From: Nocardia sp. BMG111209
GTDB taxonomy: Bacteria; Actinomycetota; Actinomycetes; Mycobacteriales; Mycobacteriaceae
Length of the DNA: 64,000 nucleotides
Assembly (NCBI RefSeq): GCF_000381925.1
Contig: NZ_KB907309.1
Location: forward strand, 1,364,001-1,428,000
Reading direction: 5' to 3'
Shown: positions 1 to 64,000 of the stretch, one piece after another
How positions within the stretch are numbered: position 1 is the stretch's first letter
Layout of the letters: each line of letters begins with the position of its first letter
Program-made: the position numbers and the translations under genes
The notes under the pieces: generated by a model
What the model saw: only the letters and a program-made list of their open reading frames with translations
What the model was told of the DNA's origin: nothing
Databases searched by the model: none

Positions 1-1915
1 CGGCGGCGAATTCGCCGGATCCGTACGGAGCGTTCGGCTGTGCGGGCCGCGGCGTCGCGGCCGGCTGCGCAGCCGATCGGTACGGGTCGGCCGGGCGGCC
101 GGTGGCCGGTTCGCCGGGCCGGGGCGGCTCGGCCGGACGGCCGCCGGACCGGACCGGGAACTCGCCGGACCGGTACGGATCGGCGGTGCGCGCCGGATAC
201 TCGCCGGATCGATAGGGGTCGGCGGGTGGCTTGCGGACCGCCGGTTGTTCGCCGGACCGGGCCGGATATTCCCCCGACCGGTAGGGATCGGCGGCCGGTC
301 GGCGCACGGCGGGTTGTTCACCGGATCGGTAGGGGTCGGCCGGCGCTCTGCGGCCCGCGGCCGGGTCCTCCGGCCGGTACGGATCACCCGCCGCGCGGGG
401 AGCCCGGCCGGGTGGGGTGGCCGCGCGGCGACCGGCGTCGGCGGGCCGGGCCGCATCGTCGTCCGGCCGCCGCCCGCGGCCGGAACCGGATCGGTCGTGC
501 AGGTCGGCGTAGTAGCGGTCGAGATCGTCGTCCTCGTGCTCGTGCTGCTCGGCCCCGTGCTCGCCGGTGATCGGCTCCCGGTCGCGTCGGCGGGCGGGCT
601 GTTCGGGGCGCCGGGTGCGGGTGCGGGGCGGCTCGTCCTCACCGTCGGGGCGCGGCCGCCGGGCCGCACCGCGCCGGGCCGGAACAGGTTCGGCCGCACC
701 GAAGGGCCGGGCCAGCAGGACCGCGATGGCCGTGGTCAACGGCACCGACAGCGCCAGGCAGATACCACCCACGGCGGATCGGGCGATCTCGATCGCGACC
801 GCGTCGCCGGTGAGCACATCGGTGATCGAGCGGCCGGCCACCGAGAACAGCAGCAGCAGCGGCAGCGCCCCGCCCGCGTACGCCAGCACCAGGGTGTACA
901 CCGTGCTGGCGATGTGGTCGCGGCCCACCCGCATGGCGGCCGCGAAGACCTCCCGCCGCGAGGCGGCCTTGTCGAGGGTGGCCAGCTCGAACGCCGCCGA
1001 CGCCTGGGTGATCGTGACGTCGTTGAGCACGCCGAGCGAGCCGATGATGAAGCCGGCCAGCAGCAGTCCGGTGATGCTGACGTGCTGCAGATACGTTGCG
1101 ACGTTGGTGTTCTGCTCCTCGGACAGCCCCGTCACATGGGTGAGCTTCAGCGTCACCCAGGACAGCACGGCCGCCAGCACCATCGCGCTGAGCGTGCCCA
1201 GCAGGGCCGAACTGGTGCGCAGATTCACCCCGTGCGCGAGATACAGCACCACGTAGAGGATCACCGCCCCGGCGATCAGCGCGACCGGCAGCGCGGGCTT
1301 CCCGTCCAGCAGCGCGGGTAGCAGGAACACCACGAGCACCCCGAACGCCAGTCCGAGGCCCAGTACGGCCCGCAGCCCGCGCCACCGCGCGACCACGACG
1401 ATCACCACCACGAAGCAGATCAGGATCAGCGTCAGCGGTATGCCGCGGGAATAGTCGTCGAACGAGTAGACGGGTACGCCGCTCGGATCGTTCTGCCGCA
1501 CCAGCCGGATGTGGTCACCGGCGTGCAGGTCGGGTTGTCCTGGGCCCGGGGCGATTTCGAGCAGCGTCTTCTTGCCCTGATGCGGCCCGGAGTCGATCGA
1601 GACGGTGCTGCGCTGGCAGTTGTAGGAGTTGGGCCGCGGCGCGGCGGGGGTGTCGTCGAAGACCTTGCCGTTGGACAGGCTGCCGCACGCTCCGATGTCC
1701 TGCATCACCACGGTGCCGGATTCGGTCTGCATCGCCCCGCCGACGCCGTTCTGCATCGGCAGCGGGATGTCGACGTGCTGGTGGCTGGGCCACATCCAGA
1801 CCGCGCCGATCAGCACGAGCACGCCGATGCCCGTGAGCAGCCCGATCACCACCCGCTTGGCGGTCGTTCCGATCTCGAGCGGACCGGAGTGATGGTGGTG
1901 ATGGTGGTCGCTCAC
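1..1915 (-). CDS. YibE/F family membrane protein (3' end outside window)
   Basis: The reading frame starts at GTG 1915, just after an AGGGA ribosome binding site, and stays open to base 1, so the C-terminus is missing. Residues 4-9 are six histidines in a row. A transmembrane segment at about residues 22-42 is followed by an extracytoplasmic region containing two cysteines. A hydrophobic core of several membrane helices then begins at about residue 150, in the style of YibE/F proteins; their transported substrate is not established. After about residue 400 the protein becomes a charged, disordered tail in which the motif DPYRSGE followed by Y, Q or F and then P recurs. The family call rests on the overall helix pattern and sequence character, the tail on direct translation. 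The gene has the same orientation as the aminotransferase upstream but is 400 bp away, so it probably has its own promoter. Confidence 0.8.
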   Translation of the reverse strand, partial: MSDHHHHHHSGPLEIGTTAKRVVIGLLTGIGVLVLIGAVWMWPSHQHVDIPLPMQNGVGGAMQTESGTVVMQDIGACGSLSNGKVFDDTPAAPRPNSYNCQRSTVSIDSGPHQGKKTLLEIAPGPGQPDLHAGDHIRLVRQNDPSGVPVYSFDDYSRGIPLTLILICFVVVIVVVARWRGLRAVLGLGLAFGVLVVFLLPALLDGKPALPVALIAGAVILYVVLYLAHGVNLRTSSALLGTLSAMVLAAVLSWVTLKLTHVTGLSEEQNTNVATYLQHVSITGLLLAGFIIGSLGVLNDVTITQASAAFELATLDKAASRREVFAAAMRVGRDHIASTVYTLVLAYAGGALPLLLLFSVAGRSITDVLTGDAVAIEIARSAVGGICLALSVPLTTAIAVLLARPFGAAEPVPARRGAARRPRPDGEDEPPRTRTRRPEQPARRRDREPITGEHGAEQHEHEDDDLDRYYADLHDRSGSGRGRRPDDDAARPADAGRRAATPPGRAPRAAGDPYRPEDPAAGRRAPADPYRSGEQPAVRRPAADPYRSGEYPARSGEQPAVRKPPADPYRSGEYPARTADPYRSGEFPVRSGGRPAEPPRPGEPATGRPADPYRSAAQPAATPRPAQPNAPYGSGEFAA

Positions 1916-2314
1916 CGAGTCCCTGCCTGTCGTCGTGTGCCTGACCGAAGCGAGCCTAAATGATTCACCTTGGCAACTTCTCGAGAGTGGAGCACGCCAT
2001 TGTGGGACGATCATCGGCCCGACCGGCCCGCATCCCGGTGGCAACCACTGTGGCGGGACAGCCGGATACCCGATACGGGTACCGCGGAAAGTGGGAGGGG
2101 CGGCGGAGAGCAGGGGGATGTCTCCGCCGCCCGGGGGATCCGGCGGCCCAGGGGGGTAGGCGCTGCCGAATCCAGGGCCGAGCGGCCCAGGGGGGGTAGG
2201 CGGCTCGGCCGGGCACTCGAAGTGCCGAGGCCTACTGTACACAAAACGTCGCGGTTTGCACCAGCCAGTCGTCAAAAACCGAAAGTTTCCGAACTCAGGG
2301 TTGGTTTTGTGGCC
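1916..2314. other. Intergenic region upstream of the YibE/F gene
   Basis: This 399-bp stretch has no convincing gene. It holds a pair of G-rich direct repeats (listed separately) and a perfect 6-bp inverted repeat with a 3-nt loop at 2212-2226 (GGCACT-cga-AGTGCC). That hairpin lies past the 3' end of the aminotransferase gene but has no T-run, so calling it a terminator is uncertain. The promoter of the YibE/F gene must lie here on the minus strand. I see no clear -35/-10 pair. Confidence 0.5.
2143..2202. repeat. Two near-identical 20/21-bp direct repeats
   Basis: GCGGCCCAGGGGGGTAGGCG occurs at 2143-2162 and again at 2182-2202, where the G-run is one base longer. The copies are 19 bp apart. 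The one-base difference in the homopolymer fits slippage. Function is unknown; it could be a protein-binding or transcript-end element. Confidence 0.7.
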
Positions 2315-3565
2315 CTATTGCCGGTACCCGGCCAGGAAGTTACCGAACCTCTCGATCGCCACGGCGAGATCCCGCGCCCACGGCAGCGTCACGATCCGCA
2401 GATGATCGTGATGCGGCCAGTTGAAGCCGGTACCCTGCACCATCAGGATCTTCTCCTGCAACAACAGGTCCAGGACCAGCTTGCCGTCGTCGTGGATCTC
2501 GTGCACCTCCGGATCCAGCCGCGGGAAGGCGTACAGCGCCCCCTTCGGCTTCACACACGAGACACCGGGGATCGTATTGAGTCGCTCCCACGCCACGTCG
2601 CGTTGTTCCAGCAACCGTCCGCCGGGCAGGATCAGATCCTCGATACTCTGATATCCGCCCAGCGCCACCTGAATCGCGTGCTGCGCGGGCACATTCGGGC
2701 AGAGCCGGGACGAGGCGAGCAGATCGATCCCCTCCAGGAATCCGGCGGCGTGCTCGCGCGGGCCGGTGATCACCACCCAGCCGGAGCGGTAACCCGCCAC
2801 CCGGTACGTCTTGGACAGGCCGTTGAAGGTCAGACACAGGAGGTCGGGCGCCAATGTCGCCAGCGAGATGTGCTTGGCGTCGTCGTAGAGGATCTTGTCG
2901 TAGATCTCGTCGGCGAGCAGCAGCAGTTGATGTTTGCGGGCGAGGTCGACCAGCTGCTGCAGCACCTCCGTCGAATACACCGCGCCCGTGGGGTTGTTCG
3001 GATTGATCACCAGCAGCGCCTTGGTGCGGTCGGTGATCTTCGATTCCAGATCGGCGATGTCGGGCTGCCAGCCGTTGGACTCGTCGCAGCGGTAGTGCAC
3101 GGGTGTACCGCCGGCCAGACTGGTCATCGCGGTCCACAGCGGATAGTCCGGCGCGGGGATCAGCACCTCGTCACCGGAGTCCAGCAGCGCCTGCATGGTG
3201 ATGGTGATCAGTTCGGAGACACCGTTGCCCAGGTAGACGTCGTTCACGTCGAATTCCGGGAAACCCGCCACCAACTGGTAGCGGGTCACGATCGCCCGCC
3301 GCGCCGACAGGATGCCCTTGGATTCGGAATAACCCTGCGCGTAGGGCAGCGCGGCGATGATGTCCCGCATGATCACATCCGGCGCGTCGAAGCCGAACGG
3401 TGCGGGATTGCCGATGTTGAGTTTCAGGATGCGATGGCCCTCGGCCTCCAGTCGTGCCGCGTGTGCGTGCACCGGCCCCCGGATCTCGTAGACGACGTTC
3501 TGGAGCTTGGTCGACTGCTCCAGGATGCGCGGGGGCCGATGATGTGACTGGCTGGTAGGACTCAC
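2315..3565 (-). CDS. alaA: Alanine/aspartate-type aminotransferase (class I/II, PLP)
   Basis: This is a fold-type I PLP aminotransferase, cytosolic, probably transferring the amino group between alanine (or aspartate) and 2-oxoglutarate. Visible marks are NIGNPAPFGF near the N-terminus, the substrate-side NPNNPTGAVY, the DEIYDKILYD segment carrying the cofactor-nitrogen aspartate, and the PLP lysine in FNGLSKTYRVAGYRSGW. The GTG at 3565 is preferred to a TTG nine codons upstream, because TTG lacks a ribosome binding site and the conserved part (SHHRPPRILEQSTKLQNV) begins just after the GTG; this gives 416 residues. It corresponds to M. tuberculosis Rv0337c (annotated aspC), near the etfD homologue there as here. 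Which amino acid is the true substrate cannot be read from sequence. Confidence 0.92.
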   Translation of the reverse strand: MSPTSQSHHRPPRILEQSTKLQNVVYEIRGPVHAHAARLEAEGHRILKLNIGNPAPFGFDAPDVIMRDIIAALPYAQGYSESKGILSARRAIVTRYQLVAGFPEFDVNDVYLGNGVSELITITMQALLDSGDEVLIPAPDYPLWTAMTSLAGGTPVHYRCDESNGWQPDIADLESKITDRTKALLVINPNNPTGAVYSTEVLQQLVDLARKHQLLLLADEIYDKILYDDAKHISLATLAPDLLCLTFNGLSKTYRVAGYRSGWVVITGPREHAAGFLEGIDLLASSRLCPNVPAQHAIQVALGGYQSIEDLILPGGRLLEQRDVAWERLNTIPGVSCVKPKGALYAFPRLDPEVHEIHDDGKLVLDLLLQEKILMVQGTGFNWPHHDHLRIVTLPWARDLAVAIERFGNFLAGYRQ

Positions 3566-3631
3566 CCGATCAATGGTGCCACTGTCCGGCAAGGCGTTTT
3601 TCCACAGCGTCGGAATGTTATGAACGATGAT

Positions 3632-5023
3632 TCAGGATGTGGGGCTACCCGGCAGCATCCCCCGCGCCGCCGTGGTACCGCAGAATTCCTCGAGCCGTTC
3701 GTCCAGTCGGCGGGCCTCGCCCGCGTCCCGGAACCGCGGGCTCGCGATGTGCCGCCGCAGCCCGGTCATCCGCTCCTCCAACTGGGCGATGCGCTTGTCC
3801 TCGTCGAGTTGCAGTACCGGTTGCAGGGATTCGGTCGCGCCGTCGAGGCTTCCGTTGATCAGATGGGCGGCCGCGCTGTCGACCCGGGCCAGCGCCTCCG
3901 CGCCGTAGGACCGTTGCTGTTGCGGCCCGGCCGCGTACAACTCGATGGCCCGCTGGGTGGCGGCCAGCGCCGGCTCGGCCTGCCCGAGGTGGATGTAGGT
4001 GGCCCCGGCGTAGTACTGACTCTTCGGCTCGTTGAAGCCGAAGACGCCGCCGATCTCGTCGTGCAGGGTGTCGGTTCCGGTGCCGCCGCGCGCGGTGTCG
4101 GCCGCCCGGATGCAGCGTTCGGCATCGATCGTGCTGCCCAGTTTCGACCAGACGCGGGCCTCGATGTTGTGCAATCGCACCTGCGCGGTGGCCGACTGTG
4201 CGTACTGCTGCCCGCCCTGGGCCAGCAGCACCGCGCGCCGCGGCCGCTCGGACCAGTACTCGATGAGCGCCTGCATGCCACGGGTCCAGGCGCGAAGTCC
4301 GTTGTGCCCGCACAGTTCCGCGTACGCCCAGGCCGCGCGGGCCTGTTCGCCGGCGGCGTCGTGATAGCCGAGATCGGTACTGGCATTGGCGAGCAGGCCG
4401 GACAGAATTCCGGCTATCAGATACAGATGACTTGTGTCCGAAGGCTTTTGGCGACCCTCCAGCAATCGATACACCCGTCGCCGGACCCGCAACATCTCCA
4501 CCATCATCGGCGCGGGCGGTACATGAACATAGTCGTTGGCGATGCGGAGTACGTCGCTGTCGAGTTGTTCCAGGACGGTCGGCCCTAAATTGGAGGCCTC
4601 GGCCCGGCCCGCGTGCTCGCTTGCTTCGTGGGCAGCCGCCATGATCAGATCCCTCTCCGAAATTACCGCCAACGCATCGGCTCTCATCGCACCCGCGTCC
4701 ACGAGGTCCAAAAGTTCCGCGTCGGAGGAATAGTGGGCGCGCACCGAATCCGGTTGCTGCGCATCGTTTTCTGGCTCGACATGATCGATCGAGGCCTCGT
4801 CGATCAACGCCGCGAACCGTGCCCGCACGACTTCGTCGGACCTGGCCAGGGAGGTGTCCAGCGCAGCCTGATTCACCGGGCGCGGATGCACCCGGGCTCC
4901 GCCGGCCTCCCATTTCGAAACCAGCCGTTCGTGAACTCCGAGATGAGCAGCGAACTCCCGAATACTCATCCGCTTGGCATCGCGGAGAGCCCGGGCCTCC
5001 CTGCCTGACCACTGCCGTACCAC
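3632..5023 (-). CDS. XRE-type helix-turn-helix regulator with helical C-terminal domain
   Basis: The 463-residue protein begins at GTG 5023, eight bases after GGAAGGA; the frame stays open much further upstream but without a site. Residues 5-45 form a helix-turn-helix (MSIREFAAHLGVHERLVSKW). The remaining 400 residues are alpha-helical and TPR-like (AELCGHNGLRAWTRGMQALIEYW, HLGQAEPALAATQRAIELYA). Single-domain HTH plus TPR-like regulators of this build are abundant in Streptomyces and Nocardia, often paired with a small neighbouring gene. Here the divergent partner is the 149-residue gene at 5227, separated by 203 bp. The effector is unknown. DNA binding is inferred from the HTH alone. Confidence 0.85.
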   Translation of the reverse strand: MVRQWSGREARALRDAKRMSIREFAAHLGVHERLVSKWEAGGARVHPRPVNQAALDTSLARSDEVVRARFAALIDEASIDHVEPENDAQQPDSVRAHYSSDAELLDLVDAGAMRADALAVISERDLIMAAAHEASEHAGRAEASNLGPTVLEQLDSDVLRIANDYVHVPPAPMMVEMLRVRRRVYRLLEGRQKPSDTSHLYLIAGILSGLLANASTDLGYHDAAGEQARAAWAYAELCGHNGLRAWTRGMQALIEYWSERPRRAVLLAQGGQQYAQSATAQVRLHNIEARVWSKLGSTIDAERCIRAADTARGGTGTDTLHDEIGGVFGFNEPKSQYYAGATYIHLGQAEPALAATQRAIELYAAGPQQQRSYGAEALARVDSAAAHLINGSLDGATESLQPVLQLDEDKRIAQLEERMTGLRRHIASPRFRDAGEARRLDERLEEFCGTTAARGMLPGSPTS

Positions 5024-5109
5024 GACGTCATTCCTTCCCGAACGAACCGGTGCTGTCCAGGGTACGAGTGGTCGGTGATCTCGGCCACAGTCGAATTGGA
5101 GCCGGGAGG

Positions 5110-5122
5110 GGGCAATTCGCCC
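5110..5122. promoter_or_regulatory. Inverted repeat between divergent XRE gene and its partner
   Basis: GGGC-AATTC-GCCC lies about midway in the 203-bp divergent spacer, and AATTC recurs a few bases further right. Its position fits an operator for autoregulation by the XRE protein, but this is inferred from location and symmetry only. Confidence 0.3.
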
Positions 5123-5226
5123 AATTCCCGGTGAGGGGCAGCGAAAGGGCAGTGGTGAGCGGGTGACCGGGCGTTCCGGTTTCGGCCCTCCCGCGCGACC
5201 CTGATTAGGAATCGAGGAGAGCGCCC

Positions 5227-5676
5227 GTGAACGTCGAGAAACTCCACACAGTCGCGGAATGGGTGACGTTCTACCGGCAGGAGATGACATTGCCGGTCGC
5301 GGAACGCGGCGGTTTCGTCATGTTGCCCATGACGGCTCGGCTCGGCGTGGTCCATCTGCCCGTCGTGCGGGCGGAGCGGGTGCGGGATTCACTGACCCGG
5401 CAGGGCATCGCCGGGCCCGTGCTGGCCCGCCAGATCCGCTGGAGTTTCCTCGTGACACCGGACGGCCGGCCGGGTGCCCAGGTGCTGGAGGTACTGAACC
5501 GGCTCGATATCGGAATTCCGGTGGCGGGCAGCGCGGTCATGCTGCCCACCGGCCTGGGGCGCTGGACCCGGGAAGGCTGCCACTGGGTGGTACCGCCGGG
5601 GCCCGGCGCCGAACTCCCACCCCTGTCCATGGTCATCACGACCGCGCTGGCGGTGGGATCCGGCGGCGAGGACTGA
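5227..5676 (+). CDS. Small conserved hypothetical protein, partner of XRE regulator
   Basis: The 149-residue protein starts at GTG 5227 after GAGGAGA. There is no signal peptide, membrane segment or cysteine. Recognisable segments are LPVAERGGFVMLPMTARLGV, LNRLDIGIPVAGSAVMLPTG and GCHWVVPPGPGAELPPLSMV. The mix of short hydrophobic strands with GxxVxLP-like turns recalls small actinobacterial proteins distantly annotated as primase/polymerase-like and often sited beside XRE genes. This is a weak resemblance, so I assign no function. The divergent arrangement with the XRE gene suggests the two are regulated together. Confidence 0.75.
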   Translation: MNVEKLHTVAEWVTFYRQEMTLPVAERGGFVMLPMTARLGVVHLPVVRAERVRDSLTRQGIAGPVLARQIRWSFLVTPDGRPGAQVLEVLNRLDIGIPVAGSAVMLPTGLGRWTREGCHWVVPPGPGAELPPLSMVITTALAVGSGGED

Positions 5677-5782
5677 CCGCAGACCGGTCCTCGCCGTAGG
5701 GAGGCCGGGTCCGCCCCTTTCCGGCAGTCGACGGGGCGGACCCGGGCTTCGTCGGGTGATCCGGCCGGAGCTACGTTGGGTC

Positions 5783-8431
5783 GTGCGCACGATCGAGGGG
5801 ATCTGTGGCCGGGAACGGGAGCGGGCCGCGGTGGACGACACCCTCGCCGCACTCCGGGAGGGCCGCGGTTCGGCACTGCTGTGGTGGGGCGATCCGGGTA
5901 CGGGTAAGACCGCGATGCTGCGGTACGCGGCCGAAAGTGCCCCGGATTGCCGGATTCTGGCGTGTTCCGGGGTGGCGGCCGAATCGCCGCTGACCTTCGC
6001 GGCCTTACATCAACTGCTGTGGCCGGTCGCCGACCGGATCGCGGATCTGCCCGGTCCGCAGGCCGCGGCGCTGCGGGTCGCCCTGGGCCTCGGCGCGGGT
6101 GTGGCCGGTGAATTCCATGTCGCCACCGCGGTGGTCACGCTGTTGTCACGGCTGGCGGCGACCGCTCCGGTGCTGCTGTCGATCGACGATCTGCAATGGC
6201 TCGACGAGGCCACGGCTCGGACCCTGCGGTTCGTGCTCCGCCGCACCACCGCGGTGCCGATCGGGCTGCTGGCCGCCTGCGACGGCGATCCGGCCGGGAC
6301 ACAATGGAATTCGCTGCCCGCGCGATGGCTCGGCCCGCTCGCGGAACCCGACGCTCGGGCACTGCTGCGGCAGCGGCACGGCACATTGAGTGCCTTCCGC
6401 AGCGGCCGGGTCCTCGCCGTCAGCGGCGGCAATCCGCTGGCCCTGTGCGAATTACCGGTCACCGCACCGGAATACGAGGGTACGGCGAGCCGGCCGGCGC
6501 CGGTGGGGTCGCGGGTGCGGCAGGTGTTCGCGCAGCGGCTGGCCGCCCTGTCCGGTCCGCTGCGCACGCTGCTCGTCGTGGTCGCCGCGGAGGATCTCGG
6601 CGATCTCGCGATCGTGAGCCGGGTGGCGACGGAATCCGGTGTGGGCGAATTGATCTGGTCACAGGCCGGCGCGGCCGGACTGGTCCGGATCGGGGACGGC
6701 CGGATCGTGGTCGGGAATCCGCTGCTCTGCGCCCTGGCCTACGAGGTCGCCGCGGCAGAGCAGCGGGGGTGGGTGCACCGCGCGCTGGCGGAGGCGCTGG
6801 TGGCGGCCGGCGAGCCGGATCTGGCGCTGTGGCACCGGGCGGCGGCCACCGCCGGACCGGACGACGAACTCGCTCGCGCCCTGGCGAATTCGGCCCGGCG
6901 GCGCGCCGAGCGATCCGGCCGGCTGACCGGCGCGATGGTGCTGCGCCGCGCCGCCGAGATGTGCACCGACGCGGACCGCGCCGGCCGCTGGCTGGCCTGG
7001 GCGGCGCGCGCGGCCTGGGAGGCCGGCGATGTGGAATCCGCTCGCGCCCTGCTGGATCGGGCCGGTGGCGCGCTGCCGGCCGATCGGATGGCCGCGAGCA
7101 CCGCGGGTCTGGCGGGACTGCTGGAGATGGCCACCGGATCGCCCGCCCGCGCCGGCGAGATGCTCGCCCGCGACGCCGCACTGGTGCGCGAACCGATGGC
7201 CGGGGATCTGCGGCGGGTGGCCGAGCGCGCCGAATGGGCGGCGGGCCGGTCCGAGCCCGAGCCCGATATCGCACCGCTGCTCGACCGGCTCGACGAGGTC
7301 ACCGCTGCCTCGCCACCCGGGGTCGCGGCCCGGCTGCTGCCGCCGGCGGCGTTGGTGCTGGCCTGGGGCCTGGCCGGGCGAGCGCTCGGACCGTATACGG
7401 AAGTCGCGGCGCGACTGCGGGATTCGGGCGATATCGCGGGCCTGGCCTATCTCCTGCCGCAGCTGGTGGCCGTGCAGATCGCCACCGATCAGTGGGCGGA
7501 GGCCGGGGTCACCCTGCGCGAGGCGACCCGGCTGGCCGAGGCCGGCGATTGGGAGAACACGCAGGCCGCCTGCCACAATCTGGCCGCGAAACTGGCGTCG
7601 TTCCGCGGTGATTCGGCGGCGGTCGAATTCCATGTCGAACAGGCGCTGGCGCTCGCCCGGCCGCGGCGGATGCGGGTGCTGATCGCCGGTGCGTACTGGC
7701 ATCGGGGCGTGCACGAGTTGAGTATCGGCAATCCGGAGGCGGCCTACGAATTGCTGCGCACGCTGAGCCTGCCGGAACACGAGTCCGCGCATCCGACGAT
7801 CGCTCGGCTGGCCGCCGCCGATATCGTCGAATCGGCCTGGCGTTCCGGGAATTTCGAGGCGGCGACGACCCACAGCGAATTGTTGCGGGCCTGGGCGTTG
7901 CGTTCCCGGGCGCCGTGGGCCGTCGCATCGACATATCGGGTATTGGCCTTGCAATCCGAGGGTTTCGTAGCGGAGCGTTATTTCCGGCGTGCGCTGGAGG
8001 TACGCGGGATGCCTCGGAACACGTTCCATCGAGCACGCACCGGACTGCTGTACGGTGAATGGCTGCGCCGCGCGCGCCGCCGTGCCGATGCGGCCGAACA
8101 GTTGCGTCTGGCGTACGAGGGTTTCCAGCGCATCGAGGCCGGCCTGTGGATGAAACGCGCGGCCCGGGAATTGGAGCTGACCGACGCGCCGTCGGGTGGC
8201 CGCCGGGGCAGCGACACCCTGTTGACCGGCCAGGAGTTGCGGATCGCGGAGCTGGCGGTGGCCGGGCTGACCAACCGGGCGATCGCCGGTGAGCTGGCCA
8301 TCAGCCCCCGCACGGTCGGTCACCATCTCTCCCAGGTGTTCGCGAAATTGGGTGTGCGCGACCGGAAAAGTCTGATGTTTGTCGACCTCGGCTCGGGGTT
8401 ATCCACAGCGCGGAGCGAATCCACAGGTTAG
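5783..8431 (+). CDS. Large ATP-binding LuxR-family regulator (LAL type)
   Basis: This is a cytosolic transcription regulator of about 882 residues. Order: an N-terminal AAA/STAND ATPase with Walker A GDPGTGKT (about residue 36) and Walker B LLSIDDLQWLD, a long helical TPR-like middle, and a C-terminal LuxR helix-turn-helix ending in LAISPRTVGHHLSQVFAKLGV. Size and order match the LAL (large ATP-binding LuxR) class, whose ligands and targets are usually local. GTG 5783 gives a start at RTIEGICGRE, where this class normally begins; GTG 5756 is nine codons upstream with no better site. No adjacent biosynthetic cluster is visible, so the target is open. The 374 bp following have no gene. Confidence 0.88.
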   Translation: MRTIEGICGRERERAAVDDTLAALREGRGSALLWWGDPGTGKTAMLRYAAESAPDCRILACSGVAAESPLTFAALHQLLWPVADRIADLPGPQAAALRVALGLGAGVAGEFHVATAVVTLLSRLAATAPVLLSIDDLQWLDEATARTLRFVLRRTTAVPIGLLAACDGDPAGTQWNSLPARWLGPLAEPDARALLRQRHGTLSAFRSGRVLAVSGGNPLALCELPVTAPEYEGTASRPAPVGSRVRQVFAQRLAALSGPLRTLLVVVAAEDLGDLAIVSRVATESGVGELIWSQAGAAGLVRIGDGRIVVGNPLLCALAYEVAAAEQRGWVHRALAEALVAAGEPDLALWHRAAATAGPDDELARALANSARRRAERSGRLTGAMVLRRAAEMCTDADRAGRWLAWAARAAWEAGDVESARALLDRAGGALPADRMAASTAGLAGLLEMATGSPARAGEMLARDAALVREPMAGDLRRVAERAEWAAGRSEPEPDIAPLLDRLDEVTAASPPGVAARLLPPAALVLAWGLAGRALGPYTEVAARLRDSGDIAGLAYLLPQLVAVQIATDQWAEAGVTLREATRLAEAGDWENTQAACHNLAAKLASFRGDSAAVEFHVEQALALARPRRMRVLIAGAYWHRGVHELSIGNPEAAYELLRTLSLPEHESAHPTIARLAAADIVESAWRSGNFEAATTHSELLRAWALRSRAPWAVASTYRVLALQSEGFVAERYFRRALEVRGMPRNTFHRARTGLLYGEWLRRARRRADAAEQLRLAYEGFQRIEAGLWMKRAARELELTDAPSGGRRGSDTLLTGQELRIAELAVAGLTNRAIAGELAISPRTVGHHLSQVFAKLGVRDRKSLMFVDLGSGLSTARSESTG

Positions 8432-8805
8432 CCGGGCAGCCCGCGCCCGCGCGTGGTCCGGAGATCGCTTGTGAATAGGCGAAATTTCAAATACCCGGCA
8501 CGATTCGTGGATCGGTATGTGTATAGGTATGCGTATACCGCGCACCCGCGCGCACCGGATAGCTGTGAAGTCGCTGTTTTTCACATTCACGCTGAATTGC
8601 GCCGCAACCATTCCCGGATCTATCCACATGGTTAATAGTCGGCAAATTGGAGCCGATCGGTCTGATATCGCGTTTCCGATACGACCGGCGGAAACGCACC
8701 GGGCCTGTGGTAGAAATTCGCCGGTCGGTGTGATCACCGACTACCCGGTCGGCGGCCGTACGGTCGGCGACCGGTCGAGGGAAACGGATTCGAGGGGAAA
8801 TTTCG
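8432..8805. other. Gene-free stretch between LuxR regulator and secreted peptide
   Basis: No credible coding frame was found in these 374 bp. The segment 8470-8700 is noticeably richer in A+T than its surroundings. It holds a perfect 5-bp inverted repeat with 4-nt loop at 8526-8539 (GGTAT-gcgt-ATACC), preceded by the related string GGTATGTGTA at 8514-8523. The promoter of the small secreted protein at 8806 should lie in the right half, but I cannot fix it. Confidence 0.45.
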
Positions 8806-9030
8806 ATGAAGAAGATGCGTATCGTGGGTACGGCGGCGGTTGCCGCAGGTCTGCTGCTCGGTGGTGCCGGTGTGGCCGCGGCCGACAACGGCGCGGCGCA
8901 GCCGGTGGACGACAGCAGCACCCCCACGACTACGTCGACCGGCTCCGCCACTCTGACCCAGGGCCTGGTGAACATCCTGGCGAGCGGTAGCGCTGCTTCC
9001 TCGAAGGGCACCACCGGAACCGACAAGTAG
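8806..9030 (+). CDS. Small secreted protein (74 aa)
   Basis: ATG 8806 follows GAGGGGAAA. The first 26 residues are a standard Sec signal peptide (basic MKKMR, then a hydrophobic stretch) with a likely cleavage after GVAAA before DNGAAQ. The mature part of about 48 residues is low-complexity Ser/Thr/Gly (DDSSTPTTTSTGSATLTQGL). It lacks cysteines and known domains. A strong bidirectional terminator at 9133 closes it. I do not recognise a family. Confidence 0.75.
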   Translation: MKKMRIVGTAAVAAGLLLGGAGVAAADNGAAQPVDDSSTPTTTSTGSATLTQGLVNILASGSAASSKGTTGTDK

Positions 9031-9132
9031 AAATCGCGGCCCATCGCCGGACCGGTTCCACATCCGATCCGGCGACCGGGGGGTCGTCGAACGGTGAACG
9101 GCGTCGTCGCAGATCCACCGTTCACCGGAGAA

Positions 9133-9164
9133 ACGCCCCGGCCTCACCGAGGCCGGGGCGTTTT
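9133..9164. terminator. Bidirectional rho-independent terminator
   Basis: A perfect 13-bp stem (9133-9145 with 9149-9161) around a 3-nt loop is flanked by TTTT on the right and AAA on the left. It sits between convergent genes and can end both the plus-strand secreted-peptide transcript and the minus-strand pair. The stop codon of the minus-strand gene lies inside the stem. Confidence 0.85.
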
Positions 9165-9386
9165 CGTACTCGAATCCGGTGAACCCTGCTGCGGGCGATT
9201 GTCGCGAAGACCGGTGCCCGGCTGCGGCCGGCACACCAGAATGTCGCCCGACGGCGTGACGAAGATGCCCCCGGCTGCGGGATCGCAGGGCATCCCCGGC
9301 TCGACCTGGGCGCCGGCCGATGCGGCCGACCCGATCGAGACCACGGCCGAGATGCTCGCCGTCAGCGCGACGAGCGCCAACCTCAC
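9144..9386 (-). CDS. Small secreted protein with a cysteine pair (80 aa)
   Basis: The protein begins MRLALVALTASISAVVSIGS, a Sec signal peptide with probable cleavage after ASAGA. The mature 50 residues carry two cysteines (GMPCDP and LVCRPQ), a likely disulfide, and a basic/proline-rich end. Its ATG overlaps the stop codon of the upstream gene by 4 bp, so the two are translated as a coupled pair. The phrase GxPCxPxxxGxxVTPxGxxLxC also fits the neighbour's N-terminal part, which suggests the two are related. Function unknown. Confidence 0.75.
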   Translation of the reverse strand: MRLALVALTASISAVVSIGSAASAGAQVEPGMPCDPAAGGIFVTPSGDILVCRPQPGTGLRDNRPQQGSPDSSTKTPRPR

Positions 9387-9742
9387 TGCTCGGCCGGCTG
9401 CCAGGTCGAGCGGCCGTCACCGTCGATGTCCACGCAGGTCATCACCTGGTCCCGGGCCCGGTCGAGCGCGAGCGTCAGGTCCTCACCGACGACGCATCGG
9501 GTGCCCTGGGAGACGGTCGGCAGATTCATAATGTGGGTCTCGGCCCACACGGTGCCGACATTGGGGAATTCCGAACAGTTCATCCAGACACCGTCCGGAT
9601 TGGTGAACGGACGATCGGTCGCCGGATTGCACGGTTGCCCCATCGCGGGGTCCGCGTGCGCGGTCTGGATGATTCCGCCGGCGATCAGGCAGGCTGCCGC
9701 GGTCGCCGCGACGGCGCCGAGTCCGATGTTCAGCCGGGCCAT
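9383..9742 (-). CDS. Secreted cysteine-containing protein (119 aa)
   Basis: A signal peptide (MARLNIGLGAVAATAAACLI...) is cleaved probably after TAHA, leaving about 89 residues. Four mature cysteines lie in MGQPCNPATDRPF, WMNCSEF, GTRCVV and VMTCVDIDGDG. The start of the mature part (DPAMGQPCNPATDRPFTNPDG) parallels the downstream gene (EPGMPCDPAAGGIFVTPSG), which argues for a duplicated module. The ATG at 9742 follows a purine-rich GGAAGGAG site. The phrase DIDGDGRS looks like a short calcium-loop but is a single copy. No named family recognised. Confidence 0.78.
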   Translation of the reverse strand: MARLNIGLGAVAATAAACLIAGGIIQTAHADPAMGQPCNPATDRPFTNPDGVWMNCSEFPNVGTVWAETHIMNLPTVSQGTRCVVGEDLTLALDRARDQVMTCVDIDGDGRSTWQPAEQ

Positions 9743-10052
9743 GGGAGGTGCTCCTTCCGGGCGGGTGAAGAGTCGAAGCCGGGAAAGAACCGAGCGTATC
9801 CAGCCAACCGGCCGATTTCGGCGACAGCCGGATCACGATGCCATAAGCCCCCTCCGACCTGGCAATATTCCGAAGTTCGGAACACCGTAGAGATCATTTT
9901 CGGTAACACACCCATCTCGACCCACACCCCGCGAACCACTCCGGCCGGAAGCAGTGCGACCGATCGCTTTCTCCCCAGCCCTCCACAGGCTGGGCTTGTC
10001 GGCGGCCAACCGAGAACCACGTGGGCCGAGCGGGGACCCGATGACGGAGAAG

Positions 10053-10491
10053 AGTTGCGTCGGTCGGGGACCGGTGACGGCGAATCGCGTGGGCTGGGAC
10101 CGGTAACGGCGAATCGCGTGGGTCGGGGACCGGTGACAGTGAATCGCGTGGGTCGGGGACCGGTGACAGTGAATCGCGTGGGTCGGGGTCGGTGACAGTG
10201 AATCGTGTGGGTCGGGGGTCGGTGACGGCGAATCGTGTGGGTCGGGGGTCGGTGACGGCGAATCGTGTGGGCCGGGGTCGGCGACGGTGAACGCTGTCGG
10301 CCGGGACCGTGGTGGAGAACCGTGTCGGCTGGGGACCGTGGCGGAGAGCCATGTGTGCTGGGGCCGATGACGGTGAACGCTGTCGGCCGGGATCGTGGTG
10401 GAGAACCGTGTTGGTCGGGACCGGCAATGGCGAACGGCATGGGTCGGGGACCGGCAATCGCCTGGGGTCGCGGACCGCTGCCGGGTATGGC
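10053..10491. repeat. Degenerate tandem array, about 14 units of 28-30 bp
   Basis: Units begin at about 10053, 10082, 10111, 10141, 10171, 10200, 10230, 10260, 10289, 10317, 10346, 10375, 10403, 10432 and 10462. A typical unit starts GAATCGCGTGGGTCGGGGAC and ends CGGTGACAGT. The copies at 10111 and 10141 are identical, as are those at 10200 and 10230, while the outer ones diverge. Units abut without spacers, so this is a minisatellite and not a CRISPR. Each unit contains a small GGTC-GGG-GACC-type hairpin in its better copies. Confidence 0.9.
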
Positions 10492-10503
10492 CGGTGGTGT
10501 GCC

Positions 10504-10545
10504 GAAAACGACCTCGGGTGAGCTGCTGGTGCAGCTCACCCGAGG
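10504..10545 (-). terminator. Rho-independent terminator of etfD
   Basis: A perfect 15-bp stem (10512-10526 with 10531-10545) around a 4-nt loop lies 38 bp past the etfD stop. Read on the minus strand it is followed by CGTTTTC, a short U-run. This marks the 3' end of the etfD transcript. Confidence 0.85.
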
Positions 10546-10582
10546 GTTCGGACGATCCGGCGTCGTGGCCGGACGCCGATCG

Positions 10583-13500
10583 TCAGTTCTTGCGGCCCGG
10601 TGCCTTCGCGCCCGACTTGAAACCGAGTCCGCCCGGCTTGGCGGTCGGCAGTGCGGTCGATCCGTTGCCGTTCGACGTGGTCGCCGTGGAACCGGACTCC
10701 GACGTGCTCTCGGCCTCGGCCGGTTCGGCGGTATCCGTGGGCTCGGACGTGGCGGTGGCCGCTTCCTCCTCTGCCGGTGCGGCAGCCTCGCCCGTCGCGA
10801 CGGCTGCCTTCGACTCGGAATCACCGGCCGGTGCCGGTGTCGCCTCAGCTGATTCCGCTGCCGGTTTCTCGGCGGGAGTTGCGGATGCCGTAGCCGGGGC
10901 CGATTTCTCGGCCGGAGCTGCGGATTCCGTGGCTGGAGCCGATTTCTCGGCCGCCGCCGATTCCGTGACCGCCGCCGATTCCGCTGCCGGAGTCGCGGAC
11001 GATGCTGCGGGAGCCGCAGGTTCGGATGCCGGAGCTGCCGATTCCGTGGCAGTCGATTCGGCGTCCGAAGCTGCGGTTTTTGCGGCACCGGGGGCCTTGG
11101 GTCCGGGGCGCTTGAACCCGGACTTCATGGCCAGCCCCTTGGCGGGAACCGTCGGCTTCGTTTCCGTCGCGGAAGCCGAAGGGGCTGCCGGGGCGTCTGC
11201 CGCGGACTCTGCCGCCGGGGTGGTGGACTCGGCGGCAGCGGAGGCGGTCGCGTCGGCCGATGCTTCAGCAGCGGCGTCCCCGGTGGAAGCCTCGGCGGGA
11301 GTGGCCGCAGCGGTGGGAGCGCCCGCAGCGGGCTTGGTACCGGGTGCCTTCGCGCCCGGTGCCTTGGCTGCACGCTTCATTGCGAGCCCGCCCGGTTTGG
11401 CCGTGGGAGTGGCCGGTGCCGCAGGCGTTTCGGTAGCGGTTTCGGCTGCCGGAGCTTCGGCAGCTGCGCTCTCTGCGGCCGGTGCCGCGGCGGTCGGCTT
11501 GGCGCCCGGTGCTTTCGCGCCGGGTGCTTTCGCCGCGCGCTTCATGGCGAGTCCGCCCGGTTTGGCGGCCGGTGCTGCGGCTGCCTCGGCCGCTGGTGCC
11601 TCGGCCGGTGCTGATTCCGCCGCGGGTGCCTCGGCCGGAGCCGACGCTGCCGCAGCCGACCCCGCCGGAGCCTTCGCGCCGGGTGCCTTTGCGCCCGGTG
11701 CCTTGGCGGCGCCCTTCATACCGAGCCCGCCGCCGGGTGCCTTCGCACCGCCCTTCATGCCCAGTCCACCGGACTTCGCGGCCGGGGCCGCGGGTGCCTC
11801 GGCCTCCGGGGCCGCCTCGGCTTCGGTCGCCGGAGCCGCGGCGGTGGCACCGCCCGGCGCCTTCGCCGCGCCCTTCATGCCGAGTCCGCCGCCGGGTGCC
11901 TTACCGCCCTTCATGGCCAGGCCCTTGCCCGCCGCCGGAGCGGCACCCTTGTCCGCGGCCGGGGTGGCGCCCTTGTCCGCGGCCGGAGCGGCCTCGGGCG
12001 TGGTGGCGGTCGCGACGGGAGTCGGAGCGGCCGGTTCGGGTTCGGCCTTCGGCTCCTGGACGACCTTCAGGTTGGCCGACAGGGTTTCCGGTTCGACTCG
12101 GGAGATCGAGTTCAGCATCAGCTGAGAGACGTCGACGACCTCGGTCTCCTGGCCGACCTCACCGGAATCCTTGCGCGCGGTCACGCCGTCGGTGAGCATC
12201 ACGCGGCAGAACGGGCAGCCGGTCGCGATGAGGGACGGAGTGTTGCCGCCGTCCAGGGTGGACAGGGCCTCGTCGGTGCGGTCCAGGTTGACCCGCTTGC
12301 CGAGTTGTTCCTCCATCCACATGCGGGCGCCACCGGCGCCGCAGCACATGGACCGCTCGCCGTGCCGGGGCATCTCGGTGAGGGTCGCGCCCGCGCCCTC
12401 GATCAGCTCGCGCGGCGCGTTGTAGATCTTGTTGTGCCGGCCCAGGTAGCAGGGGTCGTGATAGGTGACCTGCTGCGAGACCGAGGCGACCGGGACCAGC
12501 TTCTTCTGCCGCACGAGGCGGTTCAGCAGCTGGGTGTGGTGGACGACCTCGTACACGCCGCCGACCTGCGGGTATTCATTGCTGAGCGCGTTGAAGCAGT
12601 GCGCGCAGGTGACCACGATCTTCTTCCGGTTGTCGGCGACGCCCTCGAACACCGAATTCAGCAGTTCGATGTTCTGCATGGCCAGCTGCTGGAACAGGAA
12701 TTCGTTACCGGCGCGGCGCGCGGAGTCGCCGGTGCAGGTCTCCTCCGCGCCGAGCACCATGAATTTCGTCCCGGCGGTGGCGAGCAGTTCGGCGACCGCC
12801 TTGGTGGTCTTCTTCGCGCGGTCCTCGTAGGCGCCGGCGCAGCCCACCCAGAACAGGTACTCGTAGCCGTCGAAGCTGTCGGCGTCCTGGCCGAAGACCG
12901 GGATCTCGAAGTCGAGCTCGGAGATCCAGTTGAGCCGGTCCTTGGCGTTCTGACCCCAGGGGTTGCCCTTGTTCTCCAGGTTCTTGAACAGGCCGGCCAG
13001 CTCGGAGGGGAACTCCGATTCGATCAGCACCTGGTAGCGGCGCATATCGATGATGTGGTCGACGTGCTCGATGTCGACCGGGCACTGCTCGACGCACGCA
13101 CCGCAGGTGGTGCAGCTCCACAGCGCCTCGGGATCGAAGATGCCGCCGGCCTCGGCGTCGCCGATCAGCGGCCGTTCGGCCTCGGCGCGGGCGGCGGCGG
13201 GGATGCCGGCCAGCTTGTGCTCGTCCGGCTTGCCGTCGGCGTCGACCAGGCCGACCTCGTCGCCCGCGGCGTCGCGGCGGCCACCGGCCAGCAGATACGG
13301 CGCCTTGGCCTGGCCGTGGTCGCGCAGCGACATGATCATCAGCTTGGGCGACAGCGGCTTACCGGTGTTCCAGGCCGGGCACTGCGACTGGCAGCGACCG
13401 CATTCGGTGCAGGTGGTGAAGTCCAGCCAGCCCTTCCAGGAGAAGTCCTCGATGCGGCCCGCGCCGAACGTGTCGGTGTCCGGATCGGCGGTCTCCATAT

Positions 13501-14302
13501 CGATCGGCTTGCCCTGCGACATCATCGGCTTGGCCGCGCCCAGCGCGACCCCGCCGTCCTGCTCGCGCTTGAAGTAGATGTTGAAGAACGCGGCGAACCG
13601 GTGCCAGGCCACACCCCAGTTGATGTTGCGGCCGACCAGCAGCAGGAAGGTGCTGCCGGACACCATCTTCACGAATGCGAACACGGCGACCAGGGCGACG
13701 CTGTCCGGCAGCAGCTTGGCCACCTGCATGGTGAAGAAGTCGGTCCAGGCGGTGGACTCGTGATAGGTCGCGATCTTGCCGGCCTTCACCAGCACCATGC
13801 CCAGACCCTCGATGAGCACGATGCTCTCGATGATGTACGCCGGGACGAACCGGGAACCGGTGAATCGGGACAGCCGGGCGGGGACGCGCGGGTGGTTGAG
13901 CTGGCGGATGGTGATCAGCACCAGGATGCCGATCACGGTCGCGATGCCGAGCACCTCGTCCATCAGGTGATAGATGTGCCAGTTGCCGAATCCGGGCCAA
14001 TGGAACGTCGGATCGAAGGTCTGGCCGTACGCCTCGAAGTACAGGATGAATCCGGCGAGGAAGCCGATCATCACCAGCCAGTGCGCCCAGCCGACGGTCC
14101 GGAATTTGTTCATCCGGGTATGGGCCAGGAACTCGACGATCATCGTTTTCAGGCGGGGCAGGAACGGCCGCCAGCGATCGGGCGCGGATTGGCCGATCAT
14201 GATGGCGCGGACCATCTTGCCGACGCCGCCGAAGAATGATGCCCAAGCCACCAGGCTGAACACCACCCCAATCGTGCCCAGCGTCACTGTCAGGGCATTC
14301 AT
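10583..14302 (-). CDS. etfD: EtfD-like membrane Fe-S oxidoreductase with long repeat tail
   Basis: This is a homologue of M. tuberculosis Rv0338c/EtfD, the membrane partner that passes electrons from ETF (fatty acid beta-oxidation) to menaquinone. ATG 14302 follows AAGGAAGG. Order: a NarI-like heme-type membrane domain with about five helices (residues 1-265), two [4Fe-4S] motifs (CTECGRCQSQCP near 297 and CTTCGACVEQCP near 398), then two CCG domains (VGCAGAYEDR, CAHCFNALSNEYP, CCGAGGARMW, CPFCRVMLTD). The core ends near residue 745; the mycobacterial protein is about 880 residues. The remaining ~490 residues are Ala/Pro/Glu-rich and carry at least seven copies of a GLxMKxxxKAPG motif, the last at the very C-terminus. 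The core function is well supported by family; the role of the tail is unknown. Confidence 0.9.
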   Translation of the reverse strand: MNALTVTLGTIGVVFSLVAWASFFGGVGKMVRAIMIGQSAPDRWRPFLPRLKTMIVEFLAHTRMNKFRTVGWAHWLVMIGFLAGFILYFEAYGQTFDPTFHWPGFGNWHIYHLMDEVLGIATVIGILVLITIRQLNHPRVPARLSRFTGSRFVPAYIIESIVLIEGLGMVLVKAGKIATYHESTAWTDFFTMQVAKLLPDSVALVAVFAFVKMVSGSTFLLLVGRNINWGVAWHRFAAFFNIYFKREQDGGVALGAAKPMMSQGKPIDMETADPDTDTFGAGRIEDFSWKGWLDFTTCTECGRCQSQCPAWNTGKPLSPKLMIMSLRDHGQAKAPYLLAGGRRDAAGDEVGLVDADGKPDEHKLAGIPAAARAEAERPLIGDAEAGGIFDPEALWSCTTCGACVEQCPVDIEHVDHIIDMRRYQVLIESEFPSELAGLFKNLENKGNPWGQNAKDRLNWISELDFEIPVFGQDADSFDGYEYLFWVGCAGAYEDRAKKTTKAVAELLATAGTKFMVLGAEETCTGDSARRAGNEFLFQQLAMQNIELLNSVFEGVADNRKKIVVTCAHCFNALSNEYPQVGGVYEVVHHTQLLNRLVRQKKLVPVASVSQQVTYHDPCYLGRHNKIYNAPRELIEGAGATLTEMPRHGERSMCCGAGGARMWMEEQLGKRVNLDRTDEALSTLDGGNTPSLIATGCPFCRVMLTDGVTARKDSGEVGQETEVVDVSQLMLNSISRVEPETLSANLKVVQEPKAEPEPAAPTPVATATTPEAAPAADKGATPAADKGAAPAAGKGLAMKGGKAPGGGLGMKGAAKAPGGATAAAPATEAEAAPEAEAPAAPAAKSGGLGMKGGAKAPGGGLGMKGAAKAPGAKAPGAKAPAGSAAAASAPAEAPAAESAPAEAPAAEAAAAPAAKPGGLAMKRAAKAPGAKAPGAKPTAAAPAAESAAAEAPAAETATETPAAPATPTAKPGGLAMKRAAKAPGAKAPGTKPAAGAPTAAATPAEASTGDAAAEASADATASAAAESTTPAAESAADAPAAPSASATETKPTVPAKGLAMKSGFKRPGPKAPGAAKTAASDAESTATESAAPASEPAAPAASSATPAAESAAVTESAAAEKSAPATESAAPAEKSAPATASATPAEKPAAESAEATPAPAGDSESKAAVATGEAAAPAEEEAATATSEPTDTAEPAEAESTSESGSTATTSNGNGSTALPTAKPGGLGFKSGAKAPGRKN

Positions 14303-14748
14303 GTCGCGACCTTCCTTCGGTTCAACGAGCATCCGGTGGCAGGGCTGGTGCCGCCGGGATTGCACGTATCGTAACGACCGCCAAGTTACCCATCGGTAAC
14401 TTAACCCGCCACCCCGGGGTCGCCCCGGCCGGGGCCCCAGCTTGTCGGGGCTGGACGTACCCGTTCTGTGACTCGTTTCACGCCCGGACGCCCACTCGAC
14501 TTCGATCTTCACGGTAAATCCCGGCAATCCGGACGAGCCACGCGGGATGGTCTTACCGCTGACGGAAAAGTCCGATCTCGCTTCGCACGCTTCGTTGGAC
14601 TAGGCTCACGAAGTCCTGCTTGCTGTGCGTATCTTCACACCGATCGGGGAGGGTCTGCGGGTTTGTCACCCGAGGGATGCAGAGGCTCTCAGGGTGGGAT
14701 ACGGACGGTGCACGACTTCACCTGGTTCGAAGGATTGGAAAAAACCGA
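14303..14748. other. Divergent regulatory region, etfD / secreted protein
   Basis: These 446 bp hold the etfD promoter on the minus strand and the promoter of the secreted protein on the plus strand. A strong palindrome (14383-14402) lies about 80 bp before etfD. On the plus strand, 14654-14683 can fold as a two-part hairpin (outer TCTG/CAGA, inner CGGGT/ACCCG with 5-nt loop), about 65 nt before the ATG at 14749. It does not match a riboswitch class I know. No small gene was found. Confidence 0.5.
14383..14402. promoter_or_regulatory. Palindromic operator candidate upstream of etfD
   Basis: AAGTTACC-CATC-GGTAACTT is a perfect 8-bp inverted repeat with a 4-nt centre, 81 bp upstream of the etfD ATG and close to a TACGAT -10-like hexamer on the minus strand (14366-14371). 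Size and symmetry fit a TetR-family dimer site, and TetR proteins commonly control beta-oxidation genes in actinobacteria. Identity of the regulator is unknown. Confidence 0.6.
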
Positions 14749-15597
14749 ATGAGAATCCGCAGAGGAACTGCGGCGGCGGGAATGGTCATCGGTGCAATGA
14801 CCATCGCGCTGGGCACGGCACATGCCGAGCCCGCCCCCGATTCCGCGCAACCCGCTATCGACTATTCCGCCAAACTGGTGGACAAGACCGTTGTGACCAA
14901 GCTCAAGGGGGGAACCTTCGCGCTGGTCGACAAGGCGGTCACCACACCCGGTGCGACGCCCGACCAGAAGCAGCAGGTCGTCGACATCAAGGACAAAGCC
15001 GGCAACATCGCCATGGAGATGCCGCTGGACTTCCGGATCGCCGGTGTGCAGATCCCGCTGAAGCCGGTCCTGAAGGAGGACGGCACCGTCCTCGAGCTGA
15101 CCCCGGATCGGCCGGCCGGAGTGGCCATCGGGTCGCAGCCGCTGGTCGCGGTCGCCCGTCCGGTCGACGCGCCCGTACCGGACGCCCCCGTCGTGGCCCC
15201 CGCCGACAAGCCGGTCACCCCGGCCCCCGGTGACAAGCCGCTCCCGCAGGCCAAGGACGTCGCCTCGGCGACGGAGAACCAGCGGGCCATGAACGACTTC
15301 ACCACCAAGTTCGGCCTCGCCACCGCGGTCGGCGGCTTCGTCGGCACCGCCATCGGCGCGGTGATCGGCTGTGTGGTCACCATCGTCGCGGCCTGCGTCC
15401 CCGGTCTGGTGACCGGCGCCGGCGTCGGCGGCATCGTCGGCACCATCGCCGCCGGTGGCCCGACCCTGCTCGCGGCCGGCCTCGATCTGGTCGGCACCAT
15501 GCAGGCGCCCGACGGCACCACCCAGTGGGCGGATGCCGCGAGCAAGAGCCAGGCGGTCAGCACGCAGCAGCCCGTCGCCGGGACCCAGCCCAACTGA
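14749..15597 (+). CDS. Secreted protein with glycine-zipper C-terminus
   Basis: The 282-residue frame from ATG 14749 starts MRIRRGTAAAGMVIGAMTIA, a signal peptide cleaved probably after AHA. The mature N-terminal half is a compact domain (LKGGTFALVDKAV... AMEMPLDFRIAGVQIPLKP... LELTPDRPAG). A Pro-rich linker follows, then a C-terminal hydrophobic block in which Gly and Ala recur every three to four residues (GGFVGTAIGAVIGCVV, GAGVGGIVGTIAAGG), a glycine zipper able to sit in a membrane. Similar proteins are typical of Nocardia and Rhodococcus; I know no function. An AAGGA lies 17 bp upstream, so the ribosome binding site is loose. A 17-bp terminator stem follows the stop. Confidence 0.8.
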   Translation: MRIRRGTAAAGMVIGAMTIALGTAHAEPAPDSAQPAIDYSAKLVDKTVVTKLKGGTFALVDKAVTTPGATPDQKQQVVDIKDKAGNIAMEMPLDFRIAGVQIPLKPVLKEDGTVLELTPDRPAGVAIGSQPLVAVARPVDAPVPDAPVVAPADKPVTPAPGDKPLPQAKDVASATENQRAMNDFTTKFGLATAVGGFVGTAIGAVIGCVVTIVAACVPGLVTGAGVGGIVGTIAAGGPTLLAAGLDLVGTMQAPDGTTQWADAASKSQAVSTQQPVAGTQPN

Positions 15598-15613
15598 TCC
15601 CACCCGACGCAAC

Positions 15614-15656
15614 ACGGACCGGCCCGCCCCGACTCCCGGGGCGGGCCGGTCCGTTT
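15614..15656 (+). terminator. Rho-independent terminator after secreted protein
   Basis: A perfect 17-bp stem (15614-15630 with 15638-15654) with a 7-nt loop ends in TTT, 17 bp after the stop codon of the glycine-zipper gene. Confidence 0.85.
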
Positions 15657-15942
15657 CCGGGTACCCGTACAGCGCAGCGAAGCTCACCGGCGGGACAGCG
15701 CTCGGCAGCAGGGCAATCCGTCGCTGCCGCACCTGCCCCCGCACAGATACTGTGTCGCGGCCGCGGGCCGGTGACCCGCACACCTACCGAGTCGCGGTCG
15801 CGGGCCGGTGAACGGTCCGGGGCACCGATTTCGCGGTGGACGAGATATTGCCACTACCGCAGCGCTGCCTCGGAATTCGCCGTTCGGCACGCTGCCGCCG
15901 TTTCGGAATCGTCCCGATTCACACAATTGCCCCGAAGTTGCC

Positions 15943-15980
15943 AAAAGGGCCGGTGGCGTGATTTCGCCACCGGCCCTTTT
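15943..15980. terminator. Rho-independent terminator of protease gene
   Basis: A perfect 16-bp stem (15943-15958 with 15965-15980) with a 6-nt loop has AAAA at one end and TTTT at the other, so it can act in both directions. It lies 21 bp beyond the stop of the minus-strand protease gene at 16002. Confidence 0.88.
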
Positions 15981-16001
15981 GTGCTTGTGCCCGAATGTCT
16001 C

Positions 16002-17351
16002 TCAGTTGGTGCGTACCTGCAGCCCCGGGTTGTCGGCGAGTACCAGATCCACCGGCTGGACGAACAGCTGCGGTCCGTTACCGGTCAGGACGCCCAGCAG
16101 CTCCGGGATCTCGCAGACCGGGAAGTCGGCCACCGTGGAAGCGCTGGAGATACCCAGCGCCAGGGTGCCGCTCACCACCGGGCCGCCGCTGTCGCCGGGC
16201 AGCGCGCAGATGTTGGCCGAGAAGCTCTGCGTCAGATCGTGATCGCCGACCTCGACGGTCTGATCGACGGCGTTGATGACACCGCAGCTGAAGCCGGTGC
16301 GGGCACCGGACTTGCAGACCGGGGCACCCACGACCGGGGTCGCGACGCCGGTGACCGGGATCGGGCCCTGGCCCGCCCGGACGAGGTTGTTGCTGAACCG
16401 GCCCTGGTTCGCGTCGTTGATACCCACGATGGAGTAGTCCTGCGCACCCAGTACCGACTTCTCGAACGAACCGACCTGCGCACCCAGGTGATCGCCCGGC
16501 AGCAGGTCGAATACGCCGGGGGCGTCGCCGGTGCCGGCGGCCGGGATGTTCGGATCGCAGTGGCCCGCGGTGATGTTCACGACGTTGCCGCCGCCGTCGA
16601 TACCGTTGAAGCCCAGCGAGCAGCGCAGCGAGAGGTGGCCGGCCTGCGAGGCGTACGCGTCGCCCGCCGCCGCCGGACCGCCGCCCTCACCCGCGACCGC
16701 GGTGGCCTGCAACGGCTCCGGGCCCCGCGGCGGGGCGGCCATCACGATCACGCGGGCCGGGTCGACGAATCCGGGCATCGGCAGCCCGGCCTGATCGACG
16801 CGGACCGCGACCGTGTTGTTGACGACGTCGATCACCGCGCCGCGCACCGACTTGGCCACGTCCTGCGGCTGGCCGGTCAGCCACTGCTGGAAGGAGTTCT
16901 TCTCGTCGCGCAGCGCGGTCTGCGTCTTGGCGACGTCCTTGACCTCGAAACCGACGGCCTGCGCGGCCTTCCGGACGGCGTCCTGCCCCGGTCCGGGTAC
17001 CAGCGCTACGACCGCCTTACCGGCGTTGTCCAGCCACGCACCGCCGAAGACGTCCGGATACTGCTGCTGCGCATTGGTCGAGAAGGCCGCCACCTGCTGG
17101 GCGAGGCCGGCCCGGCGCAGATACTCGTCGGCGGACAGTTTCAGGTCCCGCTGCACTGCCGCGGCCAGATCGGCCGGGAGGGCCGGAGAGGCCGGCGCCG
17201 GGCTCGGCGCGGGGGCCGGATCGGCCGACGCGGTCACCGCGAGCGGGCCGAGGACCAGGGCCGCGGCGGACGCGGCGACGACTGCTTTGCGCAAGTGTGG
17301 GTGCGTGTTTCGCCCGGTAACGGACGAGAGACGGATGCGTGGCAGGAGCAT
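16002..17351 (-). CDS. Secreted trypsin-like serine protease (S1), paralogue 1
   Basis: The 449-residue precursor has a signal peptide (RKAVVAASAAALVLGPLAVT, cleavage likely after TASA). A propeptide-like region of about 180 residues (LPADLAAAVQRDLKLSADEYLRRAGL) resembles the pro-segments of alpha-lytic protease and streptogrisin. The chymotrypsin-fold domain shows His in NITAGHCD, Asp in AQDYSIVG and Ser in PGDSGGPV. Cysteines pair plausibly as in S1 proteases (RCSLGFN with AGHC; VCKSG with SCGV; NICALPGDSGG with FPVCE). It acts outside the cell after self-cleavage of the pro-region, by analogy. It is the downstream member of a tandem pair with the gene ending at 17424 (72 bp away). The substrate is unknown. 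Confidence 0.9.
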   Translation of the reverse strand: MLLPRIRLSSVTGRNTHPHLRKAVVAASAAALVLGPLAVTASADPAPAPSPAPASPALPADLAAAVQRDLKLSADEYLRRAGLAQQVAAFSTNAQQQYPDVFGGAWLDNAGKAVVALVPGPGQDAVRKAAQAVGFEVKDVAKTQTALRDEKNSFQQWLTGQPQDVAKSVRGAVIDVVNNTVAVRVDQAGLPMPGFVDPARVIVMAAPPRGPEPLQATAVAGEGGGPAAAGDAYASQAGHLSLRCSLGFNGIDGGGNVVNITAGHCDPNIPAAGTGDAPGVFDLLPGDHLGAQVGSFEKSVLGAQDYSIVGINDANQGRFSNNLVRAGQGPIPVTGVATPVVGAPVCKSGARTGFSCGVINAVDQTVEVGDHDLTQSFSANICALPGDSGGPVVSGTLALGISSASTVADFPVCEIPELLGVLTGNGPQLFVQPVDLVLADNPGLQVRTN

Positions 17352-17423
17352 GTGCCGACTATATGGGGTCGAGACGGTAATGCCTACTTATCGCGCGGTG
17401 GGTTCTCGGGATTTGCTCCGAAT

Positions 17424-18788
17424 TCACCCGAGGTTCGGGCTGGTCCGGACGCTGATACCGGAACCGACTCCGCCACCGGAATTGGCATCGATGTCGTCCA
17501 GAATCGCCCGAATCGGGATACCCAGCGATGCGGTGCCGCCGTATTGAGCGAGATCGATATTCGCCTCACGGCAGTTCGGTGCGTCGGCGGCATTGGAACC
17601 ACTGGTGATTCCCAGCGCCATCGTGCCGGACACGATCGCGCCGCCGGAATCGCCGCCCAGGGTGCAGGCGGTGCTGGCGAAGCCGCGGACGGTCTTGGTG
17701 TCGCCCTCGGACGTGTACAGCTCGGTCTCGACCCGGTCCGCCACCACGAAACCACAAGTGAACGTGGACGATTGGCCGGATTTGCAGATCGGCGCGCCGA
17801 CCACCGGATCGGCGGTGCCGGTGATGGTGAGCGTGGTGCCGTTGGCGCCGCGCATCCGCGGCTGATCCATTCCGGCCCGGACGGCCCGGTCGTTCAGCTG
17901 GATCACCGAGTAGTCGAGGCCGGTGCGCCCGCCCAGCTTGGCCTGGACGAAATTGCCGACCTGCACACTGGACTTCAGGTCGCGGACGTTCGGCACGTAC
18001 ACGCCGGCCGCCTGGTCGCCGCTGCCGAGGTTCGGATCGCAGTGTCCCGCACTGATATTCAGCGCGTTACCGGCTCCGTCGACGGCGTTGAAACCGAACG
18101 AGCAGACGTCCACGCTGGTCAGCGACGGATCGTCGAGGGAGGTCTTGGTGCTGATGTAGGTGTCGCCCGCCATCGGCTTGTGCTCGATCGGGCCGCCGCT
18201 GTTCGGCGACAGCACCACCTTCACGTTGGCGATCAGGGTCGGCAGGTTCAACAGGTGACCGGCCGGGGTGTTGGCGACCTGCAGCACGATCTGGCTGTTG
18301 AGGAAGTCGATGGCGACCGAGTTGATCGCGGAGGAGATCTCCCGCGGCAGTCCGCCGATCCAGGAGGTCAGCTGATCCAGCGACCCCTCCAGATTGTCCG
18401 CGGAGATCGGCGCGAGCCGGGTCTGATAACCGTCGGAGGCGGCGATCCGGGCGGCGTCGAGCGAGGTGACCGCCATGACCGGCTTACCGTCGGGATTGAG
18501 CCAGGCACCGGCGAATTCGTCGGGACGCTCGGAGCGGAACTCGCGGGCGTAATCGCGCAACTGCTGCGCGCGGGTCGCGCGGTCGAGATATTCCGCCGCG
18601 GTCATCTTCAGATCGCGGCCGACCGCCTGGACGAGTTCGGGCGGCAACTGATCGGCCGGGGCGTCGGCCGCCGGGGCGGGATCCGCCTGCGCGGCACCGG
18701 AGACGAATACGGGACTGAGAAGTACGGTAGAGGCAATCGCGGTGGTGACTGCTCTGACCGTGGCGCGCCGCGCCGCCAACTTGCGCAT
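17424..18788 (-). CDS. Secreted trypsin-like serine protease (S1), paralogue 2
   Basis: The 454-residue precursor starts MRKLAARRATVRAVTTAIAS with a signal peptide cleaved after AAQA. The pro-region (LPPELVQAVGRDLKMTAAEY) aligns with that of the neighbouring protease, and the catalytic triad is visible as His in NISAGHCD, Asp in GLDYSVIQ and Ser in GGDSGGAI. The usual GDSGGP is GDSGGA here, a mild change near the oxyanion loop. Cysteine pattern (DVCSFGFN/AGHC, ICKSG/TCGF, TACTLGGDSGG/NCRE) mirrors paralogue 1. The two genes look like an old tandem duplication with about the same layout and are probably co-transcribed. Confidence 0.9.
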   Translation of the reverse strand: MRKLAARRATVRAVTTAIASTVLLSPVFVSGAAQADPAPAADAPADQLPPELVQAVGRDLKMTAAEYLDRATRAQQLRDYAREFRSERPDEFAGAWLNPDGKPVMAVTSLDAARIAASDGYQTRLAPISADNLEGSLDQLTSWIGGLPREISSAINSVAIDFLNSQIVLQVANTPAGHLLNLPTLIANVKVVLSPNSGGPIEHKPMAGDTYISTKTSLDDPSLTSVDVCSFGFNAVDGAGNALNISAGHCDPNLGSGDQAAGVYVPNVRDLKSSVQVGNFVQAKLGGRTGLDYSVIQLNDRAVRAGMDQPRMRGANGTTLTITGTADPVVGAPICKSGQSSTFTCGFVVADRVETELYTSEGDTKTVRGFASTACTLGGDSGGAIVSGTMALGITSGSNAADAPNCREANIDLAQYGGTASLGIPIRAILDDIDANSGGGVGSGISVRTSPNLG

Positions 18789-18972
18789 GAAGTCCCTTCG
18801 TCAGGCACCTGGGTTGACCAGGTCGTTCTGCGGGTTGTAAGCCGTTGCGCGGCAACAACCCTCGTCCGCACGAGACCGATCGGCCGGTAGGTTCTCGGTA
18901 AGGATCGGTCAGCGCCCCACTCTAGGGCACTTTCGCGAAGGTTTCGCTACGAACGATCACACCGGGTCTCGG

Positions 18973-20151
18973 TTACTGAGGTATCTGGAGCGTGGGCAGC
19001 CGGGGAATGTCCGGCGACGACCCGTAGGGATCACCGTACGGGTAGGGGTAGGGATACGGGTACGTCGGGGTGCGGGTCGTCGAGCTGCGTGGTGCGCGCC
19101 CGGTGGTGCGCGGCGGCGAGGTCGGCGTGGGTGTCGTGGTGGGCGGCGGCGGAGTGTCGGTGGTGGTCGGTTCCGGGGCGGCCTCGGTGGTCTCCGGCGT
19201 CTCCTGGGTGTCGGCCGGTTCCACACTGGTCGGGGCCGATTCGGACTGGGTGGGGGCGGGTACGGGTGGCGCGGCGGCCGTGGTGGGCGTCGGTGTGGTG
19301 CGCGCGTTCGGGGCTGCGGGGGACATGTTCGCGCGCCACGCCAGTCCCACCACCACGGCGCCGAGCAGCAGGCCCAGGAACGCCGCCGCCGCGACCAGCG
19401 CCGTGGTCCGGCGCGTCCGTCGCGGTAACCGGGTCGCGGTGGTGGCCAGGGCCGTCGGCGGTGCGACGTTCTCGGCGACGGCCGTCGCGTCCTCCGGGCC
19501 GATCGGTTCGGCCAGCGGCATCGCCGCCGAATAGGCCTGTGCCACCCGCGGCTCGTTCAGTGCGGGCAGGACATCGGTGACCTGCAGCGAGGTCTCGCTG
19601 TGCGTCGGGTCGGGCGGGGTGGTGCCCGCCGGGGTCGACAGCACCGCCGACAGCGCGGCCTGCGCGGCGGCGTGGGCGACGGCGTATCCGGAGGCTCCGG
19701 GTTCCACCACCAGATCGCCCTCGCTGACCAGCACCACCGCGCGCAGGCCGAGATAGTCCAGCGCGTCCCGCACCGAGCGCACATCCTCCTCCGGCCAGCC
19801 CGGCGGATAGGTGGCGTAGAACTCCGCGGGCCCGACCAGATGTTCCGCGACGAGGTTGATCAGGCAGAACAGTGCGGTGGCGAGCAGATCCTCCGGCCGG
19901 TACGCGGGGCCCGAATCCACCGAGACACCCGCCGGATCGCCGATGGCGGAGACGAAGTTCCGGATCGAGTGGCTGTGCCCCGGCAGCGGCTGACCACCGA
20001 GTTCGGTATCGCCGTCGTCGGCCATGTGCAGTACCGACTCGCGGAGGACGTAATGGGGTTCGGGCGCACCGGCACCCGGACTGCCGACGCCGGCGACGAT
20101 CGCGGCAACGCTCACGTCCTCGGCGATCCGCAGGCCGACCCCTGTCGCCAT
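18973..20151 (-). CDS. Membrane-anchored half-Hsp70 (ATPase lobe I) protein
   Basis: The 392-residue protein has an N-terminal part (1-180) that follows lobe I of an Hsp70 ATPase domain: an opening strand GLRIAEDVSVAAIV, then RPEDLLATALFCLINLVAEH and FYATYPPGWPEEDVRSVRDA, lined up with the DnaK segments around ARVLMKLK and [16 protein letters not shown]. The phosphate-binding DxGTT and the lobe II motifs are absent, so ATP hydrolysis is doubtful. A single membrane helix (about 250-272) is followed by a Thr/Pro-rich tail ending in a run of YP dipeptides, presumably outside. It is the last gene of a three-gene minus-strand set, 72 bp after the IniR-like gene. The Hsp70 relation is my reading, not a search result. 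Confidence 0.7.
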   Translation of the reverse strand: MATGVGLRIAEDVSVAAIVAGVGSPGAGAPEPHYVLRESVLHMADDGDTELGGQPLPGHSHSIRNFVSAIGDPAGVSVDSGPAYRPEDLLATALFCLINLVAEHLVGPAEFYATYPPGWPEEDVRSVRDALDYLGLRAVVLVSEGDLVVEPGASGYAVAHAAAQAALSAVLSTPAGTTPPDPTHSETSLQVTDVLPALNEPRVAQAYSAAMPLAEPIGPEDATAVAENVAPPTALATTATRLPRRTRRTTALVAAAAFLGLLLGAVVVGLAWRANMSPAAPNARTTPTPTTAAAPPVPAPTQSESAPTSVEPADTQETPETTEAAPEPTTTDTPPPPTTTPTPTSPPRTTGRAPRSSTTRTPTYPYPYPYPYGDPYGSSPDIPRLPTLQIPQ

Positions 20152-20223
20152 CTCCCTTACCTCGCTTCGATGTACGGTGCGCCATCGTGCACGGCCGTCC
20201 GCAGTATCACACCGGGCGGGGTG

Positions 20224-23200
20224 TCACACCAGCAGCGAGCCGTGTCCCATGGCGCGGAGCATAGACAATAACTCCGACCTGGAACCGGCTCCGATGCGAC
20301 GTCGGATCCGTGCGACATGATGCTCCACCGTCTTCGCCGAGATGTACAGTCGAGCGCCTATTTCCCGGTAGGTCAGACCGAGCAGCACCAGCTCCGCGAC
20401 CTCGCGTTCCCGTTCGCTGAGAATGGTGCCGGGCGCGGGCGCCGGCGCCGTGGGCGGCGGCATCGCGGCCTCGGATCGTGCCGCGCGCTGCTGCGGCCTG
20501 GCCTCGGCGCGAACCGTCCGGGCCAGCTTGAGCAGCGCCGTCGCCACCGCCGGATCCGGCGCCGCCAGCGCGGCGTCGGAGGCCAGCCGACCGGCGTCCC
20601 AGATCATCCCGATCCCGGCGAGCCGCCGGACCGCGGCGGCCACGCCGTCGTGATCGACCTCACCGCGCAGTGCCAGCACCCAGGTGCGACCGGCGTCGGC
20701 GAGGACCGCGGCGTGGATATCGCCGGCCTGCGCGGCGGCCTTCAGGCGTTGTGCGGGGGGTACCAGCTCGTCCGGGCGCTCCCGGGCGATCGAGGCCTGG
20801 ATGGCGTACCAGTGGAAAGCGTTCGCCCAGGCCGGGGGATATCCGAGCCGTTGCAGCAGCTCCGCGGCCGCGTCGACCAGCGTCGCCACCCGGCCCTCGT
20901 CGCGCAGCCGGATGGCCGCGAGCCAGAGCTCACCGATCGGCAACAGCGCCAGCAGATCCGCCGTCACGTCGTCGAACAGCGGACGGGCGGCCTCCCAGGC
21001 CCGGGTCAGCGCGGCGTGATCACCACTGCGGCGGGCCAGGCCGACGGTCACTCCGTGCGCGAGCAGCCGGTCACGGGCCTGGAGTGCGGCGAGATCCAGC
21101 GCGGTGACGATATCTGCGGCGCCCTGTTCGTCGCCACCGAGCATTGCCGTCCAGGCGGTGAGCACCAGCAGCTGCGGATCCTGCTCGGACCCGCCGCGCA
21201 GCGCGTCGGCGGCGCGGCGCGGTTCGCCCATGCTGAGGCACAGCAGGGTCGCGATCGACGCCGCGGTACAGGGCAGGAAGCGGTTCGAGGCGCCACCCGG
21301 CGCGACCTCGGCGCGCGCGGCCTGGATCAGCGCCGATGCGGCAGGGGTGACCGTGGATCGGGATTCACCCAGCGCCGGGTCCACCCCCATCGCGCTTGCC
21401 GACCCGGGAGTTGTTGCCTCGGTGATGGTTCCGTTCGGAGTGGACGAACCCGCCGGCCCACCGCGCGGTGCCGCATAGACCGACCCGGAAGTTGTTGTGC
21501 TGGTGATGGTTCCGGTCGAGGTGACCGAACCCGCGAGCCCACCGCGCGGTGTCGCGTCGGTCGGCCCGGAAGTTGTTGTGCTGGTGCCGGTTCCGTTCGG
21601 ACTCGACGTAACCGCATTCCCACCGTGAGCTGCCGCGATCGTCTGCGGGGCGGCCGCCGCGGTGCTGTCGATCGCGGGCAGGTACGTGGCGCCGGTCGAC
21701 GGCACTGATGCCGCCGCGCCGATCCCGGGAAGGTGGGTGAGGCCGGTGGACGGTACGGATGTCGTCTCGTCGATCGCGGGCAGGTATGTGGCGCTGGTAG
21801 ACGGCATCGATACCGCTGCGCCGATCCTGGGAAGGTGGGTGGGACCGGTGGACGGCGGCACGGATGTCGACTCATCGATTGCGGGGAGATAGGTGGTGGA
21901 CGGCACCGATGTCGACTCGCCGACAGTGGGCAGATGGGTGGGGCCGGTGGACGATACCGATGTCGGTTCGCCGACCGAGGGAAGGTAGGTGAGGCCGGTG
22001 GCGGGGATCGGTGGTGTCGTCGCGCCGGTGGTCGGCAGATAGGTGGGTGCTGCGGCGGTGGTCCCGTTGATCGGGGACGGACTCGTGCCGTGCACGAGCG
22101 GGGTGGTCTGCTCGATCGGGAACGGATCCGTCGCGCCGTCCGCCGCTGTGGTGACCGCGGTTGTGGACGGATGTGCGGTATCGGCGGACGGGTCCGTCGC
22201 GCCGACGGAACGGCCCAGGGCCGCGACGATCAGGGCGGCGCGCGCGGTCGCGTCGGTCGGCGGCCAGCGGTCCGCGGTGGCGGACAGTGCGGCCGCGGCC
22301 TCCACCTCACCGGCCAGGTACTGCACCGTCGCGCCGACGGCCCAGTCCGCGCCCACCCGGTGCGCTCCCAGCCACGAGTACAACTGGGCGGCGCGTTGCA
22401 CCAGCCCGCGGCGGGTCCACACGCCCGCGCAGATGCGCACGGCCGCAGCCAGATCCGCGTCCGAGACGTCGGTGCGGCCCAGTACCGGTTCGGCCAGCCG
22501 CAACGCGGTGTCGCCGTCGCCGGCCTGCGCGGCGGCCTCGGCCCAGCGCACCGCGACCGCCTGCGGATCGGCGCCCGCCGCCACCGCCGCGGTGTAGTAG
22601 CGCACGGCGTCGTCGGTCTTCTCGGCTGCCGCGCAGAGGTATTCGGCCAGCCGGGGTTCCCGGACGCCGGACTCCGCGAGCAGCAGGGCGGTGTGATCGC
22701 GCAGCAGTCCCGCGTCGAGACGGGCCTCCAGCAGCCGTCGCTGCACCGTCAGGTAACGGCGGTCGCCGACCAGGGTGCGCAGGGGTGCGACCGCCGGCGC
22801 GGGGAGCAGATCGGCATCGGTCACCAGCGCGCCGGCTCGGGCCCGGTCGATGAGATCCCAGGCGGTGGCGTGGTCGACGCCGAGTACCTCGGTCAGTTCG
22901 CCGGGATCCAGCCCCGCGCCGGTGGCGGCGACGACCAGTACCTCCAGCAGGTCGGGTTCCGTCCGATCCAGCAGTGCCCGAGCCCAATTCGTCACGGCCG
23001 CGTCGACGGCGGCGATCCCGGCGTCCAAGCGGGCGGCGCAGGCGGCGGTGAGCGCCGTGACCACGCCGCCGTGGATACCGCCGGTCTGGCGGTGGATGTG
23101 CTGGGTCACCGATCGCGGCACGGTCATCCCCAGTTCACGGGCGAACGGGGCGATATCGGCGCTGCCCAGGGCACGCAGTTCGAGTACCCGGCCGCGGCGC

Positions 23201-23595
23201 GACACGGTCTCGGCGAGCGCGCGCAGCCCGAGGTCGTGCGGCCGCGGGCGGGTGGCGACGACGATCGTCCGGTTACCGGACTCCACGACGGCGCGAAGTC
23301 GTTCCAGCGCCGCCGGTTCCAGCGTGTGGGCATCGTCGATGATCAGCGCCGCCGGTGCGGCGTCGCGGCCGATATCGGGTCCGTCGTCCGGCGGCACATC
23401 GGCGCGGGACGCGATCCCGCGGGCGTGCAACCGGTCCCGGATCGCCGCCAGCAGGGTGGATTTACCGGTTCCGCAACGGCCGCGGACCAGATGGATGAGC
23501 GGACGCGAGGACGCGGTGTCGAACTCCCGCAGGATCTCTCGTGCGCCCGGCAGTGAGGCGAACGCGATGGTCGGGGACACGGTCACCTCATCCAT
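20224..23595 (-). CDS. iniR: IniR-like AAA-TPR-LuxR transcriptional activator with repeat insert
   Basis: The 1123-residue cytosolic regulator has Walker A GRCGTGKST at about residues 39-47, Walker B AALIIDDAHTLEP, a helical TPR-like body and a C-terminal LuxR helix-turn-helix (residues 1058-1115, YISAKTVEHHVARIRRRIGA). By order and neighbourhood it matches Rv0339c/IniR, the activator of the iniBAC envelope-stress operon in mycobacteria; an IniB-like gene lies divergently nearby. Residues 450-750 are a Ser/Thr/Pro-rich insert of two repeat families, absent from ordinary regulators. ATG 23595 overlaps the Hsp70-like gene by 8 bp; GTG at 23586 or 23580 is possible. Its target is probably the IniB-like promoter (inference). 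Confidence 0.8.
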   Translation of the reverse strand: MDEVTVSPTIAFASLPGAREILREFDTASSRPLIHLVRGRCGTGKSTLLAAIRDRLHARGIASRADVPPDDGPDIGRDAAPAALIIDDAHTLEPAALERLRAVVESGNRTIVVATRPRPHDLGLRALAETVSRRGRVLELRALGSADIAPFARELGMTVPRSVTQHIHRQTGGIHGGVVTALTAACAARLDAGIAAVDAAVTNWARALLDRTEPDLLEVLVVAATGAGLDPGELTEVLGVDHATAWDLIDRARAGALVTDADLLPAPAVAPLRTLVGDRRYLTVQRRLLEARLDAGLLRDHTALLLAESGVREPRLAEYLCAAAEKTDDAVRYYTAAVAAGADPQAVAVRWAEAAAQAGDGDTALRLAEPVLGRTDVSDADLAAAVRICAGVWTRRGLVQRAAQLYSWLGAHRVGADWAVGATVQYLAGEVEAAAALSATADRWPPTDATARAALIVAALGRSVGATDPSADTAHPSTTAVTTAADGATDPFPIEQTTPLVHGTSPSPINGTTAAAPTYLPTTGATTPPIPATGLTYLPSVGEPTSVSSTGPTHLPTVGESTSVPSTTYLPAIDESTSVPPSTGPTHLPRIGAAVSMPSTSATYLPAIDETTSVPSTGLTHLPGIGAAASVPSTGATYLPAIDSTAAAAPQTIAAAHGGNAVTSSPNGTGTSTTTSGPTDATPRGGLAGSVTSTGTITSTTTSGSVYAAPRGGPAGSSTPNGTITEATTPGSASAMGVDPALGESRSTVTPAASALIQAARAEVAPGGASNRFLPCTAASIATLLCLSMGEPRRAADALRGGSEQDPQLLVLTAWTAMLGGDEQGAADIVTALDLAALQARDRLLAHGVTVGLARRSGDHAALTRAWEAARPLFDDVTADLLALLPIGELWLAAIRLRDEGRVATLVDAAAELLQRLGYPPAWANAFHWYAIQASIARERPDELVPPAQRLKAAAQAGDIHAAVLADAGRTWVLALRGEVDHDGVAAAVRRLAGIGMIWDAGRLASDAALAAPDPAVATALLKLARTVRAEARPQQRAARSEAAMPPPTAPAPAPGTILSEREREVAELVLLGLTYREIGARLYISAKTVEHHVARIRRRIGAGSRSELLSMLRAMGHGSLLV
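21400..22050. repeat. Two repeat families inside the IniR-like gene
   Basis: 21400-21625 contains about three copies of a roughly 78-bp unit (marked by GTTGTTG and CCACCGCGCGGTG). 21655-22050 contains alternating units of about 48-51 bp that encode TYLPAIDExTSVPSTG and THLPxIGxAxSVPSTG. All unit lengths keep the reading frame. Copies are diverged, so the array is not a recent expansion throughout. Confidence 0.85.
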
Positions 23596-25135
23596 CCACG
23601 CGGGAGAGTATCGGCCCGGCCGCCTGCGGGACCGAACCCGTTCCGCTCGAATCCGATACCGTGCCCGGATCGTCGACCCGGCCCGGTGACAGTTCCGAAT
23701 CCTCCGGTGCGAGAGTCGGATCGGACTGTGGCGGTAGGCCGTTCGAGTTCGAATCCGGTCCGGTCGCCGCGACGGTCGTGGTGGGCACCACCGGGGAGGC
23801 GATCCCCGGCGCGGCCGTCGGCCGGGTCGCGCTGACGGAACCACTCATCGGATCCGACGTCTGCCGGGACGTGCCCAGCCCCACGATGCCGGTGGCCAGC
23901 ATCGCGACCGCGACCAGCGCGCCGCCGAACATCGCCAGTCGCCGGCGGGCCGGACCGTGGTCCCGAGGCCGGGGTAGGTCCGGGGTGTCCCGGCCGGGCC
24001 GCGAATCCGGTTCGGGCGGTGCGGTGGCCGCGATCGGTGGTACGGGGGGCACCGGCGGAATCGGGGGTACCGCCGCCGGTGTCACGGTGATGGTCGGCGC
24101 GGCCGGGATCGGTTCGGTGATCGCGGCCGAAACCACCATCGTGGCAACGGATTCCGTGGACGTCTGCAGCAGATCCACCGCCAGCAGCGCGGCGCCGCGG
24201 GCCGCGGTCCGGGCGGGATCGCTCGCGGACATCACCGGCAGGCCGAATTCGGTCGAAAGCAGTTCCGCCACCAGGGGAATCGAGGCGCAGCCGCCGGTCA
24301 GCAGGAATCCGCCCAGTCCCTTCGGCACGACCTCGGCGCGGCGGAGGGTGGTCCGGACCAGACCCAGTGTGTCGAGCAGCGATTCGCGGTAGAGATCCTC
24401 CACCTCGTCCCGGACCAATCGGATATCTCGCATCACTCCGGGCAGCCGGATCGGAACGATCGTGGCGGAATTTCCGGAAAGGTCTTCTTTCGCAATTTGA
24501 CAGCGGCGTCGCAGTACCGCCAATTCCCTTTCGACGTCCGGATCCAAGGGGTCCAGTTCGACGTCGCGCAGTACGTTTGCCAGGACGTAACGCATGATGA
24601 GCAGGTCGAATTCGGCGCCACCCACCTCGGTACCGCGCATCGGCACGCCGAGCAGCCCGCCGCGCGGTCCGCCGCGCACCGCCGAGACCGTCACTCCGGT
24701 GGCGCCGAGGTCGTACACCACCACGACATCGGTCCCGACCCCGTATTCGTGCTCCAGCCAGCGCAGGGCCGCGGTCGGCTCCGGCACCAGCGCGACGTCG
24801 CGGCGGCCAGCCCAGTCCAGTGCCGTGCGCTGCGCCGCCATGGTCTGCCGTGACCACCACGCGGGGCAGCCGACCACCGTGGTGGCGGGCGCGTAATCGT
24901 CGATCACGCGGCCGATCAGCGCCGCCACCAGGTCGGCGGCCCGCACCGACACCCCGTTCTCGCTGAGGATGTCGGCGGAATCACCGACCCGGGACAATAG
25001 GTTTTGCGACAATTCGGGCGCCGGAATCGGCGCGCTGGGTCGAATCTGCGTGGCGCCCCGGTGTGCCCCGGAGGTCGTCACGGCGACGGTGTTCGCCGCG
25101 CCGACGGTGATGCCGAGCGCCAGGCCCTGAGTCAT
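23588..25135 (-). CDS. Membrane-anchored Hsp70-type ATPase domain protein
   Basis: The 515-residue protein begins at ATG 25135 after AGGGG. The first 340 residues are an Hsp70/actin-fold ATPase domain: phosphate-1 GITVGAANTVAV, VPEPTAALRWLEHEYG, phosphate-2 VYDLGATGVTVSAV, and adenosine motif LLTGGCASIPLVAELL. The canonical DLGTTNS is changed to TVGAANT. There is no peptide-binding domain; instead a Pro-rich linker leads to one membrane helix (about 396-416) and a Ser/Thr/Pro extracytoplasmic tail. It is the first gene of the minus-strand set with the IniR-like regulator, and its stop codon overlaps that gene's start. It may sense or gate the regulator through nucleotide state (speculative). 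Confidence 0.85.
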   Translation of the reverse strand: MTQGLALGITVGAANTVAVTTSGAHRGATQIRPSAPIPAPELSQNLLSRVGDSADILSENGVSVRAADLVAALIGRVIDDYAPATTVVGCPAWWSRQTMAAQRTALDWAGRRDVALVPEPTAALRWLEHEYGVGTDVVVVYDLGATGVTVSAVRGGPRGGLLGVPMRGTEVGGAEFDLLIMRYVLANVLRDVELDPLDPDVERELAVLRRRCQIAKEDLSGNSATIVPIRLPGVMRDIRLVRDEVEDLYRESLLDTLGLVRTTLRRAEVVPKGLGGFLLTGGCASIPLVAELLSTEFGLPVMSASDPARTAARGAALLAVDLLQTSTESVATMVVSAAITEPIPAAPTITVTPAAVPPIPPVPPVPPIAATAPPEPDSRPGRDTPDLPRPRDHGPARRRLAMFGGALVAVAMLATGIVGLGTSRQTSDPMSGSVSATRPTAAPGIASPVVPTTTVAATGPDSNSNGLPPQSDPTLAPEDSELSPGRVDDPGTVSDSSGTGSVPQAAGPILSRVDG

Positions 25136-25416
25136 TCGAGAACCCCTGTCGTTCGAAACGCGTGCATGTGCGTCACGTGCCGGTTGACTAGCCGTACGGT
25201 CACTGCGATCTACCCGCCTGTCGGTTGCTGAGCGGGTTGCGTTACCGACTTCGGGAAAATTCGGGGATATTCCCCTAATCCGCGGTTCGCCCCCAACATG
25301 GACGCTCCGGATTTCGGGGGGTGCGGCCCCGATTCGGAAGGCTCCGTGATCTTCCTAGCGTGAAAGCAATTCACCGCGGACCGCTCGGCCGGCCGCCGAT
25401 CCGGAGAGGGAGTTCG
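25136..25416. promoter_or_regulatory. Divergent promoter region, Hsp70-like/IniR set and IniB-like gene
   Basis: The 281-bp spacer separates two divergent transcripts. A perfect palindrome GGGGA-TAT-TCCCC lies at 25263-25275, and a second G/C inverted repeat (GGGGG...GCCCC) at 25316-25327. Both are candidates for a regulator such as the IniR-like protein. No sure -35/-10 could be assigned. The IniB-like ATG is preceded by GGAGAGGGAG. Confidence 0.4.
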
Positions 25417-26751
25417 ATGAGTCCCAACGTGATCCTCGAGTTCATCCTCGGACTGCTGCGCGATCACGAGGCCGCCGCCGGATACTGCGCGGACCCGGCC
25501 GCGGCCCTGTCTGCCGCCGGGTTGGCCGGGGTGACACCGGAGGACATCGCCGCGGTGGTTCCGATGGTGGCGGAATCAGTGTTGATCACCGATGGTTCCC
25601 GGCTCGCGACGGTCATGGCGGCGTTCGAACCGGCTGTCGCCGAAGTTCGCGAATCCGGCGAGCGGAGTGCCGATTCCACCGGATACCCCGGCTCCGGCGC
25701 GAACGGGCGCGGTCTCGCGGGCCGGGCGAACGGGAACGATCTGCTCACCGGTGGCGTCGGGTCGAACGGACGCCGTGCGGGTGCGCCGGAAACTCCCCGT
25801 GCTGTGCCGGGCGGTGGATTCGCCGTACTCGATTCGGAATTGGCCGCGAGCCTGCGGGATTGCATCACCGGAGGTGTCGCGCCCGGTGGTCTCGGATCCA
25901 CGTTCGCCGGAATCGGCCGCGTTCCCGGCATGTTCGCCGGAATCGGTCCGTCCGGCGACCCGCCGGCGCGGTCCGGGGAGAACGCGCGCGATCCGCTCGC
26001 GGCGAGTCCCGTTGTCCGGCCGCACGGCTGCGCGCCGATCGGCAGCGAATCGGCGGATGTGACCGGCGGGTCGGAGAGCATGTTCGGTGTAGAAGTCATC
26101 ACGGATCTCGGTGCTCGCGCGGATGGTGCCATTGCGGGAATCGGGCTCGGAAATATCTCCGCGCCGAACGGTTCGGAATCGAGTGGATTCGGTTGTTCCA
26201 CCGATGGTTCCGCATCCACCGGTGAGCTCACCGTCGATCTCGATGGTAGCGGCAGCGTCCGATTGCCAGGCGTTTTCCACAGCGATCCAGCAGGATTCGA
26301 GCCGCGGTACGACCCGGTCGATCCGGCCGCGGAGCTAGGGTGCCCGCCCGGACATGCGAGGTCGGCGCATCCGGGCGGGGACGGGATCGCACAGGGAACC
26401 GACCGGTCCGGCGACGCGCTCGACGGCCCCGACGGCGCAGGTGCGCCGAGCCTTTCGGATGAGGGAAGGTTCGGCGGCGACGCGTCCGGGGCCGGTGCGG
26501 CAGCGTGGCCGGACTCCGGCTGGGATGTCTCGGAGGTGCTGAGCCGGTCGGATGAGGGCGGGCTCGGTCATGGTTCGCCGGGATTCGCTGGTGGCCCGGC
26601 GGACCGGAGATCGGTTCGCTCCGGGTCACCCGCGGTTCCGGTGTGCGGTCCGGCCGATCACGGGATGTTCGAGGGCGTGGCGGGCGCCTGGTCGAGTGTG
26701 GATGTGGCGCAGGCCTTCGGCGCGGGGATGGTTCGAGAGTTCCAGGGGTGA
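25417..26751 (+). CDS. IniB-like protein
   Basis: The 444-residue frame from ATG 25417 starts with a helical domain of about 70 residues (VILEFILGLLRDHEAAAGYC, PAAALSAAGLAGVTPEDIAA) that matches the N-terminal domain of IniB (LFRS, then DPxxALxxAGLxxxTPxxI). IniB is the first product of the isoniazid-inducible operon in mycobacteria. The remainder is low-complexity Gly/Ser/Asp-rich, lacking the long Gly-Ala runs of the mycobacterial protein. There is no signal peptide. A few isolated cysteines occur. The iniA/iniC dynamin genes do not follow; the next gene is a dehalogenase 85 bp away. Molecular role unknown. Confidence 0.75.
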   Translation: MSPNVILEFILGLLRDHEAAAGYCADPAAALSAAGLAGVTPEDIAAVVPMVAESVLITDGSRLATVMAAFEPAVAEVRESGERSADSTGYPGSGANGRGLAGRANGNDLLTGGVGSNGRRAGAPETPRAVPGGGFAVLDSELAASLRDCITGGVAPGGLGSTFAGIGRVPGMFAGIGPSGDPPARSGENARDPLAASPVVRPHGCAPIGSESADVTGGSESMFGVEVITDLGARADGAIAGIGLGNISAPNGSESSGFGCSTDGSASTGELTVDLDGSGSVRLPGVFHSDPAGFEPRYDPVDPAAELGCPPGHARSAHPGGDGIAQGTDRSGDALDGPDGAGAPSLSDEGRFGGDASGAGAAAWPDSGWDVSEVLSRSDEGGLGHGSPGFAGGPADRRSVRSGSPAVPVCGPADHGMFEGVAGAWSSVDVAQAFGAGMVREFQG

Positions 26752-26836
26752 TGCAGGTCACATTCCAGGGCGGTCACAGGGTGGTCCGGGGATGTGTCCA
26801 ACCGGATGTCAGCACCTCGACGGAAGGACACCGGCG

Positions 26837-27694
26837 ATGCCCGTCATCGACGTTCTCGATTCGTATCTCAACTACACCGACGTCGGCGCCGGCGCGGTTC
26901 CGGTCGTATTCCTGCATGGCAATCCGACCTCGTCGTATCTGTGGCGCAACGTGATTCCGTACGTGAGCGACCGGACCCGCGCGCTGGCGCCGGATCTGAT
27001 CGGCATGGGCGAATCCGGTAAGCCGGAGATCGGTTACCGCTTCACCGATCATGCCCGTTACCTCGACGCCTGGTTCGACGCGCTGGGTCTGGACCGGGTG
27101 GTCCTGGTCGGCCACGACTGGGGTGGCGCACTCGGAATGGATTGGGCGGCAAGGCATCCCGACCGAGTTCTGGGAATCGCGGTACTGGAGACCTTCCTGC
27201 GTCCACTGACCTGGAGCGAGATGCCGCCGCGCGGCGCGGAGATGTTCCGTCGATTCCGATCGCCGGAGGGTGAGCAGGCGATTCTGGTGGAGAACTCGTT
27301 CATCGAATTCAACCTGCCGTTCGGCGCGAAATCCCTCACCCCCGCCGACCTAGACGTGTACCGGGCGCCGTATCCGACGCCGGAATCCCGCCGCCCGATG
27401 CTGGTGTGGCCGCGCGAGTTCCCGCTGGACGGCGAACCCGCGGACGTCGTGGCGATCGTGGAGAACTACGACCGGTGGATGGCCGGGTCGCCGGAGATCC
27501 CCAAGCTGGTGATGGCTGTGGAGAACGGCGTCGGGCTCGGCTCCCCGGAGGTGATCGACTGGGCCGTGTCGACGTTCGCCGCCGCCGAGTCCGTCGGTAT
27601 CGGGCCTGCCGGACATCGCGCTCCCGAGGACCGTCCCGATGCCATCGGTACCGCGATCTCGGATTGGCTGGACAAGCACGCACTGCTCGGCTGA
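26837..27694 (+). CDS. Haloalkane dehalogenase
   Basis: This 285-residue alpha/beta-hydrolase hydrolyses carbon-halogen bonds (EC 3.8.1.5). ATG 26837 follows GGAAGGA. The halide-binding Asn is N29 in HGNPTSSYLWRN. The nucleophile is D94 and the second halide ligand W95 in GHDWGG. E118 in LETFLRPLTW fits the acid position of the DhaA subfamily, and H260 in GPAGHRAPED completes the triad. Length agrees with the family. It is close behind the IniB-like gene but in an unrelated role. Actual substrate cannot be read from sequence. Confidence 0.9.
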   Translation: MPVIDVLDSYLNYTDVGAGAVPVVFLHGNPTSSYLWRNVIPYVSDRTRALAPDLIGMGESGKPEIGYRFTDHARYLDAWFDALGLDRVVLVGHDWGGALGMDWAARHPDRVLGIAVLETFLRPLTWSEMPPRGAEMFRRFRSPEGEQAILVENSFIEFNLPFGAKSLTPADLDVYRAPYPTPESRRPMLVWPREFPLDGEPADVVAIVENYDRWMAGSPEIPKLVMAVENGVGLGSPEVIDWAVSTFAAAESVGIGPAGHRAPEDRPDAIGTAISDWLDKHALLG

Positions 27695-27803
27695 ACCGTC
27701 GTGGCCGGTTCCCGGTACCGCTGTAGCCGGTGCGGGAACCGGCACGGGGTGCGACCGGCGGCGCACCCTTGCGGGTCGTCCACGGTCGGCGAACGATGGA
27801 ATC

Positions 27804-29084
27804 ATGACGGCAGCAGCGGGAGATACGGCGACCGGCGGTGGCACGGAACATGCTGGGGGACAACGATTGTCGACCGGCGATCGGGCGGTGAGCACCGAGT
27901 CCGCATCGGCCCGGCAACTCGCGGCCGCCGAGGGGGACACGGCCCCGCAATCCGTGGACGCCGCGCGGGGTGCGACCCGGGAACCCATGGTCGTCGAGGG
28001 GGGCGCGGCCCGGCAATCCGTGGTCGTCGAGGGCGACATGACCCGGCAACCCGCCATCGCCGAGCGGGACATGACAGTTGGCGTGCACTCGGCGGGGGAA
28101 CATTCCGCGAGCGGAGGAGGTGCGACCATCCCGGACGGATACGGTGTTGCGGCCGAGGCCGATCCGGCGGACGGGGAGGCCGGAGCGGAGACGGCGCTGG
28201 TCCGGCGAGCGGTCGCCGGCGATCGTGCGGCCGTCACGGAAGCGGTCCGACTGCTCCAGGATCCGCTGTATCGGCTGGCCCTGCGGATGCTCGCCCGTCC
28301 GGCGGATGCCGAGGACGCCACCCAGGAGATCCTGCTGCGGGTGATCGGCAATCTCGGCACCTGGCGTGGCGAGGCAAGGCTGCTCACCTGGGCCTATCGT
28401 ATCGGCGTCAACTATCTGCTCAACCTCGCGCGCCGCACTCCGCTGGAACGCATGCACCTGTCCCTGGACGCCTTCGGCGAGGGGCTGCGCGACGGGCTGG
28501 CCGATGCCGACTATCGCGGCCCGGAGGCGGAACTCCTCACCCACGAGATGCGGTTGTCCTGTAGCCAGGCCATGTTGCAGTGCCTGGTTCGCGACGAGCG
28601 CGTCGCCTTCGTGCTGAGCGAGGTGTTCGAGCTCGGCTCGGCGGAGGCGGCGTGGATCACCGGCAGCACTCCGGCGGCGTACCGGAAGCGGCTCGAGCGG
28701 GCGAAACGGCGGCTCGGCAACTTCCTCGGCGCCACCTGCGGACTGGCGAATCCGGCGGCGTTCTGCCGGTGTGCCCGGCGCATCGACAAGGCCGTCGCGA
28801 TGGGCCGCCTGGACCCGGCGCATCCGGTCCTCGCGACCCATCCCGTCACGCCGGGCGGCCGGACCGTCGCGGCCGCCGAGCAGCAGATGGTCCGGTTGCA
28901 CGATGCGGCGGCGGTGCTGCGCTCACATCCGGACTATGCCGCGCCGCAGGCCCGCACGGCCGCCATCGCCGGTCTGCTGCGGTCGGGCCGCTTCCCGCTG
29001 CTCGACGGTGGTGACTTGACGCCCGGCCGGGGCGGGAGTGTCCTGGAAAACGGGGGTACCGAGCGGGAAGCAGGTGTCTTGTGA
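27804..29084 (+). CDS. ECF-type RNA polymerase sigma factor with low-complexity N-terminus
   Basis: Sigma region 2 is clear at about residues 130-215 (AVRLLQDPLYRLALRMLARP, DAEDATQEILLRVIGNLGTW, ARLLTWAYRIGVNYLLNLAR). Region 4 follows (DERVAFVLSEVFELGSAEAA, YRKRLERAKRRL). The end has three to four cysteines (ATCGLANPAAFCRCARRI) that may bind metal. Residues 1-125 are non-conserved and contain four to five diverged copies of an 11-12-residue unit (RQSVVVEGDMT-like). The frame is open from ATG 27804, but a later start, for example ATG 28075, would remove this part. No anti-sigma gene is adjacent. It overlaps the HhH gene by 4 bp (GTGA), suggesting coupled translation. Confidence 0.82.
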   Translation: MTAAAGDTATGGGTEHAGGQRLSTGDRAVSTESASARQLAAAEGDTAPQSVDAARGATREPMVVEGGAARQSVVVEGDMTRQPAIAERDMTVGVHSAGEHSASGGGATIPDGYGVAAEADPADGEAGAETALVRRAVAGDRAAVTEAVRLLQDPLYRLALRMLARPADAEDATQEILLRVIGNLGTWRGEARLLTWAYRIGVNYLLNLARRTPLERMHLSLDAFGEGLRDGLADADYRGPEAELLTHEMRLSCSQAMLQCLVRDERVAFVLSEVFELGSAEAAWITGSTPAAYRKRLERAKRRLGNFLGATCGLANPAAFCRCARRIDKAVAMGRLDPAHPVLATHPVTPGGRTVAAAEQQMVRLHDAAAVLRSHPDYAAPQARTAAIAGLLRSGRFPLLDGGDLTPGRGGSVLENGGTEREAGVL

Positions 29085-29722
29085 ACGATCGACAGACCGT
29101 GAACGCGCTGCTCGAGCAGGCGGGCCGCACCTATGCCGCCGAGGCCGGGATCAGCCTGGCCGACCGGCCGGCGCCGCTGTTCCAGTTGCTCGTGCTCGCC
29201 CAGTTGATGAGTGCCAGGATCTCCGCGCACCTCGCGGTCGGGGCCGCCCGCGAGCTGTTCCACTCCGGCTACCGGACCCCGCAACGGGTCGCGGGCGCCG
29301 ACTGGCAGGAACTCGTGGACGCGCTCGGTCGCGGCCACTACGTGCGCTACGACGAGTCGACGGCCACGCGGCTGCGCGAGAACGCGGCCCTGCTGCTGGA
29401 CCGCTATCACGGCGACCTGCGCCGCCTGGCAGCCGAGGCCGGACACGATCCGCAGCGGTGCGCGGAGTTGTTGCAGCAGTTCGAGGGTCTGGGTCCGGTC
29501 GCGGCGGACATCTTCCTGCGTGAGGTCCAGGACACCTGGACCTGGGTGCGGCCGCGTTTCGACGACCGGGCCCGCCGCGGCGCGCGGCGACTGCACCTGC
29601 CGACCGATCCACAGGCCCTCGACGCACTCGGCCACACCGGTCACGACGCGGAATTGGCCGCGGCCCTGGTGCGGGTGACCATCGAGCGGGACCTGGCGCC
29701 GGCGGTGCTCGGCACCGGCTGA
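29081..29722 (+). CDS. HhH-GPD (endonuclease III-like) protein lacking catalytic residues
   Basis: The 213-residue protein has the helical fold and hairpin of the Nth/MutY superfamily (PLFQLLVLAQLMSARISAHL, then FEGLGPVAADIFLREVQ). The usual LPGVGxKTAxxVL has V where the catalytic Lys should be, and no C-terminal Cys cluster for [4Fe-4S] is present, so glycosylase/lyase activity is doubtful. It starts at GTG 29081, inside the stop of the sigma gene. The pairing with an ECF sigma factor hints at a stress or DNA-damage setting (inference). Confidence 0.8.
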   Translation: MNDRQTVNALLEQAGRTYAAEAGISLADRPAPLFQLLVLAQLMSARISAHLAVGAARELFHSGYRTPQRVAGADWQELVDALGRGHYVRYDESTATRLRENAALLLDRYHGDLRRLAAEAGHDPQRCAELLQQFEGLGPVAADIFLREVQDTWTWVRPRFDDRARRGARRLHLPTDPQALDALGHTGHDAELAAALVRVTIERDLAPAVLGTG

Positions 29723-29930
29723 TCGCGCGCGCTCGGATATCTGGACGTCGCCTGCTCGGAGGCGTCCGGATACGTCACGGACCGGCGAGTATGGGTGCCG
29801 GTGGGTTACCGGGAGATATCCGCATGTCCGGGTGCGAGCGCCTTCGTGACGCTCACCACCGGCCGGTCCGGTGCGTGCCGGGCTCGGGTGGGTATGCCGC
29901 CGATCGCATCCGAAAAATTTCCGCGATCCG

Positions 29931-29957
29931 GGAATCAACCCGGGGAGTCGCTCGTTG
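29931..29957 (+). promoter_or_regulatory. SigH/SigE-type promoter of dnaK
   Basis: GGAAT, a spacer of exactly 17 bp, then CGTTG. The same arrangement with the same spacing occurs before clpB (39234-39260). It matches the GGAA-N17/19-GTT form used by extracytoplasmic-function sigma factors such as SigH, which drives dnaK and clpB in M. tuberculosis. The match is by eye. Confidence 0.55.
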
Positions 29958-29971
29958 AGCTGGTCAACAAC

Positions 29972-29992
29972 ATTGAGTGCAGTCGGCTCAAG
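29972..29992. promoter_or_regulatory. HAIR operator for HspR, upstream of dnaK
   Basis: ATTGAGT-N7-GCTCAAG matches the HspR-associated inverted repeat CTTGAGT-N7-ACTCAAG at 12 of 14 fixed positions. It lies just downstream of the -10 element, where bound HspR would block transcription. hspR is the last gene of this operon, giving negative autoregulation. Confidence 0.8.
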
Positions 29993-30187
29993 AATGTAGT
30001 TGACTCGGGTAGATACCGGGGGCAGTATTGAGCCGACCACGCTCAGCGTTGCTGGGACCGTGCTCCACGCGGTGTTCGGGGTGAGGTCCCGCGGCCCGGT
30101 CGCATGCGCCACGAGCGCATCGCCGGGACCGGCGACAGGCACCTTGCCCTGTACGACACACAGGTACGTCACTTAGGAGGAACCACA

Positions 30188-32028
<1,841 letters not shown>

Positions 32029-32032
<4 letters not shown>

Positions 32033-32748
32033 GCCAGAATCCGGAACAGGAGCCGATCACCATCGTCGACAACCGCAAGGTCGATCCCGAGACCGGTGAG
32101 GTCCGGGAGCCGGCGGCCGACGCCACTGCGGCGCCCACTCCGGAGGCCGGGCCCGACGCCGCGGCGGCAACTGCCGCGGCGGTGGGCAACGGTGAGGCGG
32201 GTAACGGCGAGGCGGCTCCGGTGAGCGCCGACTCGGTCGGCGCCGAGCTGGCCGAACGCACCGCCGATCTGCAGCGGCTGACCGCCGAGTACGCCAACTA
32301 CCGGCGGCGGGTCGATCGTGACCGCAAGGCCACCATCGACGCGGCGAAGGCCTCGGTGGTCACCGAACTGCTCGGGGTGCTCGACGATCTCGATCGGGCT
32401 CGCGCCCACGGTGATCTGGAGTCCGGACCGCTGAAGTCGGTGGCGGACAAGCTGGCCGACGCGCTGCGCAAGCAGGGTCTCGACGAATTCGGCACGGAGG
32501 GTGAGCCCTTCGATCCGACCCTGCACGAGGCCGTGCAGCACGAGGGCGACGGCCACGATCCGGTCATCGGCGTGGTGATGCGCAAGGGTTACCGCTTCGG
32601 CGATCGCGTGCTGCGGCACGCGCTGGTCGGCGTCACCGACGCCGCCCTGGCCGCCGACTCCGGCGTGGAGCCGGAGGCGGACGGCGGCGCGGCGGATCCG
32701 GTGACACCGGAGACGACGAACGCCGGCGACGGCAGTGCCGACGAGTGA
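32029..32748 (+). CDS. grpE: Nucleotide exchange factor GrpE
   Basis: GrpE releases ADP from DnaK. The 239-residue frame starts at GTG 32029 within the dnaK stop. An acidic, Ala/Glu-rich, disordered N-terminus (to about 65) leads into the long dimer helix ([20 protein letters not shown]), the conserved [18 protein letters not shown] and the beta domain with [12 protein letters not shown]. The C-terminus adds an acidic tail of about 30 residues. Both tails are longer than in E. coli GrpE, as usual for actinobacteria. Confidence 0.97.
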
Positions 32749-32772
32749 CAGTGTGAAAGGAGGAGATGCTCG

Positions 32773-33948
32773 GTGAATCGGGAGTGGCTCGAGAAAGACT
32801 TCTACAAGGAGCTGGGTGTCTCCTCCAGCGCCTCCGCGGACGACATCAAGAAGGCCTACCGCAAACTGGCCCGCGACCTGCATCCGGACAAGAATCCGGG
32901 TGACGCCGGGGCCGAGGAGCGGTTCAAGGCCGTCAGCGAGGCGCATGCCGTGCTGTCGGATACGGAGAAGCGCAAGGAGTACGACGAGGCGCGGCGGCTG
33001 TTCGCCAGCGGCGCCTTCGGTCGTGGCGGGTTCGCGCCGGGCGGTGGATACGCACCCGGCGGCGGTGGATTCAGCGGCGAGTTCAACCTCGGCGACATCT
33101 TCGGCGGTACTGCCGCCGGCGGTGGCGACGGGGGTCTGGGTGATCTGCTCGGCGGGTTGTTCAACCGTGGTGGCGGCCGGGCCTCCACCCGCCCGCGGCG
33201 CGGCAGCGATGTGGAGACCGAGACGACCCTCGGCTTCCGGGAGGCGGCCCAGGGCGTCACCGTGCCATTGCGGATGACCAGTCCGTCGCCGTGTACCACC
33301 TGCCACGGCAGCGGTGCCAAGCCCGGCACCAGCCCGCGGGTCTGCCCGCACTGCAACGGAACCGGCGTGATCAGCCGCAACCAGGGTGCGTTCGGATTCA
33401 GCGAGCCGTGCGAGGACTGCCGCGGCACCGGGTCGATCATCGACGACCCGTGTACCGACTGCCACGGCACCGGCATCCAGAACCGGACCCGCACCATCAC
33501 CGTGCGGGTGCCCCCGGGGGTGCGCGACGGTCAGCGCATCCGGCTGGCCGGTCAGGGTGAGGCGGGCCTACGCGGCGCGCCGGCCGGCGATCTGTTCGTC
33601 ACCGTGCACGTCAGCAACGACAAGGTCTTCGGCCGCACCGGCGACGACCTGACCCTGGTGCTGCCGGTCAGCTACAGCGAACTGGTACTGGGCACCACGG
33701 TGTCGGTGCCGACGCTGGACGGCCGGGTCGGCGTCAAGGTGCCCGCGGGCACCGCCGACGGCCGCACCCTGCGGGTGCGCGGACGTGGCGTACCCAAGCG
33801 CGACGGCACCTCGGGCGACCTGCTCGTCACCGTGAAGGTCGCGGTGCCGCAGAAGCTGGACGACAATGCCACCGAGGCATTGCGGCTCTACGCCGACGCG
33901 GAGAAGGCGGGCGGGTTCGATCCGCGTGCCGGATGGGCAGGTGCGTGA
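32773..33948 (+). CDS. dnaJ: Co-chaperone DnaJ
   Basis: DnaJ delivers clients to DnaK and stimulates its ATPase. GTG 32773 follows AAAGGAGGAG. Residues 1-75 form the J-domain with HPD in [11 protein letters not shown] Gly/Phe-rich segment runs to about 150, then the zinc domain has four CxxCxGxG motifs ([32 protein letters not shown]). The C-terminal beta domains end at 391. All features of type I DnaJ are present. The stop codon overlaps the hspR ATG (TGATG), so the two are coupled. Confidence 0.98.
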
Positions 33949-34340
33949 TGGACGAACCGAAGAAGATGAGTGCGTCCACCGAGTACTTCATGATCTCGGT
34001 GGCCGCCCAGCTGGCCGGTATGCATGCGCAGACCCTGCGCACCTATGACCGGCTGGGACTGGTGACCCCGCAGCGGACCTCCGGTGGGGGACGGCGCTAT
34101 TCGAGCCGGGACGTGGAGTTGCTGCGCGAGGTGCAGCGCCTGTCCCAGGACGAGGGCGTCAACCTGGCCGGTATCAAGCGGATCATCGAACTCACCAACC
34201 AGGTCGAGGAGTTGCAGCAGCGGCTCGGCGAGCTGATGGCCGAGGTGGAACGGCTGCGCGCGGCCTACCGCCCCGATCTCACCCCGCCTCCCCGCAGCAC
34301 CGCGCTGGTGGTGTGGCAGCCCCGCAACAAGCGGCGATAG
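33948..34340 (+). CDS. hspR: Heat shock repressor HspR (MerR family)
   Basis: The 130-residue repressor binds HAIR sites together with DnaK and lowers expression of dnaK and clpB. The MerR-type winged helix is at residues 10-80 (YFMISVAAQLAGMHAQTLRT, YDRLGLVTPQRTSGGGRRYS), followed by a coiled coil (ELTNQVEELQQRLGELMAEV). The last residues are basic (NKRR). ATG 33948 is chosen over ATG 33933 for the TGATG coupling with dnaJ and for length. Candidate HAIR sites in this window lie before dnaK and before clpB. Confidence 0.96.
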   Translation: MDEPKKMSASTEYFMISVAAQLAGMHAQTLRTYDRLGLVTPQRTSGGGRRYSSRDVELLREVQRLSQDEGVNLAGIKRIIELTNQVEELQQRLGELMAEVERLRAAYRPDLTPPPRSTALVVWQPRNKRR

Positions 34341-34358
34341 TCCGGCCTGGATTCTGTG

Positions 34359-34390
34359 ACAGCGCCTCCGGTGACGGAGGCGCTGTTTTT
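34359..34390 (+). terminator. Terminator of the dnaK operon
   Basis: An 11-bp perfect stem (34359-34369 with 34376-34386) and 6-nt loop is followed by a run of five T, 18 bp after the hspR stop. Confidence 0.9.
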
Positions 34391-34794
34391 CGTTGTGCCC
34401 CAGCGCCTTCACGGGATGTTTTGGCGTAATCCCCAGCGGCGGTGGCGGGATCGTTGCCGGAATCGCCTCAAATGCCGCGCGACACCGATTTTCGCGCTCG
34501 TTGGAACGGTCAGCACTGCTTCAGCAAATGCTACTCACAGTCAGGTAGCGGGCCGGTCGGTTCCTATCGGCGATCGAAATGATCCGAATTTGCTGCGCTT
34601 TCGGTATGTTTCCAGGGGGCTTGGCACGCTTCCGCCCTGCTCCGTCGGAATTTCACTCCTGTTGTTCGGGAAGGCCGTTCCGTTGCTGGCAAACCTCCCC
34701 TAGACTCGAAGAACATCGGCTGCTGACGAGTGGCTCGCGGCATTCCACTCCGGGTGCGGTCAGTGTTCGAGTGCGAAATGGGGTTGTGAGACTT
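34391..34794. other. Upstream region of flavohemoglobin gene
   Basis: The 404 bp after the dnaK-operon terminator show no gene. A plausible -10 TAGACT at 34701-34706 with a weak TTCCGT 17 bp upstream could serve the flavohemoglobin gene, leaving a leader of about 85 nt. Confidence in these hexamers is low. The stretch is slightly A+T-richer than coding DNA. Confidence 0.4.
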
Positions 34795-35964
34795 ATGGAT
34801 TCGCGGACCGTCGCATTGATCAGAACGACTTTCAAGGCGGTTGCTGCGGAGGAGGGGGGACCGGAGAAGCTCGCCCGGTCGTTCTACGCCATCCTCTTCA
34901 CCGAATACCCGCACATCCGGGACCTGTTCCCCGCCGCCCTCGGACTGCAGCGCGATCGGCTGATCAAGGCCATCGGCTACACCGTCGAGCGGCTGGAGGA
35001 GCCCGACCGGCTGCTGCCCTTCCTGGCGCAGCTGGGCCGCGATCATCGCAAATACGGCGTGACCGCGGATCACTATGCGGCAGTGGGCAGATCGCTGCGG
35101 CTCGCACTCAGCGGCTACGCCGGCACCGAGCTGTGGACCGACGAGGTGGAACGGGCCTGGGAGGAGGGCCTCGACCTCATCACCGCCACCATGATGACCG
35201 CCGCGGACCAGGAGACCGCACCGCCGGTGTGGACCGGTACCGTCGTCGAACACCGTGCGGTACTGCGCAATCTGTCGATCGTGCGGCTGCGGCTGGACCA
35301 TCCGATGACCTACGCGGCCGGTCAGTACATGAGCGTGCAGATCCCGTCCCGCCCGCGGATGTGGCGTTACCTGTCCGCCGCGGTCCCCCCGAATCCCCAG
35401 GGGGAGATCGAATTCCACATCCGCAGCGTCACCGGCGGCTGGGTCAGTCCCGCCGTCGTCGGGCACACCGCGGTCGGCGACCGCTGGCTGCTGGGCTCGC
35501 CGCTCGGCGGTCTCGGCGTGCTGCGCAACACCCGGCGCAAGATGCTCATGGTCGGGTGCGGCACCGGCATCGCCCCGCTGCGCGCGCAGTTGCTGGCGAT
35601 GACGCAGCGCCGATCCAATCCGCGGGTGCACCTGTTCGTCGGCGGGCATCACCCGTGCGATCTCTACGATCTGGAGACGCTGAGCGCACTCGCCGCCGCG
35701 CACAAGTGGCTGACCGTCACGCCGGTCGTCGAGAGCACCGAAAACCCTTGGTGGTACGCCGATTCGGCCGAGTCCGCGCCGGAACTGCCCGGACTGGAAC
35801 GAAGACAGGTGGGGCAGATCGGCAAAGTGGTGGCCGCCGCGGGGGAGTGGGCCGATCACGACGTCCAGATCGTGGGCGCCCCACCGATGGTGCAGACCAC
35901 CAAATTCCGCCTGATGGCCGCGGGCGTCCCGACCCGCAACATCCGGCACGACCCCCTCTTCTGA
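34795..35964 (+). CDS. Flavohemoglobin family protein (globin plus FAD/NAD reductase)
   Basis: The 389-residue protein equals the size of M. tuberculosis Rv0385. The globin domain (1-135) has a proximal histidine candidate H84 in LGRDHRKYGV. The reductase part has a beta-barrel with WRYLSAAVP (where classic flavohemoglobins have RxYS for FAD), then the nucleotide domain with VGCGTGIAPLRAQLLAM. This altered FAD site and the absence of classic heme-pocket context place it nearer the type II flavohemoglobins of mycobacteria, whose electron donor differs from NO dioxygenases. The reaction in this organism is unproven. ATG 34795 has only a weak ribosome binding site; GTG 34783 is an alternative. 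Confidence 0.88.
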   Translation: MDSRTVALIRTTFKAVAAEEGGPEKLARSFYAILFTEYPHIRDLFPAALGLQRDRLIKAIGYTVERLEEPDRLLPFLAQLGRDHRKYGVTADHYAAVGRSLRLALSGYAGTELWTDEVERAWEEGLDLITATMMTAADQETAPPVWTGTVVEHRAVLRNLSIVRLRLDHPMTYAAGQYMSVQIPSRPRMWRYLSAAVPPNPQGEIEFHIRSVTGGWVSPAVVGHTAVGDRWLLGSPLGGLGVLRNTRRKMLMVGCGTGIAPLRAQLLAMTQRRSNPRVHLFVGGHHPCDLYDLETLSALAAAHKWLTVTPVVESTENPWWYADSAESAPELPGLERRQVGQIGKVVAAAGEWADHDVQIVGAPPMVQTTKFRLMAAGVPTRNIRHDPLF

Positions 35965-36014
35965 GTCCGCCGCGACCACGACCGCCGACTCCGGCCGCAC
36001 CGCGCCGATCCGGC

Positions 36015-36800
36015 TCAGGCGCCCTCGTACCGGATGGCCCCCGGCGGGGTCCCACCCGCGACCAGGCTCTCCACGGTGGCCTGGACCATCGCGCGCGATC
36101 CGCACACCAGCACCCGGTGGTGCAGCAGCGGGCCCATATCGCCGACCACGTCGGCGAGCGTCCCCTCCAGCATCTCGTTCACGTCGAATCCGATGTCGAC
36201 GCGGCAACTCTCGTACCATTCGTCGACCCACGACGGGTCGTAGGCGCTCTCCACCACCGGAATCACCGTCAGCCAGGGCAGTTCGCCGGCCAGCAGGTAC
36301 AACATGTCGGAGGCGTACAGATCGCGCGGCGACCGGCCACCGACGAACAGATGGGTGCGCGGCGGCTGTGGCCGGCGGGACAGGTCCAGCAGCAGCGAGC
36401 GCAGCGGCGCCAGCCCGGTACCGCCCGCGATCATCACCACATCGGTGGCCTCCGGCTCGACCGACAGCCATCCGTCCGGCGCCGCGATCCGCCACTGGTC
36501 ACCCGGCCGGGTATCGGCGACCATCGTCCCGCTGCACCAGCCGCCCGGTACGGTCCGCACATGGAATTCGAGCTTGCCGTCCAGCGAGGGTGGCAGCGCG
36601 GGTGACAACCGCCGCCGCAACCCGGGATGCTGCGGCATGGTGACCTCGACCGACTGCCCGGCGATGAACGGCACGTACTCGCCGATCAGCCGGATCACCG
36701 CCAGATCGTGCCGCACCCGGTGGTGCCCGACCACCGTCGCCGTCCACTCGGAGGCGGCGTGAACCGGGAATTCGCCGGTCTGGTCCGGGCCGATCGTCAC
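36015..36800 (-). CDS. Stand-alone FAD/NAD(P) reductase domain, flavohemoglobin-related
   Basis: The 261-residue protein has no globin part. It aligns with the reductase halves of its two neighbours: TVVGHHRVRHDLAVIRL, LRRRLSPALPPSLDGKLEFH, GGWCSGTMV, VMIAGGTGLAPLRSLLLDL and the HLFVGGRSPRDLYASDMLY segment. The motif at the FAD site is RRRLSPALP. It starts at GTG 36800 without a clear site. It may supply electrons to a separate globin or be a decayed copy; intact motifs favour a working enzyme. It is 37 bp downstream of the flavohemoglobin gene in the same direction, so probably co-transcribed. Confidence 0.85.
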   Translation of the reverse strand: MTIGPDQTGEFPVHAASEWTATVVGHHRVRHDLAVIRLIGEYVPFIAGQSVEVTMPQHPGLRRRLSPALPPSLDGKLEFHVRTVPGGWCSGTMVADTRPGDQWRIAAPDGWLSVEPEATDVVMIAGGTGLAPLRSLLLDLSRRPQPPRTHLFVGGRSPRDLYASDMLYLLAGELPWLTVIPVVESAYDPSWVDEWYESCRVDIGFDVNEMLEGTLADVVGDMGPLLHHRVLVCGSRAMVQATVESLVAGGTPPGAIRYEGA

Positions 36801-36837
36801 TGCTGCGTCCTCACCCTCGAAACGTCCGTCGCACCAC

Positions 36838-37998
36838 TCACACCGGGTCGGCGCTGATCGCGCGATCCGGGGTGCCGACCGCCATCAGGGCGCGCCGGGT
36901 ATCGGCGATCATGCGGGCGGAGCCGGAGATCTGGATCTGCCGATCCGCCCAGGCACCGAAGCTCGCGACCACGGCACCCAGATTACCGATCAGCCTGCGG
37001 TGCATACCGAACGGCGGGTCGACCGGGGGATAGGGATGCCACCACGGGTTGGATTCGTTCTCGCACACCGGGATCACGGTCAGCCACGGGTTGCTCAGCG
37101 ACAGCTGCCACATGTTCTCCACGTCGTACAGATCGCACGGATAGCGGCCGCCGATGAAGAAGTGCACGCGCGGATTCATCCCGCGCCGGCCCATCTCGAT
37201 CAATTGCGCACGCAGCGGGGCGATTCCGGTGCCGGAGCCGATCATCAGCACGTCCCGGCCGCTGTCCCGATCGACGTGCAGGCCGCCCAGCGGACCCGCG
37301 ATCAGCCACTTGTCGCCGACCTCGGTCTCGTTCACGACCGCCGGGCTCACCCAGCCGGTGCGCACCTTCCGGACGTGGAATTCGATCTCCCCGTAGGGAT
37401 TCGTGGGAATCGCCGGGGACAGGTAGCGCCACATCTTCGGCCGCTGCGGGATCGACACCGGCACATACTGTCCGGCCTGATAGGGGATCGGCGTCTCGGA
37501 CTGCAACCGCACGATGGCCAGATCGTCGAGTACCCGGCGGTGGCCGACCACCGTCGCCTCCCAATAGGGCTGCGACTTGTCGGAGTTGGCGCCGATCGCC
37601 ATCGAGGCGGAGATCAGGATGCAGACGTCGCGCCAGCCCTCCTCCAGCCCGCGGTGCCAGTACTCCGGGCCGTGGTAGGTGCGGAACGCGGCGAGCATGG
37701 CGCGACCGGCGGCATCGTAGTGCGCGGCCTGGACACCGTACTTCCGATGGTCGCGCGCCAATTGCTCGAGGAAACGCTGGGCACGATCCCAGTCCTCGAG
37801 ATGATCGATCACGAACTGGATCGCGGCGGTGAGCCGCTTGGCCTGCATATCCATCGTCGGCGCGAAGAGATCGCGCAGGCGAGGGTTCTCAGCGAACAGG
37901 TGACCGTAGAACGCGCTGATCAACCGCTCGGGCCCGTGCTCTGCCTCGACTATCGACCGGAAGTTGGCGCGGACCAGCGCTGCCGAACGCGCATCCAC
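36838..37998 (-). CDS. Flavohemoglobin family protein, paralogue
   Basis: The 386-residue protein has a globin domain with H84 in LARDHRKYGVQ and a reductase domain (MWRYLSPAIPTNPYGEIEFH, IGSGTGIAPLRAQLIEMG, HFFIGGRYPCDLYDVENMW). It parallels the plus-strand flavohemoglobin at 34795 throughout, which points to duplication, and they face each other around the reductase gene. GTG 37998 follows AAAGGGAG at a spacing of about 10. Heme and FAD binding are inferred from family; NO or lipid-peroxide chemistry cannot be separated from sequence. Confidence 0.9.
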   Translation of the reverse strand: MDARSAALVRANFRSIVEAEHGPERLISAFYGHLFAENPRLRDLFAPTMDMQAKRLTAAIQFVIDHLEDWDRAQRFLEQLARDHRKYGVQAAHYDAAGRAMLAAFRTYHGPEYWHRGLEEGWRDVCILISASMAIGANSDKSQPYWEATVVGHRRVLDDLAIVRLQSETPIPYQAGQYVPVSIPQRPKMWRYLSPAIPTNPYGEIEFHVRKVRTGWVSPAVVNETEVGDKWLIAGPLGGLHVDRDSGRDVLMIGSGTGIAPLRAQLIEMGRRGMNPRVHFFIGGRYPCDLYDVENMWQLSLSNPWLTVIPVCENESNPWWHPYPPVDPPFGMHRRLIGNLGAVVASFGAWADRQIQISGSARMIADTRRALMAVGTPDRAISADPV

Positions 37999-38096
37999 GA
38001 CGTCGAGCTCCCTTTCTTGCTGTATCTCCTCGGGGGACCGCCATGGGTCACGGCGTCCTTCGCGGTCAAGTATCCCCGAAGCTGTGTCTGATTGCC

Positions 38097-39032
38097 TCAG
38101 ATGACGAGTACGGTCTTGCCGCGCGCTCCGGTCGCGGTCAGCGCCTGTGCGGCATCGGTGAGGGGGCGGGTCGCGTCGATCGGCACGACGAGATCTCCTT
38201 CGGCGACCCGCCGGAGTAGTCGGCGTAGTTCCGGCGCCGCGCCGGTGGAGGTGAGATTTCCGCCCTTGAGGCCGTGGTCGTGCAGCGCCGCCTCGTCGGT
38301 GGCGAAGGTGGTGCTGTAGGCGGTGCCGCCCGGTCGCACCAGCGGGATCAGCGCGGCGAAGGCAGGCGGCGCGGAGATGAGGTCGAACAGCACGTCGACG
38401 CCGTCGGGACGGCCCGCGCGCACCTGCTCGGCCACCGGGCCGCGGGTGTAATCGATCACCTCGTCGGCGCCGAGCCGGATCATCCGGTCGGCGTCGTCGG
38501 GCCGCGCGGTGACGATCACCTGCACCTCGGCGGCGGCGGCCAGCTGGACCAGGAAGGAACCGACCCCGCCGGAGGCCCCGTTGATCAGCACCACCTGGCT
38601 CGGCACCAGCGCGGCGGCGTCCAGCAGATCCTGGGCGGCGAGCCCGGCGGTCGGCAGCGCGGCGGCCTGGATGCTGCCGACGGTGTCCGGCAGTTTCGCG
38701 ACGGTGCTGTCGGCGGGGATGGCGATGTACTCCGCGAAGGTGCCGTGGCCCAGCGGCGCGGCGACGGCCTTGCCCACCACCCGATCGCCGACCGCGAAAT
38801 CGGTGACGCCCTCGCCGACGGCGGTGACGATGCCGGCGCCGTCGGTGCCGGGGATCATCGGGAAATCGAAGGGCATCCGGCCGCGCAGCAGGCCGTCGAC
38901 GAGCTTGCGATCGTAGGGATTCACGCCGGCGGCTTCGAGGTGGATCTGGATCCGGCCCGGCCCGGCCGCCGGGACCGGCATCTCGGCGGGTTCGGGGGTG
39001 CCACCGAATTCCTGTACCACCATCGCGCGCAT
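38097..39032 (-). CDS. Zinc-independent quinone oxidoreductase (MDR family)
   Basis: The 311-residue medium-chain dehydrogenase/reductase from ATG 39032 (GGAG upstream) opens with MRAMVVQEFGG. It shows GVNPYDRKLVDGLLRG, GTDGAGIVTAVGEGVTDF, and the NADPH motif NGASGGVGSFLVQLA. No zinc-binding cysteines are present. Members reduce quinones or other activated alkenes with NADPH. It may be read with the downstream flavohemoglobin gene, 98 bp away. The exact substrate is unknown. Confidence 0.88.
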   Translation of the reverse strand: MRAMVVQEFGGTPEPAEMPVPAAGPGRIQIHLEAAGVNPYDRKLVDGLLRGRMPFDFPMIPGTDGAGIVTAVGEGVTDFAVGDRVVGKAVAAPLGHGTFAEYIAIPADSTVAKLPDTVGSIQAAALPTAGLAAQDLLDAAALVPSQVVLINGASGGVGSFLVQLAAAAEVQVIVTARPDDADRMIRLGADEVIDYTRGPVAEQVRAGRPDGVDVLFDLISAPPAFAALIPLVRPGGTAYSTTFATDEAALHDHGLKGGNLTSTGAAPELRRLLRRVAEGDLVVPIDATRPLTDAAQALTATGARGKTVLVI

Positions 39033-39226
39033 CTGGCGTGCTCCATTCGTCCGGGCGGTGCTGGGGCCAACGGGGTGACGCACATCCACAGGAAGTTCAC
39101 ACGAGCGGTTTCGGGTCATCGTAGGCGCGCCACCACGCACAACTACGCAATCGCGGCGTTCGAGGCGGTTCGTGGCGCGTAGCGTGGACGCCGGAACCTT
39201 GCGGTGAGCGCCGGAAATAGACCAAA

Positions 39227-39247
39227 CTTGAGCGGAACAGACTCAAC
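39227..39247. promoter_or_regulatory. HAIR operator for HspR, upstream of clpB
   Basis: CTTGAGC-N7-ACTCAAC matches the HAIR consensus at 12 of 14 fixed positions. It overlaps the -35 of the promoter listed next, so HspR binding would exclude RNA polymerase. clpB is a known HspR target in M. tuberculosis. Confidence 0.85.
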
Positions 39248-39260
39248 TAGTCGCGCGTTG
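39234..39260 (+). promoter_or_regulatory. SigH/SigE-type promoter of clpB
   Basis: GGAAC, 17 bp, CGTTG, the same pattern as before dnaK. It places the transcript start about 35-40 nt before the clpB start codon. The element lies within and beside the HAIR operator. Confidence 0.6.
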
Positions 39261-39304
39261 AACTGTCCAGAACCTGAAGTCTCATCACTCACAGGAAGGT
39301 GCCC

Positions 39305-41872
39305 GTGGACTCGTTCAATCCCACCACCAAGACCCAGGCGGCGTTGACCGCCGCATTGCAGGCCGCCTCGGCGGCCGGCAATCCGGAGATCCGGCCGGCG
39401 CACTTGCTGGTGGCGTTGCTGGATCAGACCGACGGCATCGCCGCCCCCCTGTTGAAGGCCGTCGCGGTGGATCCGGCAACGGTGCGCCGCGAGGCCCAGG
39501 ACATCGTGGAACGGCTGCCCCGCGCCAGCGGCGCCACCACCGCCCCGCAACTCGGCCGCGAATCGCTGGCCGCGGTCACGGCCGCGCAGCGACTGGCCAC
39601 CGAACTCGGTGACGACTACGTCTCCACCGAACATCTGGTGGTCGGCCTGGCCGCCGGCGACTCCGACGTCTCCCAGTTGCTGCTGAAGTACGGCGCCACC
39701 GCCGACGCGCTGCGCGAGGCGTTCACCACCGTGCGCGGCAATGCCCGCGTCACCTCGCCGGATCCGGAGGGCAGCTACCAGGCGCTGGAGAAGTACTCCA
39801 CCGATCTCACCGAGGCCGCCCGCGAGGGCAAACTCGATCCGGTCATCGGCCGCGACACCGAGATCCGGCGCGTGGTGCAGGTGCTGTCCCGGCGCACCAA
39901 GAACAATCCGGTGCTGATCGGCGAGCCCGGTGTCGGCAAGACCGCCATCGTGGAGGGCCTGGCCCAGCGCATCATCGCGGGCGATGTGCCGGAATCGCTG
40001 CGCGGCAAGCGCCTGATCTCGCTGGATCTCGGCGCGATGGTCGCCGGTGCGAAGTACCGCGGCGAATTCGAGGAGCGGCTGAAGGCGGTGCTGGAGGAGA
40101 TCAAGTCCAGCGCCGGGCAGATCGTCACCTTCATCGACGAGTTGCACACCATCGTCGGCGCCGGCGCCACCGGCGAATCCGCGATGGACGCGGGCAACAT
40201 GATCAAGCCGATGCTGGCCCGTGGCGAGCTACGCCTGGTCGGCGCGACCACGCTGGACGAGTACCGGCAGCACATCGAGAAGGATCCGGCGCTGGAGCGG
40301 CGGTTCCAGCAGGTGCTGGTCGGCGAGCCGTCGGTGGAGGACACCATCGGCATCCTGCGCGGCCTCAAGGAGCGCTACGAGGTGCACCACGGCGTCCGGA
40401 TCACCGACTCCGCGCTGGTGGCGGCGGCCACGCTGTCCGACCGCTACATCACCTCGCGATTCCTGCCGGACAAGGCCATCGACCTCGTCGACGAGTCCGC
40501 CTCGCGGCTGCGCATGGAGATCGACTCCCGTCCGGTCGAGATCGACCAGGTCGAACGCGCGGTGCGGCGCCTGGAGATCGAGGAGATGGCCCTCGAGAAG
40601 GAGACCGACGCGGCCTCCAAACAGCGGCTCGAGAAGTTGCGCCAGGAACTGGCCGACGATCGCGAGAAGCTGAACCAGCTGATGGCCCGCTGGCAGAACG
40701 AGAAGCAGGCCATCGACGCGGTGCGCGGTATCAAGGAGCAACTGGAGGCGCTGAAGGGCGAATCCGAACGCGCCGAGCGCGACGGCGATCTGGGCAAGGC
40801 CGCCGAATTACGCTACGGCCGCATCCCGCAGCTGGAGAAGCAGTTGGCCGAGGCCGAGCGGAAGGCCGGTACCGCCGGTGGTTCCGCCGACGCCGAGATG
40901 ATGCTGCAGGAGGAGGTCGGCCCCAACGACATCGCCGAGGTGGTGGCGGCGTGGACCGGCATCCCGGTCGGCCGGATGCTCGAGGGTGAGACCCGCAAAC
41001 TGCTGCGTATGGAGGAGGAACTCGGCAAGCGCGTGGTCGGCCAGACCGAGGCGGTCACCGCCGTCTCCGACGCGGTCCGCCGGGCCCGCGCGGGCGTCGC
41101 CGATCCGAACCGGCCCACCGGCTCGTTCATGTTCGTCGGCCCCACCGGCGTCGGTAAGACCGAACTCGCGAAGGCGTTGGCGGACTTCCTGTTCGACGAC
41201 GAGCGGGCGATGATCCGGATCGATATGAGCGAGTACTCCGAGAAGCATTCGGTGGCCCGCCTGGTCGGCGCCCCGCCCGGATATGTCGGCTACGACCAGG
41301 GCGGTCAGCTGACCGAGGCGGTGCGGCGGCGGCCGTACACGGTGGTGCTGTTCGACGAGATCGAGAAGGCGCACCCGGACGTGTTCGACATCCTGCTGCA
41401 GGTGCTCGACGAGGGCCGGTTGACCGACGGCCAGGGCCGCACGGTCGACTTCCGCAACGCGATCCTCATCCTGACGTCCAACCTGGGCGCCGGTGGTGAC
41501 AAGGAGCATGTGCTCAACGCGGTCCGCTCGGCCTTCAAGCCGGAATTCCTCAACCGCCTCGACGATGTGGTCATGTTCCACCTGCTGAACGAGGAACAGC
41601 TGGAACACATCGTCGACATCCAGCTGGCGCAGTTGCAGAAGCGGCTGTCCCAGCGCCGGCTGAAGCTGGATGTTACCGACGCGGCGCGGTTCTGGCTGGC
41701 GGTCCGTGGATACGACCCCGTCTACGGGGCCCGGCCGTTGCGCCGTCTGATCCAGCAGGCGATCGGCGATTCGCTGGCGAAGGAACTGCTGGCCGGCGAG
41801 GTCACCGACGGGGATGTGGTGAAGGTCAATGTCACCCCCGACGGCGACGGACTGCTGGTCGGACGCGCCTGA
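39305..41872 (+). CDS. clpB: Disaggregase ClpB
   Basis: ClpB is a hexameric AAA+ machine that with DnaK/DnaJ/GrpE pulls proteins out of aggregates. GTG 39305 (AGGAAGG upstream) gives [20 protein letters not shown], as in mycobacterial ClpB; the GTG at 39299 is two codons earlier. Order: N-domain (1-150), AAA-1 with Walker A GEPGVGKT, the coiled-coil middle domain (about 400-530), AAA-2 with Walker A GPTGVGKT, and the ClpB C-terminal segment. 855 residues, as usual. It is transcribed alone, under HspR and probably SigH control. Confidence 0.98.
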
Positions 41873-41944
41873 TCCGGCCGCGAACGGGCCACGGTTGCGC
41901 CGACCCGGACCGTCACCGCGCGCGGTGCGCTTACGCTGGGTGGC

Positions 41945-42751
41945 ATGACCAGTCCGCGTGATCCGTGGCAGCGGCCGGATTCCTCCGGCGCCCCGACCGA
42001 ACGGGTCGGGGCGCCGGAGTCGTCCCGGCCGCGCGAGCTGCACACGTCGGAGTTCGCGGCGGCCTACGGCCAGGGTTCGGATCCGACGACGTCCTACCGG
42101 TATTTCGACGAGCCCCCCGGGCCCGGCGCGACCCGGGAACTGCCCCACTACGACAACCAATGGGGCACAACCGAATACACCACCCCGCCGCAATACGGCC
42201 AGGATCCCTACGCCTACGGCCAACCGTGGCAGGGGGATCCGCAGCACCCCGGCCCCTACGGCCCCACCGGCCTCCTGCGCCACCCCCGCAAGCGCCGCAC
42301 CGGCCTGTGGTTCGGTATCGGCCTGGCGGTGTTCGTCCTGGTGGTACTGGGCGGCATCGCCGCCGGCCTGCTACTGGCCGGCCGGGACAATTCCACCCCC
42401 AGCGCCTCCGGCGGAACCACCCACCAGGTACCCACCGCCGAGCCGCTACCCGGTACCTCCGGCGAACCGCTACCCGGCCTGCCCCCGCTACCCGGACTCG
42501 GCGGCGACCTGGACAGCCTCGGCGCCACGATGGGCACGATCGATACCAACGACGGCGCCACCCTCACCCTGCAATCCCTCGGCGGCGCGATGGTCACCGT
42601 GCACACCGACGACAAGACCCAGGTGATCGCCCTCGGCGGCGGCAAACTCACCGACCTGCACGCCGGCGACATGGTCGTGGTCCAGGGCGACAAGTCTCCC
42701 GACGGCACCATCCAGGCCAAACTGATCATCGGCGCCGCCCTGGCCAGGTAA
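41945..42751 (+). CDS. Membrane protein with C-terminal DUF5666-like domain
   Basis: The 268-residue protein has a disordered Pro/Gly/Tyr-rich N-terminal part (1-118, cytosolic), one membrane helix (TGLWFGIGLAVFVLVVLGGI), a Pro/Ser linker and a C-terminal small beta domain (GTIDTNDGATLTLQ, VTVHTDDKTQVIALGG, LHAGDMVVVQGDK). The latter resembles DUF5666-type domains that occur outside the cell. Function unknown. It sits 72 bp after clpB in the same direction. Confidence 0.75.
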   Translation: MTSPRDPWQRPDSSGAPTERVGAPESSRPRELHTSEFAAAYGQGSDPTTSYRYFDEPPGPGATRELPHYDNQWGTTEYTTPPQYGQDPYAYGQPWQGDPQHPGPYGPTGLLRHPRKRRTGLWFGIGLAVFVLVVLGGIAAGLLLAGRDNSTPSASGGTTHQVPTAEPLPGTSGEPLPGLPPLPGLGGDLDSLGATMGTIDTNDGATLTLQSLGGAMVTVHTDDKTQVIALGGGKLTDLHAGDMVVVQGDKSPDGTIQAKLIIGAALAR

Positions 42752-42897
42752 TCGGCGTCCGCTGCGCTCCGGTCCGGGACAACCGAATGATCGGCGTTGT
42801 GTTCCGAGACAGCGGTGGATGTGCGCGACACCAGAACACGCCGTCGGAAGCGGTCGCCATCAACACCGTCACGGGTGGGGAACTAGACTTGCGGACG

Positions 42898-43971
42898 ATG
42901 ACGGCAGCAATCTGGTTCGGGCTCGCGGCGGTCGCACTCGTGGGTGCGATCGTGCTGCTGTATTTCGACCGGGTCCAGCGGCAGCGGACCGGTCATGTAC
43001 GGCAGGTCTGGGCGAAATCCCAAGGCTATACGTATGTGTCGGTCGAACCCTCGCTGGCGGCGAACTGGCACCGCGGGGCGATGACGAAACTCGGCTATCT
43101 GTCCGCGGTGGACGTGGTCTCCGGAAATCGCAAGGGCGAGAAGTTCGTCCTGTTCGATCTGGAGGATTCCGCGACCATGGTCGCGGTGCGGCGGCAGATC
43201 GGGTCGGACATCGATATCGACCTGCGCTCCAAGACGGCGGCTCCGCCGAAGGACCACGATCTGGAGTTGCTCGGCGCGATCGGCGACCGGGTGGTGTTCG
43301 CCACCAACCCGGATGTCGCCCGGCACGCGGTCGATCAGCGCATGGTCGCATTCATCGAGAGTCTGCCGGATACCGTGCAGCAGTTGTGGAGTGAGGGCAA
43401 CTGGACGCTGGGCATGCTGCCGGTCGGCAGCGGCCCGCGCGATTGGGAGACCGCCATCGACGCGGTGCTGCGCCTGTCCGGCCTGCTGCACGTGCTGCCG
43501 CCGGTGGTGGATCGCGGCCGATCGCCCGAGGAAGAGGACTACGACTCGGACGACCGTGACGACTTCGACCGCGACGATTACGAGCGCGACGACTTCGACG
43601 GCGACGACTACGAATCCGATCCCCGCGAGTCCGTTCGCTACGCCGCCGAGGACGACGAGTTCGAGCGCGACGAGTACGACGACCGGGACGACGCCGAACC
43701 GGCCGCTCGGTTCGACCGCGACGGCGACTACGCCCCGCTGCTCGACGACATCGCGGGCGAATCCGAGGCGCGGCCGTCGCGTCGGCCGGCGCTGGCCATC
43801 GTCCCGGATCCGCGCGATCGGGTCCGGCGCACCTGGTCCGCCGACGAGGACCGGCCCGGGGACGCCGAGCCGGCTCGATCCGGCGACGAGGACGAGTTGG
43901 ATTCGTCCGAACGCCCGGGTGGTCCGTTCCATCCCGGGTTCCGGCCCTATCAAGGCCCCGCACCCCGCTGA
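42898..43971 (+). CDS. Membrane-anchored protein with acidic repeat tail
   Basis: ATG 42898 opens with a membrane helix (MTAAIWFGLAAVALVGAIVL). A soluble domain of about 190 residues follows (VRQVWAKSQGYTYVSVEPSL, KGEKFVLFDLEDSATMVAVR). The last 150 residues are extremely acidic and contain tandem short units of the form RDDYE/RDDFD, then a Pro/Arg-rich end. M. tuberculosis has a one-helix protein (Rv0383c) between pyrE and clpB, and the position here is equivalent. No enzymatic motif seen. The function is unknown. Confidence 0.78.
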   Translation: MTAAIWFGLAAVALVGAIVLLYFDRVQRQRTGHVRQVWAKSQGYTYVSVEPSLAANWHRGAMTKLGYLSAVDVVSGNRKGEKFVLFDLEDSATMVAVRRQIGSDIDIDLRSKTAAPPKDHDLELLGAIGDRVVFATNPDVARHAVDQRMVAFIESLPDTVQQLWSEGNWTLGMLPVGSGPRDWETAIDAVLRLSGLLHVLPPVVDRGRSPEEEDYDSDDRDDFDRDDYERDDFDGDDYESDPRESVRYAAEDDEFERDEYDDRDDAEPAARFDRDGDYAPLLDDIAGESEARPSRRPALAIVPDPRDRVRRTWSADEDRPGDAEPARSGDEDELDSSERPGGPFHPGFRPYQGPAPR

Positions 43972-44067
43972 CGGGTACGGGATGACGACCCGCACGACCG
44001 GCGGGCGCGGAGGCGGCAGCGCGCCACGACCATGCGACATCCCGGTCGTGCGCGAAAGGATCCGAGC

Positions 44068-44898
44068 ATGACCGATTCCTCCGATTCGCCGGGCGCCGAC
44101 GAGGTCGTCCGCCTGCCCGGCGCGACCCGCCCCGTAGCCCTGGTCACCGGACCCACCTCCGGTATCGGCCGGGGCTACGCCGTGCGGCTGGCCGCGCTCG
44201 GCTACGACCTGGTGCTGGTCGCCCGCGACGAGCCCCGATTACAGGCCCTCGCCGACGAGGTGCGCACCCGGTTCGGCACCCGATCCGAGGTGCTGCCCGC
44301 CGATCTGGCCGTCGCCGCCGACCGCGACCGGGTGGCCGAACGAGCCGGCGCCGGCGTCCAATTCCTGGTGAACAACGCCGGATTCGGGCTCGACGGCGAA
44401 TTCTGGAGCGTCGACCCGGACCGCCTGCAGGCGCAGCTGGACGTCAACGTCACCGCGGTGCTCCGGCTGACCCGCGCCGCGCTGCCGCCGATGATCGCGG
44501 CGGCCCGGGGCACCGTGGTCAACGTGGCCAGTGTGGCCGGTCTGGTGCCCGGTCGCGGATCGACGTATTCGGCCTCGAAGGCGTACGTCATATCCTTTAC
44601 CGAGGGACTGGCCGGGGGACTGGTCGGAACCGGTGTTCGGGTGCAGGCACTGTGCCCCGGTTTCGTACGCACCGAATTCCACGAGCGGGCCGGCATCGCG
44701 ATGCAATCGCTGCCGAAACGGATGTGGCTGGACGTCGACCGGGTCGTGGCCGGCTCCCTGCACGATCTGGACAAGGACCGGGTGATCAGCGTGCCCGGGG
44801 CGCAGTACAAGCTGCTCACCACGGTCGCCGGTATGATTCCGCGCCCGGTGGTGGGCCGCCTGAATCGAGGCTTGTTCAACGCACGCGGAAGGACGTAA
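44068..44898 (+). CDS. Short-chain dehydrogenase/reductase
   Basis: The 276-residue classical SDR has the cofactor motif [19 protein letters not shown] in [11 protein letters not shown], catalytic Ser in VASVAG, and YxxxK in STYSASKAY. The sequence RNDE-like [14 protein letters not shown] after the second strand suggests NADP(H). ATG 44068 follows AAAGGA. It precedes pyrE by 9 bp in the same direction, hence is likely co-transcribed with it. The substrate is unknown; related mycolate-type reductases in mycobacteria share the general layout. Confidence 0.88.
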
Positions 44899-44907
44899 CC
44901 GGTAAAG

Positions 44908-45453
44908 ATGATCGAATCGACCGCCGATCGGGACAGATTGGCCGAGCTCGTGCGCGAGCTCGCCGTGGTGCACGGCCGGGTGACGCTGTCGTCCGGCAAG
45001 GAGGCCGACTACTACGTCGACCTACGCCGGGCCACCCTGCATCATCAGGCCGGGCCGTTGATCGGCGCACTGCTACGCGAGCTGGTCGCCGACTGGGAGT
45101 TCGACGCCGTCGGCGGCCTGACGATGGGAGCGGATCCGGTGGCGCTGGCGATGCTGCACACGCCGGGCCGCCCGCTGGACGCGTTCGTGGTGCGCAAGGC
45201 CGCCAAGACCCATGGCATGCAACGGCAGATCGAGGGCCCGGACATCGTGGGCAAACGGGTGCTGGTGGTGGAGGACACCACCACGACCGGCAACTCGCCG
45301 CTCACCGCGGTGCGGGCGTTGCGGGAGGCCGGCGCTACGGTGGTGGGCGTCGCGACCGTGGTCGACCGGGAGACCGGCGCCGACCGGGTGATCGCCGCCG
45401 AGGGGCTCGAGTACCGGTCCATCCTCGGCCTGAAGGATCTGGCATTGGGATGA
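44908..45453 (+). CDS. pyrE: Orotate phosphoribosyltransferase
   Basis: PyrE makes orotidine 5'-phosphate from orotate and PRPP in de novo pyrimidine synthesis. The 181-residue protein shows LSSGKEADYYVDLRRATLHH, TMGADPVALAM and the PRPP loop VLVVEDTTTTGNS (residues 118-130). Length matches mycobacterial PyrE. The upstream site is GGTAAAG. It forms an operon with the SDR gene. Confidence 0.96.
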   Translation: MIESTADRDRLAELVRELAVVHGRVTLSSGKEADYYVDLRRATLHHQAGPLIGALLRELVADWEFDAVGGLTMGADPVALAMLHTPGRPLDAFVVRKAAKTHGMQRQIEGPDIVGKRVLVVEDTTTTGNSPLTAVRALREAGATVVGVATVVDRETGADRVIAAEGLEYRSILGLKDLALG

Positions 45454-45525
45454 CCGTCCGGTGGGTTAGCCTGGAGTCCGATTTCGAGAACTGCGAGTAA
45501 CGGTGAAGGGTCGTGTGAGTCGCCC

Positions 45526-46590
45526 GTGGTGAGCATTGCAATCAACGAGGGTCGCGCGAACGTCGCGATGCTGGGCATCGGCGCCTATCGGCCACGACGG
45601 ATCGTGAGCAATGCCGAGGTGTGCGAGGTTCTGGACTCGTCACCGGAGTGGATCTTCGAGCGCACCGGTATCCGGAACCGGCGCTGGATCAGCGGCGACG
45701 AGACGCTGCGCTCGATGGCGGTCGCCGCCGGCGAGCGGGCGATCGTCAACAGCGGTATCGATCGGTCGAAGATCGGCACGCTGATCCTGGCCACCTCCAG
45801 CTGGCTGACCCTGACCCCGCACGGGGCGCCCACCGTGGCTTTCGATCTGGGTATCAACGGCATTCCCGCCTTCGACCTGACCTCCGGCTGCGGCGGATTC
45901 GGCTACGGCCTCGGTGTCGCGGCCGACCTCATCCGCGCCGGCTCCTCGGAGTACGTGCTGGTGATCGGCGCGGAGACCATGACGGTCGGCCTCGACCCGA
46001 CCGACCGGGGCACCGCGATGATCTTCGGCGACGGCGCCGGTGCGGTGGTGGTCGGGCCCAGCGAGGACAACGGCATCTCCCCGACGGTGTGGGGCAGCGA
46101 CGGCGAGCACGCCGGTTCGATCATGCAGGACGTCGACTTCCTGGAGTACATGCACCGGGCGCAGCGCCTGCAGGGCACCGATCCGGGTGTGGAGCGGATC
46201 GGCCGGATGTCGCTGCGGATGGCGGGCCAGTCGGTGTTCCGCTGGGCGGCGGTGACGCTGCCGCGCGCGCTGTCCACCGCGCTGGATCTGTCCGGGGTGG
46301 CCAAGGAGGACATCGAGGTCTTCGTGCCGCACCAGGCCAACGCCCGCATCAACGAGTTGATGAAGAAGAATCTGGGCCTGGCCGAGGAGATCCCCATGGC
46401 CAACGACATCGAGAACACGGGTAACACCTCCGCGGCCTCGATTCCGCTGGCCATCGAGGAGATGCTCGTGACCGGTAAGGCGAAGGGCGGCCAGCTGGCG
46501 CTGCTGCTCGGCTTCGGCGCCGGGCTGAGCTACGCCGGTCAGGTGGTCACCCTGCCGCCGGCTCCGGCGGAGCCGAGCTTCACCGTCTGA
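45526..46590 (+). CDS. fabH: 3-oxoacyl-ACP synthase III (FabH-like)
   Basis: KAS III condenses an acyl-CoA with malonyl-ACP, linking FAS I products to FAS II in mycolic-acid bacteria. The Cys-His-Asn triad is visible: C122 in TSGCGGFGYG, H269 in VPHQANARI, N300 in TGNTSAAS. The order and the end LLGFGAGLSYAGQVV are typical. The 354-residue length is about 20 longer than M. tuberculosis FabH, with the extra N-terminal residues (VSIAINEGRANVAML) explained by the GTG 45526 start, for which the site is poor. Acyl-chain preference is not readable. Confidence 0.9.
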   Translation: MVSIAINEGRANVAMLGIGAYRPRRIVSNAEVCEVLDSSPEWIFERTGIRNRRWISGDETLRSMAVAAGERAIVNSGIDRSKIGTLILATSSWLTLTPHGAPTVAFDLGINGIPAFDLTSGCGGFGYGLGVAADLIRAGSSEYVLVIGAETMTVGLDPTDRGTAMIFGDGAGAVVVGPSEDNGISPTVWGSDGEHAGSIMQDVDFLEYMHRAQRLQGTDPGVERIGRMSLRMAGQSVFRWAAVTLPRALSTALDLSGVAKEDIEVFVPHQANARINELMKKNLGLAEEIPMANDIENTGNTSAASIPLAIEEMLVTGKAKGGQLALLLGFGAGLSYAGQVVTLPPAPAEPSFTV

Positions 46591-46611
46591 GCGGGCCGGT
46601 GGCCGGATCAC

Positions 46612-47058
46612 TCACAGGCACAACATGATCCGGTCCCGGTCCGCCGGGTCCACCCGAATCGAAATCGTCTCGCCGACAGCGATTTTCGGCTGGTCGATCG
46701 GCGCGACATCGAAAACGATCGTGCCGCGGTAACTTTCGGAGCCCGGTACGGTCAGCTCCAGATCGAGCTGGGTGAGTTCGGTGTGGTGGTCGGTGCGGGT
46801 GAGCGGATGCACGCCCGCCACCGTCGCCCAGCCCTCCAGCCCGTGCCGCCGCAGCCGCCGGTCCGCCCGCGAGGGCACCTGGGCCCACAACATCCCGAGG
46901 CCCACACACGAGCCGAACGCGCCCACCAGCGCCATGATCTGATACGGCAGCGTCCCCGGCGGGGTGTGCCGCACGACCCAGCCCAGCCACAGACCGAGGA
47001 TCATCAGGTACCCGGCGGTCACGCCGAGCACGGTGCGAAGAATGCGTGCGTGGTCCAT
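46612..47058 (-). CDS. Small two-helix membrane protein
   Basis: ATG 47058 follows GGAGG. The 148 residues start with two membrane helices (ILRTVLGVTAGYLMILGLWL and IMALVGAFGSCVGLGMLW). An 80-residue extramembrane beta-rich domain follows (ATVAGVHPLTRTDHHTELTQ, IDQPKIAVGETISIRVDP), in the style of DUF3592-like proteins. Function unknown. It is convergent with the KAS III gene and divergent from the RNA methyltransferase gene. Confidence 0.75.
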   Translation of the reverse strand: MDHARILRTVLGVTAGYLMILGLWLGWVVRHTPPGTLPYQIMALVGAFGSCVGLGMLWAQVPSRADRRLRRHGLEGWATVAGVHPLTRTDHHTELTQLDLELTVPGSESYRGTIVFDVAPIDQPKIAVGETISIRVDPADRDRIMLCL

Positions 47059-47157
47059 CCGACCTCCACCACCGCTGCGACAACTCCAGGATAGGTCCGG
47101 CGGACCCGTTCCCGGGCGGCATCGGCCCGTACGGACCCCCGGTCGGCGGCCACTACG

Positions 47158-47877
47158 ATGACGCTGGTGAACCAGGCCCCGCCATCCGACGACGAGCGAC
47201 TCTCCGGCCCCGCGGCGGACGAATCGGTTCCGGGCCCCACCGAGTGGGGGGAACATCCGCACGGCGTCGGGCCGTGGGTGACCGAATTCGGGACGTCGGC
47301 GCCCGACGATCCGCGGCTGGATCCGGAACTGCTCGCCCACGGTGATCGGCGCAACGTGGTGGACGCCTACCGGTACTGGCGTCGCGAGGAGATCGTCGCG
47401 GATATCGACCGCCGCCGGCACCCGTTCCACGTCGCCATCGAGAATTTCGGGCACGACGCCAATATCGGGACCGTGGTCCGCACCGCCAACGCGTTCGCCG
47501 CGGCCGCGGTGCACATCGTGGGCCGGCGCCGCTGGAATCGCCGGGGTGCCATGGTGACCGACCGCTACCAGCACCTGATGCACCACGCGTCGGTCGGCGA
47601 ACTGCTGGAATTCGCGGCGGCCGCGGGGCTGACCGTGGTCGCGGTGGACAACGTGCCCGGTTCGGTGCCGCTGGAGACGGCCGTACTACCCCGGGACTGC
47701 CTGCTGCTGTTCGGTCAGGAAGGCCCCGGGGTCACCGACGCCGCGCGGGACGCCGCCACGATGACGGTGTCCATCGCGCAGTTCGGCTCGACCCGCAGCA
47801 TCAACGCGGGCGTCGCCGCGGGTATCGCGATGCACGGCTGGATCCGTCAGCACGCCGACCTGAGCGCGGCGTGGTGA
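47158..47877 (+). CDS. SpoU/TrmH-family RNA methyltransferase
   Basis: This SPOUT-class enzyme adds a methyl group from S-adenosylmethionine to a ribose 2'-OH in tRNA or rRNA. The three SpoU motifs are present: NFGHDANIGTVVRTANAF, LLLFGQEGPGVTD and VSIAQFGSTRSINAGVAAGI, forming the knot. The first 55 residues are a poorly conserved extension. GTG 47167 is an alternative start. It corresponds to Rv0380c in position. The target nucleotide is unknown. Confidence 0.88.
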   Translation: MTLVNQAPPSDDERLSGPAADESVPGPTEWGEHPHGVGPWVTEFGTSAPDDPRLDPELLAHGDRRNVVDAYRYWRREEIVADIDRRRHPFHVAIENFGHDANIGTVVRTANAFAAAAVHIVGRRRWNRRGAMVTDRYQHLMHHASVGELLEFAAAAGLTVVAVDNVPGSVPLETAVLPRDCLLLFGQEGPGVTDAARDAATMTVSIAQFGSTRSINAGVAAGIAMHGWIRQHADLSAAW

Positions 47878-47880
47878 CCC

Positions 47881-48921
47881 TCAGCTGAGCTGCACCTGCG
47901 CGATGGCCCGGCCGAACAGCTTCTTCCCGGCCGAGGTGGCGCCCATCAGGACGGTCGCGGTCCGGCGCTCCGGGTCCAGCGACTTGATCCTGCCGGTGAA
48001 GTCGACCGCGGTGGTCTCGAACGGGTACACCGGCACGTAGCCCGCGAACCGCACGCTGTAGCTCTCGATCGCGGTCGGATCGCCGAGCCACTCGGTCAGG
48101 AAGTCCGCACCCAGGCCCATGGTGAGCAGGCCGTGCGCCACGACCGTCGGCAGCCCGGCCAGTTCGGCGGCCCGGTCGCTGAAGTGGATCGGATTGGTGT
48201 CGCCCGAGACGCCCGCGTAGTTCACCAGATCGCCGCGGGAGAGGCGGATGCTGGCCGCGGGCAGTTCCGCGCCGACGGTGAGATCCTCGAACTTCGGCAG
48301 CGTGTGCACGGTCAGCGCGCTACGGCTCACGGCCAGATCCGGCGCGACGTGCGCCTGCTCGAGCGGCAGATCCGACAGGGTCGGGGTCGCGCACTCGGCC
48401 TCGGTGTCGCGCATCACCACATCCTCGACCAGCCGCACGATATCGGGGTCGACCTGCTCGCCGAGCCGGACCACGATGGTCGCGACGCCGGTCTGCACCA
48501 CCTCGCCGTGCTGGTCGATCATGGTGGCGCGGACCGCGACGAAGTCGTTGCCGCGCACCCGCCGGATCGACTCGATCTCCGTCTCGCAGTCCACCCGATC
48601 CCCGGCCAGCAGCGGCCGGTGCAGTTCGAAGACCTGATCGGTCTGCAGGATCTGCGACAGGTCGTAGTGCGAGAGCACCGTGTTGAGCAGGGCCTTGGTG
48701 GTGGTCATGCCGATCACCGACGAGAAGGTCGGCGGGGCGACGAGGGTGTCGTAGCCGAGCTTGCCGGCATCGGTCTCGTATCGGTGGGCGGGATGACTGT
48801 TGCGCACCGCGCGCGCGAACTCCCGGACCTTCTCCCGCCCGATGTCGTAGTGGTCGCTGACTCGGTAGTGCCGACCGGCCAGTTCCGTGGCAACCGGTGC
48901 GTCGGACGCCGACTCGGGCAT
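47881..48921 (-). CDS. Fused HadA/HadB-type (3R)-hydroxyacyl-ACP dehydratase
   Basis: The 346-residue protein joins two hot-dog domains. The N-terminal half (YDIGREKVREFARAVRNSHP, DTLVAPPTFSSV) is the HadA-like stabilising half. The C-terminal half has the hydratase-2 catalytic motif with Asp and His in YAGVSGDTNPIHFSDRAA. In mycobacteria these are separate HadA and HadB/C subunits of FAS II; the fused form is known in related genera. It dehydrates hydroxyacyl chains in fatty acid or mycolate elongation, or acts on hydroxyacyl-CoA. ATG 48921 is preceded by an AGGA. The gene converges with the methyltransferase gene, 3 bp apart. Confidence 0.88.
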   Translation of the reverse strand: MPESASDAPVATELAGRHYRVSDHYDIGREKVREFARAVRNSHPAHRYETDAGKLGYDTLVAPPTFSSVIGMTTTKALLNTVLSHYDLSQILQTDQVFELHRPLLAGDRVDCETEIESIRRVRGNDFVAVRATMIDQHGEVVQTGVATIVVRLGEQVDPDIVRLVEDVVMRDTEAECATPTLSDLPLEQAHVAPDLAVSRSALTVHTLPKFEDLTVGAELPAASIRLSRGDLVNYAGVSGDTNPIHFSDRAAELAGLPTVVAHGLLTMGLGADFLTEWLGDPTAIESYSVRFAGYVPVYPFETTAVDFTGRIKSLDPERRTATVLMGATSAGKKLFGRAIAQVQLS

Positions 48922-49156
48922 GGTCCTGTGCTCCTGATTCCGATTCGCATAATCTGACGCAACCGCACGCCAGAATCCGGGCAATGCTACGGCGTCTGTG
49001 GACTGGCTTCCAGTTGTCTGTGATGTTCATCGCGCGACGCGGCGACAATGTCACAATGACGCCGTAACACGCGTACGACACGCAGGAAAATGCCGCGAAT
49101 CCCCGATATCGGCGTGCCTTGCCGCGGTGGCTCCGGTGCGTCACCGCGGCGCGTCG

Positions 49157-52100
49157 TCAGCGGTTAGCGGGCGGATCGCAGACCTTCCAGTTGCCGTCGA
49201 GGTGCTGCAGATCGAAGGTGCGCGCGACCGGCTTGTCCGGCGCGGCATCGGTGTAGACGCCCGCCTGCGCGACCGCCTTGTCCCCGGTGATCTGGACGGA
49301 TTCGATACTCGACACCTTCGGGATCTTCTTCTGATCGGCCGACAGTTTGTGCACGCCGTCGAACTGATCGGCCGCGATGTTCTGGTAGAAGTCGTGCAGC
49401 GGACCGCAGGTCGTATCGCGCAACTTGCCGAGATCACCGTCCGACAGCGCCGAGGTGTAGGACCCGATGGCCTTGCGCACCTGCGCTTCCGGCGAATTGC
49501 TGGTGGCGTGCTGCACCACCCCGATGACCACGCCGAGTACCACCAGCACCGCGACCACCGCCGCCGCGCCGAGGATCAGCGGACGCCGGAGCCCACCGGT
49601 GGTTCCCGTGGCCGCGGCGGCCGGCGGTACCTGCTGCGGCGCCGCCATCGGCCGGGGCCCGATGCCCGGTTTCGGGGACACCACCTGCGGCGCGGCGACC
49701 GTGGGCTGCGCATCGGCCGGCGACGGCGCGATACCCGGCCGCGGGGGCGCGGCATTCTGCGCGGGCGCCGACGGACCCTGCGGCCCCGCATTCTTCGGCC
49801 CCGCACCCGGCCGCGGCGTGACCGGCGGCTTGCCGACCGGCGCGGCGCCACCGGGCGCCGACACGATCCGATCGGTACCGGCCGCCGGACCGGTACGCAA
49901 CTTCTCCGTGGCGCCCGGATCCGGGCGCTGCACCGGCAGAATCGTGGTCCGGTCGTTGGACGGGTCGGACACCTTCGGAATCGCGACGGTCTTCGGATCC
50001 TCGACCGAGGACTGCTCCATCGCGGCCCGCACCGCATCGACGGTGGCCCGGGGAATCGCCATCGTCTTCGCCTCGGACGCATCGTCTTCCGCCGTACCCG
50101 AACCGGAACCCGAACCCGCACCGGACCTTCCACCGGCAACGTTCCCGGCCCCCTGCTGCGCCGCGGGCCGATCCTGCGCAGGCGCCCCCGATTGCCCTGC
50201 CGCACCGGGCCGTTCCGGCCGCGTCCCCGGCTTGCCCTGTCCCGCAGGCGAATTCCCGAACCGCACGGTCTCTTCGTCGCCGTCGGCCGCCGCTCCCGGA
50301 ATACCGCCCGGCACACCGGATCCACCCGGCGCCCCGGGCCGCCCCGGACCGCCGGACCGGGCCGGGCCACCCGGACCACCGCTCCCCGGCGCGACGACAC
50401 CCGGCCGATCGACGACCCCACCCGACGCGGAGCCCGGCCCACCCGCCGCTCCCGCGGAACCGCTACCGAATACGTTGTTGCCCTGAACATTTCGCGAGTC
50501 ACCCGACCCACGCCCGGACCCACCCGGCGCACTCCCGGAACCCGCGGCGGCAGAGCTCCCCGGCCCCCGGCCCGATTCACCGAACCCCTTGGGCCCCTGC
50601 GAACTACCGGACCCACCCGGCGCCCCGGCGGAACCACCGGAAGCACTCGCGGCCGCCCCACCGGAAACTGCCGAACCACCACCGGAACCACTGGACGCGC
50701 CACCGGGCCGCCCCGGCGAATTCACGCCGCGACCGAAACCACCCGCAGCACCGCCCTGCGCATTCCCCGGTCCACCCGGCGCACCCGAACCCGGAGCCGC
50801 CCCGGTCCCACCGGAGCCTGCCGGACCACCCGGTGCCCGCGTGGAACCACGAGATACCGCACCGGCACCACCCGCTGTTCCGCCGGACCCGGGCACCCCA
50901 CCACCGGCTTGCCTGTCCGCGTCTCGGGACGTATCGCCCGCGGGACGTCCCGGCCCACCGGCGCTCCGAGTGTCGCCAACCGAACTACCTGGCCCACCGG
51001 GGGGGCGATTCGAGCCGACATTTCGAGGGTCGTCAGCGACGCCTCCGGGCCCACCCGGACGGCGATCCGCACCGGAACCCCGAGAGTCGTCGCCCGATCC
51101 GCCCGGCGAGCGGTCCGAGCCGGCGTTTCGGACGTCAGCAGGACCACCCAACCCACCCGGACGGCGAGTAGCGCCGGTACCCCGACTGTCGTCGGCGGGA
51201 CTGCCCGGTCCGCCGGGCGAGCGGTTCGCGCCGGTACCCCGACTGTCGTCAGTGGCACTCCCTGGTCCGCCGGGCGAGCGGTTCGCGCCGGTACCCCGAC
51301 TGTCGTCAGCGGCACTCCCTGGTCCGCCGGGCGAGCGAGTCGCGCCGGTACCTCGAGTGTCATCGGCAGGACTGCCCGGCCCGCCTGGTGAGCGAGTAGC
51401 GCCGATATTCCGAGCGCTGTCAGCGAAGCTGCCCAGCCCACTCTGGCGGCGAGTAGCGCCGGTGCCTCGGGTGTCGTCGGCAGGATTACCCGGTCCGCCT
51501 GGTGAGCGATTCGTGCCGGTGTCTCGGGTGTCGTCGGCAGGACTGCCCGGTCCGCCTGGTGAGCGAGTTGCGCCGGTACCCCGCGCGTCATCAGCGGGAC
51601 CACCCATCCCACCCGGGGGGCGGGTAGCGCCGGTGCCTCGAGTGTCGTCGGCGGGATTACCCAGCCCACCTGTCGAGCGGTTCGCGCCGGTACTCCGAGC
51701 GTCCTCGGTGGAACTGCCCGGTCCTCCCTGGGAGCGGTCCGAGCCGGTGTTTCGGATGTCGGCGGGACTACCCGATCCGCCCGGGGAACGGTTCGAGCCG
51801 ACGTTTCGAGAGTCGTCTGCGGAGCCACCCGGTCTGCCGGGGGAGCGGTTCGCGCCGGTGTCCCGAGTGTCGTCAGCGGGGCGGCCCGGCCCGGATGTGG
51901 GGCGGCTCGCGCCGTAGTTCCGAGTCTCGTCGCCGGAGCCGCCTGCCGCACTCGACTGATTACCAGCGCCGCGGGTGTCGTCAACCGGCTGACCGAACAT
52001 GCTCACGGAGCTGCTGGAAGGGGTCCCCGGGCCTCCCGCAGTGTCTTCCGTACCGCGCTTGTCATCGACCATGCGGCCGAACATGTTCACCGAACTGGAT

Positions 52101-53074
52101 CTGTCCGCAGGGCGGTCCGGGGCATTCCCCGTGTCACGCTTGTCGTCGGCAGGGCGGCCGAACATGTCCACCGAGCTGCCGGAATCGTCACCCGGCCGCC
52201 CGGATGAGGGGGAGCCGCCACCGGCTGCCGATCCACCCGGCGTCCTACCGGAGACACTGTCGGCGGAACCACCCGGACGGCCGCTCGCGGCGTTGCCGCT
52301 GACCGCAGAGTCCCCCGCACTACCGGATGACCGGCCCGATGCCGCAGACGCACCGAGACCCCCACCATCGGGCCGCCCGCCCGAAGCTGCCGAACCGCGG
52401 AGCCCTCCGCCGGACTGTCCGGCCGCAGCGGATGCCGAGCCGGACGCCGCCTCTGTCGAGCCGAATCGACCGGGCACCCGGGACGATGTGCCACCCTGAG
52501 CGTCGGACCGCCCGGGAACGGAACCGCCGGATGCAGGCGAGCGACTGGACGTTCCCGCCGAGCCGCCGGACGCCGCGGCCGCGTCACCGGATCCACCGCT
52601 CGACCCCTTCGACGCGTCACCGGAACCGGCCCCACCGGATCCTTCCGCAGGACGGGACGCATCGGTCGACCGCCCGAACATGTCGACATCACCACTGGGC
52701 CGCCGCGATGCATCGGAACCACGAGCACCCGAGTTCGCCGCATCCGCCCGATCCGCGCCACCACTGCCCCGATCGGGGGACTTCCCTGCCCGGTCCCCGG
52801 CCGAGCCGGTCGGCACCGGGGTGGTCGCGTCGGCGCCGGACTGGTCCGCGGCCGGTTTCGCCGTCTTGGCGGACGGTGTGCGGCGGAACACCTGGGTGCG
52901 CGCCGACGGGGACGCCAGCGGTTCGGTGGGTGCGCTCGGGCCAGGCGCGCGGGCGATGCGCTGGGTCTGCGCCGTTTCGGGCGCGTCACCGGAGCCGGAT
53001 GACGGGGTGCGGGACGGACGCTGCTCGGCACCCGAACCCGGTTGCGGCTTCTGGTCGTCGTTCAGGTCGGACAC
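49157..53074 (-). CDS. Giant repeat protein with membrane helix and DUF4878-like domain
   Basis: The 1305-residue frame from GTG 53074 (site GAGGGG) ends in a recognisable unit: one membrane helix (about 1175-1197, LILGAAAVVAVLVVLGVVIG) and a 110-residue extracytoplasmic domain with two cysteines (SPEAQVRKAIGSYTSALSDG, TCGPLHDFYQ, NWKVCDPP), as in DUF4878-like lipoprotein-type domains. M. tuberculosis Rv0361, next to the same DUF3151 neighbour, is about 275 residues, so about 1000 residues are extra. These contain four MFGR/MFGQ motifs and 16-17 tandem copies of an 18-19-residue unit of the type SPGGPGSPADDTRGTGATR, then Gly/Ser-rich sequence. The large domain is cytosolic by topology. Function unknown. 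Confidence 0.82.
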   Translation of the reverse strand: MSDLNDDQKPQPGSGAEQRPSRTPSSGSGDAPETAQTQRIARAPGPSAPTEPLASPSARTQVFRRTPSAKTAKPAADQSGADATTPVPTGSAGDRAGKSPDRGSGGADRADAANSGARGSDASRRPSGDVDMFGRSTDASRPAEGSGGAGSGDASKGSSGGSGDAAAASGGSAGTSSRSPASGGSVPGRSDAQGGTSSRVPGRFGSTEAASGSASAAAGQSGGGLRGSAASGGRPDGGGLGASAASGRSSGSAGDSAVSGNAASGRPGGSADSVSGRTPGGSAAGGGSPSSGRPGDDSGSSVDMFGRPADDKRDTGNAPDRPADRSSSVNMFGRMVDDKRGTEDTAGGPGTPSSSSVSMFGQPVDDTRGAGNQSSAAGGSGDETRNYGASRPTSGPGRPADDTRDTGANRSPGRPGGSADDSRNVGSNRSPGGSGSPADIRNTGSDRSQGGPGSSTEDARSTGANRSTGGLGNPADDTRGTGATRPPGGMGGPADDARGTGATRSPGGPGSPADDTRDTGTNRSPGGPGNPADDTRGTGATRRQSGLGSFADSARNIGATRSPGGPGSPADDTRGTGATRSPGGPGSAADDSRGTGANRSPGGPGSATDDSRGTGANRSPGGPGSPADDSRGTGATRRPGGLGGPADVRNAGSDRSPGGSGDDSRGSGADRRPGGPGGVADDPRNVGSNRPPGGPGSSVGDTRSAGGPGRPAGDTSRDADRQAGGGVPGSGGTAGGAGAVSRGSTRAPGGPAGSGGTGAAPGSGAPGGPGNAQGGAAGGFGRGVNSPGRPGGASSGSGGGSAVSGGAAASASGGSAGAPGGSGSSQGPKGFGESGRGPGSSAAAGSGSAPGGSGRGSGDSRNVQGNNVFGSGSAGAAGGPGSASGGVVDRPGVVAPGSGGPGGPARSGGPGRPGAPGGSGVPGGIPGAAADGDEETVRFGNSPAGQGKPGTRPERPGAAGQSGAPAQDRPAAQQGAGNVAGGRSGAGSGSGSGTAEDDASEAKTMAIPRATVDAVRAAMEQSSVEDPKTVAIPKVSDPSNDRTTILPVQRPDPGATEKLRTGPAAGTDRIVSAPGGAAPVGKPPVTPRPGAGPKNAGPQGPSAPAQNAAPPRPGIAPSPADAQPTVAAPQVVSPKPGIGPRPMAAPQQVPPAAAATGTTGGLRRPLILGAAAVVAVLVVLGVVIGVVQHATSNSPEAQVRKAIGSYTSALSDGDLGKLRDTTCGPLHDFYQNIAADQFDGVHKLSADQKKIPKVSSIESVQITGDKAVAQAGVYTDAAPDKPVARTFDLQHLDGNWKVCDPPANR
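50930..51900. repeat. In-frame tandem array of about 57-bp units
   Basis: About 17 copies, each 54-57 bp, code for SPGGPGSPADDTRGTGATR-type units in the giant protein. Neighbouring copies near 51180-51360 are almost identical, while the ends are diverged, the usual picture of unequal crossing-over with central homogenisation. Lengths keep the reading frame. Confidence 0.9.
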
Positions 53075-53173
53075 TTGCTACCCCTCGCTCGGCATCGGCG
53101 GTCAATCGTTCTACAGGGATGTACCGTCGGTCAGCCTAACGAGCAATTCGGGCGCCGGTGCACAATGAAGCGC

Positions 53174-53617
53174 ATGACCTCGTTCGGTGATCTGCTCGGA
53201 CCCCAACCGGTACTACTGCCCGAAATCTCCGATGCGGAGGACGCGCTGCTCGGCAAAGAGGATCCGGTGCAGGTCGCGGCCGCGCATCCGGCCGCCTCCG
53301 TGGCCTGGGCACAGCTCGCCGAGGATGCCCTCGACCGGGCCGACGCCGCCGGGACGGAGATCGGCCTCGATACCGTCGCCGCCTACGCCTTCGCACGGAC
53401 CGGTTACCACCGCGGCCTGGATCTGCTGCGCCGCAACGGCTGGAAGGGTTTCGGCCCGGTGCCGTGGAGCCACGAGCCCAACCGCGGCTTCCTGCGCAGC
53501 GTCGGTGCGCTGGCCAAGGCCGCCCGCGCGATCGGCGAGACCGAGGAGTACGCGCGCTGCCTCGACCTGCTCGAGGACTGCGATCCCCGCGCCGCCGCCG
53601 AACTCGGCCTGAGCTGA
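53174..53617 (+). CDS. DUF3151 family protein
   Basis: The 147-residue cytosolic protein matches the actinobacterial DUF3151 family (M. tuberculosis Rv0360c) by MTSFGDLLGPQPVLLPE, AYAFARTGYHRGLDLLRRNG and WKGFGPVPWSHEPNRGFLR. ATG 53174 has GAAG in place before it; ATG 53165 is three codons earlier. It is divergent from the giant repeat protein gene and its function is not known. Confidence 0.9.
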   Translation: MTSFGDLLGPQPVLLPEISDAEDALLGKEDPVQVAAAHPAASVAWAQLAEDALDRADAAGTEIGLDTVAAYAFARTGYHRGLDLLRRNGWKGFGPVPWSHEPNRGFLRSVGALAKAARAIGETEEYARCLDLLEDCDPRAAAELGLS

Positions 53618-53636
53618 CGGCCGGTACCAGCGGCAA

Positions 53637-54782
53637 TTGACCAACGGAACCTCGTTCGACGCTGTCCGTGACACGAGTCGGCAGCGTCTGCACAACGGCT
53701 GGCAGCGACTGCGCCGGTCGGCGCTGCCGATCCTGCAGTGCGCGGTCGGTGCGGCGCTGTCCTGGTTCATCGCGCATCGGGTGATCGGCCATCCCCAGCC
53801 GTTCTTCGCGCCGACCGCCGCCGTCGTCTCGATCGGCGTCTCGTTCGGCGCGCGGTTGCGGCGGTCGGTGGAGTTGGTGGCCGGCGTCACCGTCGGAATC
53901 GGCATCGGGGATTTCTTCATCTCCCGGGTCGGGACCGGACCGTGGCAGATCGCGCTGGTGGTCGCGGTGGCCATGTCGATCGCGATCTTCCTCGACGGCG
54001 GCGCCATCATCCCGATGCAGGCGGCCGGTTCGGCGGTGCTGGTCGCGACGCTGATGCCGCCGCACACCGGCGGCAGCGGCCTGCGCATGATCGACGCCCT
54101 GATCGGTGGCCTGGTCGGCGTGGTCGTGGTGGCGGTCATCCCGCTGCATCCGGTGCGCCGGGCCCGCCGCCAGGCCGCGGACATCCTGGGCGTGATGAGC
54201 GCCGCACTGGTCCGCTGCGCCGACGGACTGCACGAACAGGATCCGGAGAAGATCCGTACCGCCCTGGATTCGGTGCGCGGCACCCAGCCGCAGATCGACA
54301 GCCTGCGCAGCATCCTGGAGGGCGGTCGCGAGCTGAGCCGGGTGTCCCCGCTGTACTGGAACGCTCGCACCCGGCTCGACGCCCTGCGCGCGACCGCGGA
54401 CCCGCTCGACAACGCGGTCCGCAACACCCGCGTGCTGTTGCGCCGCGCGCTCAGCCTGGTCCTGGACGACGAGATCCTGAACCCGCGACTGGTCGACGAG
54501 GTCGAGCAGCTCGGCGCGGCCACCGATGTGGTCCGTCGTTTCATGCTGGTGGGCCCGCGCGAACAACCGGACGCCGCGGAGACCACCCGGATCCTGCGCC
54601 GGGTCGCCAAGGGCGCCACGAAGGATCTGATCGACGACGCGGGACTGTCCGCGCACGTGGTGTTCGCCCAGATCCGCTCGGTCGTGGTGGATCTGATGCA
54701 GGTCTGCGGGGTGCGCCGGCTGTCCGCGCTCGCGCTGCTGCCGCCGACGGTGAACCGGCCGTACGTGGAGCCCGTGGACTGA
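53637..54782 (+). CDS. FUSC-type membrane protein (aromatic acid exporter family)
   Basis: The 381-residue protein has several membrane helices in the N-terminal half (LPILQCAVGAALSWFIAHRV, FFAPTAAVVSIGVSFGARL, IALVVAVAMSIAIFLDGGA) and a soluble helical C-terminal half. This is the arrangement of FUSC/ArAE proteins thought to export small aromatic compounds. TTG 53637 is the start by frame with MTNGTSFDAV; the ribosome binding site is weak. It is 19 bp after DUF3151 and likely in its operon. The cargo is unknown. Confidence 0.82.
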   Translation: MTNGTSFDAVRDTSRQRLHNGWQRLRRSALPILQCAVGAALSWFIAHRVIGHPQPFFAPTAAVVSIGVSFGARLRRSVELVAGVTVGIGIGDFFISRVGTGPWQIALVVAVAMSIAIFLDGGAIIPMQAAGSAVLVATLMPPHTGGSGLRMIDALIGGLVGVVVVAVIPLHPVRRARRQAADILGVMSAALVRCADGLHEQDPEKIRTALDSVRGTQPQIDSLRSILEGGRELSRVSPLYWNARTRLDALRATADPLDNAVRNTRVLLRRALSLVLDDEILNPRLVDEVEQLGAATDVVRRFMLVGPREQPDAAETTRILRRVAKGATKDLIDDAGLSAHVVFAQIRSVVVDLMQVCGVRRLSALALLPPTVNRPYVEPVD

Positions 54783-54849
54783 TTCCGGCCACTTTTCGGG
54801 TAGTGCGCTACTCGTGTGACCGGCGTACCGGCCCAATACCGTTCATGGT

Positions 54850-54881
54850 GTGACCGCGTCCACGAGGGGTGGCGCGGTCAC
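54850..54881. terminator. Hairpin in the convergent spacer after FUSC gene
   Basis: A 9-bp perfect inverted repeat (54850-54858 with 54873-54881) with a 14-nt loop lies 68 bp beyond the FUSC stop and before the convergent M50 gene. No T-run follows, so its role as a terminator is uncertain. The remaining spacer shows no gene. Confidence 0.3.
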
Positions 54882-55068
54882 GGAGTTCGCACCGGTGGTG
54901 GATCGCCAGGTCGGCCGGAGGCGCGAATCCGCCGACGCCGGGCCGCCACGCCATGGGAGGGGCAGGCCGGCCCGGGGCAGCGATTCGCAGGGTGTGGCGG
55001 CGGGCACCGGTCCGGCGGCCACCCCGGCGCGGACAGACATCCGGCTCGGCGCCGGAAGCGGACCGGGC

Positions 55069-55851
55069 TCAGCGCCAGAAGCGGACCAGGTAGTCGCCGT
55101 AGGCGGCCCACAGCGACGGCACCCCGGACAGCTCGAACAGGTGGTCCACGATGCCGAAGAACACCGAGTTCAGCTGCGGGATCCACAGGATCGCCAGCAA
55201 CAGCAGCAACCCGTACGGCTTGATCTGATCCAGCGATCGCCGGGTCTGATAGCTCAGCGACGGTTCGAGGATCCCGTACCCGTCGGTGCCCGGTACCGGC
55301 AGCAGATTCAACAGGGTGGCGGTCACCTGCAGGAAGGCCAGGAAGCTGAGCCCGAACCAGAAGGCCGGATGGCTGTGGGTGGAGCCGAACAGCCGCACGA
55401 TCACCAGCAGCACCACGGCCAGCACCGCGTTGGAGGCCGGCCCGGCCGCGCTGATCAGCCGTTTGGTGCGATCGGAGAAGTTGCCGGACTGCAGGTAGAC
55501 CGCACCGCCGGGCAGCGCGAACCCGCCGAGGGCGATGAACAGGATGGGCAGCCCGATCGACAACAGCGGATGGCTGTAGCGCAACGGGTTCAGCGTGAGG
55601 TACCCGCGCATCTCCACTTCCCGGTCGCCGGCCCGCCACGCGGTGTAGGCGTGCCCGAACTCGTGCAGGCACACGCTCACGATCCAGCCGAAGACCACGA
55701 GGACGAATACGCCGAGCTTGGCCAGATTGGAGGTCAGTTCGGCATTCCAGGCGACCACGCCACCGGCGGCGGTCAGCGCCACCAGCAGCAGGAAGATCGG
55801 ACTGGGCCGCACCGCGCCCGTGGCGCGCCTGGCCCCGAAAGTACTGCTCAC
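55069..55851 (-). CDS. M50-family membrane zinc metalloprotease
   Basis: The 260-residue intramembrane protease shows H63, E64 and H67 in HEFGHAYTAW and the third ligand region NLLPVPGTDGYG. About six membrane helices are visible. It corresponds to M. tuberculosis Rv0359. Such enzymes cleave membrane-embedded substrates, but no PDZ domain is present and the substrate is unknown. GTG 55851 is the start. The gene lies downstream of the Rv0358-type gene in the same direction, 45 bp apart. Confidence 0.9.
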   Translation of the reverse strand: MSSTFGARRATGAVRPSPIFLLLVALTAAGGVVAWNAELTSNLAKLGVFVLVVFGWIVSVCLHEFGHAYTAWRAGDREVEMRGYLTLNPLRYSHPLLSIGLPILFIALGGFALPGGAVYLQSGNFSDRTKRLISAAGPASNAVLAVVLLVIVRLFGSTHSHPAFWFGLSFLAFLQVTATLLNLLPVPGTDGYGILEPSLSYQTRRSLDQIKPYGLLLLLAILWIPQLNSVFFGIVDHLFELSGVPSLWAAYGDYLVRFWR

Positions 55852-55896
55852 TTGCTCGGACCCCCTCTGTGACTCATCGAACCGGCGGCGGCCGCG

Positions 55897-56523
55897 TCAT
55901 CGAACCAGCAGCCACGGCTCATTGTGCCGGTAGAACACCGAGCGTGGCACGGTTCGTTCGGCGACGATGCCGTCCCGCACCACCAGGGCGCCGGGTGTGC
56001 CCAGTTGCACCGCGCGGCCGGCGATCCAGCGCCGCTTGCGGAATCCCCGCTGCACCGCGGCCCGCACGCCGGGCAGTTCGAGGGTGGGCGAGATGTGCAG
56101 CGCCGCGACCTTACCGGTGAACAGCCGGACGTCGTCGACATAGGCCTCACCGGTCAGTTTGGCACCGCCGGTGCCGGTCACCGCGGCCCGGCCGACCAGG
56201 ACCGTGCCGGTGTCGTCGCGGATCAGCGGGGTCGGCGCGGCCTTACCCTCGACCGCCCGTTTGGCCGCCGCGGATCCGGTGCCGGTCTGATACGCGCGGG
56301 AGCCGTAGGTGCGATCCACCGGCACGTAGCCGATCTCGAGGCTCAGCCGTTCCAGCCGCAGCAGATGCGTGAGCACCGCGGCCAGTCCGGCGTCCTCGCC
56401 GAGCACGATCAACCGGGGCTGGCTGCCGTCCGCGCCGAGGATGGGCAGCAGTTCGTCGAGATCGGAGGTGTCCGGGATCGCGGAGGTCTGCGTGATCGGT
56501 AATGGCGCCAGCGTGATCGGCAC
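55897..56523 (-). CDS. Conserved hypothetical protein (Rv0358-like)
   Basis: The 208-residue cytosolic protein has the segments LDELLPILGADGSQPRLIVL, LLRLERLSLEIGYVPVDRTY and ALHISPTLELPGVRAAVQRG. The pattern recalls a diacylglycerol-kinase-type fold, as does the equally placed Rv0358 in M. tuberculosis, next to the same M50 gene. GTG 56523 has GGAG five bases upstream; TTG 56559 would add 12 residues. No catalytic residues can be pointed to with certainty. Confidence 0.75.
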   Translation of the reverse strand: MPITLAPLPITQTSAIPDTSDLDELLPILGADGSQPRLIVLGEDAGLAAVLTHLLRLERLSLEIGYVPVDRTYGSRAYQTGTGSAAAKRAVEGKAAPTPLIRDDTGTVLVGRAAVTGTGGAKLTGEAYVDDVRLFTGKVAALHISPTLELPGVRAAVQRGFRKRRWIAGRAVQLGTPGALVVRDGIVAERTVPRSVFYRHNEPWLLVR

Positions 56524-58162
<1,639 letters not shown>

Positions 58163-58238
58163 CGGCGGGCATGACGCGAACCGCGCCGAGGTAACAATTC
58201 AGGCGCGAAATGTCGGACCGGCCTGGCACCATGGAGCC

Positions 58239-59438
58239 ATGACTTCGCGGAGCGAGGATGCGCCGGCGTCGCATCCGCAGCCGCGGCGCGCCCGGCCACC
58301 CGCCGACCGCGCGATCGAGCCGACCGCAGCAGTGTGGGCGGAGCGAGCGAACATGGCCGAATCCGCGGTGCTGTCCCGGCACCTGCGGGTGCTGTGGGGA
58401 ATTCCGGGGGCCGAGCTGGCCGTGGTGGGCTGGCCCGCCACCCGTCGCGAACGGGTCTTCGCGACCTGGGACTACTGGTGGCAGGCCCATCTGCTGGACT
58501 GTGCGATCGATGCCGCGAATCGGGAGGCCACCCCGGTGCGCACCCGGCACATCGCGGCGATCGCCCACGGCATCCGGGTCCGCAACATCACCGGCTGGAC
58601 CAACGACTACTACGACGATATGGCCTGGCTGGCCCTGGCGCTGGAACGTGCCGACCGTACCCGCGGCGCCGCCGAACTGCGCGGCGGGCTGACCGCCCTG
58701 GAGAAGGAGATCGTCGAGGGCTGGGAGCCGCAGGCCGGCGCGATGCCGTGGCGCAAGGGTGCGGACTATTTCAACGCCCCGGCCAACGGTCCGGTCGGCA
58801 TCCTGCTGGTCCGCCTGGGCCGACACGCCCGAGCGCGGGAGATCGCCGACTGGCTGCACCGGACGCTGCGCGATCCGGAGACCGGCCTGATCCTCGACGG
58901 TATCCACCTGCCCTCCGGTGAGCTGGAGCAGCCGATCTTCACCTACTGCCAGGGCACGGTGCTCGGCCTGGAAACCGAATTGGCCGTCCACACCGGCGAA
59001 TTCGAGCATGTCGAGCGGGTGCAGCAGTTGCTGCGGGCGGTCGAGGAGCAGCTCACCACCGATTCGATCGTCACCGGCGGCGGTGGCGGTGACGGTGGCC
59101 TGTTCAACGGCATCCTGGCCCGCTACCTGGCGCTGGTCGCGGTGGCGCTGCCCGGTGAGGGCGCCGCCCAGGTCGCCGCGCGGCGGACCGCGGCGCGGAT
59201 CGTCACCCGTTCGGCGCGGGCGGCGTGGGATCACCGCCTGGAGGTGGAGGGCGAGCCGTTGTTCGGCCACGACTGGTCGCGACCGGCCCGGATGCCCACC
59301 GGCACCTTCGGCGCGGGTTACGTCGGCGCGGGCGGATCGGTGGTGGCGTCCCGCAGTCCCGAGCGCGACCTGTCGGTGCAACTGTCCGGCTGGCTGCTCA
59401 TGGAGGCCGCGCACCTGGTCACCGCCGCCGGATTCTGA
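58239..59438 (+). CDS. Glycoside hydrolase family 76 protein
   Basis: The 399-residue (alpha/alpha)6-type protein shows the GH76 twin-aspartate motif in TNDYYDDMAWLALALERA, plus WEPQAGAMPWRKGADYFNAP and YCQGTVLGLE. It has no signal peptide, although an envelope mannan would be the natural substrate, so activity may be on cytosolic or non-classically exported substrate. M. tuberculosis Rv0365c is the equivalent, also near fba and DedA. The reaction is alpha-1,6-mannan hydrolysis by family, unproven here. Confidence 0.88.
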   Translation: MTSRSEDAPASHPQPRRARPPADRAIEPTAAVWAERANMAESAVLSRHLRVLWGIPGAELAVVGWPATRRERVFATWDYWWQAHLLDCAIDAANREATPVRTRHIAAIAHGIRVRNITGWTNDYYDDMAWLALALERADRTRGAAELRGGLTALEKEIVEGWEPQAGAMPWRKGADYFNAPANGPVGILLVRLGRHARAREIADWLHRTLRDPETGLILDGIHLPSGELEQPIFTYCQGTVLGLETELAVHTGEFEHVERVQQLLRAVEEQLTTDSIVTGGGGGDGGLFNGILARYLALVAVALPGEGAAQVAARRTAARIVTRSARAAWDHRLEVEGEPLFGHDWSRPARMPTGTFGAGYVGAGGSVVASRSPERDLSVQLSGWLLMEAAHLVTAAGF

Positions 59439-59467
59439 ACCGCGAGTGCGGCTTTCGGACCTGCGAC

Positions 59468-60316
59468 TCAGATCTCGGTGGCCCGCCTGGGCCGATTGCC
59501 GACGGCGCGACCGGGCAGCGACACCGGCGGCCGATAGTAGGTGGGTTCGGCGATCCGCGGCAGGGGCACGGTATCCGGGGCCGGCCGATAGTAGGCGGGC
59601 TCGGTGCCCCGCGGCAGCGGCATGGTATCCATGGCCGCGTCGTCGTGCGCCGACTCGTCGATATCGAAATCCACTGTCGGACGGGTCATCTCGATCCGGT
59701 ACTGCCGGATTCCGACCGCGGTGCCCAGTACCAGTCCGGCCACCAGCGTCCCGGTCACGACCGGCATCAACCACGGCACCCGATCCAGGAAACCGCCCGC
59801 GTAGAAGCCCACCAGCAGCAGCACCGGCGCCCACAGCACCGCGCCGATCGTGCTGGCGACGGTATAGCGGCGGTGGTTCATCCGCGCCGCGCCGGCGACC
59901 AGCGGGCACAGCGTCCGCACCCACGGCACCCAGCGCGCGACCAGCACCGCGAGGAAGCCGTGCCGATGCAGCAGATCCGTCACCCGGCCCAGATTGCGGG
60001 CGTTGATATAGCGGCCGTTCTTGCGCGCCACCAGGCGATGTCCGGTGCGATGCCCGACCAGGTAGCCGACCTGATTGCCGCCGATCGCCGACACCATGGT
60101 GCCGATCACCAGCCCCCAGACCTGGATGTGGCCGGATTCGTGCGAGGCCAGCACCACACCCGCGGTGAGCAGCATCGAATCACCGGGCAGGAACAGGCCG
60201 ATGATGAACGCGCACTCCAGGAAGACGAAGACCAGGACGACGGTCCAGACGAGCGCCGGCCCGGCGGAGTGCAGGGCGCCCGTGCCGACCAGCGCGTGCG
60301 ATAGCGGGGTGGGCAA
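59468..60316 (-). CDS. DedA family membrane protein with proline-rich tail
   Basis: The 282-residue DedA protein has the signature FLPGDSMLL after the first helix, RWVPWVRTLCPLVAG and the glycine-rich helices that follow. DedA proteins are undecaprenyl-phosphate or lipid transporters. The C-terminal 60 residues are a cytosolic tail with YYRP repeats. It begins at TTG 60316, six bases after the stop of the second DedA gene, so the two form an operon. Confidence 0.85.
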   Translation of the reverse strand: MPTPLSHALVGTGALHSAGPALVWTVVLVFVFLECAFIIGLFLPGDSMLLTAGVVLASHESGHIQVWGLVIGTMVSAIGGNQVGYLVGHRTGHRLVARKNGRYINARNLGRVTDLLHRHGFLAVLVARWVPWVRTLCPLVAGAARMNHRRYTVASTIGAVLWAPVLLLVGFYAGGFLDRVPWLMPVVTGTLVAGLVLGTAVGIRQYRIEMTRPTVDFDIDESAHDDAAMDTMPLPRGTEPAYYRPAPDTVPLPRIAEPTYYRPPVSLPGRAVGNRPRRATEI

Positions 60317-60322
60317 GGCGTC

Positions 60323-61045
60323 TCAGCGGGTGGGCTCGTTGACGTGAACGTCGGTGCGGGCGGTGGCGGGAGCGGGGGCGCGGTTCAGCAGCCGCTTCCC
60401 GATCGAGATGATGCCCGGAAGCACCGAGATCAGCACGATGAGCAGGAAGATCGCCTCGACGTGGTCGCGGATGAACGCGACGTTGCCCAGGAAATATCCG
60501 AGGATGGTGACGCCGCCACCCCACAGCACGCCACCGACGATGTCGAAGGTGACGAAGGTGCGGTAGTCCATCTTCGACACGCCGGCCAGCACCGGCATGA
60601 AGGTCCGGACGATCGGGACGAATCGGCCCAGGATGATCGTCTTGGGCCCGTGCTTCTCGAAGAACTCGTGCGTCTCGGTCACATAGCTCTGTTTGAAGAA
60701 ACGCCCGTCCTGCCTCTGGAACAGGGCGGGACCGATCGACCGGCCGATCCAGTACCCGCTCTGATCACCCAGGAAGGCGACGATCGCGACCGCGGGCACG
60801 AGCACCCAGATGGAGACCGGCGGATGGACCGTCGCCGCGAGCAGGCCGCCGGTGAACAGCAGCGAATCGCCCGGCAGGATCGGGAACAGCAGACCGGTCT
60901 CGATGAAGACCATGATCAGGATCGCCGGCAGTACCGCATTCTTCAGCCAGGTCTCCGTCAGCAGATGCATCGGATCCAGCAGCCCCTTGACACCGGAGCT
61001 GCTGGCGAGGACGTCGGAAACTGCCAGCAAGGTCACGGCCCCCAC
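60323..61045 (-). CDS. DedA family membrane protein
   Basis: The 240-residue DedA protein shows FIETGLLFPILPGDSLLFTG, ILGRFVPIVRTFMPVLAGVS and GGVLWGGGVTILGYFLG. It corresponds to Rv0364. GTG 61045 is the first start; GTG 61036 is also possible. It is divergent from fba and heads the DedA operon. Confidence 0.9.
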   Translation of the reverse strand: MGAVTLLAVSDVLASSSGVKGLLDPMHLLTETWLKNAVLPAILIMVFIETGLLFPILPGDSLLFTGGLLAATVHPPVSIWVLVPAVAIVAFLGDQSGYWIGRSIGPALFQRQDGRFFKQSYVTETHEFFEKHGPKTIILGRFVPIVRTFMPVLAGVSKMDYRTFVTFDIVGGVLWGGGVTILGYFLGNVAFIRDHVEAIFLLIVLISVLPGIISIGKRLLNRAPAPATARTDVHVNEPTR

Positions 61046-61216
61046 AGTACCGGTCGAACCCGAATAGCACCGAACGTCTCGGCAACCTCACAGGGCCCCC
61101 GAATCGGGTTCTCCGGTGCGGGGCGGGTTTCGCCGGAATCACACGGGATCTTAATCTGTGTGTCGACAGATTTTCCGCGCCGCATCCGGCGGCCGCACAG
61201 ACGGAGGTCACTCGAG

Positions 61217-62251
61217 ATGCCCATCGCGACTCCGGAGGTCTACGCCGAAATGCTCGGTCGGGCCAAAGAGAACTCCTTCGCCTTCCCCGCGATCAACTGC
61301 ACGTCGTCGGAGACGATCAACGCCGCGATCCGCGGTTTCGCCGAGGCGGGCAGTGACGGCATCATCCAGTTCTCCACCGGCGGTGCCGAGTTCGGCTCGG
61401 GCCAGGGTGTGAAGGACATGGTCGTCGGCGCGGTCGCGCTGGCGGAGTTCGCGCACGTGATCGCGGCTCGGTACGGCGTCACGATCGCGCTGCACACCGA
61501 TCACTGCCCCAAGGACAAGCTGGACACCTTCGTCCGGCCGCTGCTGGCCATCTCGCAGGAGCGAGTGCGGTCCGGGCGGCCCCCGCTGTTCCAGTCCCAC
61601 ATGTGGGACGGTTCCGCGGTGCCGATCGACGAGAACCTCGACATCGCCAAGGAACTGCTGAAGCAGGCCGCCGCCGCGAACATCATCCTCGAGGTGGAGA
61701 TCGGCGTCGTCGGCGGCGAGGAGGACGGCGTCGAGGCCGAGATCAACGAGAAGCTGTACACCTCCTCGGACGATTTCGCGAAGACCATCGACGCGCTCGG
61801 CGCCGGTGAGAACGGCAAGTACCTGCTGGCCGCCACCTTCGGCAACGTGCACGGCGTGTACAAGCCGGGCAACGTGGTGCTCAAGCCCGAGGTGCTGGCC
61901 GAGGGTCAGCGGGTCGCCACCGCCAAGCTCGCCCTGCCGGAGGGCTCGAAGCCGTTCGACTTCGTGTTCCACGGCGGTTCGGGCTCGCTGAAGTCCGAGA
62001 TCGACGAGTCGCTGCGGTACGGCGTGGTGAAGATGAACGTCGACACCGACACCCAGTACGCCTTCACCCGCCCGATCGCGGGCCACATGCTCGCCAACTA
62101 CGACGGTGTGCTGAAGATCGACGGCGAGGTCGGCAACAAGAAGTTCTACGACCCGCGCAGCTATCTGAAGAAGGCCGAGACCGCCATGGCGCAGCGCGTC
62201 ATCGAGGCATGCAACGACCTGCGCTCGGCCGGGAAGTCGGTCAGCGCGTAG
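61217..62251 (+). CDS. fba: Fructose-bisphosphate aldolase, class II
   Basis: Fba splits fructose 1,6-bisphosphate in glycolysis and makes it in gluconeogenesis, using zinc. The 344-residue protein has the metal site HTDHCPKDKL, SHMWDGSAVP, GVVGGEEDGVE, FGNVHGVYKPGNV, VFHGGSGS and NVDTDTQYAF. ATG 61217 follows ACGGAGG. Length equals the mycobacterial enzyme. It is essential in mycobacteria. Confidence 0.98.
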   Translation: MPIATPEVYAEMLGRAKENSFAFPAINCTSSETINAAIRGFAEAGSDGIIQFSTGGAEFGSGQGVKDMVVGAVALAEFAHVIAARYGVTIALHTDHCPKDKLDTFVRPLLAISQERVRSGRPPLFQSHMWDGSAVPIDENLDIAKELLKQAAAANIILEVEIGVVGGEEDGVEAEINEKLYTSSDDFAKTIDALGAGENGKYLLAATFGNVHGVYKPGNVVLKPEVLAEGQRVATAKLALPEGSKPFDFVFHGGSGSLKSEIDESLRYGVVKMNVDTDTQYAFTRPIAGHMLANYDGVLKIDGEVGNKKFYDPRSYLKKAETAMAQRVIEACNDLRSAGKSVSA

Positions 62252-62263
62252 CGGTTCGCACGG

Positions 62264-62296
62264 CGCCCGGCCGGGCCGCGGGGAACCGGCCGGGCG
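62264..62296 (+). terminator. Possible terminator hairpin after fba
   Basis: A 9-bp perfect inverted repeat (62264-62272 with 62288-62296) with a 15-nt loop lies 12 bp after the fba stop. It lacks a T-run. Termination here is plausible but not sure. Confidence 0.35.
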
Positions 62297-62378
62297 TGTC
62301 GCCGGTCCGCGCGTACCGGCCGGCTCCCCGGGAACTCTCGCCCGAGCGGCTCCGAGATCGACTTGATGAGGCGTCAAC

Positions 62379-63530
62379 GTGTACGGCCAAGAACACGGCG
62401 AGGCGGATCACCATCCGTCGGTCGATGTGCGGGTCCTCGGTCCCGTCCGGCTGCTGATCGACGGCGTGCCGCTGCCCGTCGGCGGCCCGAAGCCGCGGGC
62501 GTTGCTGGCCGCGCTCACGGTGAACCGGCGGCGCGCGGTGAATTCGCAGGCGCTCGGCGACATGGTGTGGAACGAACAGCCGCCGGACGCCTATCAGGCC
62601 AGCCTGCAGGTGTTCGTCTCGAATATCCGCAAGGCCCTGCGCACCGCGGGCGTCGATCCGGCGGCCGTGCTGCGCACCGAATCCGCCGGCTACCGGCTGG
62701 AGATCGCCGACGAGAACTGTGATCTGGGCCGGTTCGAGGCCGCCCGGCGAGCCGGGGCCGCGGCCGCGGAGGCGGGCCGGTCCGAACGCGCGGCCCGCCT
62801 GTTCGCCGACGCGCTGGCCCAGTGGAGCGGCGCCGCTGTCGACGATCTGCCCGGTCTGGTGTTCGCCGAACGCTTCGCCGTCGCGATGGACGAGGAGCGG
62901 TTGCTGGTCACCTCGGCCCGCATCGACGCCGATATCGCCTGCGGCCGGGCGCCGGCCGTGGTCGGCGAACTGGTCACGATGACCACCGCTCATCCACTGC
63001 GGGAACCGTTGTGGGTGCAGCTGATCAGCGCGCTGTACCTGTCCGGCCGGCAGGCCGACGCGCTGGAGGCGTGCCGCCGGGTGCGGACGGTACTGGCCGA
63101 CGAGCTGGGTATCGATCCGGGCCCGGCCCTGCTGGAACTGGAACAGCGCGTGCTGCGTCAGCAGCCGCTGGACACCGAGGCCATCGCCCGCGCCGAACGC
63201 ATGGCGAAGGCGATGACCGAGACCGTGACCGAACGACCGCGGGCCCGCGGCGGCCGGTTGCACCTACCCGACGGATCCACCGTGGCGATCGAATCCGGCG
63301 GCCTCAAGATCGGCCGGATGACCGACAACGATCTGGTGCTGGAGGATCCGAAGGTCAGCCGGTACCACGCGCAGATCCAGACCGCACGCACCGGCCTGGT
63401 GATCCGCGATCTGCATTCGGCCAACGGCGTCTACGTCAACGACGAACCGATCGATGAGGCCGGTGTACTCGCCGACGGCGACGAAGTGCTGATCGGTGGA
63501 ACCGTCCTGCGCTTCGAGGCGCAGTCCTGA
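62379..63530 (+). CDS. embR: EmbR-like SARP regulator with FHA domain
   Basis: The 383-residue regulator has an OmpR-type winged helix (14-100), a bacterial transcriptional activation helical domain (105-260), and a C-terminal FHA domain (KIGRMTDNDLVLEDPKVSRY, SANGVYVND). This is the EmbR layout, known in M. tuberculosis to receive phosphothreonine signals from the kinase PknH and act on embCAB. GTG 62379 follows GAGG. The emb and kinase genes are not in this window, so target and partner are inferred. FHA key residues Arg, Ser and Asn are in place. Confidence 0.88.
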   Translation: MYGQEHGEADHHPSVDVRVLGPVRLLIDGVPLPVGGPKPRALLAALTVNRRRAVNSQALGDMVWNEQPPDAYQASLQVFVSNIRKALRTAGVDPAAVLRTESAGYRLEIADENCDLGRFEAARRAGAAAAEAGRSERAARLFADALAQWSGAAVDDLPGLVFAERFAVAMDEERLLVTSARIDADIACGRAPAVVGELVTMTTAHPLREPLWVQLISALYLSGRQADALEACRRVRTVLADELGIDPGPALLELEQRVLRQQPLDTEAIARAERMAKAMTETVTERPRARGGRLHLPDGSTVAIESGGLKIGRMTDNDLVLEDPKVSRYHAQIQTARTGLVIRDLHSANGVYVNDEPIDEAGVLADGDEVLIGGTVLRFEAQS

Positions 63531-63582
63531 GATCGCCGCGGGGTGCGGACCCGCGGTGGACGAGAATTCGATGCGCGCGGAC

Positions 63583-63891
63583 TCAGTGCGCGCAGGCGAC
63601 GCCGGTGCCCTTGGGATCCAGCAGCACGCTGTACCCGGGCTGACCCGGAAAGATCGGACCGCGACCGTCGGCCCAGACCTGTTCGCAGTTCAGGTAGTCC
63701 TTCTTGTTCTTGTCGCTGCTCTTGCTCGGCCCCGGTACCAGCTGACCACGTGGCCCGACGACCAGATTCGAGCCGTCGGCTCCGGAGTTGCCGGAGGCGG
63801 CCGGGGCGGCGGTGGCCGTCGCGGCGCCACCGATGAGCAGAGTGGCGGCCGCGACCGCGGGGAGTAATGCACTGACGAGTGAAATCTTCAC
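63583..63891 (-). CDS. Secreted Excalibur-like domain protein
   Basis: The 102-residue precursor has a Sec signal peptide (MKISLVSALLPAVAAATLLI) with cleavage after ATAA. The C-terminal 37 residues (YLNCEQVWADGRGPIFPGQP, then LDPKGTGVACAH) follow the Excalibur calcium-binding pattern of two cysteines and a DxDxDG-like loop; here the loop is DPKGTG, missing two acidic residues. It starts at GTG 63891 after an AGGA. It is convergent with the EmbR-like gene. Confidence 0.82.
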   Translation of the reverse strand: MKISLVSALLPAVAAATLLIGGAATATAAPAASGNSGADGSNLVVGPRGQLVPGPSKSSDKNKKDYLNCEQVWADGRGPIFPGQPGYSVLLDPKGTGVACAH

Positions 63892-64000
63892 GATGACAAT
63901 CCTGTTCGGAGGTTCCCATCCACTGTAGGTCGTTTCGGCCGTGCGGCGTGGGATGGCCCGATTGTGCTGTTCATCCCAGTAGAGTCGGCGTTCGGCGAAA
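63892..64000. other. Upstream region of Excalibur gene to window edge
   Basis: No gene or clear promoter was identified in these 109 bases. They presumably carry the promoter of the minus-strand secreted protein gene. Confidence 0.3.

Follow-up and report, generated by a model that had tools for sequence, protein, structure and literature searches.

The window analysed here is a stretch of 64,000 nucleotides from Nocardia sp. BMG111209. On its plus strand lies an iniB-like gene (25417..26751, start ATG at 25417) for a protein of 444 aa with an IniB N-terminal domain, and the next gene after it is that of a haloalkane dehalogenase (26837-27694). On the minus strand, the gene of an Hsp70-like protein, P0004 (23588..25135; 515 aa with nucleotide-binding lobes, a membrane helix at about residues 397-414 and a low-complexity outer tail), is followed by the gene of an IniR-like regulator, P0002 (20224..23595; 1123 aa with an ATPase, a middle part, a LuxR-type HTH and a low-complexity insertion), and by that of a half-Hsp70 (18973..20151; 392 aa with lobe I only, a membrane helix at about residues 251-273 and a Pro/Thr-rich tail). 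The iniR-like gene lies on the side of iniB and diverges from it, with the Hsp70-like gene in between. A preliminary description had placed these four genes correctly, and Pfam, NCBIfam, profile and Foldseek searches support their assignments. It had also reported that the first two minus-strand genes overlap; with the likely iniR start at ATG 23595 the overlap is 8 nt, gene starts having been set by a simple gene caller together with the closest start codon. The set it delimited, three genes plus iniB, stands but was too short, since two further minus-strand genes, both for proteases, come next. These encode a secreted serine protease of the alpha-lytic type (protease 1, 17424..18788, 454 aa) and its secreted paralogue (protease 2, 16002..17294, 430 aa), both with catalytic motifs present.

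The preliminary description also lacked a conserved dyad, TTAGGGGAATATCCCC, at 25263..25278 (minus strand) in the divergent promoter. The motif came out of 53 intergenic regions without a prior, and it is present in 75 of 92 intergenic regions at no more than 3 mismatches of 14, compared with 3.9 expected from shuffles. The exact form TTAGGGG-N5-CCCC has one site in the 9.14 Mb genome and one in the window, where 0.01 would be expected. A second dyad of the form GGGG-N5-CCCC (ATCGGGGCCGCACCCC, 25318..25333, minus strand) has an expectation of 0.17 and so is weak alone; it resembles a CATCGGG element of 17 intergenic regions at the level of the order. The order-level motif search covered 17 of 20 loci, with L116, L118 and L129 left out, and the ends of the stretches L126 and L128 were set by estimate. 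From its position, the conserved dyad is a putative IniR operator. In BCG, a palindrome that differs from this dyad is bound within the iniBAC promoter by HpoR, a regulator other than IniR (PMC13413693).

The iniB-like gene scores 66 bits against NF038175 (cut-off 40), and the IniB N-terminal domain has a single match in the genome. As had been noted before, no iniA/iniC dynamin gene lies behind it at the window locus. Does this absence make the locus a distinct unit, as was proposed? It does not, since iniA/iniC dynamins are found in 85 of 106 family loci, even with contig edges counted as misses, and the dynamins are also missing from N. aurantia, the closest relative, which keeps both Hsp70-like proteins as the window does. 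Because of these 85 loci, the absence looks secondary. Two distant dynamins elsewhere in the genome are only about 40% identical to the best locus matches; the idea that iniA/iniC had moved there was rejected on this ground, and the two are probably old paralogs.

The IniR-like protein matches NF038181 with 471 bits, below the cut-off of 750, and is therefore named IniR-like by descent and place and not as a strict member; among the 106 family genomes that match the model, just 9 reach this cut-off. Model positions 3-436 and 445-824 of 827 are matched in two pieces around the insertion, so that the domain layout is that of the model from end to end, and GerE is matched with 50.6 bits. In mycobacteria, IniR was described as a MalT-like STAND protein, overexpression of which is alone sufficient for induction, and a comparison with the maltose system was made (PMC5760070). 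IniR is functional in M. tuberculosis and M. marinum, and iniBAC is induced by trehalose; IniR multimers form without added trehalose or ATP, which leaves the direct inducer open (PMC5760070).

The Hsp70-like protein has a Pfam HSP70 match of 77.5 bits over residues 85-320, and the fold of its nucleotide-binding domain is supported by Foldseek (E 7.5e-21 to DnaK). No substrate-binding domain was found in it: the match ends before the membrane helix, and the rest is of low confidence in the model. Is it a working Hsp70 ATPase? The catalytic residues of Hsp70 are D8, K70 and T199. Among 93 aligned Hsp70-like proteins (three upstream proteins shorter than 500 aa were left out, and residues were mapped to DnaK by a single profile alignment), the equivalent of D8 is D in none, that of K70 is K in none, and that of T199 is T in 7. 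On the other hand D194 is conserved in 92 proteins, G196 in 93, K270 in 79 (R in 13) and S274 in 91. By this alignment the nucleotide pocket is kept and hydrolysis residues are lost, which corrects the full ATPase domain claimed earlier. A hydrophobic helix is found in 92 of the 93 upstream proteins, with the positive flank inside in 92/92. A folded outer sensor domain was considered and rejected, for the tails are of low complexity and have no cysteine in 89/93. In other families of the order, a clear membrane helix was not seen in 9 of 19 Hsp70-like proteins, and the pocket residues eroded there differ from those eroded in this family; tethering is therefore not a universal feature, and nucleotide binding is not one either. 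It might still be supposed that the Hsp70-like proteins are ordinary chaperones brought near dnaK by accident, since some 5 kb separate the Hsp70-like gene from a dnaK gene (30188-32032). A plain chaperone reading was rejected on the loss of D8 and K70 in 93/93, and it is at odds with the absent substrate domain, the membrane helix in 92/93 and the pair of genes being kept in other families and in many loci without a dnaK-level match in the stretch examined, which together make it very improbable.

The half-Hsp70 has no Pfam match of its own; it matches lobe I of the full-length protein with 99.8% profile probability and has a Foldseek match to DnaK. Both proteins carry a single hydrophobic helix, positively charged on its inner side, and a tail rich in Pro, Thr and Ser. 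They had been said to share the same anchor and tail, which holds in kind alone, for the profile match between them stops before the helix. Protease 1 (motifs AGHC, DYSV and GDSGG) has a Pfam Trypsin match of 24.8 bits and PDB matches to 2pfe and to alpha-lytic protease; the pro-region of the latter, 2pro, gives a weak match (E 0.0011) to one window protein. Protease 2 (AGHC, DYSI and GDSGG) is found by the same profile as protease 1; it has no Pfam match, and its 23 bits to NF051463 are far under the cut-off. Of 120 locus proteases in all, the 107 with 400-480 aa all have AGHC and GDSGG, and 88 of these have DY followed by S, T or A.

Is the neighbourhood of the Hsp70-like gene and iniR conserved? 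In 97/99 judgeable family loci, drawn from 106 IniR genomes, iniR is immediately preceded by the Hsp70-like gene. The other 7 have iniR at a contig edge (L007, L015, L053, L064, L066, L085 and L106); L065, where a single reading frame covers two genes, was counted as present by manual decision, and in L069 and L073 the Hsp70-like gene is represented by a truncated piece only. Of 65 loci in other families of the order, 20 were examined; 18 of these have the pair, and it is kept within two rearranged blocks (L118 and L129). The distance from the Hsp70-like stop to the conserved IniR start is -200 to 120 nt in 95/96. A set of 33 named Nocardia loci partly overlaps the family set (L139 and L010 have the same content) and has N. 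brasiliensis twice. A chance neighbourhood was rejected on the 97/99 and 18/20 loci. The genome-wide searches scored the best 4 or 6 candidates per genome; among the matches listed, all 86 of at least 450 bits to the Hsp70-like protein are in IniR genomes, and none is in the 95 genomes without IniR. One Hsp70-like fragment of 426 bits occurs in a 66% complete genome without IniR. With the order conserved and the high-scoring Hsp70-like orthologues found only together with IniR, the earlier idea of one system stands. These comparisons show that the Hsp70-like gene and iniR are kept as a closely spaced pair, transcribed away from iniB and, in most relatives, from iniA and iniC as well, with a conserved dyad between the two sides.

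There are exceptions to be noticed. Although iniR and iniB are present at L049, a Mycobacterium-like locus, no Hsp70-like gene adjoins them there, so that some loci do without the partner; L032 has iniR without both neighbours, and N. alni (L159) has kept iniR and the half-Hsp70 and lost iniB and the Hsp70-like gene together. Might IniR then itself sense trehalose or another soluble ligand, with the Hsp70-like gene as an accessory for tuning in some lineages only? L049 would fit this, as do the function of IniR in M. tuberculosis and M. marinum and the induction of iniBAC by trehalose (PMC5760070). We regard it as unlikely in view of the pair kept in 97/99 and 18/20 loci and of multimers that did not need trehalose (PMC5760070).

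What does the Hsp70-like protein do beside IniR? We propose, with about even confidence, that the locus is a Nocardia form of the IniR/iniB envelope-stress locus, of which the Hsp70-like protein is a core and overlooked member, acting as a membrane-tethered, nucleotide-binding gate on IniR. The gating step, in the style of MalK on MalT, is inferred by analogy. The protein, anchored in the membrane, would have its nucleotide-binding lobes on the inner side and its disordered tail in the wall, and at rest it would either keep IniR inactive or retain it at the membrane. Damage to the wall would be read either by the tail or by way of the secreted proteases; the lobes would then change state, being ATP-bound or empty, with little hydrolysis expected. 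IniR would so be freed and, acting on the dyad, would turn on both iniB and the operon to which iniR itself belongs. The half-Hsp70 lacks a nucleotide lobe and would either compete for the contact between the Hsp70-like protein and IniR or make it more stable, and the membrane-fission effectors iniA/iniC would have been lost in this species and in its near relative N. aurantia. A more specific version makes the silenced Hsp70 a transmembrane transducer, whose disordered tail reads damage or is clipped by the co-encoded proteases and whose nucleotide-bound lobes pass the signal to the STAND regulator. We put this forward as a rather doubtful suggestion; if true, IniR would be the output and not the sensor of the response induced by isoniazid and ethambutol.

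Co-variation of distances bears on another possibility. For IniR and the Hsp70-like protein it is 0.55 given IniA, and for IniR and IniA it is about 0 given the Hsp70-like protein (both 73 loci); with an Fe-S neighbour as species control, the interval for IniR and the Hsp70-like protein is wide, -0.05 to 0.74 (35 loci). For the Hsp70-like protein and IniA it is 0.71 given IniR. Adjacency and co-variation would fit a joint effector equally well. The Hsp70-like proteins could be actin-fold membrane scaffolds that place IniB, and IniA/IniC where present, at the damaged membrane, with IniR merely switching them on. The last value points this way, as do the dyad between both transcription units, by which one regulator probably drives both, the different erosion of the lobes between families, as in a scaffold, and Hsp70-like paralogs (about 260-345 bits) away from iniR in g29 and also in genomes without IniR. 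However, the window and N. aurantia are without dynamins, yet both Hsp70-like proteins stay, and the tight coupling, here an overlap, is with iniR. We take the scaffold role to be possible but less likely than not.

Why would a gate on IniR matter? The 2017 paper left open whether IniR itself senses trehalose, and the available text of that paper names no membrane partner of IniR (PMC5760070). The Hsp70-like partner is a direct candidate: its gene is adjacent and conserved throughout the order, and the protein has a nucleotide pocket and, in this family, a membrane anchor. Our literature search returned nothing on this neighbour beyond a single sentence on a dnaK-like gene beside iniR of M. 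smegmatis (Boot et al. 2017, PMC5760070). In mycobacteria and their relatives, the Hsp70 relative that is very often encoded just ahead of this cell-wall-stress regulator, and that seems to be a membrane-anchored signalling part, may be an overlooked partner and the way in which the wall talks to the regulator; if true, a former chaperone of the Hsp70 kind would now control a STAND ATPase.

The locus can be compared with several known systems. With IniR/iniBAC of mycobacteria it shares a related regulator, a divergent iniB with the same N-terminal domain and, in most relatives of the window locus, iniA/iniC, and dnaK is near in the window (PMC5760070). The differences are that the Hsp70-like gene is a constant upstream partner here, that a half-Hsp70 and two proteases are added and that the dynamins are lost. 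Presumably dnaK lies near the iniBAC/iniR locus in M. tuberculosis too. The GTPase conflict systems likewise have an Hsp70 without peptide-binding domain and GTPases in one neighbourhood, but theirs are other GTPases in a defence setting, and IniR and IniA do not appear in the available text (PMC7159879). In its N-terminal fold and in most of its nucleotide pocket the Hsp70-like protein resembles DnaK/Hsp70 chaperones, while here there is no substrate domain, D8, K70 and T199 are mostly or wholly lost, and a membrane helix and wall tail are present. In E. coli, MalK is a membrane inhibitor of MalT. The likeness to that system lies in a STAND ATPase with LuxR-type HTH, held at the membrane until a signal comes; the candidate holder here is an Hsp70/actin-fold protein instead of an ABC ATPase, and the holding is putative. 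RsgI of Bacillus is an anti-sigma factor and wall sensor with a disordered tail, one helix and a cytoplasmic signalling part. The Hsp70-like protein resembles it in having a cytoplasmic part, one helix and a disordered outer tail, with actin-fold lobes in place of the anti-sigma factor.

The genes concerned are transcribed on the minus strand in the order Hsp70-like, IniR-like, half-Hsp70 (a form with lobe I only) and two proteases. The first (23588-25135) encodes a 515-aa protein matching the HSP70 model with 77.5 bits. It shares 8 nt with the gene of the IniR-like regulator (ATG at 23595, end at 20224), which bears out the overlap reported in the preliminary description. The regulator matches NF038181 with 471 bits, not reaching the cut-off of 750. 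It carries a mid-protein Ser/Thr/Pro-rich insertion of roughly 280 aa that is mostly missing from the N. aurantia IniR (874 aa). The half-Hsp70 protein of 392 aa (18973-20151) has no Pfam match, and the two proteases, copy 1 of 454 aa (17424-18788) and copy 2 of 430 aa (16002-17294), are paralogous; the trypsin model gives 24.8 bits for one and no match for the other. An iniB-like gene (25417-26751; IniB N-terminal domain, 66 bits) lies divergently. The window also holds dnaK (30188-32032, 842 bits), followed up to 34340 by genes which, by order and size alone, we take to be grpE, dnaJ and hspR-like.

Is the gene order conserved in relatives, as the idea of one system implied? Among 201 genomes of the family Mycobacteriaceae, 106 gave an IniR match, and the surroundings of iniR were compared in all 106 (the window plus 105 loci), mapped with profiles built for this analysis. 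A contig end cuts the upstream side of iniR in seven; in 97 of the 99 judgeable loci a Hsp70-like gene is immediately upstream, the exceptions being L049 and L032. Divergent iniB is present in 95 of the 97 paired loci and the other two are contig edges. Dynamin genes occur in 85 of the 106 stretches, edges being scored as misses; in L032 they are on the opposite side. A second Hsp70-like gene lies immediately behind iniR in 51 loci (L015 included) and 2-5 kb further in seven more, six from genus group g22 plus L032. Nine loci of genus group g6 (L038, L089, L091, L092, L097, L098, L100, L102 and L103) carry two such genes downstream of iniR, either one half and one full-length copy or two half copies. 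In three loci from the genus of the window (L007, L009, L013) an extra shortened IniR of about 530 aa, with the N-terminal ATPase part and the HTH but without the middle, stands between iniR and half-Hsp70. At the level of the order Mycobacteriales, IniR occurs in 90 of 249 genomes, 65 of them outside the family, and 20 of these 65 loci were sampled. The pair is again found in 18 of 20, the Hsp70-like stop codon and the conserved region of IniR being no more than 166 nt apart; L129 has the same gene set rearranged, and in the stretch of L116 iniR was found alone, with no partner genes. The usual arrangement there is iniC-iniA-iniB, divergent from Hsp70-like-iniR, and L118 has iniB and the dynamins behind iniR on the same strand.

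A regulator scan gave 33 Nocardia loci, of which that of N. aurantia is the closest (91% over its best segment). Five are cut upstream of iniR (L137, L144, L150, L162, L163), and 27 of the remaining 28 have the Hsp70-like gene immediately upstream. In N. alni (L159) this gene and iniB are both missing, while iniR and half-Hsp70 are retained; an alcohol dehydrogenase-like gene occupies their place. Like the window locus, that of N. aurantia gives no match to the dynamins, and a haloalkane-dehalogenase-like gene, named from its likeness to the window gene, sits where they would be; L008 has no dynamin within the stretch compared. Since other Nocardia loci have dynamins, the loss at the window locus looks secondary. 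The same genome encodes two more distant, IniA-like dynamin paralogs elsewhere (L114:8435-13941 and L115:3326-9905), each behind a very long gene (1238 and 1592 aa) without NCBIfam match, possibly dynamin systems of their own.

HSP70 matches occur in 12 stretches of this genome, so the fold is common. Then is this branch special to iniR? A profile from 43 Hsp70-like proteins was run over the same 201 genomes. All 86 matches of at least 450 bits are in IniR genomes, and none was found in the 95 family genomes without IniR. G014, a 66% complete genome in which IniR was not found, has one 426-bit fragment, and genus g29 has weaker relatives (about 260-345 bits) away from iniR, including in genomes without IniR. 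The branch of the window is thus the one tied to iniR.

In the AlphaFold2 model 283 of 515 residues of the Hsp70-like protein score 90 or more, DnaK is the top Foldseek match (E 7.5e-21), and the profile aligns to residues 1-357 of the window's own DnaK. The following residues, in DnaK numbering, have roles in nucleotide binding or hydrolysis. Among 93 upstream proteins of the family, D8 and K70 are kept in none and T199 in 7, and the adenosine-pocket E267 is gone; D194 is kept in 92, G196 in 93, S274 in 91 and the two adenosine-loop glycines in 93 and 92, K270 is unchanged in 79 and replaced by R in 13, and E171 is unchanged in 70 and replaced by D in 20. From these residues, the lobes would bind nucleotide without ordinary hydrolysis. 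In 92 of the 93, a hydrophobic helix flanked by positive charge on the inner side precedes a Pro/Ala/Thr-rich tail. Outside the family, several proteins, read by eye, keep the first Asp and lose D194, the second lobe is shrunken in L120 and L124, and a clear membrane helix is missing from 9 of 19; what is conserved may therefore be the lobes as a surface for binding. An RPPV/I stretch close to the end in 14 of these 19 (L117-L135), often PPRPPV-I-PL-LP, is a possible docking motif. The half-Hsp70 protein has a high-confidence fold over residues 1-172 or so, matching lobe I of the first protein with 99.8% probability and DnaK with 69%; Foldseek retrieves DnaK structures (E 1e-5), although TM-scores are low. 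Lacking the second lobe, the half-Hsp70 should not bind nucleotide as Hsp70 does. Judged by pre-helix length, the second copy is full in g22, g27 and g29 and half in g1, g2, g16, g23, g26 and most of g6, so the half form looks derived.

Of the 106 family loci, 67 encode one or both proteases of the pair and 51 encode both. Of 120 such proteins, 107 have 400-480 aa; all 107 carry AGHC and GDSGG, and 88 carry DY[STA]. Both window copies have all three motifs and, by eye, a signal peptide-like N-terminal start; copy 1 resembles alpha-lytic protease and has a weak match to the pro-region of that enzyme. Loci of g29 and g11 yielded neither protease, so the proteases are not core members.

Over 73 loci the distances of IniR and the Hsp70-like protein co-vary at 0.55 once IniA is accounted for (0.39 to 0.70 when genera are bootstrapped), Hsp70-like and IniA at 0.71, and IniR and IniA at about 0. 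With a Fe-S neighbour as species control (35 loci) the first value is 0.40 (interval -0.05 to 0.74). This sets the Hsp70-like protein in between the regulator and the effectors and does not itself prove contact. The comparisons establish the gene pair, the conserved site, the topology as judged by hydrophobicity and the lost hydrolysis residues; from these we infer nucleotide binding, contact with IniR, the direction of control and a part for the tail and the proteases. IniR overexpression alone induces, according to PMC5760070, as would be expected if a holder were titrated, and plain mass action is equally compatible. That 2017 paper gives one sentence to a dnaK-like gene adjoining M. smegmatis iniR. 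Searches of the open-licence literature turned up no study of a Hsp70-like partner for IniR, and older subscription work could escape such a search.

Where might IniR act? An unsupervised motif search over 53 iniB/Hsp70-like intergenics gave TTAGGGGATnnncCC, with log-likelihood 418 (best of 25 starts) vs 67 for shuffled sequence (best of 12). Scored as TTAGGGG-N3-7-CCCCTAA, the dyad is matched within 3 mismatches in 75 of 92 intergenics vs 3.9 expected, the right half being much less well conserved than the left. In the window the site lies at 25263-25278. Across the genome (9.14 Mb, 5 contigs) this pattern has a single exact match, and 11 more sites have one mismatch, one of them an overlapping reverse reading. 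A related CATCGGG element is found in the order-level set (17 tested), and the window has a dyad similar to it at 25318-25333. No close match to the TTAGGGG dyad remains in N. alni. Since ChIP puts mycobacterial IniR directly before iniBAC, as PMC5760070 reports, the dyad is the natural candidate for the IniR site. The paper also raises the question why only iniBAC is under IniR; a near-unique dyad would account for it.
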